DNA from: Microbacteriaceae bacterium | GTDB lineage: Bacteria > Actinomycetota > Actinomycetes > Actinomycetales > Microbacteriaceae | DNA length: 41,076 nucleotides | Assembly (NCBI GenBank): GCA_022487185.1 | Contig: JAKVJE010000008.1 | Span: 1-41,076 of the forward strand | Reading direction: 5' to 3' | Part shown: positions 1-41,076 of the stretch, piece after piece | Layout: every line of letters begins with the position of its first letter | How positions within the stretch are numbered: position 1 is the stretch's first letter | Program-made: the position numbers and the translations under genes | The notes under the pieces: model-generated | What the model was told of the DNA's origin: nothing | The model's input: only the letters and a program-made list of their open reading frames with translations | Databases searched by the model: none

Positions 1-585
1 GCCCTCCTGGAGGCAATGGAGGAGCGACAGGTGAGCGTGGACGGACAGGCGCATCCACTCCCTGACCCATTCATGGTGATCGCGACGCAGAATCCGGTTG
101 ACCAGGCCGGGACCTCGCCCCTCCCCGAGGCGCAGCTCGATCGGTTTCTCCTCAGAACCGAGGTGGGATACCCCGACCGGGCCGCCATGCTCCGTCTTCT
201 CTCCGCTGGCACAGCTCGGGTGTCACGGCTGCTCCGCTTCGAGGACCTGCGGATGCTCCGCGCCCGTTCCGCCCGCGTCTACTGCGCCCCGGCACTGCTG
301 GAATATGCGATCCGTCTGGCGGAAGCGACACGCACCGCGCCCGAGCTGCGTCTCGGGGCCAGTGTGCGTGCGGTACAGGCCCTCGTGGTGGCCGCACGTA
401 CCTGGGCGGCAGGGCAGGGACGCCCGTATCTGATCCCAGACGATCTGCGGGGACTCGCCGGTCCGGTGCTCTCCCACCGGCTCGTGCCGACACCGGAGGC
501 GGAGGTTGAAGGGGTCCGGCCGGAGGCGGTGCTCTCACGGATCCTCCTGGAGGTGCCCTGCCCATCCACCGGGGACCTCCGATGA
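1..585 (+). CDS. MoxR-family AAA+ ATPase, C-terminal part (5' end outside window)
   Basis: The reading frame is open from base 1, so the start codon, Walker A and Walker B lie upstream. What is present begins with the [15 protein letters not shown] stretch that follows Walker B in MoxR ATPases, then the sensor-1 segment (IATQNP) and the [10 protein letters not shown] segment that carries the arginine finger. The rest is the helical lid. MoxR ATPases act as chaperone-like remodelling machines and are typically encoded beside DUF58 and transglutaminase-like membrane proteins, as here. The stop codon overlaps the next gene by four bases (ATGA), so the two are translationally coupled. Family assignment is secure; the client of the complex is unknown. 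Confidence 0.95.
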
Positions 586-1742
586 CGCGGCAGTTGAGGA
601 GCGTCGAGCTGACTGCGCCCGGACGTCTGGCGGGGGTCCTGGCCGTCCTCGGCACCGTCGGGGGAACCTCCCTCGGCTGGGGGGAGCTCTGGGGAGCGGG
701 ACTACTCTCGGCAGTCCTGCTCCTGTTCGCCGGGGCAGTGCTCGGACGCCACCTCCCGGTGTCTGTCACCGTGCGGCCTTCCCGAAGCCGGGCCAGTGTG
801 GGGGTATCGGTGTGGTGTGAGGTCTCCGTGCAGAATCCGGGACGCCTCGCGGCGCGGAGATTCCGGTTGGAGGCTCCGGTGGGAGCCGAGCTGCAGGGCT
901 GGGAGATCGACGAGCTCCGTCCGGGCGAACGGCGCCTGCTCCGGGTGCCCGTGCCGACTCGGTGCCGTGGAATCGTGTCCCTTGGCCCCGTGCGCTGCAT
1001 TCGCCAGGACCCCTTGGGGCTGATCCGGCGGGTGCAGGGGTGCCGTGGAGAAGCCACGGTCACTGTGCACCCACGAACCGTCAGGGTGGATGCGGCACCC
1101 GGCCTCGAGTCCCGGGAGGAGACGGTTCCGCATGGGGCGGGGCGGGATGCGGGGGTGGAGTTTCGCGACCTGCAGCGGTACCGGCCGGGGGATCGACCCG
1201 GTTCGATGGTCTGGCGTCCGGGAGAAGAGGGGCTGGAACCCCTGACGAAGCGATTCGAGGAGCTGTCCCGGCCCCCGCTGCTGGTGCTCCTTGCCACGGA
1301 CGTGGACGAATACGCCACCCCCGAGGAATTCGAGCTCGGGGTTAGTGTCGCTGCGTCCCTTTGCCTCGCTGCCCTGCGGGTGGGGCGGCCGGTCGCGCTC
1401 GCGGCCGGGGGAGCGCCCGGCCGGGACGGGACGCGCATCCCAGCGGGAGTGGCACGGGCCCGCGCCCTGCTGGACCGTTTCGCGAGTGTCCAGTGCACGG
1501 GGCCCGGCCTCCGCACGCTGGTTCGGGGGGTGCATGGGCGGGCGGGCGGCGCATCCGCCGTGCTGATCTCGGGCAGCGGATGCGACCTCCGGGAATGGCG
1601 TGCCTGCGGGATGCTGCTCGGCCGTGCATCGACCCGGATCGGTATCTGGGCGGGGCGTTCCGGCCGGATGGATGCCGGGTTACCACTGCTCGGGGTCCGC
1701 ACACTGCCGGGGATCTCGGCGCTCCGGAGGGCCCGGTGGTGA
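582..1742 (+). CDS. DUF58 domain protein
   Basis: A 386-residue protein starting at an ATG that overlaps the stop of the MoxR gene. Two hydrophobic segments near residues 10-50 anchor it in the membrane, as usual for the family. The DUF58 signature is in the middle: [18 protein letters not shown], matching the family's R-x-Y-x-x-G-D-x(4)-I-x-W pattern with the Ile replaced by Met. The region after it ([11 protein letters not shown]) resembles the von Willebrand A-like fold found in DUF58 proteins. DUF58 proteins are presumed partners of MoxR ATPases in envelope-related assembly; no enzymatic role is established. The gene ends in GTGA, overlapping the start of the next gene. Confidence 0.93.
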
Positions 1743-4036
1743 GGCGGCGGGCGTATGGGCCTCCGCGGGGCTGGCGCGTGGTCCCCGGCCTGCCGGATGC
1801 GGGATTCTTCCTCGCAGCCACGGCCCTGTCTGTGTGGGGGGCCTGGCCGCTGTACCAGCATTGGACCGTCCTGCCCACGGCAGCTGGGGCGATGCTGCTC
1901 GGTATCTGGGCGGGGCGGGGGATGCGGCGAGGCGGAGTGCTGCACGTCTCCTGTGCCGCCGTGGCGTGGTACCTGCTCTCCGGAGGGGCCCTCGCGGTGT
2001 TCGGATCGTGGGGGCGTCCGGCCGGGGAGCTCCTCCAGCAGGTGCTGTGGGCGCCCGTCTCCTCCTGGGGGACGCTGCTCCGGGCTCGACTGCCGGTGGG
2101 GCCGGCCGAATCGCTGCTGGTTCCTTTCAGTGCGATGCTGTTCTTCGGCGGGGCGGCGTTCTGGCGCGGGGCACACCATTCGGGACGCTGGTCCTGGGCG
2201 TGGGCGCTCGCCCTGCTTCCTGCGGTCCTGTTCGGGGCGATCTCCGGGGCGGCGGAGGCGACTCATTCGCAGCTGCGATCGGGTCTCATCGGTGCACTGT
2301 TCGCGGTGCTGGCACTGCGCTGGGCCCGGCGGCGTGCCGAAGAGAGCCGACTCTCCCACCGTATATTCTCAGTCAGGAATATACTCATCCCCCTGACTCT
2401 GGGAGGAATCTGCTGTCTGGCGGCTGCATGGATCTGCTCGGTCCTTCCGCTGCGGTCCCCGTTGCACGTCCGGAGCCTAGTGTCCGCTACGGAACGGTCT
2501 GACGACCGTCTGCTCCAAAAATTCCGATCCTTTTCGTCGGCGGACCGGATCGACGACCGTCTGCTCCGCGCCCGTGGAACCGATCGTCTTCGCTTCGCCG
2601 TGTTTGAACAGCTTCTGCCCGGTGACCGCACTCCGGAGAAGGAGCCCTGTCGTCAGGGTGCGGGGTACCGGCCCTGGCCCTATGCCCCGGTCCCCGATGG
2701 TGCGCGGATCGTCGAGATCCGGGCGCTGGCGTATCGGGGGCCGCAGGTGCCGCTGCCCGTGGGGACTCTCTCCGTACGTTCCCGGGCGCAGGAGTTCCAG
2801 GACCTGCTGCGGTTTTCTGGCCGGGACGAGGCCGGAATCCTGGCCGGTGGGGCGGTTCTCCGCCGGGGTACCGTCTATCGGGTTGCCTTCGACGAGGGAG
2901 TCCGGCCCAAGATTCCCCCTCGTTCCGGGGCCGGCTGCACCCCTCGACGCGCTGCGGGATCCCTGGGACGGGAGCTTGATGTCTGGATTCGGAACTTGGG
3001 GGTTCCGTCGAATCTGGACGGGCTCAGGCGCGCGGCCGATGAGCTGCTCCGGGTGAGCCAGCTGAGCCTGGACCGGGACCGGCCCCCGCGGCGGGGCGGA
3101 TGGCTTCAGCCGGGCCAGCAGTTCGTCTCGACGGACCCGGGGACGAGTTCCCGGCGTCTCCGCGAGCTCTTCGCTTCTCCTGCATCAGCTGCCGATCTCT
3201 GCGGGAACGGCTCCTGTGCGCCGAGCGCGGGAGACTCCTCGCAGTATGCGGTCGCCGTTGCGTTGGTCGCTCGGCAGATGGGCCTCGAGTCCCGAGTCGT
3301 CGTGGGGGCGCGAGTCCCATCCTCTGGGTGGGTCACCGGGAGGGATGTTACGGCCTGGGCTGAAGTCGCGCATCCGTCGGGAATCTGGGAACGGCTGGAC
3401 ACCGACCCGAGAACCGACACCAGCTCTCCACCTCCCCAGAGCTCGGGGATGGTGCAGCAGCATCTCCCTGAGCGGATGGAGAATTTTCCGGCGGATGCCG
3501 CAGCGGCCTCTCCCGCTCCACCAGCGGGCGGGCCCCGAAGTAGCAGTGTCCCGCACCCCGCCGGGAGGGGAGCCTCGGCGCGGGTTCCGGACTGGATTCT
3601 GCCGACCATCCTGGCCGGAGGTGCCCTCGCCGTGGGAGGTCTCCCATGGACATATCGGAGACTGCGCCGAGGGCTTCGCCGCCATTTCGGAAGTCCGCTG
3701 CGGCGCATCGAGAACGGATGGCGACACTTCGCAGAGCGTGCGACGGGCCGCGGATATCCCCTCGACGGAGCCACCCGTCGCGAGGCGGCCCGGGGGATCC
3801 GGGCCCCGCAGGCGGAGGAGGTGGCGACGTTTGCCGATCGGCTCTGCTTCGGACCGATTCCCCCGGGGAGCTCTGAGGCCGCATCCTTTTGGGCAGTTGT
3901 GGATGCGGCGGCACGGGCGCTCCCCAAGACACCGGATCGCACCGGGTCGCGCCGACGACGATGGGTTCGGAGACGAGTCCGCCCCGGTCGTCCGGAGGCT
4001 CCCGGACCGGACACAACAGAGAGGAGAGCACCATGA
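1739..4036 (+). CDS. membrane transglutaminase-like protein with degenerate catalytic site
   Basis: A protein of about 765 residues. I take the GTG at 1739 because it overlaps the DUF58 stop as GTGA and begins just before the first membrane helix; the frame stays open upstream, but that part is antisense-like to DUF58. About six or seven membrane helices lie in the first 240 residues, then an extracytoplasmic part with a transglutaminase-like core near residues 480-560, a last helix near 625, and a basic cytoplasmic tail. In active members the core reads GxC...HAW...D. Here the first position is GDSSQYA (Ser at about 500), the second VTAWAEV (Thr at about 538), and only the Asp (about 554) is kept. 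This looks like a pseudo-enzyme, probably a structural partner of the MoxR/DUF58 complex. Confidence 0.88.
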   Translation: MRRRAYGPPRGWRVVPGLPDAGFFLAATALSVWGAWPLYQHWTVLPTAAGAMLLGIWAGRGMRRGGVLHVSCAAVAWYLLSGGALAVFGSWGRPAGELLQQVLWAPVSSWGTLLRARLPVGPAESLLVPFSAMLFFGGAAFWRGAHHSGRWSWAWALALLPAVLFGAISGAAEATHSQLRSGLIGALFAVLALRWARRRAEESRLSHRIFSVRNILIPLTLGGICCLAAAWICSVLPLRSPLHVRSLVSATERSDDRLLQKFRSFSSADRIDDRLLRARGTDRLRFAVFEQLLPGDRTPEKEPCRQGAGYRPWPYAPVPDGARIVEIRALAYRGPQVPLPVGTLSVRSRAQEFQDLLRFSGRDEAGILAGGAVLRRGTVYRVAFDEGVRPKIPPRSGAGCTPRRAAGSLGRELDVWIRNLGVPSNLDGLRRAADELLRVSQLSLDRDRPPRRGGWLQPGQQFVSTDPGTSSRRLRELFASPASAADLCGNGSCAPSAGDSSQYAVAVALVARQMGLESRVVVGARVPSSGWVTGRDVTAWAEVAHPSGIWERLDTDPRTDTSSPPPQSSGMVQQHLPERMENFPADAAAASPAPPAGGPRSSSVPHPAGRGASARVPDWILPTILAGGALAVGGLPWTYRRLRRGLRRHFGSPLRRIENGWRHFAERATGRGYPLDGATRREAARGIRAPQAEEVATFADRLCFGPIPPGSSEAASFWAVVDAAARALPKTPDRTGSRRRRWVRRRVRPGRPEAPGPDTTERRAP

Positions 4037-4950
4037 CCCCCGACTCCGGACACGACGGAGCCCGACGCTGGGAGGCCATCGCCCGGGATCCGGGCTCCTC
4101 GCCCCAGGACCTGCGCGAGGCCCTTCGGAGAGATCCCACAGCGGCCATCTATGTGGCGACGAATCCCGCTGTCGATGAACCTCTCCGCCGATGGCTCTGG
4201 GAGCGCGGCGGGAGGGCGGTCCGCCAGGCCATGCTGCGGGTGGCGGGGAGCATCGCCGAGTCGCCGGAAACCCCTCCGTCACGGGTATCGGCTCCTCAGC
4301 TCCCAGGCGGTGTGCGTTACGCCCCGGCCCCGGTGCCGAAGTCGATCTTGGCGCCTCTGCCAGAACCGGGCCCCCTTCCCACTCCCGCACCTGAACGTGA
4401 GCTCTTCCCGGAGGAGTGCCTCGGGGAGGATGAGGAGACGGTGCTGCGCGCCTCCGGTGATCCGGACCGGGAAGACGAATCGGTCACCGTGCTGCTCTCC
4501 GGGGGCGGCAACCAGCCATACGGCACGCTCGAATTAGCGGATGGGAGCACGGTGGCTCTGATCTCGCGCCGGGTTGTACTCGGACGTGCCCCCGGGCAGT
4601 GGCGTGCCCGAGGCGCCATCCCCGAAGATTCTCGTCTCGGAGAGACGGCAGTGGCGGCCACCGAGGTGACCCAGCGAGTGGTGGTGCCGGATGCGGAGCG
4701 TACAGTCTCGCGCATCCACCTGCTGCTCGAATGGGATGGGGACGGATGGATGGGGACCGACCTCGACTCGGCGAACGGTACCCTGCTTGAAACGGGTGCC
4801 TCGGAACGGCGCCTGCTCCCCGGACGGCCAGAGCTGGTCGGGGGAGTCATCCGGCTCGGCTCCGTCCCGCTGACCGTCCAGCCGGAGCGAACGTGGGCGA
4901 CGCGCGCTACCGGCGGTCGTGCGGGCGCATCCCATGATGGTGTCCGATGA
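4033..4950 (+). CDS. FHA domain protein with variant leucine-rich repeat N-terminus
   Basis: A 305-residue protein. The ATG at 4033 overlaps the previous stop (ATGA) and has a GAGAGGAGAG ribosome site a few bases upstream. Residues 10-60 (IARDPGSSPQDL, YVATNPAVDEPLRRWL) resemble the leucine-rich repeat variant motif, in which 'ARDP/ATNP' turns alternate with short helices. A Pro-rich linker follows, then an FHA domain at about 165-290 with the expected GR, SRIH and SANGT motifs. FHA domains bind phosphothreonine, so this protein may connect the MoxR cluster to Ser/Thr kinase signalling; no kinase is in the window. Its last 44 bases overlap the 3' end of the facing channel gene. Confidence 0.9.
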   Translation: MTPDSGHDGARRWEAIARDPGSSPQDLREALRRDPTAAIYVATNPAVDEPLRRWLWERGGRAVRQAMLRVAGSIAESPETPPSRVSAPQLPGGVRYAPAPVPKSILAPLPEPGPLPTPAPERELFPEECLGEDEETVLRASGDPDREDESVTVLLSGGGNQPYGTLELADGSTVALISRRVVLGRAPGQWRARGAIPEDSRLGETAVAATEVTQRVVVPDAERTVSRIHLLLEWDGDGWMGTDLDSANGTLLETGASERRLLPGRPELVGGVIRLGSVPLTVQPERTWATRATGGRAGASHDGVR

Positions 4951-5584
4951 CCAGATGGAGTTGCGGCGCAGTGGGCAGGATCCAGTGGAAGCGTCGGGCC
5001 AGCAGAGACAGCGTCGCTCCGCTGGTGATGGCCAGGAAGAGTCCCAGCACGGCGAGTCCGAGTTCGGAGCACACCAGCATCTCGGCGGAGGCGAGTATCG
5101 CGCTCGTCGCGTAGAGCGTGTTCCCGCCGAACACGGACGGCCGCCGCCCCAGGAGCAAATCTCGCACCATGCCGCCGCCGATCGTCGTGATGACCCCCAC
5201 CATGATGGAGGGGAGCCAGCCCAGGCCTGCGCCGATCCCCCGCTCCGTGCCGACCGCTGCCCAGCAGCCGATCGCGAGGGCATCCATCACCACCAGCAGG
5301 CGCTGCGATCCCCGCGACTTGAAGGGGACGAAGAGGACCAGGGCCGCCCCGCCGATAGACACGATCAGGTAGTAGGGATCTGTGAGTGCGGCAGCCGTTC
5401 CCTGCTGAAGGAGTGCGTCCCGGATCATGCCGCCGCCGAGCCCCGATGCGATTGCGATCACCGAGAACCCGAAGAAATCCAGCCGTGCCAGGCGGGCGCT
5501 GATGCCGCCCAGGATCGCATTCGCAAAAACGCCGATGAGGTCGACGATCTGCACGATCAGATCGACGGTGTGATTCCCGAACAT
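4907..5584 (-). CDS. TRIC-family (UPF0126) membrane channel protein
   Basis: About 225 residues when started at the ATG at 5584, which has a GGAG site 8 bases upstream; the longer open frame upstream has no family resemblance. The protein consists of two repeats of three membrane helices, each carrying the glycine-rich signature of the family: GGGMIRDALL near residue 50 and GGGMVRDLLLG near residue 135. Bacterial TRIC proteins are trimeric cation channels, and older annotations call them UPF0126 or YicG-like. The C-terminus ends in a His/Arg-rich tail. The gene faces the FHA gene and overlaps its 3' end by 44 bases. Confidence 0.93.
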   Translation of the reverse strand: MFGNHTVDLIVQIVDLIGVFANAILGGISARLARLDFFGFSVIAIASGLGGGMIRDALLQQGTAAALTDPYYLIVSIGGAALVLFVPFKSRGSQRLLVVMDALAIGCWAAVGTERGIGAGLGWLPSIMVGVITTIGGGMVRDLLLGRRPSVFGGNTLYATSAILASAEMLVCSELGLAVLGLFLAITSGATLSLLARRFHWILPTAPQLHLVIGHHHGMRPHDRR

Positions 5585-5703
5585 GCCATGGGCTCCTGCG
5601 GTGACGGCTGGGGGCGGCGACCGCCGCGCCTCCACCCTACCCTTGGCACGGCACTCCGGCCCGGAGTGAGGAGGGCTGCAGCACTCTGCGCTACGTTGGT
5701 GGG

Positions 5704-6699
5704 GTGAGGTCGAATCATGGGCAGGACCCGACGCAGCAGACTCCCCCTGAGACGGAGGCGGACGCTGGTGGGCTGCGCAGCCTGTTCGGCTCGGTAGACG
5801 AGCGGATCGAGGCGGTACTGCACCCCACCGATCCCGAGGTGCAGGCCACCGCCTGGCATGCGCTGGCCGAAGACGAACGGCAGCAGGTGCTGCGGCGCTG
5901 GAACCACGAGCACGCGCTCGCGGAGGAGGCACAGCCCGCCCCGCCGGCCCATCCGATCCGTGTCTCGGACGAGTCTGCAGCTCCTGTGGAGCCCGGGGAA
6001 TTAGCGGAGTCTTCGGGATCCGAGGCCTCGGCGACCTCGGTTTCCGAACCATCTGAAGAGCTCCCGGCTTCTCCCGCACCGGCGGCGGATGCCCCGCGCA
6101 GCCTGCCCGGGATTGCCCTGACCATGTCCACCTCCCTTCCATTGCCCCCGCTGGGGCCGGCCTCGGGGACGGAGCCGATCGCAGGGGCCATCGGGGAGTC
6201 GGCGGAGCGGTCTGCAGCCCCGGGGCCGACAGTAGATGAGGCCAGCGAGGCTCGTGAACCGGTGCGGCCCGCCGTCCCGTCTCCGGTATCGGATAAGACA
6301 ACGGTCACACCGACGATCCGGCCGGGTCAGTTCCCCGAAGGGTGGCATCCTCAGGAGCAGTCGGGGCCGGCAGCCCCCGCCGTACGGCTGGCCGACCTCG
6401 TCTTCGCCCAGGGCACGCGGGTGGAACTCGTTGCGACGCGGGTGCTCCTCGGCCGAAACCCCTCCACGGACGACCCCGCGGTACAGGTGCTGCGCATTCC
6501 GGACGGCGGCCGTGCTGTCTCTCGGAACCATGCGCTGCTGGAACTGGTGGAGGGCAGGTGGTACATCACGGATCTCCGCTCCACGAATGGGACGCGGGCG
6601 GTCATGGGAGACCATGATGTTTTACTGCCGGCCGGCCGGCAGGTCGAGGTCCGGGGCGCATTCCGCATTGGTGGCTATGAGGCCGCAATCGAGGTCTGA
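5704..6699 (+). CDS. FHA domain protein with disordered linker
   Basis: A 331-residue protein from a GTG at 5704. A TACGTT hexamer six bases before the GTG suggests a leaderless transcript. The N-terminus (about residues 15-65, including DERIEAVLHPTDPEVQATAWHAL cut short here as a helical segment) is followed by a long Ala/Pro/Glu/Ser-rich linker to about 225. The C-terminal FHA domain carries LLGRNPS, VSRNHALLEL and RSTNGT, the canonical phosphothreonine-binding motifs. It is likely a phosphoprotein reader working with the upstream cluster, since a second FHA gene lies just before it. It is separated from that cluster by the facing channel gene and so has its own promoter. Confidence 0.88.
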   Translation: MRSNHGQDPTQQTPPETEADAGGLRSLFGSVDERIEAVLHPTDPEVQATAWHALAEDERQQVLRRWNHEHALAEEAQPAPPAHPIRVSDESAAPVEPGELAESSGSEASATSVSEPSEELPASPAPAADAPRSLPGIALTMSTSLPLPPLGPASGTEPIAGAIGESAERSAAPGPTVDEASEAREPVRPAVPSPVSDKTTVTPTIRPGQFPEGWHPQEQSGPAAPAVRLADLVFAQGTRVELVATRVLLGRNPSTDDPAVQVLRIPDGGRAVSRNHALLELVEGRWYITDLRSTNGTRAVMGDHDVLLPAGRQVEVRGAFRIGGYEAAIEV

Positions 6700-6708
6700 G
6701 GGGCCCGT

Positions 6709-6737
6709 TTGCGCGGCTCCCTGGCGGGGCATATAAT
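6709..6737 (+). promoter_or_regulatory. promoter of tRNA-Arg
   Basis: TTGCGC (6709-6714) and a perfect TATAAT (6732-6737) are separated by 17 bases, and the tRNA begins 27 bases further on. The AT-rich stretch stands out from its GC-rich surroundings. Confidence 0.75.
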
Positions 6738-6764
6738 AAATCTTCGCACCCACTGTCGGTGTAT

Positions 6765-6838
<74 letters not shown>

Positions 6839-6906
6839 CAGTCGTTTGCCTGTTGTGGTCCCGGCATACAGCCCACTGTCCAACTCCCCGCGTAGCGTCG
6901 TTTCGT

Positions 6907-7587
6907 GTGATCGTCCGCCGGTGGTGGGTGTCTGCCTGTTATAAGTCCGTGCTGTGTGCCATCGGGTGGGTTTCGTTGCTCGCAACGACTGGTCTTCTCG
7001 ACGGGACTCCCTCGTGGGCTCCTCTGGAGATGTTCACCACGCAGAGCAATCTCCTCTGCGCGGGCTATTTCACCGTTGCCGCACTCCGGCTCTGGATGGG
7101 ACGCGACCGGGGTGGGAGGGCGTTTGCCCCTGCGCTGAAGGGGATGGCCACGATGGGCGTCACGGTTACGCTGCTCGTGGCATGGCTCATCCTCGGGATG
7201 TCGATTGGGTTTTCTTCCGCCTCGGCGGCGTCGCTGCTGGGGCTGCATGTGCTGGTTCCGATTCTGGCCGTTGCGGATTGGCCGCTGTTCTCGAGTGCAG
7301 GGTCTGCCCGCTGGAAGGACCCGTGGCTGTGGGTCCTGGCGCCGGTGGGGTACCTGGCGGAGTTCGTGCTGGTTCTGGTCTCAGGGGGAAGTCTGGGGGC
7401 CGGTCATGGTTCCCGAGCGCCATATCCCTTCTTGGACGTGGACGCTCTCGGGGTGGGCGGAGTCACGCGCAACGTGATCGCCATGGCGATCGGGGTTATC
7501 CTCTTGGGGTATTTGGCGGTCGTTGCCGACAAGATGGCGGCGTTCTTTACCCACCGCAGGGAAAGGCAGCAGGGTGAGCGGATCTGA
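6907..7587 (+). CDS. Pr6Pr-family membrane protein
   Basis: A hydrophobic protein of about 226 residues with around six membrane helices. The pattern FTTQSN near the first loop, then a His-containing helix (LLGLHVLVP) and the YPFLDVDALG loop before the last helix, fits the Pr6Pr family of membrane proteins of unknown function. The start is uncertain: TTG at 6853, GTG at 6907 and GTG at 6928 are all in frame and none has a good ribosome site. I prefer 6907 because a TAGCGT hexamer lies eight bases upstream, consistent with a leaderless transcript. The 3' end overlaps the asparaginase gene by 14 bases, so the two are probably co-transcribed. Confidence 0.78.
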   Translation: MIVRRWWVSACYKSVLCAIGWVSLLATTGLLDGTPSWAPLEMFTTQSNLLCAGYFTVAALRLWMGRDRGGRAFAPALKGMATMGVTVTLLVAWLILGMSIGFSSASAASLLGLHVLVPILAVADWPLFSSAGSARWKDPWLWVLAPVGYLAEFVLVLVSGGSLGAGHGSRAPYPFLDVDALGVGGVTRNVIAMAIGVILLGYLAVVADKMAAFFTHRRERQQGERI

Positions 7588-8602
7588 CGAGCTGATCGTA
7601 CGCATCGCCGAGGTGCCGGGTCCGGTTGTCGTCGTGCTGTCGATGGGCGGCACGGTCAGCTCGGTGCGGGAACCGGGACGGGAGGGATCCGTCCCTCGGG
7701 TGGATGCCTCAGCGTTATTGGGCGATGTGGGGAGCCTTTCTGGGCTATCGGTCGTGTCCGAGACGTTCCGGATGCTGCCGTCCTCGAGTGTGACCGGCGC
7801 CGACGTGACCGCACTTGCGGCGAGGATCCGGTCGCTGGGTGCAACCGGCCGTGTCACCGGGGTGGTGGTGACTCATGGGACAGACACCCTGGAGGAAACG
7901 GCGTTCACACTGGAGCTTCTCGCCGCGGCCACGGATGTGCCCGTGGTGGTGACGGGCGCGATGCGGGATGGGTCGGATGCGGCTCCCGATGGGCCGGGGA
8001 ATCTGCGCGATGCGGTTCTCGCCGCGGCCAGCTCGCAGGTTCGGGGCTGTGGCGTCCTTGTGGTGTTTGACTCGGTGATCCACAGTGCCCGGTGGGTGTC
8101 GAAGGAGACCACGTTCCGTGCAGCCGGTTTCTCGTCCGCTCCGCTTGGTCCGATCGGCTGGATCGTGGAGGATCGCGTCCGGGTGTTTTCTCGCCCGTTG
8201 CTCGGGTTCCGCCTCGGCCCGGGGGAGGGGCCGACGGCGCCGATCGCCGTGCTGGCGACGGTCCCGGGTGACGACATGATCGTGGCAGATGCCGCATTGC
8301 GGGCGGGGTATCGCGGGGTTGTCCTCGCCGGTGCGGGCGGGGGACACGTGGCACGTGCTGCGGTTCCGGTGCTGTCCGCGGTGGCGGCGGAGATCCCGGT
8401 CGTCGTGTCGACGAGGGTCCCGCGTGGTCCCGCCCTTTCGAAGACATACGGGTATCCGGGGTCCGAGGTCTCTCTGCGGCATGCCGGGTGCCTGATGTCT
8501 GGGGTGCTGGATGCGGCGAAGTCGTCGGTGCTTCTATCGGCGTTGGTTGCCCGCGGAGCAGACCGAGCTGCCGTGGCGGAGGCCTTCGCGGCGTTTGCCT
8601 GA
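7574..8602 (+). CDS. ansA: type I/II L-asparaginase
   Basis: A 342-residue protein from a GTG at 7574, with an AAGG element nearby upstream; upstream codons read into the previous gene and lack family resemblance. Both catalytic triplet regions of the asparaginase family are present: the N-terminal MGGTVSS (nucleophile Thr) and VVTHGTDTLEETAF (Thr-Asp-Lys triad region). VVVTGAMRDGSDAAPDG follows, also typical. The enzyme hydrolyses L-asparagine to aspartate and ammonia. No signal peptide is seen, so it is probably cytoplasmic. Start and subtype are less sure than the family. Confidence 0.93.
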   Translation: MSGSDELIVRIAEVPGPVVVVLSMGGTVSSVREPGREGSVPRVDASALLGDVGSLSGLSVVSETFRMLPSSSVTGADVTALAARIRSLGATGRVTGVVVTHGTDTLEETAFTLELLAAATDVPVVVTGAMRDGSDAAPDGPGNLRDAVLAAASSQVRGCGVLVVFDSVIHSARWVSKETTFRAAGFSSAPLGPIGWIVEDRVRVFSRPLLGFRLGPGEGPTAPIAVLATVPGDDMIVADAALRAGYRGVVLAGAGGGHVARAAVPVLSAVAAEIPVVVSTRVPRGPALSKTYGYPGSEVSLRHAGCLMSGVLDAAKSSVLLSALVARGADRAAVAEAFAAFA

Positions 8603-8655
8603 CCGCAGCGGCGAGGCGGGCCTGCGCACGCCGCCGGGCTTTAGACATCAGACAA

Positions 8656-8677
8656 TAGTTAGCACACACTAAGTAAC
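8656..8677. promoter_or_regulatory. possible operator upstream of the importer operon
   Basis: A short inverted repeat, TTAG-CACACA-CTAA (8659-8672), lies in an AT-rich island between ansA and the importer lipoprotein gene, about 60 bases before its start. Its arms and spacing look like sites used by MarR-type repressors. A weak -10-like TATACA (8685-8690) lies just downstream, but no good -35 is seen. No regulator gene of that type is in the window. Confidence 0.35.
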
Positions 8678-8731
8678 ACCTGGGTATACAGTAGACCCGT
8701 TAAAGAGAAGCAGACCAACGGCGGTGACCTC

Positions 8732-10384
8732 GTGCAGTTTTCACACAGAACCTTCCTGACCCGTGCCCTTCCAGGTGCAGCGGCGGCCCTTGCGGCAGCG
8801 CTCCTGCTGTCCGGATGCTCAGGATCCACAGGAACAAGCAGCAACTCCTCCCCGGTCAGGGGCGGCACCCTGGTGTATGCCACCGGAGATGCAGAGCCTG
8901 ACTGCCTGGATCCCCATGTCGGGGGGAATTACCCGCAGGCGCTGCTCTCCTCGCAGTATCTGGAGCCGCTCGTGGGCCGTACCTCCTCGGGGAAGATCGT
9001 GCCCCGACTGGCCAAATCCTGGAAGGTGAGCTCTGACGGGAAGACCGTCGACTTCACCCTCCGCTCGGGGGTGACCTTCACCGATGGCACGGCGCTCACC
9101 GCCAACGTGGTGAAGGCGAATATTGAGCACCTCCAGAATCCCGACACGAAGTCATCCACCGGCTACCTCGCGGTCACCAAGGTGAGCAGCGTCGAAGCCG
9201 TCAGCACACACCACGCGCGGTTCCACCTCTCCTCTCCGGACAGCGCTCTCCTCGAGTCGCTCGCCCAGCCGTGGAACGCGATCGAATCCGCAAAGGCCCT
9301 CACCCGTTCCCAGAAGGAGAACTGCGAGAGTCCCGTCGGGACCGGGCCGTTCAAGGTCACGTCCTGGAAGAACCAGCAATCGGTCACCCTCGTGCGCAAC
9401 CCGAACTACCGGCCTGCCTCTGCCTCCTACGGCACCGGGGTGGCGAATCTGTCCAAGATCGTCTGGCGGTTCATCCCCGATTCGAGCACGAGGTATGCGG
9501 CACTGAAATCGGGCGAGGTCGACGTGATCGACAACCCGCAGCCCTCGACCGTGGCCAGCGCCCTCAAGGGCGGCAGCATCACTGCGGTGCAGGCACCCCG
9601 CCCCGGTTCCTCGAACCGCCTGGAATTGAATATGTCCAAGGCCCCCTTCAACGACAAACGGGTCCGGGAGGCGTTTGTCAAGGCAGCCGTGGTCAACCCC
9701 GGCATCACGTCGCTGTTCTCGGGGACGGTCAAGCGTTCCTACTCCCCGTTGTCCAGTGTCGAGCCACTCGCCTACTCGAACTCCTCCCTGTTCAAGACGA
9801 GCCTGTCGAAGGCTCGGAAGCTGCTCGATGAGGCGGGCTGGAAGACGGGATCGGATGGCATCCGCACGAAAGACGGCCAGCGGCTCACGGTGACCCTCCC
9901 GGTGAGCACCAACCAGTCCATTCCGGCCGAGCAGTCGCTGTTCGAGCAGATCCAGGCCTCGGTGAAGAAGGTCGGGTTCGAGGTCAAGATCGAGCCGCTC
10001 GACCTGTCCAGCTGGTACAGCGCCCTCGCGAAGAACGCGTATGACGCGGTGAGTGCCCCGTACACGAAGATTGGGCCGGATGTGCTGCGCATTCTGTATG
10101 CGTCAGACGGGACTGTGCCCGCCCCGAGCGGGTACTTCGCGAATCATGCCCAGATCAAGGATGCGTCGCTCGACTCCGTCCTGCAGGAGGCCTCCACCTC
10201 GCTGAACACCGCGCAGCGGAACGCCGCAGTCAAGAAGGCCCAGCAGACGGTGCTGAACGCCTACGCGATCCTGCCGCTCTACGACCAGCAGAACAATTTC
10301 CTGGTGGGGTCACGAGTCCACGGATTCCGCATCGACCATGCGGTGTCCACGCCGAGCTTCGCAGCCGCATGGGTGAACCGCTAA
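8732..10384 (+). CDS. oligopeptide-type ABC importer, substrate-binding lipoprotein
   Basis: A 550-residue family-5 solute-binding protein (SBP_bac_5, as in DppA/OppA/NikA). The first 29 residues are a lipoprotein signal with the lipobox LLSGC (Cys 29), followed by a Ser/Thr/Gly linker. GGTLVYATGDAEPDCLDPH, the LAKSWKVSSDGKT region, FTDGTALTAN and SPVGTGPFK are family hallmarks. The ligand (peptide, glutathione-like, metal chelate) cannot be told from sequence. It starts an operon with two permeases and a double ATPase; the first permease gene starts 16 bases before this stop. The GTG start is taken because it precedes the signal peptide directly; the ribosome site is weak. Confidence 0.94.
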   Translation: MQFSHRTFLTRALPGAAAALAAALLLSGCSGSTGTSSNSSPVRGGTLVYATGDAEPDCLDPHVGGNYPQALLSSQYLEPLVGRTSSGKIVPRLAKSWKVSSDGKTVDFTLRSGVTFTDGTALTANVVKANIEHLQNPDTKSSTGYLAVTKVSSVEAVSTHHARFHLSSPDSALLESLAQPWNAIESAKALTRSQKENCESPVGTGPFKVTSWKNQQSVTLVRNPNYRPASASYGTGVANLSKIVWRFIPDSSTRYAALKSGEVDVIDNPQPSTVASALKGGSITAVQAPRPGSSNRLELNMSKAPFNDKRVREAFVKAAVVNPGITSLFSGTVKRSYSPLSSVEPLAYSNSSLFKTSLSKARKLLDEAGWKTGSDGIRTKDGQRLTVTLPVSTNQSIPAEQSLFEQIQASVKKVGFEVKIEPLDLSSWYSALAKNAYDAVSAPYTKIGPDVLRILYASDGTVPAPSGYFANHAQIKDASLDSVLQEASTSLNTAQRNAAVKKAQQTVLNAYAILPLYDQQNNFLVGSRVHGFRIDHAVSTPSFAAAWVNR

Positions 10385-11361
10385 CCACCCCCGTCCCCCG
10401 GGGCGGGCGTTCCTCAGCCCCGGGGTGGCGCCGGTGGCCGGTTCTGCGCCGGCTCCTCGTGCGTCTGGCCGGGGCAGTGGGCGTGCTCTGGGCCGTGGTG
10501 ACCCTGGTCTTCTTCGCCCTCCGGGCAGTGCCCGGGGACCCGGCCGAGGCCATCATGGGGGGGCCGGGATCCCAGGCCAGCCAGGCGGCGCTGGATCGGG
10601 TGCGAGAGGAGTACGCACTCAATCGTCCGCTCCTGGTGCAATATCTTCTGCAGCTCAGACGGACGGTCACCGGGCAGTGGGGAGACTCCTATTCGCTGAA
10701 CCGGCCGGTTGTCTCCCTGATCCGGGAGCAGATCGGGGGGACTCTGCTCCTCGCCGTGCTCGCCCTGATCCTGGCGTGGACACTCGCCCTGCTCTTCGCC
10801 GCGTGGTCGGTGCGGAGTCCCCTCGGAGCCCGTCTCTCCTCGGGACTCGAAATTGCCGCGTCGGCGATGCCGCATTTCTGGCTCGGGGCGCTGCTCATCA
10901 TGGTGTTCAGCACGGGGCTCGGATGGCTTCCGGCTATCAGCACCGGGTCCGCGGATGCACTCATCCTGCCGGTCATCACCCTCGCGGTTCCCGTGGCGGG
11001 GTTCCTCGGCCAGGTGATGCGGGAGTCACTGCTCAACGCCGATGCCTCGCCCTTCGCCCTCACCGCCCGGGCCCACGGGCTGAGCGAGACCGGGGTCCTC
11101 CTCAGGCACACCCTCGCCCATGCCGCCCTCCCGGCGCTGAGCCTGACCGGCTGGGCCTTCGGGTCGCTGATGAGCGGCGCGGTCGTGGTCGAAAACGTGT
11201 TCGCCCGTCCAGGGCTCGGAAGACTCCTCATGGGGGCCGTCCTGAAGCGCGACATGCCGCTCGTGACCGGGGTGGTCCTCGTCATCGCCATTGTGTACGT
11301 GCTCGTGACGTTGATCGCGGACACCCTCGAGGGGCTCTTCCTCCCGGAGGCCGCCGCATGA
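10369..11361 (+). CDS. ABC importer permease, DppB type
   Basis: A 330-residue permease. The first helix (about residues 28-55) ends in the ALRAVPGDPAEAIMGG segment typical of DppB/OppB proteins, followed by a periplasmic part (YALNRPLLVQYL, GQWGDSYSLNRPV) and five more helices. The EAA loop that contacts the ATPase is ALTARAHGLSETGVLLRHTL near residue 235. The gene overlaps the end of the binding-protein gene by 16 bases, and its stop overlaps the next start (ATGA). Function as one half of the channel is firmly supported by family and context. Confidence 0.95.
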   Translation: MGEPLTTPVPRGGRSSAPGWRRWPVLRRLLVRLAGAVGVLWAVVTLVFFALRAVPGDPAEAIMGGPGSQASQAALDRVREEYALNRPLLVQYLLQLRRTVTGQWGDSYSLNRPVVSLIREQIGGTLLLAVLALILAWTLALLFAAWSVRSPLGARLSSGLEIAASAMPHFWLGALLIMVFSTGLGWLPAISTGSADALILPVITLAVPVAGFLGQVMRESLLNADASPFALTARAHGLSETGVLLRHTLAHAALPALSLTGWAFGSLMSGAVVVENVFARPGLGRLLMGAVLKRDMPLVTGVVLVIAIVYVLVTLIADTLEGLFLPEAAA

Positions 11362-12182
11362 GTCGATGGCTGACGTGGCGACACCCGTGGTCGCGGGTCG
11401 GGGATCTTCTGTGCGTACTGGTCCTGGGAGCCTGTGTGCTCGCCGCCGTCTGGCCCGGGGTCTTCACCTCCTTGCATCCGCTGGGGGTCCATCCGGCCCA
11501 GGCGTTTCTGCCCCCGCAGTGGGGGCACCTCTTCGGGACGGACGAATCGGGCCGGGATGTCTTCACCCGCGTGATCTACGGAACACGCACCTCGCTCCGT
11601 ATCGGCGCAGTGGCCACCGCCATCGGGATGAGCCTGGCCGTTGTGCTCGGATTCGTATCGGCGTTTGCGGGGAAGGTCAGCGATTTTCTGGCGAGCCGGC
11701 TCGTCGAAGTGCTGTTCGCCTTCCCTGGGCTGGTGCTTGCACTGCTCTTCGTGGCTCTGGCGGGTCCGGGGGTGTGGCCCGCCACGATCGCGGTGGGGCT
11801 CGCGACAGCCCCGGGGTACGCCCGGATCATCCGCGGCCAGGCGCTCATCGCGGCCAGGAGCGGCTATGCCCGGCAGTCGGTGCTCCTGGGGCAGCGTCCG
11901 GCTGCGCGGCTCTGGCACCATCTGCTGCCCAATACGCTCTGGCCGGTTCTCTCCCTGGTGACACTCGGGATCGGGCAGGCGATCGTCTGGGCCGCCGCAC
12001 TCAGCTACCTCGGCGTCGGGGCCGTCCCTCCGGCCCCCGAATGGGGAGCCATGCTCAACGCTGGCCGTACCTACATGGACACCGCCTGGTGGATGACGTT
12101 TTTCCCGGGCGCCGCGGTGGTGGTCGTCGCCGCGGCAGCGACCGCGCTCGGACGTTCACTGCAGCAGAGGAGCAGGAAATGA
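11358..12182 (+). CDS. ABC importer permease, DppC type
   Basis: A 274-residue permease from the ATG at 11358, which overlaps the previous stop; the frame remains open upstream but there encodes only a shadow of the first permease. The FGTDESGRDVFTRVIYGTRTSL segment (shown in parts: GTDESGRD, GTRTSL) after the first helix is the DppC/OppC signature. The EAA-like loop lies near residue 165 (RIIRGQALIAARSGYAR). The C-terminus has the usual WGAMLNAGR...WWMTFFPG pattern. Its last bases overlap the ATPase start (ATGA). Confidence 0.95.
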   Translation: MSRWLTWRHPWSRVGDLLCVLVLGACVLAAVWPGVFTSLHPLGVHPAQAFLPPQWGHLFGTDESGRDVFTRVIYGTRTSLRIGAVATAIGMSLAVVLGFVSAFAGKVSDFLASRLVEVLFAFPGLVLALLFVALAGPGVWPATIAVGLATAPGYARIIRGQALIAARSGYARQSVLLGQRPAARLWHHLLPNTLWPVLSLVTLGIGQAIVWAAALSYLGVGAVPPAPEWGAMLNAGRTYMDTAWWMTFFPGAAVVVVAAAATALGRSLQQRSRK

Positions 12183-13846
12183 GCGAACCCGACCGGCAGG
12201 GATCCCTGTCGGCAGCCCCGACCTCCGCGGATCGGCAGGTGCTCGACGTCCGTGGGCTGCGGGTGGCCTTCGCCGGCAGGGAGGTCGTCCGTGGAGTGTC
12301 CCTGCAGTGCGCTCCGGGGGAGTGCCTGGCCATCGTCGGCGAGTCCGGCTCGGGGAAGTCGGTGACCGCCCGGGCGCTGCTCGGCCTGCTCGGCCGGGAC
12401 GCCCGGGTGCAGACGACCCGGCTGGAGATCGCCGGGACGGTCCTCACCGGGGCCCGGGTCGCCGATCCCCGGTGGCACAGGCTCCGGGGCAGGAGGGTTG
12501 GATTCGTCCTGCAGGATGCGCTCGGTTCGCTCGATCCGCTGGTCAGCATCGGACGGCAGGTCGCGGAACCGCTTCGGGCCGCCGGGGTCTCTGCGGCCGA
12601 TGCCCGGCGCCGAGCCATTGCGGCGTTAGACCGGGCAGGGATGCCAGCCCCTGAGGTCCGGGCCCGGCAGCGTCCGGGGGAGCTCTCTGGAGGCCTCCGG
12701 CAGAGGGCGCTGATCGCCGCCGCCATCGCCGCTGGACCCCGGCTCCTGATCGCCGACGAGCCCACCACCGCGCTCGACGCGTCGGTGCAGTCGCGGATCC
12801 TCACGCTCCTTGCCGAGCTGAAGCAGGATGGTCTCGCACTTCTGCTCATCAGCCATGACCTGCGGGCAGTGGCCCGGGTGGCCGACCGCATTGCCGTGAT
12901 GGAGCACGGGAAGATCGTGGAAGCGGGGGATGCGTCTCAGCTGCTCTCCTCCCCGCGCCATCCGTATACCCGCACCCTGATCGGAGCGATTCCGACCGGA
13001 ACCCATCCCGACACCGTGTCGGAGACGGCCCCCGTCCTCCTCCAGGGCGACGGGATCACCGTGACCTTCCCCCTGCCGGGGCGCCGGCGTCTGCGGGCGG
13101 TCTCGGGCGTCGACATTGCGGTGCATGCCGGAGAGGCCCTCGGCATCGTCGGAGAATCCGGGTCCGGAAAATCGACCCTGCTCGATGTGCTGCTGGGGCT
13201 GCGCCGGCCGGAGCACGGGCGGGTCGTGCTCTTCGGGGACCCGTGGTCGGGGATTTCTGAACGGCAACGACGGCCTGTGCGCCGACGTCTTCAGTCGGTC
13301 GGTCAGGATCCGCAGGGCTCGTTTGATCCGCGCTGGACCGCCGAGCACATACTCCGAGAAGCCATCGCACTGGCGGGAACCGCCGGTGCAGCGCAGACCC
13401 CAACCTCGCTCCTGGGCGCGGTCGGGCTGCCCGGGGAACTGCTGCGGCGGCATCCCGCACAGTTCTCCGGGGGGCAGCGGCAGCGGCTCTCAATCGCCCG
13501 GGCGCTCGCCTTCCAGCCGGAGGTCCTGCTGTGCGACGAACCGGTGAGCGCTCTGGATGTCACCGCCCAGGCGGAGATCCTCCGGCTCCTGGCCGAGCTG
13601 ACGACCGGTCGTGGGATTGCGCTCGTCCTGGTCTCCCACGATCTCGCGGTGATCCGGAAGAGCTGCGACCGGGTCCTCGTCATGCACGATGGGCAGGTCG
13701 TGGAGCGGGGGCCGGTGGATGCGGTGCTGGTCCGTCCCACGCATCCCTACACCCAGAGGCTCCTGGCGGCGGAGGGGATGACGCCGGGGCTCGCTGCGGT
13801 GAGCCGGGGATCAGAACGTTGCATCCAGAGCGGCCGAGAGGTCTGA
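12179..13846 (+). CDS. ABC importer ATPase, two nucleotide-binding domains fused
   Basis: A 555-residue protein equivalent to DppD and DppF joined in one chain. The ATG at 12179 follows a GAGGAGCAGG site and overlaps the DppC stop. Domain 1 has Walker A GESGSGKS (about residue 55), signature LSGGLRQ (about 168) and Walker B LLIADEP (about 190). Domain 2 has Walker A GESGSGKS (about 325), signature FSGGQRQR (about 430) and Walker B VLLCDEP (about 450). Both look intact. The oligopeptide-family RHPYTR/THPYTQRL motif follows each domain. The 3' end overlaps the facing trans-sulfuration gene by 36 bases. Confidence 0.95.
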   Translation: MSEPDRQGSLSAAPTSADRQVLDVRGLRVAFAGREVVRGVSLQCAPGECLAIVGESGSGKSVTARALLGLLGRDARVQTTRLEIAGTVLTGARVADPRWHRLRGRRVGFVLQDALGSLDPLVSIGRQVAEPLRAAGVSAADARRRAIAALDRAGMPAPEVRARQRPGELSGGLRQRALIAAAIAAGPRLLIADEPTTALDASVQSRILTLLAELKQDGLALLLISHDLRAVARVADRIAVMEHGKIVEAGDASQLLSSPRHPYTRTLIGAIPTGTHPDTVSETAPVLLQGDGITVTFPLPGRRRLRAVSGVDIAVHAGEALGIVGESGSGKSTLLDVLLGLRRPEHGRVVLFGDPWSGISERQRRPVRRRLQSVGQDPQGSFDPRWTAEHILREAIALAGTAGAAQTPTSLLGAVGLPGELLRRHPAQFSGGQRQRLSIARALAFQPEVLLCDEPVSALDVTAQAEILRLLAELTTGRGIALVLVSHDLAVIRKSCDRVLVMHDGQVVERGPVDAVLVRPTHPYTQRLLAAEGMTPGLAAVSRGSERCIQSGREV

Positions 13847-15004
13847 GATGAGATCGTCGGTGTCCTCGAGCCCGACCGAGAGCCGCAGGATCCCGTGGGT
13901 TTGGAAAACCTCCGGGAAATTCACGACATGGGGCTCGTCTCGGCTCACCTGGACGATCAGCGACTCGTCGTGCCCGAGCGATACTGCGCTGGTGATGAGC
14001 CGGAGATGCGAGACGAATCGGTTCTGCGTATCCGGATCTCCGTTGACGGCGAAGGCGAGCATTCCTCCGGAGCCGTGGGGGAATTGCCGGGCTGCGATCC
14101 CATGCTGGGGATGGGAGGACAGGTCCGGATAGTCCACCCGGGCGACGCGGGGATCCCCGGCCAAGAACTCTGCGATCGCGTGCGCGGAAGCGACATGCTG
14201 CCGCAAGCGGAGGGGGAGCGTCACGGACCCCCGTGTGATGAGCCAGGCGTTGAATGGGCTGATGACCCCGCCCACATCCACCATCGCGTCGGCCCGGATC
14301 GGGGCGAGCCGCTCGGACGAACCCAGGACGGCCCCGCCCAGGGCGTCTCCGTGACCATTGATATATTTGGTGAGGGAGTGCACCACGAAGTCGGCGCCGT
14401 GCTCGGCCGGGCGGAAAAGCCCGGGCGGGGTGAACGTGGAGTCGACCGACAGCAGGGCACCGTGCCGGTGGGCCACCTCGGCCAGGGCGGCGACGTCGGC
14501 GACCCGGGTGGTGGGATTCGCGATGGTTTCGGTGTGGATGAGCTTGGTGTTGGGACGGATGGCCGCCTCCACCGCCTTCGGGTCGCTCGTATCCACGAAC
14601 GAGGCCTCGATCCCATACTTTTCGGGGAGGAGCGTCTCGAGCTGCCGCCGCAGTGCCACATAGCCGATGTCGGTCACGATCGCGTGGTCGCCCGAGGACA
14701 GAGTGCTGAAGAAGACGGCGTGCAGGGCGGCGACTCCGCTGGCGAGCACCACTGCATCTTCGGTGTGCTCGAGGGCTGCGAGCTTGGTCTGGAGGCCGAG
14801 CTGATTGATCCCGGAGTTCCGGGTGTAGAGCGGTATGTCTGTCCCCGACCAGTTCACCGTGGTCGGGTCATCGGGCAGCTCATAGGCGTTCGCCATGACA
14901 ATCGGGGTTCGGATGGCTCCGCCCACACGGCGGTTCCCGGCGTGGACGGCGCGACTGAGCTCGCCGAGTGTATCCGGTCGGCGGCGGTCCGGAGATTCAG
15001 TCAT
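13811..15004 (-). CDS. PLP-dependent trans-sulfuration family enzyme (Cys/Met metabolism)
   Basis: About 397 residues from the ATG at 15004. A GTG at 15061, directly after the upstream stop (TGAGTG), would add 19 residues; neither start has a good ribosome site. The fold-type I gamma-family motifs are clear: YTRNSGINQLG near residue 70 (other family members have YSRxxNPT), the cofactor-stacking VVLASGVAALHAV, and the PLP lysine in HSLTKYINGHGD (Lys about 213). Family members include cystathionine gamma-synthase, cystathionine beta-lyase and methionine gamma-lyase; the NSGIN variant prevents a firm choice. It is co-oriented with and downstream of the nitroreductase gene, and faces the importer operon. 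Confidence 0.88.
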   Translation of the reverse strand: MTESPDRRRPDTLGELSRAVHAGNRRVGGAIRTPIVMANAYELPDDPTTVNWSGTDIPLYTRNSGINQLGLQTKLAALEHTEDAVVLASGVAALHAVFFSTLSSGDHAIVTDIGYVALRRQLETLLPEKYGIEASFVDTSDPKAVEAAIRPNTKLIHTETIANPTTRVADVAALAEVAHRHGALLSVDSTFTPPGLFRPAEHGADFVVHSLTKYINGHGDALGGAVLGSSERLAPIRADAMVDVGGVISPFNAWLITRGSVTLPLRLRQHVASAHAIAEFLAGDPRVARVDYPDLSSHPQHGIAARQFPHGSGGMLAFAVNGDPDTQNRFVSHLRLITSAVSLGHDESLIVQVSRDEPHVVNFPEVFQTHGILRLSVGLEDTDDLISDLSAALDATF

Positions 15005-15061
15005 GTTCGCAGCGTATCGAGGATCGGGAACGGCCTGCCGAAGTGTTGCGTTCTGCGACAC

Positions 15062-15877
15062 TCAGCCGAGGCCGACCCCGAGATCCCGGAGCTCTTGGAC
15101 CAGCTGCTCGCGTCCGTGCATCGTCGCTGGATCGGTGAGCCGATCGGTGATCTGCCGTATCCAGCTTTGGTGGTCCGCTCGCCCGTGCGTGCGGTAGTAG
15201 CCGGTGGTTGCGGCGTCGAATGCTGCGACCTCCTCTGGCTGGATCGGTCGGTAGGTGTTGGAATGCACAACGCTGCGCAGGGGGAGTCGTGGCCGGACGG
15301 CGGCGGTGTCGCCGGAGTCTGGCCAGCCGAGTGCCATTGCGAACACGGCGAAGGCTCCCCGGGGGAGGGAGAGCTCGGTAGCGAGTTCCTCTGGATGGTT
15401 GCGCGCACCCCCGATGTAGCATCCGGCCATTCCATGGAGCTCGGCGGCTGCGAAGAGGGTCTGTGCGGCGATGGTGACATCGACGACGGCGGTCAGCGTC
15501 GTCTCGAGCAGCCCGGCGGTCGCCCCGGTGCCACCGTGCTGCCGGGCGATGACTGCATCTCGGGATGGGTCGGCGACCCAGACGAGCAGGACCGGGGCTG
15601 CGGTGAGCATCTGCTGCCCACCGCAGAGCGCCCGAAGCCGTGTCCGGAGTGCGGGATCGGTGGCATGGATCACTGTCCAGAGCTGCAGATTCGAGGAGGT
15701 CGGTGCGCTCTGCGCGGTGACGAAGAGGGAGGTGAGGTCTGCCTCGGTGACAGGACGGTCTGAGAACCTCCGGCGGGAGCGGTGAGCGAGCAGAGGGCCC
15801 GGGGCGGCCCCGGTGAGGGCCTCGGGGCGGAACCCCTCTGGGTATCGGTTGGACAGAGCTGCGGATTCAGTGCACAT
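15062..15877 (-). CDS. nitroreductase-family flavin oxidoreductase (NfrA-like)
   Basis: About 271 residues from the ATG at 15877, which has GAGG nine bases upstream; an ATG at 15910 lacks a site. The N-terminal LLAHRSRRRFSDRPVTEADL and SAPTSSNLQLW segments are the FMN-contact regions of nitroreductases, and AAELHGMAGCYIGG followed by ALGWPD is typical of the NADPH-dependent NfrA/FRP branch. Such enzymes reduce nitro compounds, quinones or flavins with NAD(P)H. Placed directly before the trans-sulfuration enzyme gene and head-to-head with a DUF1684 gene, it may serve the same unknown pathway. Substrate unknown. Confidence 0.9.
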   Translation of the reverse strand: MCTESAALSNRYPEGFRPEALTGAAPGPLLAHRSRRRFSDRPVTEADLTSLFVTAQSAPTSSNLQLWTVIHATDPALRTRLRALCGGQQMLTAAPVLLVWVADPSRDAVIARQHGGTGATAGLLETTLTAVVDVTIAAQTLFAAAELHGMAGCYIGGARNHPEELATELSLPRGAFAVFAMALGWPDSGDTAAVRPRLPLRSVVHSNTYRPIQPEEVAAFDAATTGYYRTHGRADHQSWIRQITDRLTDPATMHGREQLVQELRDLGVGLG

Positions 15878-15904
15878 TGCCGCCTCATCTCGGAGTGGGT
15901 GTTT

Positions 15905-15916
15905 TACCATGTTGGC
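15905..15916 (+). promoter_or_regulatory. -10 element for the DUF1684 gene
   Basis: TACCAT (15905-15910) lies six bases before the ATG at 15917, the spacing expected for a leaderless transcript. It sits in the 39-base gap between the divergent nitroreductase and DUF1684 starts. Confidence 0.5.
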
Positions 15917-16789
15917 ATGGCCGACACCCCCGTGGAAGATTCGCAGTCCCTGTCCCAGTCCTCAGACCTGCAGCAGACAACCGAGACCTCGAATGAGTTC
16001 TTGGTTGCCTGGCGGCTCTGGCACGAAGAGGTGGAACGGGACCGCACCGACCCCCATGGGTTCCTGAGCGTGACTGGCATGTTCTGGCTGGCTGAGGAAC
16101 CACAGCGTATCCAGGGGATCCCTGGCGAGTGGATGCTGCGGGATGGCCGGGCCCAAGTCCTGCTGGGGCCGGGCGAATCGCTCCAGACGGGTGATGAGAT
16201 CACCGTCGAGGGGCGCTATGTGTTCCCGCGGCTGGCCCCCGAACAGGGGATCACCATGTCCTACGACGACATCGAGATTGAGGTGGCGGCCCGTGGGGAT
16301 GGGATCATCGTGCGTCCGCGCGACCCCCAGAATCCCCTGCTTGCAACGTACCCCGGGACCCCGGCGTACACCCCGGACCCGAACTGGCAGGTTCCGGGGC
16401 GCTTCCATCCGTTCCAAGAGCCCCGTCGGGTTGAGCACGGCACGGTAGCCGGGTATGAAGAGTTCGATCGCTCGCCCGGTGAGGTGTCGTTTGAGGTCGA
16501 GGGGGCTCCGCAGCGAGTGCTGGTCTACGGAGAGGTACGGGGGCCGTTCAGCCTCGTCTTCCGCGATGCGCTGGCCGGGATCGAGACTCCCGCGGCAAAC
16601 CGGCGGCTGACGATCGCGCCCCCCGCCGAGGACGGCAGCGTGGTGCTCGACTTCAACCGCACGCGGAACTTCCCGTGTGCCTACACCGATTTTGCGACCT
16701 GCCCGTTGCCTCCGGCCCAGAACGTTCTGACGGTGGGCATCCGTGCCGGGGAAAAGCTCCCGGTGGAGGGGCCGATCTCCCGGGCCTAG
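15917..16789 (+). CDS. DUF1684 family protein
   Basis: A 290-residue protein from the ATG at 15917, which has no ribosome site but a -10-like TACCAT six bases upstream. The hallmark C-terminal stretch of DUF1684 is present: DFNRTRNFPCAYTDF followed by ATCPLPPAQNVL and AGEKLP. The N-terminal WRLWHEEVERDRTDPHGFLS region, then YVFPRL and the RRVEHGTVAGYEEFDRSPG middle, also fit. The biochemical role of the family is unknown. It is divergent from the nitroreductase gene and shares a CTAG stop with the facing regulator gene. Confidence 0.88.
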   Translation: MADTPVEDSQSLSQSSDLQQTTETSNEFLVAWRLWHEEVERDRTDPHGFLSVTGMFWLAEEPQRIQGIPGEWMLRDGRAQVLLGPGESLQTGDEITVEGRYVFPRLAPEQGITMSYDDIEIEVAARGDGIIVRPRDPQNPLLATYPGTPAYTPDPNWQVPGRFHPFQEPRRVEHGTVAGYEEFDRSPGEVSFEVEGAPQRVLVYGEVRGPFSLVFRDALAGIETPAANRRLTIAPPAEDGSVVLDFNRTRNFPCAYTDFATCPLPPAQNVLTVGIRAGEKLPVEGPISRA

Positions 16790-17424
16790 GCGGCCTGGAC
16801 CAGCACGTCTGCATGCCGGTCGAAGCGGTATCCGATGCCCCGAACGGTGTGAATGATGTCCTGGAACTCGCCCAGTTTGGCACGGAGGCGGCGGACATGC
16901 ACGTCGATGGTGCGCAGGCTGGGGCGCTCGGTGCAGTCCCGCCACAGCTCGGACACGAGCGAGGCCCTCGGCACGGTCTCACCCTCGTGCTGGATGAGTT
17001 GCGCGAAGAGCCGGAATTCCTTCTCTGTGAGCCCGACCTGCCGTCCGTGGATGCGCACGTGCTGCCGTGTCAGGTCGACGACGACCTCCGCTGCCGGCTC
17101 GGGCTGCGCACGATTCCGGTCAGCGGCAGGATCGTGGAGGGCCAGCCGTACGACGTCGACGTCGCGCCCGCCGGCGCCCCGAGGCGCCAGAGCGACGGTG
17201 GCGTGGGTCTGAGCGTCGGGGACGAGATCTGCGACGGTCTGCTTCAGTGCGGCGACCAGGTGGGCCAGGCTCACACCGGACTGCGCGGCGGTCACCTCGT
17301 CGATTCCCACATAGAGTGCGAACCCTCGGGCCTCAGCGCGATCCGGAACAGGACGGAGGGCGGGGAGTGCGGGAGCGACGGGGGCTGAGTACGGACGACG
17401 GGAAGAGAGCTGGGTAATAGTCAT
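16786..17424 (-). CDS. winged-helix regulator without a receiver domain
   Basis: A 212-residue protein. Residues about 115-208 form an OmpR/PhoB-type winged helix: LTEKEFRLFAQLIQHEGETV, the RPSLRTIDVHVRRLRAKLG recognition helix, and VRGIGYRF in the wing. Instead of a phospho-receiver domain, residues 30-105 hold a different conserved-looking domain (GFALYVGIDEVTAAQSGVSL, AHLVAALKQ, DVDVVRLALHDP) of unknown function. Similar proteins occur in Micrococcales, from memory. The upstream region has 11-base direct repeats suited to such a protein, so it may control itself. Its stop shares CTAG with DUF1684. Confidence 0.9.
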   Translation of the reverse strand: MTITQLSSRRPYSAPVAPALPALRPVPDRAEARGFALYVGIDEVTAAQSGVSLAHLVAALKQTVADLVPDAQTHATVALAPRGAGGRDVDVVRLALHDPAADRNRAQPEPAAEVVVDLTRQHVRIHGRQVGLTEKEFRLFAQLIQHEGETVPRASLVSELWRDCTERPSLRTIDVHVRRLRAKLGEFQDIIHTVRGIGYRFDRHADVLVQAA

Positions 17425-17428
17425 GAGG

Positions 17429-17570
17429 ATGTGCTTTCAGAAGACCCCGGAAGGGGAAAAAGAGAAAAAAGAATGTGCGGACGTCACACAGACGTCACGG
17501 GAGAAAACTCTGAGGGACAGGAAGTCGCTCAGTGGCACATTCGACAGCACATCGCGACAGCGTCGCACAT
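17429..17570. repeat. five copies of GCACAT/ATGTGC upstream of the winged-helix gene
   Basis: GCACAT occurs on the + strand at 17535-17540, 17547-17552 and 17565-17570, and its complement ATGTGC at 17473-17478 and 17429-17434. The first three are spaced 12 and 18 bases apart and flank a small hairpin (GCGAC-agc-GTCGC, 17554-17566). Five in about 140 bases is far above chance for a hexamer. They may be protein sites or RNA structure in the leader. Confidence 0.5.
17480..17498 (-). promoter_or_regulatory. 11-base direct repeat, candidate site for the winged-helix regulator
   Basis: On the - strand GTGACGTC is repeated exactly 11 bases apart (GTGACGTC-TGT-GTGACGTC). One-turn direct repeats are the normal binding pattern of OmpR/PhoB-type winged helices. 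It lies 56-74 bases upstream of the regulator's start codon. Binding is an inference. Confidence 0.5.
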
Positions 17571-17642
17571 CATCATGGCTGACCCACCGTTCGTCACCTC
17601 ATGACGGACGATCGAGGGGAAAGCTATGAGAATCATACGGCA

Positions 17643-17671
17643 ATTGTCCCCATGTTCGGGCGCCGTGTCAA
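17643..17671 (-). promoter_or_regulatory. candidate promoter reading toward the winged-helix gene
   Basis: On the - strand a perfect TTGACA (17671-17666) is followed after 17 bases by GACAAT (17648-17643), a four-of-six -10 match. It would start a transcript with a leader of about 210 bases before the start at 17424. An alternative -10, TATGAT, lies a few bases further downstream. Confidence 0.5.
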
Positions 17672-17689
17672 ACCGGGGACGGAATGTCG

Positions 17690-18325
17690 CTAGTCGCAGA
17701 CGCCGTAGAGGCGATCTCCGGCATCCCCGAGTCCGGGATAGATGTACCCCTGCTCGTTGAGCCGGGGGTCCAGTGCCCCAAGGTAGACCTCGACATCGAG
17801 GCCGGCTGCGGCCTCCTCAACGGCCTTGACCCCTTCCGGTGCCCCGATGAGACACATGCAGGTAATCTGGGTGGCTCCGCGCTCGGTGAGGTATTGGATG
17901 GCGGCGACCAGCGTGCCACCGGTCGCGAGCATCGGATCGACCACGAAGCAGTGCCGTCCGGTCAGATCCTGGGGGAGTCGTTCCGCATAGGTGCTCGGCT
18001 TCAGAGTGGTCTCATCTCGCACGAGCCCGAGGAATCCCACCTCAGCGGTGGGAAGGAGGGCGGTCATCCCATCGAGGAGGCCCAGGCCGGCTCGGAGAAT
18101 CGGGACGACGAGAGGAGTGGGGCCGGCCAGCTTGGGGCCGGTCGTCTCTGCCACAGGAGTGGTGACAGCGACCGAGGTGAGGGGCAGATGCTCTGTCGCC
18201 TCGAAAGCGAGCAGCGTCACCAGCTCGTTGGCCAGCTGTCGGAACTGTGCCGACGGCGTATCTTGGTCACGCAGCAACGTGATCTTGTGGGCGACCAGGG
18301 GGTGCTCCGAGACATGAACGCGCAT
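17690..18325 (-). CDS. upp: uracil phosphoribosyltransferase
   Basis: A 211-residue protein, the usual length. It starts at the ATG at 18325; a longer frame exists, but the family start is [16 protein letters not shown]. The PRPP-binding loop is [10 protein letters not shown] near residue 130, and the uracil-binding C-terminus reads [16 protein letters not shown]. The enzyme makes UMP from uracil and PRPP in pyrimidine salvage. A TACACT element (18338-18333) seven bases before the ATG suggests a leaderless mRNA. It is divergent from tadA with only 37 bases between the starts, an arrangement common in actinomycetes. Confidence 0.97.
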
Positions 18326-18362
18326 AGGTTTTAGTGTAGGCCAGCGAAGGGCAGGGGATTGC

Positions 18363-18845
18363 ATGGGCTTGACGCATTCGAAGGTCTTTGACGAGTGGAT
18401 GGGCCGGGCTCTCGCAGAGGCCTCCCGCGCGACGGTGTCGGGAGACGTGCCGGTCGGGGCGATCCTTTTCGATGCCCTCGGGCAGCCGATCGCGGCGGCT
18501 CACAACGAGCGGGAGCGGGAGCAGGACGCCACCGCGCACGCCGAGGTCTTGGCGGTCCGGCGGTCCTGTGCCGCCTGGGGCTCCTGGCAGCTCCCGAACA
18601 CCACGCTCGTGGTCACCCTGGAGCCCTGCGCGATGTGCGCTGGCGCCATCCGTGCAGCCCGCATCCCCCGAGTGATCTTCGGGGCCTGGGATCCCGGTGC
18701 CGGGGCAGTGGGCTCGACCTGTGATCTGCTGCGGGACCGGGCGACCACTGCCGAGGTCGAGGTGATCCCCGGAGTATGCGAGGAGGAGTGCTCTCGGCAG
18801 CTCCGGGTGTTTTTCTCGCGGTTGCGGGGTCAGTCCTCCGACTGA
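18363..18845 (+). CDS. tadA: tRNA-adenosine deaminase
   Basis: A 160-residue member of the cytidine/deoxycytidylate deaminase superfamily. Zinc and catalytic residues are all present: H59 and E61 in TAHAEVLAV, and C89 and C92 in [10 protein letters not shown]. TadA converts A34 to inosine in tRNA-Arg(ACG), and that tRNA is encoded at 6765. The ATG at 18363 follows AGGGG with six bases between. The ADE-type [12 protein letters not shown] segment and the C-terminal [12 protein letters not shown] helix support TadA over other deaminases. The last 16 bases overlap the facing GGDEF-EAL gene. Confidence 0.95.
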
Positions 18846-21232
18846 CTGTCCCGGGGCGCCGCGGCGGCGTGCCGCGATCCCCGATGGCTGAGATGGGCGA
18901 TCAGCTCATCGATCGGGATCGGTCGGGAGAAGTAAAACCCCTGCTGATACCGGGCGCCGAGGCCTCTGAGCCACTCTGATTGCTCGGCGGTTTCGACCCC
19001 CTCGACCACCACGCTCGCATGGAAGGACTCGCCCAGGGCCAGCGCTGCGCGCACCCCGGCCTCGGCACGGCCGGTATTCCGAATATCGATGATCCGCTTA
19101 TCGAGCTTGATCACATCGATGGGGTACTCGCAGAGTGCGAGCAGGCTCGAATGTGATTTGCCCAGGTCGTCGAGCCCGAGCTGCAGCTGGGGATCCTCAG
19201 CAAGCTGTGCCACCTTCTCCTGGAGGGCGGGGCTCGGGGCGTTGAGTGAGAGTTCATTGAGCTCGATTACCAGCGAGATTCCCGGATACCGGTGCACGAG
19301 ACGGGCGCAGGTCGAGGCGAATTCGGCGTCGAGGACCTGATCGATATCGAAGTTCACATGGACCGTGCGCACCGTCGGGAGGACTTCCCGCATCTTGGCA
19401 GTGGCGGCCAGGGCCGCCCGCAGGATCTGGAGGGTCAGGCTGTTCAGAAGCCGTGCGCGGTGGGCCTCCCCGATGAGTCGGGCCACCGGGATCGGCCCCA
19501 GATTTGGGGCAGTGTAGCGAGCTAGGGCCTCGAGAGCCGTCACGGTTCCGGTGTCGGCGTCCAGGATCGGCTGGTACACGGCTTGGACGTGTTCCTCCAG
19601 GATGCCGCGCTGGATGATGAGTGATTCGTCGATGGGGGCGGTGGGGAGCGGACTGGTCTTCTCCCGGGCATGCTCCGCGGTGGCGATGGACTTTCCCCGG
19701 GTCGCATACATCAGCTGGTCGGCGGTCTCGAGCATGCTCGAAAGGTCCTGCTGGCCGGGCCGGGAAAAGGCGATGCCGTGTGAGATGCGCACCACGATCT
19801 GGTTGCCGTTGGCGGTGATCGGATCGCTGGTGCGGGTGGCGATACGGTCTGCGATATGGCGGGCCCGCTCGGGGGTGCCCACGTCCTCCAGAACGATCGC
19901 GAACTCGTCGCCTCCCACGCGGGCTGCCAGATCTCCGGTACGGATCGTCTGCTCCATCCGCGATGCCACCGTGCGGAGGACTTCGTTGCCGGTCTCGTGA
20001 CCGTAGTGATCATTGATCGACTTGAAATTGTCGATATCGATAAAGATGATGGCCACCAGCCGGCCCTCTGCCGCGGTTCCCGAGAGCCTGGCCAGATGAC
20101 TCTGCAGGGCCCCGTAGTTGGGGAGTCCCGTGAGCCGGTCGGTGTTGGCGAGGGTGCGCAGATGGCTGGTCTCTTCCGCATTCTGCCGGACGCGGGCCAC
20201 CACCGACACGATCCCGGAGATGAGCTGGGAATCCTGCTCGTTGAACGGCCGGGTCCATCGGCCGCGGGACAGGACCAGGTACTCGGATCCGCCGGCGGCG
20301 TCCGGTACCCGGGGGGAGATCACCGTGTCGGTGTGCAGGGAAGGGGTCTGGGTCCACATTGCCCGGAACCGGGTGGGCTCGACGCGTCGCACGACATCCA
20401 CCGCCCAATCCGCGATTTCGGGGACCGCGATCTCGGTCAGTTGCTGGACGGGAGACACCATGGCCGTGAATTTCTCCCGCAGGGACACGCTCCGGCGGAC
20501 GGAGACGATTCCGAGGGTGACGGCGATCGTGAAGACAATGACGATCACCGGTCCGGCAGAGAAATGCCCCTCCTCAAAGGCATACCAGTTGATGAAGCCC
20601 CCCACCGGGTAGGACAGCAGGGAGAGAACCAGGAGATAGAACAGGCCGTAGGAGGTGCGCAGGAGACTGATCGCCTGCGTCGCCCGATGGAGCGGGTATC
20701 CGTCCAGGAACACTGTTTTGGCCAGGGAGAGGCCGATCCGGATGGCGAGGAAGCTCCCCAGTGCCACGATGACGCCGGACACCGTCTGCCAGGTCAGCCC
20801 CTGCGCCCCTCCCGACGGGTCGACGAGGGTGCGCAGCAGAACCGCCACCGTCCCGGCGATCCCATCTTGCCCGGCCGCCTCTGCAGCTGGAGCGTAGCGC
20901 AGCCAGATTGCCCACGTGCCGAAGAAGACGCCGGCGATCCAGCAAATCATCAGTGCTCCGGTCCGTATTTGGGGGAGAAGCGCGGCGAGGAAGGCGGCCT
21001 CAGCACCCAGTGTCATAAGACCGTCCAGTGATGAGAGATGCAGGAACAGCATGGAGGAGCCCAGCACGCAGAACACGAGAACCAGGGGCACCCAGCTCAT
21101 CCGCAGGAGTTCTGTGGTGTTCAGCGCCGCACCGGCGACGAGGGCGGCCGGGGTGGCAATCCCCCAGAACAACGCCATCGGCCGACTCGACTGATACGCA
21201 TGACCGGATGAGAGGACGATCCGACCGTTCAC
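18830..21232 (-). CDS. membrane GGDEF-EAL protein (cyclic di-GMP turnover)
   Basis: An 800-residue protein from a GTG at 21232 preceded by a strong GGAGGA site. Seven or so membrane helices fill residues 15-250. The GGDEF domain (about 365-525) has DIDNFKSINDHYGH and an intact GGDEF near residue 442, with an RTGD inhibitory-site motif five residues before it. The EAL domain (about 550-785) keeps the expected acidic, Asn, Lys and Gln positions (LEALARY, HVNF, IELNE, DDLG, IKLDK, VEGVET, QQGF), but the usual DDFGTGYSSL loop reads DDLGKSHSSL. The cyclase looks active; phosphodiesterase activity is plausible but less sure. It faces tadA. Confidence 0.93.
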   Translation of the reverse strand: MNGRIVLSSGHAYQSSRPMALFWGIATPAALVAGAALNTTELLRMSWVPLVLVFCVLGSSMLFLHLSSLDGLMTLGAEAAFLAALLPQIRTGALMICWIAGVFFGTWAIWLRYAPAAEAAGQDGIAGTVAVLLRTLVDPSGGAQGLTWQTVSGVIVALGSFLAIRIGLSLAKTVFLDGYPLHRATQAISLLRTSYGLFYLLVLSLLSYPVGGFINWYAFEEGHFSAGPVIVIVFTIAVTLGIVSVRRSVSLREKFTAMVSPVQQLTEIAVPEIADWAVDVVRRVEPTRFRAMWTQTPSLHTDTVISPRVPDAAGGSEYLVLSRGRWTRPFNEQDSQLISGIVSVVARVRQNAEETSHLRTLANTDRLTGLPNYGALQSHLARLSGTAAEGRLVAIIFIDIDNFKSINDHYGHETGNEVLRTVASRMEQTIRTGDLAARVGGDEFAIVLEDVGTPERARHIADRIATRTSDPITANGNQIVVRISHGIAFSRPGQQDLSSMLETADQLMYATRGKSIATAEHAREKTSPLPTAPIDESLIIQRGILEEHVQAVYQPILDADTGTVTALEALARYTAPNLGPIPVARLIGEAHRARLLNSLTLQILRAALAATAKMREVLPTVRTVHVNFDIDQVLDAEFASTCARLVHRYPGISLVIELNELSLNAPSPALQEKVAQLAEDPQLQLGLDDLGKSHSSLLALCEYPIDVIKLDKRIIDIRNTGRAEAGVRAALALGESFHASVVVEGVETAEQSEWLRGLGARYQQGFYFSRPIPIDELIAHLSHRGSRHAAAAPRDSQSED

Positions 21233-21299
21233 GGTTCCTCCAGGTCGCGGTCAGTGTAGAACCGGAGTCCGGGGAGCGCGTGCGAAGACATGCAGGTTC

Positions 21300-21311
21300 T
21301 AGACTGTCCGC
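21300..21311 (+). promoter_or_regulatory. -10 element for proC
   Basis: TAGACT (21300-21305) ends six bases before the proC ATG, and no ribosome site is present, which suggests leaderless transcription. No clear -35 is seen. Confidence 0.55.
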
Positions 21312-22139
21312 ATGAATTCCACTGCGACCATTGCGTTCCTCGGCACAGGCTCGATGGCGGGAGCCATCCTCACCGGTCTGCTCAATTCTGGGGCAGACGC
21401 CTCCGCGATTACCGCCACGACACGCACCGAGGCGAGCGCCGAACGGTTGCGGAACACCTCCCCCGGCGTGAATGCCGTCAGTATAGCTCAGGACCCGGCG
21501 GCGAACCGCCGGGCGGCGGCGAAGGCGGATGTGGTGGTCATTGGCGTCGAACCGGGACAGGCCCCCGCTCTGCTCGATGAAATCGCCGGTTCCCTGCGGC
21601 CCGGGACCCTGATCCTCAGCATTGTCTCCGGGCTGACGCTCGCGGACCTCGAGGGGCACATCCCCGCCGGGGTCTCTCTGATTCGCGCTATGCCGAATAC
21701 CCCTGCCAGGGTCGGGGCGGGGATGACCGGGCTCGCGATGGAGGAGGGCACTCCCCACGACGCCCTCCAAACCGCGGTCGGTCTGTTTGAGACCTCCGGG
21801 ACCGTGCTGGTAATCCCGGAATCTCAGATGGATGCGCTGAGCGCAGTTTCTGGATCCGGTCCCGCCTACTTCTTCTACTTCGTTGAGCAGTTCACTGAGG
21901 CCGCCGAGCGACTGGGCTTCTCCCATGAGGCGGCGCGCACCCTCGTGGAGACGACCTTCACCGGCTCTGCCCGGCTCCTTGCCGAAACGGGATCCGAGCC
22001 GGGAAGCCTCCGGGCCGCGGTGACCAGCCCCGGTGGAACCACCGAACAGGCATTGGCGGTGCTGGGCCGAAAACAGTATGAAGAGGGCCTCAAAGAGGCG
22101 CTGGACGCCGCGATGGCTCACGCGGCGCGACAGCGGTAA
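21312..22139 (+). CDS. proC: pyrroline-5-carboxylate reductase
   Basis: A 275-residue protein of normal length. The N-terminal Rossmann motif is FLGTGSMAGAI; the central IRAMPNTPARVGAGMT and the C-terminal SAVSGSGPAYFFYF and AAVTSPGGTTEQAL segments are diagnostic of ProC. It catalyses the last step of proline synthesis, reducing pyrroline-5-carboxylate with NAD(P)H. It is followed after 38 bases by an ArsR-type regulator with its own -10 element. Confidence 0.97.
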   Translation: MNSTATIAFLGTGSMAGAILTGLLNSGADASAITATTRTEASAERLRNTSPGVNAVSIAQDPAANRRAAAKADVVVIGVEPGQAPALLDEIAGSLRPGTLILSIVSGLTLADLEGHIPAGVSLIRAMPNTPARVGAGMTGLAMEEGTPHDALQTAVGLFETSGTVLVIPESQMDALSAVSGSGPAYFFYFVEQFTEAAERLGFSHEAARTLVETTFTGSARLLAETGSEPGSLRAAVTSPGGTTEQALAVLGRKQYEEGLKEALDAAMAHAARQR

Positions 22140-22177
22140 TTCACCGCATTTCGCCCGTCCGGACTATCGTGGCAGCT

Positions 22178-22648
22178 ATGACAGACGCCTTTGCCGCGTT
22201 GGCCGACGAGAACCGACGGCGGATCCTTGCAGGGCTCGCCGACGACGGGGATGAACTCAATGTCGGCGCCCTCGTTGAGCGGCTGGACCTGAGCCAGCCG
22301 ACCATCTCGAAACATCTGAAAGTCCTTCGCGAGGCAGGTCTCGTCACGGTCCGGGAAGCGGGGCAGCGCCGGTTTTACCGGGTCGACATGACCGGACTCC
22401 GTCCGATCCTCACCTGGCTCCAGCAGTTCCCGGAGCTGGTTCCCCCCAGCGAACCCGCTCCGGTTAAGGAGTCGGCGGCCAACGCCGATCGTCTGGGGTT
22501 CCCTCCGCCGAACCCGTCCGGGCTCGCGCGGACCCTGGGGCACTCGGCGGCCTGGGGAGTCGGCGGGGTCAGGGGGCTCGCTCGGGGCATCCGAATCCGG
22601 TTCCGGGCACTCGGGCGCAAGCTGCCAGGCCGATTTCGGCGGTCCTGA
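22178..22648 (+). CDS. ArsR-type HTH regulator with Arg-rich C-terminal tail
   Basis: A 156-residue protein from the ATG at 22178. No ribosome site is seen, but TATCGT lies seven bases upstream. Residues 3-80 form an ArsR-type winged helix (FAALADENRRRILAGL, LDLSQPTISKHLKVLREAGLV, GQRRFYRVD). There is no cysteine in the whole protein, so classical thiolate metal sensing is excluded. After a Pro/Ser-rich linker the last 30 residues are strongly basic (VRGLARGIRIRFRALGRKL), possibly an amphipathic helix contacting nucleic acid or membrane. It sits between proC and the bS22 gene; the target is unknown. Confidence 0.88.
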   Translation: MTDAFAALADENRRRILAGLADDGDELNVGALVERLDLSQPTISKHLKVLREAGLVTVREAGQRRFYRVDMTGLRPILTWLQQFPELVPPSEPAPVKESAANADRLGFPPPNPSGLARTLGHSAAWGVGGVRGLARGIRIRFRALGRKLPGRFRRS

Positions 22649-22679
22649 GCCGCGCATCGCCCTTCGTGCGGAGGTGCGG

Positions 22680-22715
22680 TAGACTGTCCCAAGTATCCCT
22701 GCGCGTCGTGCGCAG
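22680..22715 (+). promoter_or_regulatory. -10 element and leader hairpin of the bS22 gene
   Basis: TAGACT (22680-22685) is a good -10 candidate. About 14 bases further on the leader can fold CTGCGC-gtcgt-GCGCAG (22699-22715), a perfect six-pair stem, before the ribosome site GAGG near 22732. The hairpin may be a regulatory element of this ribosomal protein mRNA. Confidence 0.45.
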
Positions 22716-22741
22716 CCAAGATTTCGTCTGTGAGGTTTCCC

Positions 22742-22837
22742 GTGGGTTCAGTGATTAAGAAACGCCGCAAGCGCATGGCGAAAAAGAAGCACCGCAAGCT
22801 GCTTCGGAAGACTCGTCACCAGCGGCGCAACAAGTAG
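22742..22837 (+). CDS. ribosomal protein bS22 (AURKAIP1/COX24-type), 31 residues
   Basis: A very short, extremely basic protein of 31 residues: it begins VGSVIKKRRKRMAKKKHRKL and ends in HQRRNK. This is the conserved actinobacterial AURKAIP1/COX24-domain protein, shown in mycobacteria to be a small-subunit ribosomal protein named bS22. The GTG start at 22742 follows a GTGAGG ribosome site with a suitable gap. It has its own promoter and a strong terminator 14 bases after the stop, so it is an independent, probably highly expressed unit. The length and composition match the family closely. Confidence 0.95.
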   Translation: MGSVIKKRRKRMAKKKHRKLLRKTRHQRRNK

Positions 22838-22851
22838 CTCGACGGCTACGC

Positions 22852-22886
22852 GAGACGCGAGGAATGTTCCTCGCGTCTCTTTTTTT
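22852..22886 (+). terminator. intrinsic terminator after bS22
   Basis: A perfect 13-base inverted repeat (GAGACGCGAGGAA / TTCCTCGCGTCTC) with a two-base centre is followed by seven T residues (22880-22886). It is the strongest terminator in the window and ends the bS22 transcript. Confidence 0.95.
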
Positions 22887-22903
22887 GCCCCGCGCCGACG
22901 GTG

Positions 22904-23608
22904 CTATCTCGCCGAGGAGAGGAAGCGGCGGTGCAGCTTCCTCGACTCCCAGCCCCGAGTGTGGATGATCCCCCGGAGCAGTCGATCCGGGTTTATCCCC
23001 ACTGGGTGCCCCACCGTCTCCATCAGGGGCAGATCGTTGATCGAGTCGCTGTAGGCGAAGCAGTCCTCGAGTCGGTACCCGCGGGCCTCGGCGAGGGCCC
23101 GGACACGGAGCGCCTTCTCGGCACCATGCGCCGGGTGTCCCAGCACTCGGCCCGTGAACAGGTCATCGTGCACCTCGAGTCGGGTGGCGATACTGCCGGT
23201 CAGCCCGAGTTCCCGGACGAAGAGATCGGCGACCTCCGCGGGGGAGGCCGTCGCCAGCCAGACCTCGTGTCCGGCCCGCTGGTGCGTGCGGATGAGGTCC
23301 ACCGTGTCCCGCCAGACCCGCGGACGGATGTTCACCCGATAGATCCGGGGCAGGATCCCGACGAGCTCGCTGCGGGGGAGCCCCGCCACCAGCTGGAGGG
23401 CCCGATCCTGCACCTCTCCGAGCGTGCGCAGATTCTCTCCGAAGCGGATGAACCGGAACTGCTGCCATCCGAAGCTGAGCAGTTTTTTCATCGACAGGTA
23501 GCCCAGCCGGACCGTTCCCCGACCGACGTGAAAGAGACACGCCCCGCGAACCAGCGTGTTGTCGAGGTCAAAGAAGGCCGCGACGCGCGCCGGCGGGTTT
23601 TCCGTCAT
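22904..23608 (-). CDS. HAD-superfamily phosphatase (SerB-like, HAD-IB)
   Basis: A 234-residue protein with all HAD motifs: FFDLDNTLV (nucleophile D14, acid D16), WLATASPAEV (motif II) and FAYSDSINDLPLM (motif IV). The helical insertion after motif I and the overall length fit HAD-IB enzymes related to phosphoserine phosphatase and to the CicA/PlsC-associated group. The substrate cannot be assigned. The ATG is three bases after the aspS stop, so the two genes are co-transcribed. Confidence 0.92.
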   Translation of the reverse strand: MTENPPARVAAFFDLDNTLVRGACLFHVGRGTVRLGYLSMKKLLSFGWQQFRFIRFGENLRTLGEVQDRALQLVAGLPRSELVGILPRIYRVNIRPRVWRDTVDLIRTHQRAGHEVWLATASPAEVADLFVRELGLTGSIATRLEVHDDLFTGRVLGHPAHGAEKALRVRALAEARGYRLEDCFAYSDSINDLPLMETVGHPVGINPDRLLRGIIHTRGWESRKLHRRFLSSAR

Positions 23609-23611
23609 CGG

Positions 23612-24925
23612 TTACGGATGCAGACGGGTCGGGCCGCGGAAGAGGTATGTCGTCTCGCGGATGCTTGGCTTGTGCAGCAGCAGCATGAGCACGCGGGCCA
23701 GTCCCATCCCGAACCCGCCGTGAGGGGGCATCCCGTACTTGAAGAAGTCAAGGTAATCGCCAAGTCCGGCCGGATCGAGCCCCTTCTCGACGGCCTGGGC
23801 GGTGAGGACCTCCAGGCGATGCTCGCGCTGCGCTCCGGTGGTGATCTCGGTCCCGTTGAACACCAGGTCGTAGCTGCGGGTCAGAGTGGGATCCTCGGTG
23901 TTCCGCATGTGGTAGTACGGGCGCACGCTGGCCGGGTAGTCCGTGAGGAACACGAACTCATGCCCGTAAGTCTCCTTGACGTACTCGCCGATCTGGCGCT
24001 CCCCCTCCGGATCCATGTCGTCGTCCTTCCGGGCGACCGCATGCCCGCGGGAGGCGACGATCTCCTTCGCCTTCTGAAGTGGGATCCGCGGGAACGGCGT
24101 AGTCGGAACCGTGACCTCGACCCCGAGCAGCTCCCGTATCTCGTCTCCGTGGCGCTCCTTGACCGCCGCGAGCCCCGCGGTCAGGAGCTCCTCCTGCATC
24201 CGCATGACGTCCTCTTCGGAGTCGATCCAGCTCATCTCCGCATCCACACTGGTGAACTCGGCCGAATGCCGGGAGGTGAAGGAGGGGTCGGCACGGAATG
24301 CCGGGGCCACCTCGAACACCGAGCCCAGGCCGGCGGCCATGCCCATCTGCTTGTACAGCTGCGGGCTCTGCGCCAGGTAGGCGGTGCCCTGATCGAAGTA
24401 GTCCAGGCTGAACAGCTCCGCACGGGACTCCGACGGGCTCGGCATCAGCTTCGGGGTCTGGATCTCGGTGAATCCGTGCTCCACCCAGTAGGTGCGGAAC
24501 GCCTGCAGCAGAGTGGTCTGGACCCGGAACACCAAGCTCACCTCGGGGCGGCGAATGTCCAGGAAGCGCCAGTCGAGGCGCTTATCAATGCCGGAATCCT
24601 CGGCGATGGGAAGATCCGGGGCGGCCAGCCCATCCACGGTGAGAGTCTCCAGCTGAATCTCCAGCCCGCCGAGGCGGACGCGCTCGTTGTGCTGGAGCTC
24701 GCCGGTCAGATGCACGAAGGAGCCGGTGGTCAGCGAGGAGATTAGGTTTGCGCGCTCGTCGTCCGCGCCGTGGCGCACGTTGACGGCCTGTACGGTGCCC
24801 GACTCATCCCGGAGGATGACGAACTGCACCTTCTTCTGATCCCGGACGGTGTCGATCCATCCGCCGACGGTGACTGGCCCGTCCTCATGCTGCTGCAGGT
24901 CCCGGACCAGGGTTCGATTGATCAT
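23612..24925 (-). CDS. aspS: aspartyl-tRNA synthetase, archaeal/eukaryal type
   Basis: A 437-residue class II synthetase from the ATG at 24925, which follows GGGAG with six bases between. An N-terminal OB-fold anticodon domain (VTVGGWIDTVRDQKKVQFV) precedes the catalytic core with motif 1 near ILQTPKL-like IQTPKLM, motif 2 FRADPSFTSRH and motif 3 GMPPHGGFGMGLARVLM. At this length it lacks the GAD insertion of the roughly 590-residue bacterial enzyme and matches the archaeal type, which in some bacteria charges both tRNA-Asp and tRNA-Asn. Whether it is discriminating cannot be settled here. A TACACT -10 (25000-24995) gives a short leader. Confidence 0.93.
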   Translation of the reverse strand: MINRTLVRDLQQHEDGPVTVGGWIDTVRDQKKVQFVILRDESGTVQAVNVRHGADDERANLISSLTTGSFVHLTGELQHNERVRLGGLEIQLETLTVDGLAAPDLPIAEDSGIDKRLDWRFLDIRRPEVSLVFRVQTTLLQAFRTYWVEHGFTEIQTPKLMPSPSESRAELFSLDYFDQGTAYLAQSPQLYKQMGMAAGLGSVFEVAPAFRADPSFTSRHSAEFTSVDAEMSWIDSEEDVMRMQEELLTAGLAAVKERHGDEIRELLGVEVTVPTTPFPRIPLQKAKEIVASRGHAVARKDDDMDPEGERQIGEYVKETYGHEFVFLTDYPASVRPYYHMRNTEDPTLTRSYDLVFNGTEITTGAQREHRLEVLTAQAVEKGLDPAGLGDYLDFFKYGMPPHGGFGMGLARVLMLLLHKPSIRETTYLFRGPTRLHP

Positions 24926-25065
24926 TGACAACTCCCAAAATGCTGGATCGCCCGATCGCCCGGCAAACGGACGGATGGACGCGACGACGCAGCCAGTGTA
25001 GCCCGCCACAGCGCACAAGGCCCGAACCGCGGCCGGAGGAAGCCCCTGGACGTAGCATGTCGGGT

Positions 25066-25713
25066 ATGCCTGCAACCAGCGTGTACCTGGTCCGCCATGG
25101 ACAGGTCGATAACCCCCGCGGGGTGCTCTACGGGAGGCTCCCCGGCTTCGGACTGACCGACCGCGGGAAGCGGATGGCCACGGCCACCGCCCAGGCCCTC
25201 GCCGATCAGAAGCTCCCGGTGACCCGCATCGTGGCCTCCCCCCTGCAGCGCGCACAGGAATCGGCCGCCCCCATCTCGGCCGCATTCGGGCTGCCCATTC
25301 ACACCGACGAGCGGCTCATCGAGACCGGGAACCATTTTGAGGGGCGGCCGCTGGCCGAGGTGCGCACCCCCTGGCGGCATCCGGAGAACTGGCGGTATCT
25401 GCTGCGCCCGGGCGTCCCGAGCTGGGGGGAGCCCTACGCCGAGATCTCGGAGCGGATGCTCGCCGCGATGCGCGATGCGGCCCGCGAGGCGCCGGGCGGG
25501 GCCGTGATCCTCGTCAGCCACGAACTGCCCATTTGGATGGTGCACCGAAGGCTGGCGGGGCAGCCGCTGCGGCACAACCCCGCCCTGCGGCGCTGCGCGC
25601 TCTCCAGCGTCACCGGATTCGCCTACGACCCCCGGACCGACCGTTTCCTTGAGCGCTCCTATGCCGACCCCGCGCGGGCGGTTCGCGAGGTTCCGGAGGG
25701 TCCCGCGGACTAG
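25066..25713 (+). CDS. histidine phosphatase family protein
   Basis: A 215-residue protein of the phosphoglycerate-mutase-like superfamily. The catalytic YLVRHGQ (H11) and the second histidine in LVSHELPIW are present, together with the expected SPLQRAQESAAP segment and the acidic ERLIETGNHFEG region. The substrate is unknown; actinomycetes have many such phosphatases. I chose the ATG at 25066 because TAGCAT (25053-25058) lies seven bases upstream; an ATG at 25057 is also in frame. It ends in a CTAG shared with menC. Confidence 0.9.
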   Translation: MPATSVYLVRHGQVDNPRGVLYGRLPGFGLTDRGKRMATATAQALADQKLPVTRIVASPLQRAQESAAPISAAFGLPIHTDERLIETGNHFEGRPLAEVRTPWRHPENWRYLLRPGVPSWGEPYAEISERMLAAMRDAAREAPGGAVILVSHELPIWMVHRRLAGQPLRHNPALRRCALSSVTGFAYDPRTDRFLERSYADPARAVREVPEGPAD

Positions 25714-26792
25714 TCCTTCCGGCTCCGGTGGCGCAGCTCCTCCAGGCAATCGGAGAGGCGGCGCATCCACCAGGCTCGGCGCTCTGGGGATGCTGCCAGG
25801 CGCACCAGCCGGTCTGGATCCGGGACCGGTCGCGCGATGCCCAGCCGTCCGTCGACCGGGACGGCCGGGGTGGCGCAGACGTCCTCCCGGAACAGGGCGG
25901 CGGTGCCGAGCCCGCAGGCGTGCGGAAGTTCGGGGAGCGAGGATGCCAGCTCGGCACCGAGCCCGATCCCCACCGAGGTATCCAGGGCGCTGGAGACCAC
26001 CACGGGCAGGCCGCAGCTCTGCGCGACCTCCCGTGCCCGGGCCGCCCCGCCGAGGGGCTGCACCTTGAGGACCAGCACATCCGCCGCCTCCAGCCGGGCC
26101 ACGCGTTGCGGATCTCCCGTCTTCCGTATCGACTCGTCGGCGGCGATCGCCACATCGAGGCCATTCGCGAAGCCGCGGATGCGGGCCAGATCTTCCAGGC
26201 CAGCCACCGGCTGTTCAACGTATTCGAGACCGTACTGAGACAGCCGGCGGATCGCCTCCCGGGCCTCCGCGAGACTCCAGGTCCCGTTTGCATCGACACG
26301 GATGCGAACGGTGTCTCCGGCCGTCCTGCGCACGGCGTGCACGCGGGCCTCGTCTGCCTCGAGATCCCCGTGGAGCCCGCCCACCTTCACTTTGACGGTC
26401 TGCACAGGCCCGTAGGCCTCCAGCACCCCCGGCACTCGCCGCGCCGGGACCGCGGGGACCGTCGCATTGACCGGGACGGTCTCCCGGACGGCCTTCGCGG
26501 GCCGAGCCCATCCGCCCTCGATCGCCCCGGCGAGCCAGGTCGCGGCCTCCGGGATGCCGTATTCGAGGAATGGTGAGAACTCGGTCCAGCCCCGTGGCCC
26601 GCGGAAGAGCATCGCCTCGCGCACCGTCACCCCCCGAAAGGGGACGTTGAGGGGAAGCGCCACGACATGGATCGACGGGAGCAGCTCCTCGAGCGTGGGG
26701 ACCGGAAGTCCCTCGCGCACGGGTGGCCGGGCTGGGGAGCCCTCGGCGAAGGCCTCGGCGGGAAGAACTTCGGCAGCATTGTTCTGGAGCAC
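25710..26792 (-). CDS. menC: o-succinylbenzoate synthase
   Basis: A 360-residue enolase-superfamily enzyme. The catalytic set is present: VKVKVGG (acid/base Lys), IRVDANG, YVEQPV, AADESIR (metal ligands) and VLKVQPLGG (second Lys). MenC dehydrates SHCHC to o-succinylbenzoate in menaquinone synthesis. The GTG at 26792 is taken because TAGACT lies six bases before it; a GTG at 26720 would remove 24 residues and is also possible. The gene is divergent from menB, 89 bases apart, and its stop shares CTAG with the histidine phosphatase gene. Confidence 0.95.
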   Translation of the reverse strand: MLQNNAAEVLPAEAFAEGSPARPPVREGLPVPTLEELLPSIHVVALPLNVPFRGVTVREAMLFRGPRGWTEFSPFLEYGIPEAATWLAGAIEGGWARPAKAVRETVPVNATVPAVPARRVPGVLEAYGPVQTVKVKVGGLHGDLEADEARVHAVRRTAGDTVRIRVDANGTWSLAEAREAIRRLSQYGLEYVEQPVAGLEDLARIRGFANGLDVAIAADESIRKTGDPQRVARLEAADVLVLKVQPLGGAARAREVAQSCGLPVVVSSALDTSVGIGLGAELASSLPELPHACGLGTAALFREDVCATPAVPVDGRLGIARPVPDPDRLVRLAASPERRAWWMRRLSDCLEELRHRSRKD

Positions 26793-26798
26793 GGGCCC

Positions 26799-26804
26799 AG
26801 TCTA
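26799..26804 (-). promoter_or_regulatory. -10 element for menC
   Basis: TAGACT on the - strand ends six bases before the menC GTG. With no ribosome site present, leaderless transcription is likely. Confidence 0.55.
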
Positions 26805-26868
26805 GAAACCATGTTGCGGGAACGGCCTGTATCGGGACCGGGGATGCCGGATGGCACCGGTGCGCCAC

Positions 26869-26881
26869 TACAGTGGGGGGC
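26869..26881 (+). promoter_or_regulatory. -10 element for the menB operon
   Basis: TACAGT (26869-26874) ends seven bases before the menB ATG, across a run of six G residues. No -35 match is clear. Confidence 0.5.
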
Positions 26882-27787
26882 ATGAGTCCCTCGCCCGATC
26901 AGCCGGTGTCCGCCCTGTTCGACCCAGATGCGTGGCGGCCTGTCCCCGGGTTCGAAGACCTTGACGACGTGACCTACCATGTGCACCGTGAGGGCGGCCT
27001 GGTGCGGATCGCCATCGACCGGCCGGAGGTGCGCAATGCCTTTCGGCCCCAGACCGTCGACGAGCTGTATCAGGTTCTGGACCACGCCCGGTGCTCCTCC
27101 ACCATCGGCGTGGTGCTGCTGACGGGCAACGGGCCGAGCCCGGACGATGGCGGCTGGGCCTTCTGCTCCGGCGGGGATCAGCGGGTCCGGGGGCGCGGCG
27201 GGTACGAGTACCGTGATGGTGCACCCCGGCCCGGAGGCCGGCTGCACATCCTGGAGGTTCAGCGGCTCATCCGCTTCATGCCCAAGGTCGTCATCGCCCT
27301 GGTCCCCGGCTGGGCGGCTGGCGGCGGCCATTCCCTGCACGTGGTCTGCGACCTGACCCTCGCGAGCGCGGAGCATGCCCGCTTCAAGCAGACCGACGCC
27401 AACGTCGGCTCCTTCGACGGGGGCTTCGGCTCAGCCTACTTCGCCCGGCAGGTCGGGCAGAAACGAGCCCGGGAGGTGTTCTTCCTGGCTCAGACCTACG
27501 ACGCACAGCGCGCATACGAGATGGGGGCCGTGAATGCGGTCGTGCCGCACGCGGAGCTGGAGGCCACCGGGATCGCCTGGGGCCGGCAGATCCTGACCAA
27601 ATCGCCTACCGCCATCCGCATGCTCAAATTCGCGATGAATGCGGCCGACGACGGCATGGTCGGCCAGCAGATTTTCGCCGGGGAGGCCACCAGGCTGGCA
27701 TACGGCACCGATGAGGCAGTCGAGGGGCGCGACTCGTTCCTCGAGAAACGAGATCCGGATTGGAGTCCATACCCGTGGCAGTTCTAG
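26882..27787 (+). CDS. menB: 1,4-dihydroxy-2-naphthoyl-CoA synthase
   Basis: A 301-residue crotonase-family enzyme. MenB-specific features are all seen: FCSGGDQRVRG after the oxyanion segment, the AAGGGHSLHVVCDLTLAS region, the FKQTDANVGSFDGG stretch and the C-terminal EGRDSFLEKRDPDW. It closes the second ring of the naphthoquinone. It is the first gene of a run with menE and menA, all overlapping. The ATG is supported by a -10 seven bases upstream. Confidence 0.97.
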   Translation: MSPSPDQPVSALFDPDAWRPVPGFEDLDDVTYHVHREGGLVRIAIDRPEVRNAFRPQTVDELYQVLDHARCSSTIGVVLLTGNGPSPDDGGWAFCSGGDQRVRGRGGYEYRDGAPRPGGRLHILEVQRLIRFMPKVVIALVPGWAAGGGHSLHVVCDLTLASAEHARFKQTDANVGSFDGGFGSAYFARQVGQKRAREVFFLAQTYDAQRAYEMGAVNAVVPHAELEATGIAWGRQILTKSPTAIRMLKFAMNAADDGMVGQQIFAGEATRLAYGTDEAVEGRDSFLEKRDPDWSPYPWQF

Positions 27788-29022
27788 AGCAGCTCGGACG
27801 TCCCGTCGAGGTTGTGCTGGCCCAGCCCCCAATCGTGCTGGAGCGTCTGCGCGTGGCTCTGTCCGGGGGCGCCGCCGCCGCGTTTGAGCCCGCGCCTGTG
27901 GAGTTGTTTCCGGTCGAGCAGCGTGCGGTCGGGTCGGTGCGGGTGCCCGATGAGGTGGATGTGGTGGTGCGTACCTCCGGATCCACCGGTCATCCGAAGC
28001 GCGTGTTGCTCTCGGCGGCGGCGCTTCGGGCCTCGGCGCACGCCACCGAGGAGCGGCTGGGGAGCGGACAGTGGCTGCTGGCGCTCCCGGTGAATTACAT
28101 CGCGGGGCTGCAGGTGCTGGTGAGGGGGCTGCTGGCCGGGACGGAGCCGGCGGTGTGCCGGTCGGTGCATTTCACCGCCGAGGCGTTCCTGCATGCGGTG
28201 GAGACCATGACCGGGCGGGACCGGTTCACGGCACTCGTGCCGACGCAGCTGGCCACCCTGCTGGCCCATCCTGATGCGGCGGCGGCGCTGGCCACGTTCC
28301 GTGCGGTGCTGGTCGGGGGGCAGCGGATGGTGCCGCGTCTTGCGGAGCGCGCCGAGGCCCTGGGCATCCGGGTGGTCTCGACCTACGGGGGGACGGAGAC
28401 CTCCGGGGGGTGCGTGTACGACGGCGTGCCCCTGCCGGGCGTGCGGGTCAAGACGGTCGGCGAGAGCATCCGTGTGTCCGGGCCGGTTTTGGCCTCGGGA
28501 TATCTGGAGTCGGGGCATCAGGGTCGCTCGGAGTTTCTCACTGAGGGCAGCACCCGGTGGTTCCGGACGGGGGATCGTGGCCAGCTCCGAGACGGCCTGC
28601 TGACCGTGCACGGCCGGGAGGACCAGCTGATCGTCACCGGTGGGCTGAAGCTCGATCTCGAGGAGGTTGAGGAGGCCCTGCACGAGCTTCCGGGGCTGGA
28701 CTCTGCGGTGGTGGCCCCCTTCGCCGATGAGAAGTGGGGCACGCGGTTCGCCGGGTATACGGATGGGTCTGCGGGGCAGCCGAGGCTGGGCCTGGACACG
28801 ATCAATGCCCATCTGCATCAGCGCCTCGGCCGCCATGCAACCGCGGCGGCGTTCACCTATCTCGATTTTGGTCTGCCCCGGTTGCCCTCCGGAAAGGTCG
28901 ATCGGCGGTCGCTGTCGCGGACTGCCGCGGCCCTCACCCCGACGGTGACGGCCGCCATCCCCCTTCCGTACCTGGAGGAGCCCTCTGGGCAGCGCCGCGC
29001 GTCTGAGGGTGAGCACGAATGA
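27775..29022 (+). CDS. menE: o-succinylbenzoate--CoA ligase
   Basis: About 415 residues. The GTG at 27775 lies inside the menB 3' end with GGAG nine bases upstream; a TTG at 27760 is also possible. AMP-binding motifs are clear: RTSGSTGHPKRVLLS (P-loop), VSTYGGTETSGG, WFRTGDRG, HGREDQLIVTGGLK and the C-terminal catalytic Lys in LPSGKVDRRSL. It is short compared with many acyl-CoA ligases, as is normal for actinobacterial MenE. The stop overlaps the menA ATG (ATGA). Confidence 0.95.
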   Translation: MAVLEQLGRPVEVVLAQPPIVLERLRVALSGGAAAAFEPAPVELFPVEQRAVGSVRVPDEVDVVVRTSGSTGHPKRVLLSAAALRASAHATEERLGSGQWLLALPVNYIAGLQVLVRGLLAGTEPAVCRSVHFTAEAFLHAVETMTGRDRFTALVPTQLATLLAHPDAAAALATFRAVLVGGQRMVPRLAERAEALGIRVVSTYGGTETSGGCVYDGVPLPGVRVKTVGESIRVSGPVLASGYLESGHQGRSEFLTEGSTRWFRTGDRGQLRDGLLTVHGREDQLIVTGGLKLDLEEVEEALHELPGLDSAVVAPFADEKWGTRFAGYTDGSAGQPRLGLDTINAHLHQRLGRHATAAAFTYLDFGLPRLPSGKVDRRSLSRTAAALTPTVTAAIPLPYLEEPSGQRRASEGEHE

Positions 29023-29918
29023 CACAGGCGAACTCACTCGCGCGCCGGGCGACGCCCGCTGACTGGATCGAGGGGGCCCGCCTGCGCACGCTTCCCCTGT
29101 CGGTGGCCCCGGTGGTACTGGGGACCGGTCTGGCCGCTGCTGCGGGGCAGGTCGCCTGGGGGCGGGCGCTCCTCTGCCTGTGGGTGGCGCTCTGGCTCCA
29201 GATCGGCGTGAATTACGCGAACGACTACTCCGATGGCATCCGCGGCACAGATGGGGAGGACCGCGTGGGGCCGGCGAGACTGACGGGCGGAAGGCTGGCT
29301 CGCCCCTCGACCGTCCGGGCCGTGGCCTTCAGCTGCTTCGGGCTGGCCGCGCTCGGTGGGCTGCTCCTGGTGGCGCTCTGCGGGCAGTGGTGGCTGCTCC
29401 TGATTGGGTGTGCCGCCGTCGCCGCCGCCTGGTTCTATACGGGAGGGCGGCATCCATACGGCTATGCGGGGCTGGGGGAGCTGTTCGTGTTCGTGTTCTT
29501 CGGGCTGGTGGCGACCGTGGGCACGGTGTTCGTCCAGACGCTGCGCGTCCAGGTGCTGGACTGGATTGCGGCGGTGGCGATGGGGCTGTTCGCCTGCGCC
29601 GTCCTAATGGTGAACAACTTGCGCGACATCGAGACCGACCCCCGGCAGGGGAAGCACACGCTGGCCGTCCGGCTGGGGCGCGTTCGGGCAGAGCGCGCCT
29701 TCGCCGGGCTCGTCCTGGTGCCGGTGCTGTTGCTGATCCCGATGTCGCTGCTGCACCCGGCCGCGGTGCTCGGGCTGCTGTGCCTCCCGTTGGCAGAGCT
29801 CGCGCTGCGGGACGGACTCTTCCCGCGCACGGCTCGGGACCGTATTGCCGCGTTGCGCTGGACGAGCCTGTCGGCCCTGCTCTTTGCACTGGCGGCCGCC
29901 GTGGGGCTCTGGATCTGA
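29019..29918 (+). CDS. menA: 1,4-dihydroxy-2-naphthoate polyprenyltransferase
   Basis: A 299-residue UbiA-family prenyltransferase with eight or nine membrane helices. The two Asp-rich prenyl-diphosphate motifs are NYANDYSDGIRGTD (about residue 70) and NNLRDIETDPRQGKHTL (about 205). The RTLPLSVAPV segment at the start is typical of MenA. It attaches the polyprenyl chain to dihydroxynaphthoate in the membrane. It is coupled to menE and followed after seven bases by the PLDc_N-type gene. Confidence 0.96.
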   Translation: MTQANSLARRATPADWIEGARLRTLPLSVAPVVLGTGLAAAAGQVAWGRALLCLWVALWLQIGVNYANDYSDGIRGTDGEDRVGPARLTGGRLARPSTVRAVAFSCFGLAALGGLLLVALCGQWWLLLIGCAAVAAAWFYTGGRHPYGYAGLGELFVFVFFGLVATVGTVFVQTLRVQVLDWIAAVAMGLFACAVLMVNNLRDIETDPRQGKHTLAVRLGRVRAERAFAGLVLVPVLLLIPMSLLHPAAVLGLLCLPLAELALRDGLFPRTARDRIAALRWTSLSALLFALAAAVGLWI

Positions 29919-29925
29919 GACGCCG

Positions 29926-30357
29926 ATGGCCCGTCTGCTTGTGGTTCTCGCGTTTGTCCTCATCCTCCTGGCGGTGGCGGCGCTGGTGGATGTGCTCTCG
30001 TCCCGTCCCGGGGTCGCGCGGGTCCTCCCCCGCTGGGGATGGGCGCTGCTCGTGGTCCTGGTGCCGTTGGTCGGGCCGCTGCTCTGGTGGTTCCTGGGGC
30101 ACCCCTGGGGGAGCGGGGCCGGCAGGGAGCCCGTCGTACCGGGGCAGACCTCGTCGGCCCCGTCTCCCGAGCCTCCGGAGGCGTTCCTGGCGGGGCTGTC
30201 GGCGGATGAGCGCATCCGCCGCCTGGAGGAGGCGTTGGCCCGTCTGGATGAGGAGCCCGCTGCAGGTTCCGACGGCAAGGGCCCCGACGCCTCGGCGGAT
30301 GGCGGGCGCTCCGATCGGGACGGCCCGGATCCGGGACAGGGCGGGGACCGGGGCTGA
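29926..30357 (+). CDS. small membrane protein, PLDc_N type
   Basis: A 143-residue protein from the ATG at 29926. The first 65 residues form two hydrophobic helices joined by a short loop (VLSSRPGVARVLPRWGWALL) and end PLVGPLLWWFLGHPWG, the pattern of the PLDc_N domain, otherwise found at the N-terminus of cardiolipin-synthase-like proteins. The rest is a polar, acidic, low-complexity tail with one helix (DERIRRLEEALARLDEE). No phospholipase motif follows. It lies between menA and menD in the same direction; its role there is unknown. Confidence 0.8.
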   Translation: MARLLVVLAFVLILLAVAALVDVLSSRPGVARVLPRWGWALLVVLVPLVGPLLWWFLGHPWGSGAGREPVVPGQTSSAPSPEPPEAFLAGLSADERIRRLEEALARLDEEPAAGSDGKGPDASADGGRSDRDGPDPGQGGDRG

Positions 30358-30398
30358 CCCCTCTGGCAGCCGGCGGAGTCCGCGTGTACCCTCCGGGT

Positions 30399-32024
30399 GT
30401 GATCTCTCCCGTTCCCGCGTCCATGTGTGAGAACCCGGCGAGTCGCTTTGCCTCGCTTCTCCTGGCGGGGCTGCGGATGGCGGGGCTGCGCCGGATCGTA
30501 GTGTGCCCGGGGTCCCGTTCGCAGGCGGTGGCGCTCGCGGCGGACGCCTTCGCTGAGGAGGGACTTCTGGAACTCTCGGTCCGGGCCGACGAGCGGTCCG
30601 CGGGATTCCTGGCGCTCGGCATGGTTCGGGCCTCCGGATTCCCCGTGGCGGTGGTGACCACGTCCGGTTCCGCGATCGGGCACCTCGTCCCCGCCGTTAT
30701 GGAGGCGGCGCACGAGGGCCTTCCCCTGGTGCTGCTGACCTGTGACCGCCCCGAGGAACTCCTGGGGATCGGGGCGAACCAGGCGACCGCACAGGATCAG
30801 GTGTTCGGGGTGTTTGCCGAGTGCCGGACCCTCCAGCCGGACGAGTCCCGGGCCGGGGCCCAAGCCGATGCCCGTGCCGCGGTGGAGGCCGCCCGGGCGC
30901 TGTCCGGACGCCGGCGCCCCCTGCAGCTCAATATTCGGTTCCGGGATCCGCTTTCCGGGGTCGCGCCGACACCGGTCGCGGCAGTGGAACGGATTGCCAC
31001 CTACGCCCGGGAGCGGGGGATCCGCTTCCCCGAGGTGCCCCAGGCGGAGGCTTCAGCGGTGCAGATCCCTGCGGTCTCCGGGGTACTGGCGATTGCCGGA
31101 GACCGGGCTCCGGACGATACGGCGCAGCTCTGTGCCGACGCCGGCATCCCCCTGTGCGCGGAAATCGTGAGCGGCCAGCGGCGGGGGCCGGCGGCGGTCC
31201 CTTCCCCTGAGGCGGTGCTGCGCGGTCCCCTGGCCGAGGAGGTCCGGGAGGTGGTCGTCTTCGGGCGTCCGACCCTGAACCGGACCGTTCCGGCGTTCTT
31301 GCGCCGCCCGGGTCTGCGCATCACGGTGGTGGAAATCCCCGGGGCGCGAGAGCCGTTCCGTCCGGCCCCGTCCGCCACCCTGGTGTCCGGGGTCCGGTTC
31401 GGGGGGCGAGCCGATCCGGACTGGCTTGCGCGGTGGATGCGCGCTGGCCAAGCCTCCGCGGGCTCCGGTTCCGAGCTGGACTCTTCCGAGAGTCGTGGCC
31501 TGGTGGAGGCAGTCTGGAGAGCCACCGGCAGCGAGGATTCGATCGTCTTCGCGGCTTCGTCGCTTGTCCGGGTGGCAGATCGGGTGCTTTCCCCGGCCCC
31601 TCACCGGGTGTTCGCGAATCGGGGACTGGCGGGGATCGACGGCACGCTCTCGACGGCCATCGGGATCGCGGCGGCCCGGCCGGCTGGGGTGGTCCGGGTC
31701 GTCGTCGGGGATCTGGCCTTTCTGCACGATGCCGGCGGGCTCTGGCTCCCCGCCGCCGAGCACCTACCCCGTGTCCAGGTGGTGGTGGGGGACGATCGGG
31801 GAGGTGCGATCTTCAATCGGCTCGAGGTCGCGCAGACCGCGGCTCCGGGGCCGTTCTCCCGGGTGATGCGCGTCCCGCACGGGGCGGATCTGACCGCGAT
31901 CGCGGCCGGCTATGGCTGGCCGGCGCGGGACCTCTCAGTTGCGGAGCTGCGGGGGGCGCTTGCGGCCGGGACCCCCGGGGTGTGGGTGATCAGACTTCCC
32001 GAGGGACCGGCGCCTCGGCCCTGA
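30399..32024 (+). CDS. menD: MenD, SEPHCHC synthase
   Basis: About 541 residues, the family length. The N-terminal pyrimidine-binding domain has VVCPGSRSQAVALA and DERSAGFLALGM; the C-terminal ThDP domain has GIDGTLSTAIG, GDLAFLHDAGGLW and DDRGGAIFNRLE, all MenD-specific. It joins 2-oxoglutarate and isochorismate. I choose the GTG at 30399 because TACCCT lies six bases upstream; a GTG at 30384 and an ATG at 30423 are also in frame. The 3' end overlaps the facing menF gene by 35 bases. Confidence 0.94.
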   Translation: MISPVPASMCENPASRFASLLLAGLRMAGLRRIVVCPGSRSQAVALAADAFAEEGLLELSVRADERSAGFLALGMVRASGFPVAVVTTSGSAIGHLVPAVMEAAHEGLPLVLLTCDRPEELLGIGANQATAQDQVFGVFAECRTLQPDESRAGAQADARAAVEAARALSGRRRPLQLNIRFRDPLSGVAPTPVAAVERIATYARERGIRFPEVPQAEASAVQIPAVSGVLAIAGDRAPDDTAQLCADAGIPLCAEIVSGQRRGPAAVPSPEAVLRGPLAEEVREVVVFGRPTLNRTVPAFLRRPGLRITVVEIPGAREPFRPAPSATLVSGVRFGGRADPDWLARWMRAGQASAGSGSELDSSESRGLVEAVWRATGSEDSIVFAASSLVRVADRVLSPAPHRVFANRGLAGIDGTLSTAIGIAAARPAGVVRVVVGDLAFLHDAGGLWLPAAEHLPRVQVVVGDDRGGAIFNRLEVAQTAAPGPFSRVMRVPHGADLTAIAAGYGWPARDLSVAELRGALAAGTPGVWVIRLPEGPAPRP

Positions 32025-33207
32025 GCGCGTCCCGGAGGGGCTGGAGTTTCAGCTCGGTCTCCTGAAACTCGTCGTGCGGATCCGATCCCGGGACGATTCC
32101 GCAGCCGGCCCAGGCCCGGACTCCGCCGTCTGGGGAGAACTGGGCACAGCGCAGGGCGAGGGCCCATTCCCCGGAGCCCTCCCCGGACAGCCATCCGACC
32201 GCGCCGGCGTACCGTCCCCGATCCCGGGGCTCGGCCTCTTCGATGGCCCGTACCGCAGCGCGCCGGGGCGTCCCCGCCACCGCGGCGGTGGGGTGGATGG
32301 CGCGGAGCGCGCTCAGAGGATCCTCGCCGTCTCGGAGGCGCCCCTGGACAACGCTGGCCAGGTGCCAGACGTTGGGGAGCTGCAGCAGCACGGTGTCATG
32401 CGGAACCGTCACCTCGGAGCAGAGCTCATCGAGGGCTGCGCGGACCGAGTCGCGGGCGAAGGCGTGCTCGGCCAGGTTCTTGGCGCTGTGCCGCAGGGCC
32501 TCTCCATGGGCACGGTCGAGACCGGGATCGGCGGAGCGGCCCGCGGTGCCGGCCAGGACCCGGGACACGATGGTTCTTCCCGAGACCTGGGCGAGCATCT
32601 CGGGGGTGCCTCCGAGCAGGCCGTCGATCCCGAACGTCCAACAGGTCGGGTAGTCGGCGCTGAGCCGCAGGAGCAGACGTCGCAGATCGGCCGTGGGGGA
32701 GATCGTGCCCTGGACACTGCGGGCGGCCACGATTTTCTGCGCATCTCCGCGCGCGAGCCGCCCGAGGAGGGACCGCACGAGCGCGGCGAAACGGTCGGCG
32801 GCGTCTGGCTTGTTGCCGAGCTGGGCCCGCGGTGCCGGACCCAGGGGAACCGGGGCCCCGGAGACGGCTTGGCGGTGCCGGCCTCCCGGGCGTAGAACCG
32901 TTGCCGGGATCTGCAGCTCGGCGGGTTCCGTCGAATGTTCCGAGAACGGAATAGATCCGAAGGCGAGCAGTGCGGCCGGGTCGGCCCCCTCTGCGGTGCG
33001 CTCTTCCACATACCGTTTCCAGAGGGTTCGGAGCCGTTCGATCCGGCCGGGACCTGTCGCCTGCAGTTGCACCGTCGGCCCGCATCCCACCAACCAGCTC
33101 TCCGGCCCCTTCCAGACCAGGGGATCGTGGGGATTTGCCCACAGGAGGGCTTCTTCAAACCCATCCTGGCGAACGTCAGAGGGAAGGGTCGGGGTGCTCA
33201 CCCGCAT
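31990..33207 (-). CDS. menF: isochorismate synthase
   Basis: About 405 residues from the ATG at 33207. The frame is open further upstream, but that part runs across the menG promoter. The chorismate-binding domain fills the C-terminal two thirds: KIVAARSVQGTI, a TFGIDGLLGGTPEML segment, LAGTAGRSADPG, QLPNVWHL, HPTAAVAGTPRRAA and the final AGCGIVPGSDPHDEFQETE, the pattern of isochorismate synthases. It converts chorismate to isochorismate, the first committed step. The start lacks a good ribosome site, so it is less sure than the function. It faces menD and is divergent from menG. Confidence 0.93.
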   Translation of the reverse strand: MRVSTPTLPSDVRQDGFEEALLWANPHDPLVWKGPESWLVGCGPTVQLQATGPGRIERLRTLWKRYVEERTAEGADPAALLAFGSIPFSEHSTEPAELQIPATVLRPGGRHRQAVSGAPVPLGPAPRAQLGNKPDAADRFAALVRSLLGRLARGDAQKIVAARSVQGTISPTADLRRLLLRLSADYPTCWTFGIDGLLGGTPEMLAQVSGRTIVSRVLAGTAGRSADPGLDRAHGEALRHSAKNLAEHAFARDSVRAALDELCSEVTVPHDTVLLQLPNVWHLASVVQGRLRDGEDPLSALRAIHPTAAVAGTPRRAAVRAIEEAEPRDRGRYAGAVGWLSGEGSGEWALALRCAQFSPDGGVRAWAGCGIVPGSDPHDEFQETELKLQPLRDALRAEAPVPREV

Positions 33208-33272
33208 ATGGTACGGGCGATTCCGGCCCCATTCAACGGCCCCGGAGGCTAGGAGCGGCGCGACTTGCACGG

Positions 33273-33278
33273 TACACT
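33273..33278 (+). promoter_or_regulatory. -10 element for menG
   Basis: TACACT (33273-33278) ends eight bases before the menG GTG, in the gap between the divergent menF and menG genes. Confidence 0.5.
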
Positions 33279-33286
33279 CGGCGGGT

Positions 33287-33991
33287 GTGACCACAGCTGA
33301 CCTCAGGAAGAGCCCGGATGCCGTGGCGGAGATGTTCACCCATACCGCTCCCGCCTACGACCGTATGAACGACCTGCTCTCCCTGGGCATGACCCGGGGA
33401 TGGCGGCGTCAGGTCCGCCACGCCTGCGCACTGCAGCCCGGAGAACGGGCGCTCGATGTGGCGGCCGGCACCGGAACCTCCACCGCGGCCCTGTCCCGGC
33501 CCGGAGTCGAGCTCGTCGCGGTGGACTTCTCAGAAGGGATGCTGGAACAGGGGCGGGCTCGCTACCCAGAGCTCAGCTTCGTGCAGGCCGATGCCACCGC
33601 GCTCCCCTTCGAGGACGCCTCTTTCGACGCTGTCACGATTTCTTTCGGCCTGCGGAACGTGCAGCACCCGGAGCAGGCACTGGCTGAGATGCTGCGAGTC
33701 TTGCGGCCTGGTGGGCGCGTGGTGATCTGCGAATTCTCCCATCCTTCGGCGGCCTGGTTCTCTGCGCTGTACCGCTTCTATCTGCGCACCGTCCTCCCCA
33801 CCGCTGCAGCGGCGTTCAGCAGCAACGCACCCTCTTACACCTATCTGGCTGAGAGCATCCTCGCCTGGCCCGATCAGATCGGCTTGGCCGGCATGCTCCT
33901 CGACACGGGGTTCACCGGGGTCGAGTACCGCAACCTCACCGGTGGTGTCGTCGCCCTGCACCGTGGGGTACGCCCGGGGGCGGAGCGGTGA
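33287..33991 (+). CDS. menG: demethylmenaquinone methyltransferase
   Basis: A 234-residue MenG/UbiE methyltransferase from the GTG at 33287. The family signatures are present: YDRMNDLLSLGMTRGWRR, the SAM-binding DVAAGTGTSTAAL, FDAVTISFGLRNV and GGRVVICEFSHP. It makes menaquinone from demethylmenaquinone, the final methylation. The stop overlaps the start of the polyprenyl synthase gene (GTGA), so both are translated from one message. Confidence 0.96.
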   Translation: MTTADLRKSPDAVAEMFTHTAPAYDRMNDLLSLGMTRGWRRQVRHACALQPGERALDVAAGTGTSTAALSRPGVELVAVDFSEGMLEQGRARYPELSFVQADATALPFEDASFDAVTISFGLRNVQHPEQALAEMLRVLRPGGRVVICEFSHPSAAWFSALYRFYLRTVLPTAAAAFSSNAPSYTYLAESILAWPDQIGLAGMLLDTGFTGVEYRNLTGGVVALHRGVRPGAER

Positions 33992-35028
33992 GCGGGGCGG
34001 CGAGCTCCGAGCCCGGACATCTGGTGTCCGGGGCGAAGCGGTTTTTTCTGAAGGGTGCGGATCGGGCGCTCGTGCGCCGCATGGAGTCCGGGCTGGATCG
34101 TGTGGAACGGTCGGTGCGGACGCATGCGGGGAGCGCCGATCCTGTGGTGGATGCGGTCTCACGCTACCTGGTGGAGGCCGGCGGCAAGCGGGTGCGTCCC
34201 TTGCTCGTGCTTCTGACCGCCCAGCTCGGGTCGGGGATCACCGATGAGGTGGTGGCCGCAGCGACGGTGGTGGAGCTGACTCACGTCGCCTCGCTGTACC
34301 ACGACGATGTGATGGATGAGGCCGACCTGCGCCGGGGCGTTCCCACCGCTCAGCGCACCTGGACCAACAGCATCGCGATTCTGGCTGGAGACATTCTGTT
34401 CGCCCGGGCCTCCGAGCTGGTGGCGCCTCTGGGGGAGCGCGCCCTGCGCATGCAGGCCTCGACCTTTGCCCGGCTCTGTGAGGGTCAGATGCGCGAGACC
34501 CTGGGTCCGGCCGAGTCGGATGACCCCATCGAGTTCTACCTGCAGGTGCTGGCCGATAAGACGGGTTCTCTGATTGCTGCGGCCGCGCAGTACGGCATTT
34601 TGCTGTCCGGCGCAGACGAACAGTACTTGGCGCCGGTTCGTGAGTACGGCGAGGCGATCGGGGTGGCCTTTCAGCTCATCGACGATGTCATCGACGTCCG
34701 CTCCACGCAGGATGAGTCGGGCAAGGTGCCTGGGACGGATCTGCGTGACGGGGTCCCGACCATGCCCTGGCTCCTCCTGCAGCGCCGAGCCGTGGATGAT
34801 CCAGAGGCCCGGGCGGAGGTGGAGCGCATCACCGCGCTGCTGGACGACGACGCCACTCTGCCGGATGCGCTCGCACAGCTCGGTGCACATACCGTCACCG
34901 AGGAGACCTTGCAGATTGCGCATACGTGGGCCGACCGTGCGGTTGCCGCGCTGGAGCCCCTCCCGGAGGGGCCGGTGCGGGCGGCCCTGGGGGAGCTCGC
35001 CGACACGATCGTCTCCCGCTCGCACTGA
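33988..35028 (+). CDS. long-chain polyprenyl diphosphate synthase
   Basis: A 346-residue trans-prenyltransferase. The first Asp-rich motif is LYHDDVMDEADLRRG and the second is FQLIDDVIDV, both intact. GGKRVRPLL lies upstream of the first. The residues four and five places before the first motif are small (Ser, Ala), which in this family usually leaves room for long products. It probably makes the menaquinone side-chain precursor; the chain length cannot be told. It is coupled to menG. Confidence 0.94.
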   Translation: MSGAASSEPGHLVSGAKRFFLKGADRALVRRMESGLDRVERSVRTHAGSADPVVDAVSRYLVEAGGKRVRPLLVLLTAQLGSGITDEVVAAATVVELTHVASLYHDDVMDEADLRRGVPTAQRTWTNSIAILAGDILFARASELVAPLGERALRMQASTFARLCEGQMRETLGPAESDDPIEFYLQVLADKTGSLIAAAAQYGILLSGADEQYLAPVREYGEAIGVAFQLIDDVIDVRSTQDESGKVPGTDLRDGVPTMPWLLLQRRAVDDPEARAEVERITALLDDDATLPDALAQLGAHTVTEETLQIAHTWADRAVAALEPLPEGPVRAALGELADTIVSRSH

Positions 35029-35087
35029 TTGGTCGCGGGAACTGAGCGGGGCGCCCGGCCGCTTCGCCCGCTGTGAAAGGAACAACT

Positions 35088-36455
35088 ATGTCTGTGTCAG
35101 CTCGTGAGCCCAGACGGGTCGCCATCGTCGGAGCCGGTCCTGCCGGGGTCTACGCGGCCGACCTGCTGCTTCGCGCCGAGCGCCCGTTCGAGGTCCAGAT
35201 CGACCTGTTCGAACGGCTTCCGGCGCCATACGGGTTGGTGCGGTACGGAGTGGCTCCGGACCATCCGCACATCAAGCACATCGTGAATGCGCTGCGGACC
35301 ACCCTCGACGCATCCGGGGTGCGCCTGTTCGGCAATGTCGAGTTCGGTGCCCAGATCGGCCTGGAGGATCTCCGAGCGCACTATGACGCCGTGATTTTCG
35401 CGACCGGGGCGCTCGATGACGCCTCGCTCCACGTTCCGGGAGAGAACCTCTCCGGGTCTTTCGGAGCCTCTGCATTCGTGGGCTGGTACGACGGGCATCC
35501 GGACTTCCCGCTGGAGTGGCCGCTGGATGCCACAGACGTGGCGGTGATCGGCAACGGCAACGTCGCCCTCGATATCACCCGCATGCTGGTGCGCTCGGTC
35601 CAGGACCTGGCCGGGACGGATATTCCGGAGAACGTGGAGCAGGATCTGGGCCGATCTCGGGTCAGCGACGTGCACGTCTTCGGGCGACGGGGGCCGGGGT
35701 TCGCGAAGTTCAGCCCCCTCGAGACCCGTGAGCTCGGGCAGATCCCCGGGGTCGACGTACTGCTCGATCCGGAGGATTTCGTGCCAGATCCTGATTCCGA
35801 TGCGGCCTTCGAGGCGAACAATCAGCGCAAGGTGCTCCGCAGGATCTTCACCGAGTGGCTGGGGCGCACCCCGACGGGGGCTTCTCGGCGGGTGCACCTG
35901 CACTTCCGGTGGCGTCCGGCCGAGATCCTCGGAGATGGACGGGTCACGGGGCTCCGGGTCGAGCGCACTGCGGTGGATGACCGCGGCGCTCTGGTCGGCA
36001 CCGGAGAGTTTCGCGAGTTCCCGGTGGGGCAGGTGTACCGGGCCGTCGGGTATACGGGCTCCCCCCTCTCCGGGGTGCCGTTCGACGCGGACCGGGGAGT
36101 GATCCCCAACTCTGAGGGCCGGGTTCTCGGGGCGGATGGCTCTCCGATTCCCGGGGAGTACGTTACGGGCTGGATCCGCCGGGGTCCGGTGGGGCTCATC
36201 GGGTCCACCAAGTCGGATGCCCTGCAGACCATCACCCACCTGGTTGAGGACCTGGGGGCGGGGCGCGGCTGGACGCCCCGGGACGGCGGGGCCGGGGCCG
36301 TTCCGGCACTGCTGTCGGAGCGGAAGATCGAGTACACGACGCTGGAGGGGTGGCATCGGCTGGACGCCTACGAGCACGAGCTCGGTGCGGCCCAGGGGAG
36401 AGACCGGATCAAGGTCGTCTCGCGCGAAGAGATGGTGCGCCACTCGCGCGGCTGA
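35088..36455 (+). CDS. fprA: ferredoxin--NADP+ reductase, adrenodoxin-reductase type (FprA-like)
   Basis: A 455-residue flavoprotein from the ATG at 35088, with AAAGGA seven bases upstream. FAD-binding VAIVGAGPAGVYAA, then YGLVRYGVAPDHPHIK, the NADP-binding VIGNGNVALDITR, and the C-terminal GWIRRGPVGLIGSTKSDA are the signature segments of the adrenodoxin reductase/FprA family. It transfers electrons between NADPH and ferredoxin. It comes 59 bases after the polyprenyl synthase gene. A GC palindrome (GGCCCCGGGGCC, 36462-36473) follows the stop but has no T run. Confidence 0.93.
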   Translation: MSVSAREPRRVAIVGAGPAGVYAADLLLRAERPFEVQIDLFERLPAPYGLVRYGVAPDHPHIKHIVNALRTTLDASGVRLFGNVEFGAQIGLEDLRAHYDAVIFATGALDDASLHVPGENLSGSFGASAFVGWYDGHPDFPLEWPLDATDVAVIGNGNVALDITRMLVRSVQDLAGTDIPENVEQDLGRSRVSDVHVFGRRGPGFAKFSPLETRELGQIPGVDVLLDPEDFVPDPDSDAAFEANNQRKVLRRIFTEWLGRTPTGASRRVHLHFRWRPAEILGDGRVTGLRVERTAVDDRGALVGTGEFREFPVGQVYRAVGYTGSPLSGVPFDADRGVIPNSEGRVLGADGSPIPGEYVTGWIRRGPVGLIGSTKSDALQTITHLVEDLGAGRGWTPRDGGAGAVPALLSERKIEYTTLEGWHRLDAYEHELGAAQGRDRIKVVSREEMVRHSRG

Positions 36456-36481
36456 GGGCCTGGCCCCGGGGCCCGAGGGCC

Positions 36482-36997
36482 TTAGGGCAGAAGATCAGGG
36501 ATGAGCTCGTCGAGGTGCGGCGAGAGCCGAGAGACGGCCGTGTGGGCGGCCGCCCGATGCTGACCCGCATCATGGAGGATGACGACCTCGAAGGCGGCCA
36601 GATCGTCGGCGAAGGAGCCGATCTCCGCATCGTGCATGCCCTGTTCGAGATATTCGAGTGCCGTCGAGACCTGATCGATGCGGCGGAGGGCGCTGGTGAG
36701 CTCCAGGTAGGCCACGCCGCGATGCGGGGCGGTGATGCCCCGCTTGATCGAAAATTCCAGGAACGTGGTGGCCGCTGCATAGTTCTGGGCGCGCATGGCG
36801 GCGTGCCCCAGGTGGTAGAGGGTCCGTGGATCGTCCTGCGGCATGAATTCCAGCAGCTGGCCCATGAGGCGGAACGTGGCGCACGGGTCGGTCGGCTGAG
36901 CCCGCTCGGCGGCCTCGGCGACCTGGAGCCACAGCGGCTCCGCGGCTCCGGCTCCGGCCGGAACACTGTGGAGGTGACGTCGTGCGAGTGCGCTCAT
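36482..36997 (-). CDS. TPR-like helical protein, function unknown
   Basis: About 171 residues from the ATG at 36997; a longer frame to 37030 exists. After a short N-terminus (LARRHLHSVPAG) the protein is all-helical with repeat-like pairs: RTLYHLGHAAMRAQNYAAATTFLEF, then GVAYLELTSALRRIDQVSTALEYLEQGM (each cut here for length), resembling TPR units. No catalytic motif or membrane segment is seen. It faces fprA with a 26-base gap. A TACAAT (ten bases upstream of the start) may be its -10 element. I do not recognise the family. Confidence 0.75.
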   Translation of the reverse strand: MSALARRHLHSVPAGAGAAEPLWLQVAEAAERAQPTDPCATFRLMGQLLEFMPQDDPRTLYHLGHAAMRAQNYAAATTFLEFSIKRGITAPHRGVAYLELTSALRRIDQVSTALEYLEQGMHDAEIGSFADDLAAFEVVILHDAGQHRAAAHTAVSRLSPHLDELIPDLLP

Positions 36998-37162
36998 GGT
37001 GAGGGCAATTGTAGGACGTCCCGCGGACACCGAAGCTGCGAGCGGCGTGGCGGTTTCCTCCGAATCTCAAATCGTCCCGGAGTGGCGAAAGTACCCTGCA
37101 GTGTTGCTAGTATTACCTCTTGGCGTTCTTGATCAGATGTCGGCATGTGGTCAGGGGCGCAT

Positions 37163-37244
37163 GGCGGGTTACCCAAGCGGCCAACGGGATCTGACTGTAA
37201 ATCAGACGGCTCAGCCTTCGTAGGTTCGAATCCTGCACCCGCCA
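37163..37244 (+). tRNA. tRNA-Tyr (anticodon GTA)
   Basis: An 82-base type II tRNA with a long variable arm. The acceptor stem is GGCGGGT/ACCCGCC, the anticodon stem TCTGA/TCAGA with GTA at 37197-37199, and the T loop TTCGAAT. CCA is not encoded. It is the first of three clustered tRNA genes. Confidence 0.97.
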
Positions 37245-37319
37245 CTGCAGGACTGCTCCGGAGACGGTGCATGCCTGCCGCCTGGATGGTATTCTCGTAC
37301 GGTGCCATTTCGGTGGTAT

Positions 37320-37391
<72 letters not shown>

Positions 37392-37411
37392 CGGATGCGT
37401 GGCATTCCCCT

Positions 37412-37485
37412 GGCGGGGTAGCTCAGGTGGTTAGAGCACACGGCTCATAATCGTGGTGTCGAGGGTTCGAGTCCCTCCCCCGCTA
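37412..37485 (+). tRNA. tRNA-Met, elongator (anticodon CAT)
   Basis: A 74-base cloverleaf with CAT at 37446-37448. The first acceptor pair is G-T, not the unpaired C-A of initiator tRNA, and the anticodon stem (CACGG/TCGTG) lacks the three G-C pairs of the initiator. This favours elongator Met; a lysidine-modified Ile tRNA is a weaker alternative. CCA is not encoded. Confidence 0.93.
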
Positions 37486-37503
37486 CTCATCCAACGCACT
37501 GAA

Positions 37504-37537
37504 GATCGGCGTGTTTACGCCGGTCTTTTAGTGTTTT
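37504..37537 (+). terminator. terminator of the tRNA cluster
   Basis: A nine-pair stem (GATCGGCGT / ACGCCGGTC, one G-T pair) with a GTTT loop is followed by TTTTAGTGTTTTT. It lies 18 bases after tRNA-Met. Confidence 0.88.
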
Positions 37538-37585
37538 TGGAGACTTTCGAGCTGAAACTGGGTGATCTCCCACCCGTACACCCCG

Positions 37586-37624
37586 CCTGGGGAGGCCCGT
37601 CGGGAACTGGACGACCTCCCCAGG
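37586..37624. repeat. 10-base perfect inverted repeat near the end of the DJ-1 gene
   Basis: CCTGGGGAGG (37586-37595) is matched by CCTCCCCAGG (37615-37624), 19 bases apart. It lies just after the stop of the DJ-1/PfpI gene on the - strand. With no T run it is a weak terminator at best; it may be a transcript-stabilising hairpin. Confidence 0.6.
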
Positions 37625-37631
37625 TCCGCGC

Positions 37632-38192
37632 TTAGTCTGTCCCGAGCGCGTCGGTGAGTGCGCCGATGAAGGCGGGGAGGTCGTCGGGGGAGCGCGACGT
37701 AATCAGCGTCCAGCCGCCGGTCTCATCTACCACCACCTCCTGATCGGACCAGTCGGCCCCCGCGTGGCGAAGATCCGGGGCGATGGACTTCCAGCTGGTG
37801 AGGTGCTTGCCCTCGGCAAGGCCTGCGTCGACCAGGAGCCAGGGGGCGTGGCAGATTGCAGCCACGGGTTTGCCTGCCTCGGCAAAGGCGTTGACGGTGG
37901 TGCGCGCGGTCGGATTCATCCGGATCGCATCGGCGTTGAGTGTGCCGCCGGGGATGACCACGGCGTCATACCGGTCGGGGACGATTTGGTCAAAGGTCAG
38001 GGTCGGGTTCACGGTGGCAGCTGGGGTCGTGTCGAAGGTGAGGGGTTGGATAGGCTTTGCCTCCGGTGCCGCGATGTCGACCTCGGCCCCGGCTGCGCGC
38101 AGTTCTGTGACCGGGCGGACGAGCTCGGCGGTTTCCGGCCCATAGTTGGTGCTGATGACCAGGATGGTCCGTCCGGTAAGTGTTGCAGACAT
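37632..38192 (-). CDS. DJ-1/PfpI family protein (YhbO/Hsp31-like)
   Basis: A 186-residue protein from the ATG at 38192, preceded by GAGGAG. The frame is open further upstream, but that is antisense to deoC. The nucleophile elbow AAICHAPWLLVDAG contains the conserved Cys, and YDAVVIPGGTLNADAIR and GADWSDQEVVVDETG are typical of the PfpI/YhbO branch. Such proteins are reported as deglycases, glyoxalases or chaperones under carbonyl stress; which applies here is not known. It is divergent from deoC. Confidence 0.92.
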   Translation of the reverse strand: MSATLTGRTILVISTNYGPETAELVRPVTELRAAGAEVDIAAPEAKPIQPLTFDTTPAATVNPTLTFDQIVPDRYDAVVIPGGTLNADAIRMNPTARTTVNAFAEAGKPVAAICHAPWLLVDAGLAEGKHLTSWKSIAPDLRHAGADWSDQEVVVDETGGWTLITSRSPDDLPAFIGALTDALGTD

Positions 38193-38220
38193 CGGTCTCC
38201 TCTGTGACGGTGCGGGCCGG

Positions 38221-38262
38221 CGGGTTCCGACCCGTTTCTTCGCCCACAACGCGTGCTGTGGG
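38221..38262. promoter_or_regulatory. two inverted repeats in the DJ-1/deoC gap
   Basis: CGGGT-tccg-ACCCG (38221-38234) and CCCACA-acgcgtgc-TGTGGG (38243-38262) lie 29-70 bases upstream of the DJ-1 start. The second has the form of a dimeric repressor site. No regulator gene is adjacent. Confidence 0.35.
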
Positions 38263-38360
38263 ACGGTATTCCCAGCGGGGCAGTTCTTCCAGCGACGGTT
38301 CCGGAATTCGCCGCAGCTGGGTGCCGGAGGAACGGGACGGAGCCCGGAGTCACAAGCTTT

Positions 38361-38372
38361 TACACTGGCCAC
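38361..38372 (+). promoter_or_regulatory. -10 element for deoC
   Basis: TACACT (38361-38366) ends six bases before the deoC ATG, consistent with a leaderless mRNA. Confidence 0.55.
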
Positions 38373-39023
38373 ATGACGGATTCTCTGGCGCGTGCACGCA
38401 TGATCGACCTCACCCTGCTCTCTCCGACCGCAGATGCGGCCGGCATCGAGGCACTCTGTGCGCAGGCGGCGCGGTACGGGTTTGCGACGGTCTGCGTCAA
38501 TCCGCGCTGGGTTGCCCGGGCAGCCACATTCCTGGCGGACGCAGCTCCCGGGGTCTGCACGGTTGTGGGGTTCCCCCTGGGGGCCTCCACGACTGCGGTC
38601 AAGGTCTTCGAGGCCGAGGATGCGCTCACGGCCGGCGCCTCGGAGATCGATGTGGTCATCGACCTGGCTGCGGTGCGTGCGCGTGACACGGACGCGCTGC
38701 AGTCCCAGCTGGGGGCCCTGGCCCGGACCGTGCACCCGCGGGGCATCCTCAAGGTGATCATCGAGACCTGCCTGCTCACTCCCCAGGAGATCCGTTTTGC
38801 CTCGGCCCAGGTCATGGCTGCTGGAGCCGATTTCGTCAAGACCTCCACCGGGTTCTCGACCGGTGGCGCCACGGTGGAGGCCGTGCGGCAGATTCGCTCC
38901 GAAGTGGGTCCGGACATGGGGATCAAAGCGGCCGGGGGCATCCACACCCCAGAGCAGATGGATGCACTGGTGGCGGCCGGTGCGACCAGGATCGGGGCGA
39001 GTGACGGGGTGGCTCTGCTCTGA
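38373..39023 (+). CDS. deoC: deoxyribose-phosphate aldolase
   Basis: A 216-residue TIM-barrel aldolase. DLTLLSPTADAAGI at the start, the FATVCVNPRWV segment, VVGFPLGAST, the EIDVVIDLAAV strand, the LKVIIETCLL strand, the Schiff-base Lys in FVKTSTGFSTGGAT and the second Lys in GIKAAGGI are all present. It splits 2-deoxyribose 5-phosphate into glyceraldehyde 3-phosphate and acetaldehyde. No other nucleoside-catabolism gene is adjacent; only upp, 20 kb away, is related by pathway. Confidence 0.97.
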   Translation: MTDSLARARMIDLTLLSPTADAAGIEALCAQAARYGFATVCVNPRWVARAATFLADAAPGVCTVVGFPLGASTTAVKVFEAEDALTAGASEIDVVIDLAAVRARDTDALQSQLGALARTVHPRGILKVIIETCLLTPQEIRFASAQVMAAGADFVKTSTGFSTGGATVEAVRQIRSEVGPDMGIKAAGGIHTPEQMDALVAAGATRIGASDGVALL

Positions 39024-39063
39024 GGGGCCGCTCCCGGCCTGAGGAGGCGGGAACAGCGCCCGG

Positions 39064-39075
39064 TAGACTGGACGG
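39064..39075 (+). promoter_or_regulatory. -10 element for the two-gene ABC transporter
   Basis: TAGACT (39064-39069) ends six bases before the GTG at 39076. No ribosome site is seen. Confidence 0.55.
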
Positions 39076-40023
39076 GTGATTACCGTCGAGCACCTCACGA
39101 AACGCTATCGGTCGCAGCTCGCGGTCGATGATGTCTCCTTCGTCGCTCCGGATGGGCAGGTGACCGGATTTGTCGGTCCGAATGGTGCGGGCAAGTCGAC
39201 CACGATGCGCGTCATCGTCTCGCTGCACCGCCCCTCGTCCGGGACCTGCCTGATCGATGGACGCCCGTTTGTTCAGCTGGATGCGCCGATGACCCATGTG
39301 GGGGTCCTGCTGGATGCGGGCAATGTGCATCCCGGACGTACGGCCAGGCAGCATCTGAACGCCCTGGCCGCGACCCATGGCCTCCCTCGGACCCGCGTCG
39401 ACGAAGTGCTGGACCTGGTCGGCCTCGCGGGTGTGGCCCGCCGTCGCCTCCGCGGCTTCTCCCTGGGCATGTCCCAGCGGCTGGGCGTCGCCGTGGCACT
39501 TCTGGGAAATCCCAGGAACCTGATTTTGGATGAGCCCATCAATGGCCTCGACCCCGAGGGGGTCGTGTGGATGCGGGACTTGTTGCACTTCCTGGCGGGG
39601 CAGGGCCGCGCCGTCCTGGTCTCGAGTCACCTCCTTGGGGAGATGGCTCATACCGCAGACCGGATCGTGGCCATCGGCCGCGGCAGGCTCCTGGCGGATG
39701 CCCCTATGGCGGAGCTGCTCGAGCGTATCTCGGAGCCGTGGGTGCAGGTTCGGACCCCGGCCCCTGAGGCCTTCCGAGATGCCCTGGCCGGGGTGTCTGG
39801 GGCGCGTGTGGAGCCCGGCGAGGACGGGGCTCTGGTGGTGCGCGGCGCGTCGGCAGCACAGGTGGGGGAGTGTGCCGCGGCGGGCGGGGTCGCCCTGCAC
39901 GAGCTGGTCCCGCGTGCCTTGAGCCTGGAGGACGCATTCCTTCGTCTGACCCATGACTCAGTGGCCTACCGGCAGCGGCCGGTTGACACCTCGGCAGTTC
40001 CGACAGAGGAGACGAGCGCATGA
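39076..40023 (+). CDS. ABC transporter ATPase, BcrA/drug-export type
   Basis: A 315-residue ATPase with Walker A GPNGAGKSTTMR (about residue 35), a signature that reads FSLGMSQRLG rather than LSGGQ, as usual in this family, and Walker B NLILDEPINGLDP, followed by the H-loop VSSHLLGEM. The C-terminal 90 residues (VQVRTPAPEAFRDAL...) form the extra domain seen in multidrug/bacitracin-type exporters. It is coupled to its membrane partner (ATGA). The exported substrate is unknown. Confidence 0.94.
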   Translation: MITVEHLTKRYRSQLAVDDVSFVAPDGQVTGFVGPNGAGKSTTMRVIVSLHRPSSGTCLIDGRPFVQLDAPMTHVGVLLDAGNVHPGRTARQHLNALAATHGLPRTRVDEVLDLVGLAGVARRRLRGFSLGMSQRLGVAVALLGNPRNLILDEPINGLDPEGVVWMRDLLHFLAGQGRAVLVSSHLLGEMAHTADRIVAIGRGRLLADAPMAELLERISEPWVQVRTPAPEAFRDALAGVSGARVEPGEDGALVVRGASAAQVGECAAAGGVALHELVPRALSLEDAFLRLTHDSVAYRQRPVDTSAVPTEETSA

Positions 40024-40838
40024 CCGCCGAAGCCGCACAGTTCCCAGCTCACCGTTCCCAGCGGAGTCCGAGGCTGACCTTCTGGGGTGCCGTCCGGAGC
40101 GAATGGGTGAAGCTGATTTCGCTGCGCTCGCACTGGGTGATCGCAATCCTGCTCTTCCTGGTCTCGGCGGGGATCCCCATCCTCCTGATGTCGCTGCTGA
40201 CGATCTGGAGCCCGAGCACGCGTGCGGAGGCGGTCGAGATCATCACGGTGGCCCAGACGTTTACCCTCCTTCTCGGTGCTGTTCTGGGCATTCTCAGCAT
40301 CGGCGGAGAACTCAGCACCGGTACGATACGTGCCAGCGTCGTCGCCGTGCCCCGCCGCGGGATGTTCGTGGCGGCAAAGGGCCTCCTCATCGCGGTGACC
40401 GTCGGGGCCGTGACGGCCCTGGGCACATTAGTCGCCGCATTCGGGGTCACCTTCATCGCGGCGGCCGCGGGAGGCCAGCTGACCATCGGGTCGGACCTTC
40501 TGCCCCGGCTGGCGCTGGAGGTCCTGTCAGCGGTCCTCTTCGCCCTCTTCGCATTCGGAACCACGCTTCTGGTGCGCTCCAGCTCGGGGGCGATCACGAT
40601 CGTGGTGGTGATGATGTTTGTGCTGCCTGTGGTGCTCTCGATCGTGTCCGGGATCCTCCAAGCCGAGTGGCCGGCAACGCTTTCGATGTATCTGCCGTCG
40701 TCGACCGCCTCGCTCATGGTGACCTGGTCGAACGACCCGTCCCAGCTCCCCTGGTGGGCGGCCACCCTGGTCCTGGCGGGCTGGGCGGCGGCACCCGTGG
40801 CCGCGGGAACGGCGTTGTTTGCGCGGCGAGACCTCTGA
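40020..40838 (+). CDS. ABC-2 type transporter permease
   Basis: A 272-residue protein with six membrane helices. The N-terminal FWGAVRSEWVKLISLRSHW segment is the cytoplasmic helix of actinobacterial ABC-2 permeases that contacts the ATPase. LSIGGELSTGTIRASVVAVPRR after helix 2 is also typical. It forms the channel of the exporter with the preceding ATPase, whose stop overlaps its ATG. Confidence 0.92.
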   Translation: MTAEAAQFPAHRSQRSPRLTFWGAVRSEWVKLISLRSHWVIAILLFLVSAGIPILLMSLLTIWSPSTRAEAVEIITVAQTFTLLLGAVLGILSIGGELSTGTIRASVVAVPRRGMFVAAKGLLIAVTVGAVTALGTLVAAFGVTFIAAAAGGQLTIGSDLLPRLALEVLSAVLFALFAFGTTLLVRSSSGAITIVVVMMFVLPVVLSIVSGILQAEWPATLSMYLPSSTASLMVTWSNDPSQLPWWAATLVLAGWAAAPVAAGTALFARRDL

Positions 40839-40844
40839 TCCAGC

Positions 40845-40873
40845 TTGACCATGGGAGAAGTGCGGCATAGATT
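40845..40873 (+). promoter_or_regulatory. promoter of the APC permease gene
   Basis: TTGACC (40845-40850) and TAGATT (40868-40873) are exactly 17 bases apart, and the GTG start follows six bases after the -10. This is the clearest leaderless promoter in the window. Confidence 0.75.
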
Positions 40874-40879
40874 CGCTCT

Positions 40880-41076
40880 GTGCCAAAGCAAGGTGGAGTC
40901 GGCCCACATATCCCAGATCTGCATTCCAAGAACGAGGATCAGCCGGACATCCCGGTCACTCGTCGGCTGCTGATCGGGGAGCCGCTCCCCTCCCAGGACA
41001 TGGAGGGGCAGCTGCTCCCCAAGCGTTTTGCGCTTCCGATCTTCGCCAGCGATCCGCTGTCCTCGGTCGCCTATGC
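40880..41076 (+). CDS. APC-family permease, N-terminal part (runs off the window)
   Basis: The first 65 codons are present, from a GTG at 40880. After a polar N-terminus come LLIGEPLPSQDMEGQLLPKR and then FALPIFASDPLSSVAY, the segment that opens the first helix in a group of actinobacterial APC-superfamily permeases. The substrate cannot be inferred. The start is well supported by the promoter six bases upstream and by the absence of a ribosome site. Confidence 0.85.
   Translation, partial: MPKQGGVGPHIPDLHSKNEDQPDIPVTRRLLIGEPLPSQDMEGQLLPKRFALPIFASDPLSSVAY

Follow-up and report, generated by a model that had tools for sequence, protein, structure and literature searches.

The short repeats that precede an orphan winged-helix regulator gene in a Microbacteriaceae genome are, as far as their sequence goes, mostly codons for Met and Cys in a mini-gene that lacks an annotation, and this mini-gene, whose mRNA is able to pair with the ribosome-binding region of the regulator, probably controls the timing of regulator production. 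The mini-gene, a predicted short ORF that is widely conserved before the same regulator, lies in the window, i.e., the whole stretch of 41,076 nucleotides that was analysed, from a genome of which 1.29 Mb is assembled (83.8% complete) and whose nearest named relatives are Frigoribacterium. The features involved are as follows, in the order in which a polymerase on the minus strand would meet them.

17690 to 18325, minus strand: upp, upstream of the regulator and on its strand.
17666 to 17671, minus strand: -35 element TTGACA; TTGAC starts 35-38 nt 5' of the mini-ORF start in 61/72 loci.
17643 to 17648, minus strand: -10 element GACAAT, 6 nt 5' of the mini-ORF ATG; the best TATAAT-like hexamer is at -12/-13 in 53/72 loci.
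17529 to 17636, minus strand: leaderless mini-ORF of 35 codons plus stop, MILIAFPSIVRHEVTNGGSAMMMCDAVAMCCRMCH-stop, with homologues in 76/78 family loci.
17568 to 17576, minus strand: ATGATGATG, the conserved Met-Met-Met (MMM) codons; the spacing from ATGATG to CGAATG is in frame.
17554 to 17566, minus strand: local hairpin GCGAC-GCU-GUCGC in the mini-ORF, between MMM and MCCR.
17546 to 17553, minus strand: GAUGUGCU, leader arm complementary to the ribosome-binding site of the regulator.
17532 to 17552, minus strand: conserved C-terminal MCCRMCH block, with its Arg CGA at 17541-17543 and the stop at 17529-17531.
17535 to 17542, minus strand: GAAUGUGC, leader arm complementary to 17471-17478 (duplex -12.6 kcal/mol).
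17480 to 17498, minus strand: GTGACGTC direct repeat, not conserved; its GACGTC is self-complementary, so an RNA hairpin too.
17471 to 17478, minus strand: GCACAUUC, arm in the spacer that complements the leader core and is 47-54 nt 5' of the regulator ATG.
17445 to 17456, minus strand: small hairpin CCCC-UUCC-GGGG 5' of the regulator start.
17428 to 17435, minus strand: AGCACAUC, directly 5' of the regulator ATG and complementary to 17546-17553.
16786 to 17424, minus strand: orphan winged-helix regulator, with a PhoB-type C-terminal domain (residues 127-201) and no recognised receiver.

How widespread is the mini-ORF? Comparison of the regions upstream of 33 orthologues of the regulator brought out a short ORF ending Met-Cys-Cys-Arg-Met-Cys-x-stop, and with about one locus per genus considered, it precedes the orthologous regulator in 76/78 loci of the same family, comprising 32/33 of the first loci, 4/5 further ones and 40/40 from other genera. 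The first 32 leaders came from a search in which a CGAATG core, exact or nearly so, was obligatory, and of the 40 from other genera 39 were found by amino-acid pattern and one, L089, by eye, as were the leaders of L048 and L051. It is missing in L034, one of the first 33, and in L049, in which upp almost abuts the regulator gene. In the 72-locus set used for the analyses below a few start codons were assigned by fallback rules, one first codon is wrong and the L093 leader is possibly short. A strict DNA pattern for the leader has matches in 129/199 family genomes; among the matches listed there are, with site doubles merged, 116 leader places, 104 of which have a comparable regulator place, and 100 of these 104 are <600 nt upstream of the regulator and on its strand. 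Each of the 15 genomes that carry the in-frame pattern has a single exact match to it, and the other four matches in the window genome, at two mismatches, are imperfect. A second family of the same taxonomic order has the leader in another form in 10/17 loci (8/15, plus L052 and L053), with the same ending but with His, Gln, Ser or Pro following the Met; L098 was dropped from this count as a chance match. In a third family that has the regulator, the leader is in 0/6 loci. A simple pattern search at the MetQ loci of the window genome gave no similar leader, and at gathering score no Rfam riboswitch or leader family matches the window, only four tRNAs. A search of openly available papers, by title and start of abstract, found no description of the mini-ORF leader. 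A frameshift that would fuse mini-ORF and regulator was considered and rejected, as the distance between them falls in all three frames.

What is conserved in these leaders is the promoter spacing, the ATGATGATG codons in a hairpin, the C-terminal [C/R]CRM[C/H]x-stop and CGA for the Arg, with Met and Cys codons clustered in the last 7 codons, near the stop. The distance from ATGATG to CGAATG is 9-42 nt, depending on the leader, and is a multiple of 3 in 65/65; CGAATG is followed after 15 nt by the stop end in 69/72, and the stop itself is TGA in 39, TAA in 24 and TAG in 9 of the 72 leaders. For the last Arg the codon used is CGA in 72/72 of the analysed set, and since the search for the first 32 leaders required the CGAATG core, the count that matters is that of the 39 found by amino-acid pattern, blind to codons, in all of which it is CGA. 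Other Arg codons of the same leaders are CGA in 3/128. A variant pattern with CGC, CGG or CGT occurs in 7/199 genomes, with six of the seven places away from the regulator and one not comparable. The two leaders without CGA, those of L048 and L051, were read by eye and are outside the analysed set; that of L048, from a reduced genome, is MTTRAQLDGAPQGAMMPCSMCMCMCMCR-stop, encoded by a run of Met and Cys codons. TGT makes up 151/203 of the Cys codons at the leader ends, and some leaders have one to three Cys codons left. Among close leaders codon positions 1, 2 and 3 change equally, so the peptide is not clearly under selection, and from these comparisons the constraint seems to act on the codons and the RNA. 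Could the product nevertheless be a small functional peptide, rich in Met and Cys, that is merely cotranscribed with the regulator and acts in trans, e.g., as a binder of metal or of the regulator itself? The conservation of its Met-Met-Met and Cys-Cys-Arg-Met-Cys residues, and their strict linkage to the regulator, are as expected for such a peptide, but we consider it quite unlikely given the equal substitution at the three codon positions, a constraint that is at the level of nucleotides and codons (CGA, hairpin), Cys counts that are down to one in L032 and very few elsewhere, and the failure of NCBIfam to match any of 32 leaders.

The sequence-only reading had described a TTGACA-17-GACAAT promoter, and it is indeed there, as the sole promoter-like site within 17380-17720 (shuffles yield 0.0 +/- 0.2). 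As this promoter ends 6 nt 5' of the ATG, the mini-ORF is probably translated without a 5' UTR, the sigma-70-type elements putting the predicted transcript start at, or ~1 base from, that ATG. The leader of about 210 bases that the same reading proposed is right in length, as ~212 bases separate the predicted start from the regulator ATG at 17424, but about half of it is ORF. A transcript start close to 17424, which had been named as the finding that would overturn a long leader, is not indicated, for the spacing of promoter to mini-ORF is conserved in relatives. The suggestion that such a leader might add a further layer of control is supported, in that it contains both the conserved mini-ORF and a conserved RNA complementarity.

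The repeats that first drew attention to the region are real. The two copies of GTGACGTC, which on the plus strand reads GACGTCAC, are at 17480 and 17491, a spacing of 11 bases, and an exact 8-mer repeat at that spacing arises in 12/2000 dinucleotide shuffles and at spacings of 9-12 in 21/1000. The five ATGTGC/GCACAT hexamers are at 17429, 17473, 17535, 17547 and 17565, a number reached in 0/2000 shuffles, with any hexamer at five in 4/1000. The small hairpins (CCCCGGAAGGGG at 17445-17456 and GCGACAGCGTCGC at 17554-17566) and the A/T runs near 17460-17470 are likewise present. Three of the five hexamer copies are Met-Cys codons of the mini-ORF; the other two, complementary to them and located near and at the ribosome-binding site of the regulator, are accounted for by the pairs GAAUGUGC/GCACAUUC and GAUGUGCU/AGCACAUC.

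Do such repeats then serve the regulator as DNA sites for control of its own gene, as had been proposed from their distance of one helical turn and the OmpR type of the protein? The putative sites would be 17480-17498 and the TGTCGAATG region, or TGTCGAAT and ATTCGACA would be distant halves of an operator. The regulator does have a PhoB-type DNA-binding domain, the window has the 11-bp direct repeat and some loci have inverted copies of TGTCGAAT and ATTCGACA, but GTGACGTC is not conserved in relatives, the CGA-ATG region shifts by single-codon steps, because of which helical phasing would break, and lineages differ as to which part of the leader has the complementary partner, so that autoregulation of this sort has little likelihood. 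TGACGTC is in 2/72 loci and 8-mers repeated exactly 10-12 nt apart are in 3/72, the window being included in both counts; OmpR-type autoregulation through GTGACGTC is unsupported, and direct DNA repeats are ruled out as a conserved operator by their lack of conservation among the 72 loci. The GTGACGTC repeat is ~140 nt 3' of the predicted transcript start, and an RNA hairpin is an equally good reading of it, the GACGTC pair giving -10.6 kcal/mol. Together with a T-run, 17490-17474 is terminator-like in the window. A stricter scan, the threshold of which misses the window's site, finds terminator-like sites in 1/72 spacers (L080), and the site is essentially the window's own.

Given that constraint seems to be on RNA, what might the RNA do? 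In most relatives there is a hairpin around the MMM codons that is more stable than synonymous codons would give (mean -13.3 versus -9.7 kcal/mol, n=62, p 4e-11) and whose pairs are preserved through changes, e.g., GTCGGC/GCCGAC and GCCGAC/GTCGGC. In the window the GCCGGC hairpin that relatives have at this point is not clear, and there is a different hairpin at 17554-17566. The window leader folds better than 200/200 shuffles (z -3.98), with the regulator start region predicted to be paired with the ORF (0.59 of 0.69 paired), and 17419-17434 also matches 17565-17580 at 14/16. Across the loci, a complement of at least 8 nt between the leader end and the regulator start, the latter taken as 48 nt ending at the start codon, is present in 33/72 versus 4.05 expected from other segments of these loci, and one of at least 9 nt in 17/72 versus 0.99 expected; a control for direct identity gave 0/72. 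Same-family loci are kin, and expected counts based on shuffles understate that dependence. The complements fall mainly on the two conserved parts of the leader, 23 on the MMM codons and 7 on those for Cys-Arg-Met (CRM). A CATCATC-type motif occurs in 26 loci, all of them within the 65 that have ATGATG leaders, and 27/72 loci have neither pairing motif. In the second family at least 7 nt of complement to the CGAATG core is found at -35 to -43 for 10/10 leaders versus 0.9 expected. Other measures are less favourable. By total duplex energy the real pairs do not beat shuffles (p 0.83), and a leader matches the ribosome-binding region of its own genome 32 times versus 22.9 expected from those of other genomes (at 8 nt, p 0.10), so within-family covariation of the long-range pairing is weak. 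Blocking the leader end or MMM in silico does not on average free the start region (0.52 to 0.52 and 0.49, respectively). Overall, the RNA pairing has statistical support from these sequences; any direction of control and any signal are matters of inference. Reasoning from the size of a ribosome footprint, a ribosome that halted at the Cys codons would have opposite effects on the MMM and CRM pairing classes. Between leader ORF and regulator, 12/72 loci have in common a second hairpin-like element, of GAAGGATCACACCCTCATCATTAGAGGCCCTTCAC type (L010, L011, L012, L016, L056, L070, L071, L073, L074, L078, L083 and L087).

The account that we favour, and hold to be reasonably probable, is that 17689-17425 is a ribosome-dependent leader (attenuator) controlling translation of, or read-through into, the orphan winged-helix regulator. 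The transcript would start at or near the mini-ORF ATG, and a ribosome that translates this leader without a 5' UTR, or one that scarcity of charged tRNA, for Cys and perhaps Met, has slowed at the Cys-CGA codons near the leader end, would decide whether leader RNA pairs with the initiation region of the regulator and, in the window, may also decide the formation of the weak terminator-like hairpin, for one arm of which the leader core would compete. In this way the supply of sulfur amino acids, or translation itself, would be coupled to the level of the regulator. The leader codons suggest cysteine, perhaps methionine, as the signal.

Slowing near the stop might have another cause. If the mini-ORF encoded an arrest peptide, its C-terminus would stall the ribosome because a small molecule is sensed or CGA is decoded slowly, and would not read the supply of Cys-tRNA; the conserved residues at their fixed 15 nt from the stop end in 69/72 loci, and the invariance of CGA, would fit, but residues before the last seven vary widely, MMM excepted, we know of no ligand, and we judge this reading unlikely. 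CGA is decoded via an inosine-34 tRNA-Arg, which is a product of TadA, and the near-invariant CGA could itself be the sensor, with the leader reporting, via RNA pairing, on inosine-tRNA decoding or ribosome speed at CGA and not on cysteine supply, but the chances of this are slim indeed. The tadA gene adjoins upp in the window and was matched in 26/73 family loci, most of the others ending before the position of tadA is reached.

Among known systems the last residues of the mini-ORF leader are closest to those of the metL leader of Streptomyces lividans, a leaderless short ORF before metNIQ, a methionine importer operon, with C-terminus RCMCRRMCAF-stop and with hairpins, no typical Rho-independent terminator being described (PMC8079986). 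Both are leaderless short ORFs and RCMCRRMCAF-stop is very near MCCRMCA-stop, but metL precedes an importer operon and the mini-ORF a transcription factor gene, and the printed metL peptide, unlike the mini-ORF, is without MMM (PMC8079986). Since an MCRRMCA DNA pattern (CGN Arg codons only) matched 0/394 genomes of the class, the likeness is not entered as homology. Cysteine leader peptides precede actinobacterial cys/cbs operons, where the 2005 study reports no conserved terminator and suggests Rho-dependent termination (PMC1262725), and mycobacterial Cys uORFs are found on leaderless transcripts (PMC4633059). Those leaders and the mini-ORF are alike in being short ORFs with Cys codons near the stop, but the known ones mostly precede sulfur genes and have runs of Cys (PMC1262725, PMC4633059), whereas the mini-ORF has, as a rule, one to three Cys, its CGA-ATG is near-invariant, its RNA is complementary to the regulator start and its target is an orphan regulator. 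The gene that the mini-ORF precedes is the one for the winged-helix regulator, not one of cysteine or sulfur biosynthesis. Control of the regulator by translation of the leader ORF would be the simplest account, being of the kind proposed for actinobacterial cysteine leaders (PMC1262725, PMC4633059).

The regulator itself has orthologues in 35/36 genomes of the family in a first sample, its own genome counted, and in 195/199 of a larger one, at identities mostly of 50-60%. Its C-terminus is a PhoB-type winged helix (PF00486, E 1.1e-21, Pfam), the DNA-binding domain that it has in common with the OmpR/PhoB family, but a receiver is not recognised in its N-terminal ~110 residues, for which Pfam gave no match to that domain. 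A structure model of the N-terminal domain was dropped for low confidence (four-row alignment, mean pLDDT 55). The nearest solved chains to the C-terminal domain are 8hml, 8hig and 8hih, which we take to be GlnR-type orphan regulators, and a link to nitrogen is possible given that likeness. As to neighbours, upp is upstream on the same strand in 58/73 loci, its start in the window having been chosen on the basis that MRVHV is presumably its N-terminus. In the window a sulfur gene for a Cys/Met-metabolism PLP enzyme (PF01053; 13814-15061, minus strand) is 1.7 kb from the regulator, and as it is absent from the sampled flanks of relatives it was left out as evidence. A GGDEF-EAL protein is encoded at 18833-21232 (minus strand), in a genome of ~1.3 Mb assembled.

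An unannotated leader ORF fixed before a near-universal regulator of the family suggests that its signal comes via translation of the leader and not from a sensor kinase. That provides an entry point to a regulator to which no signal has been assigned, and would be a case of leader control acting on a transcription factor, with the persistence of a near-invariant CGA-AUG beside codons that change being a puzzle.
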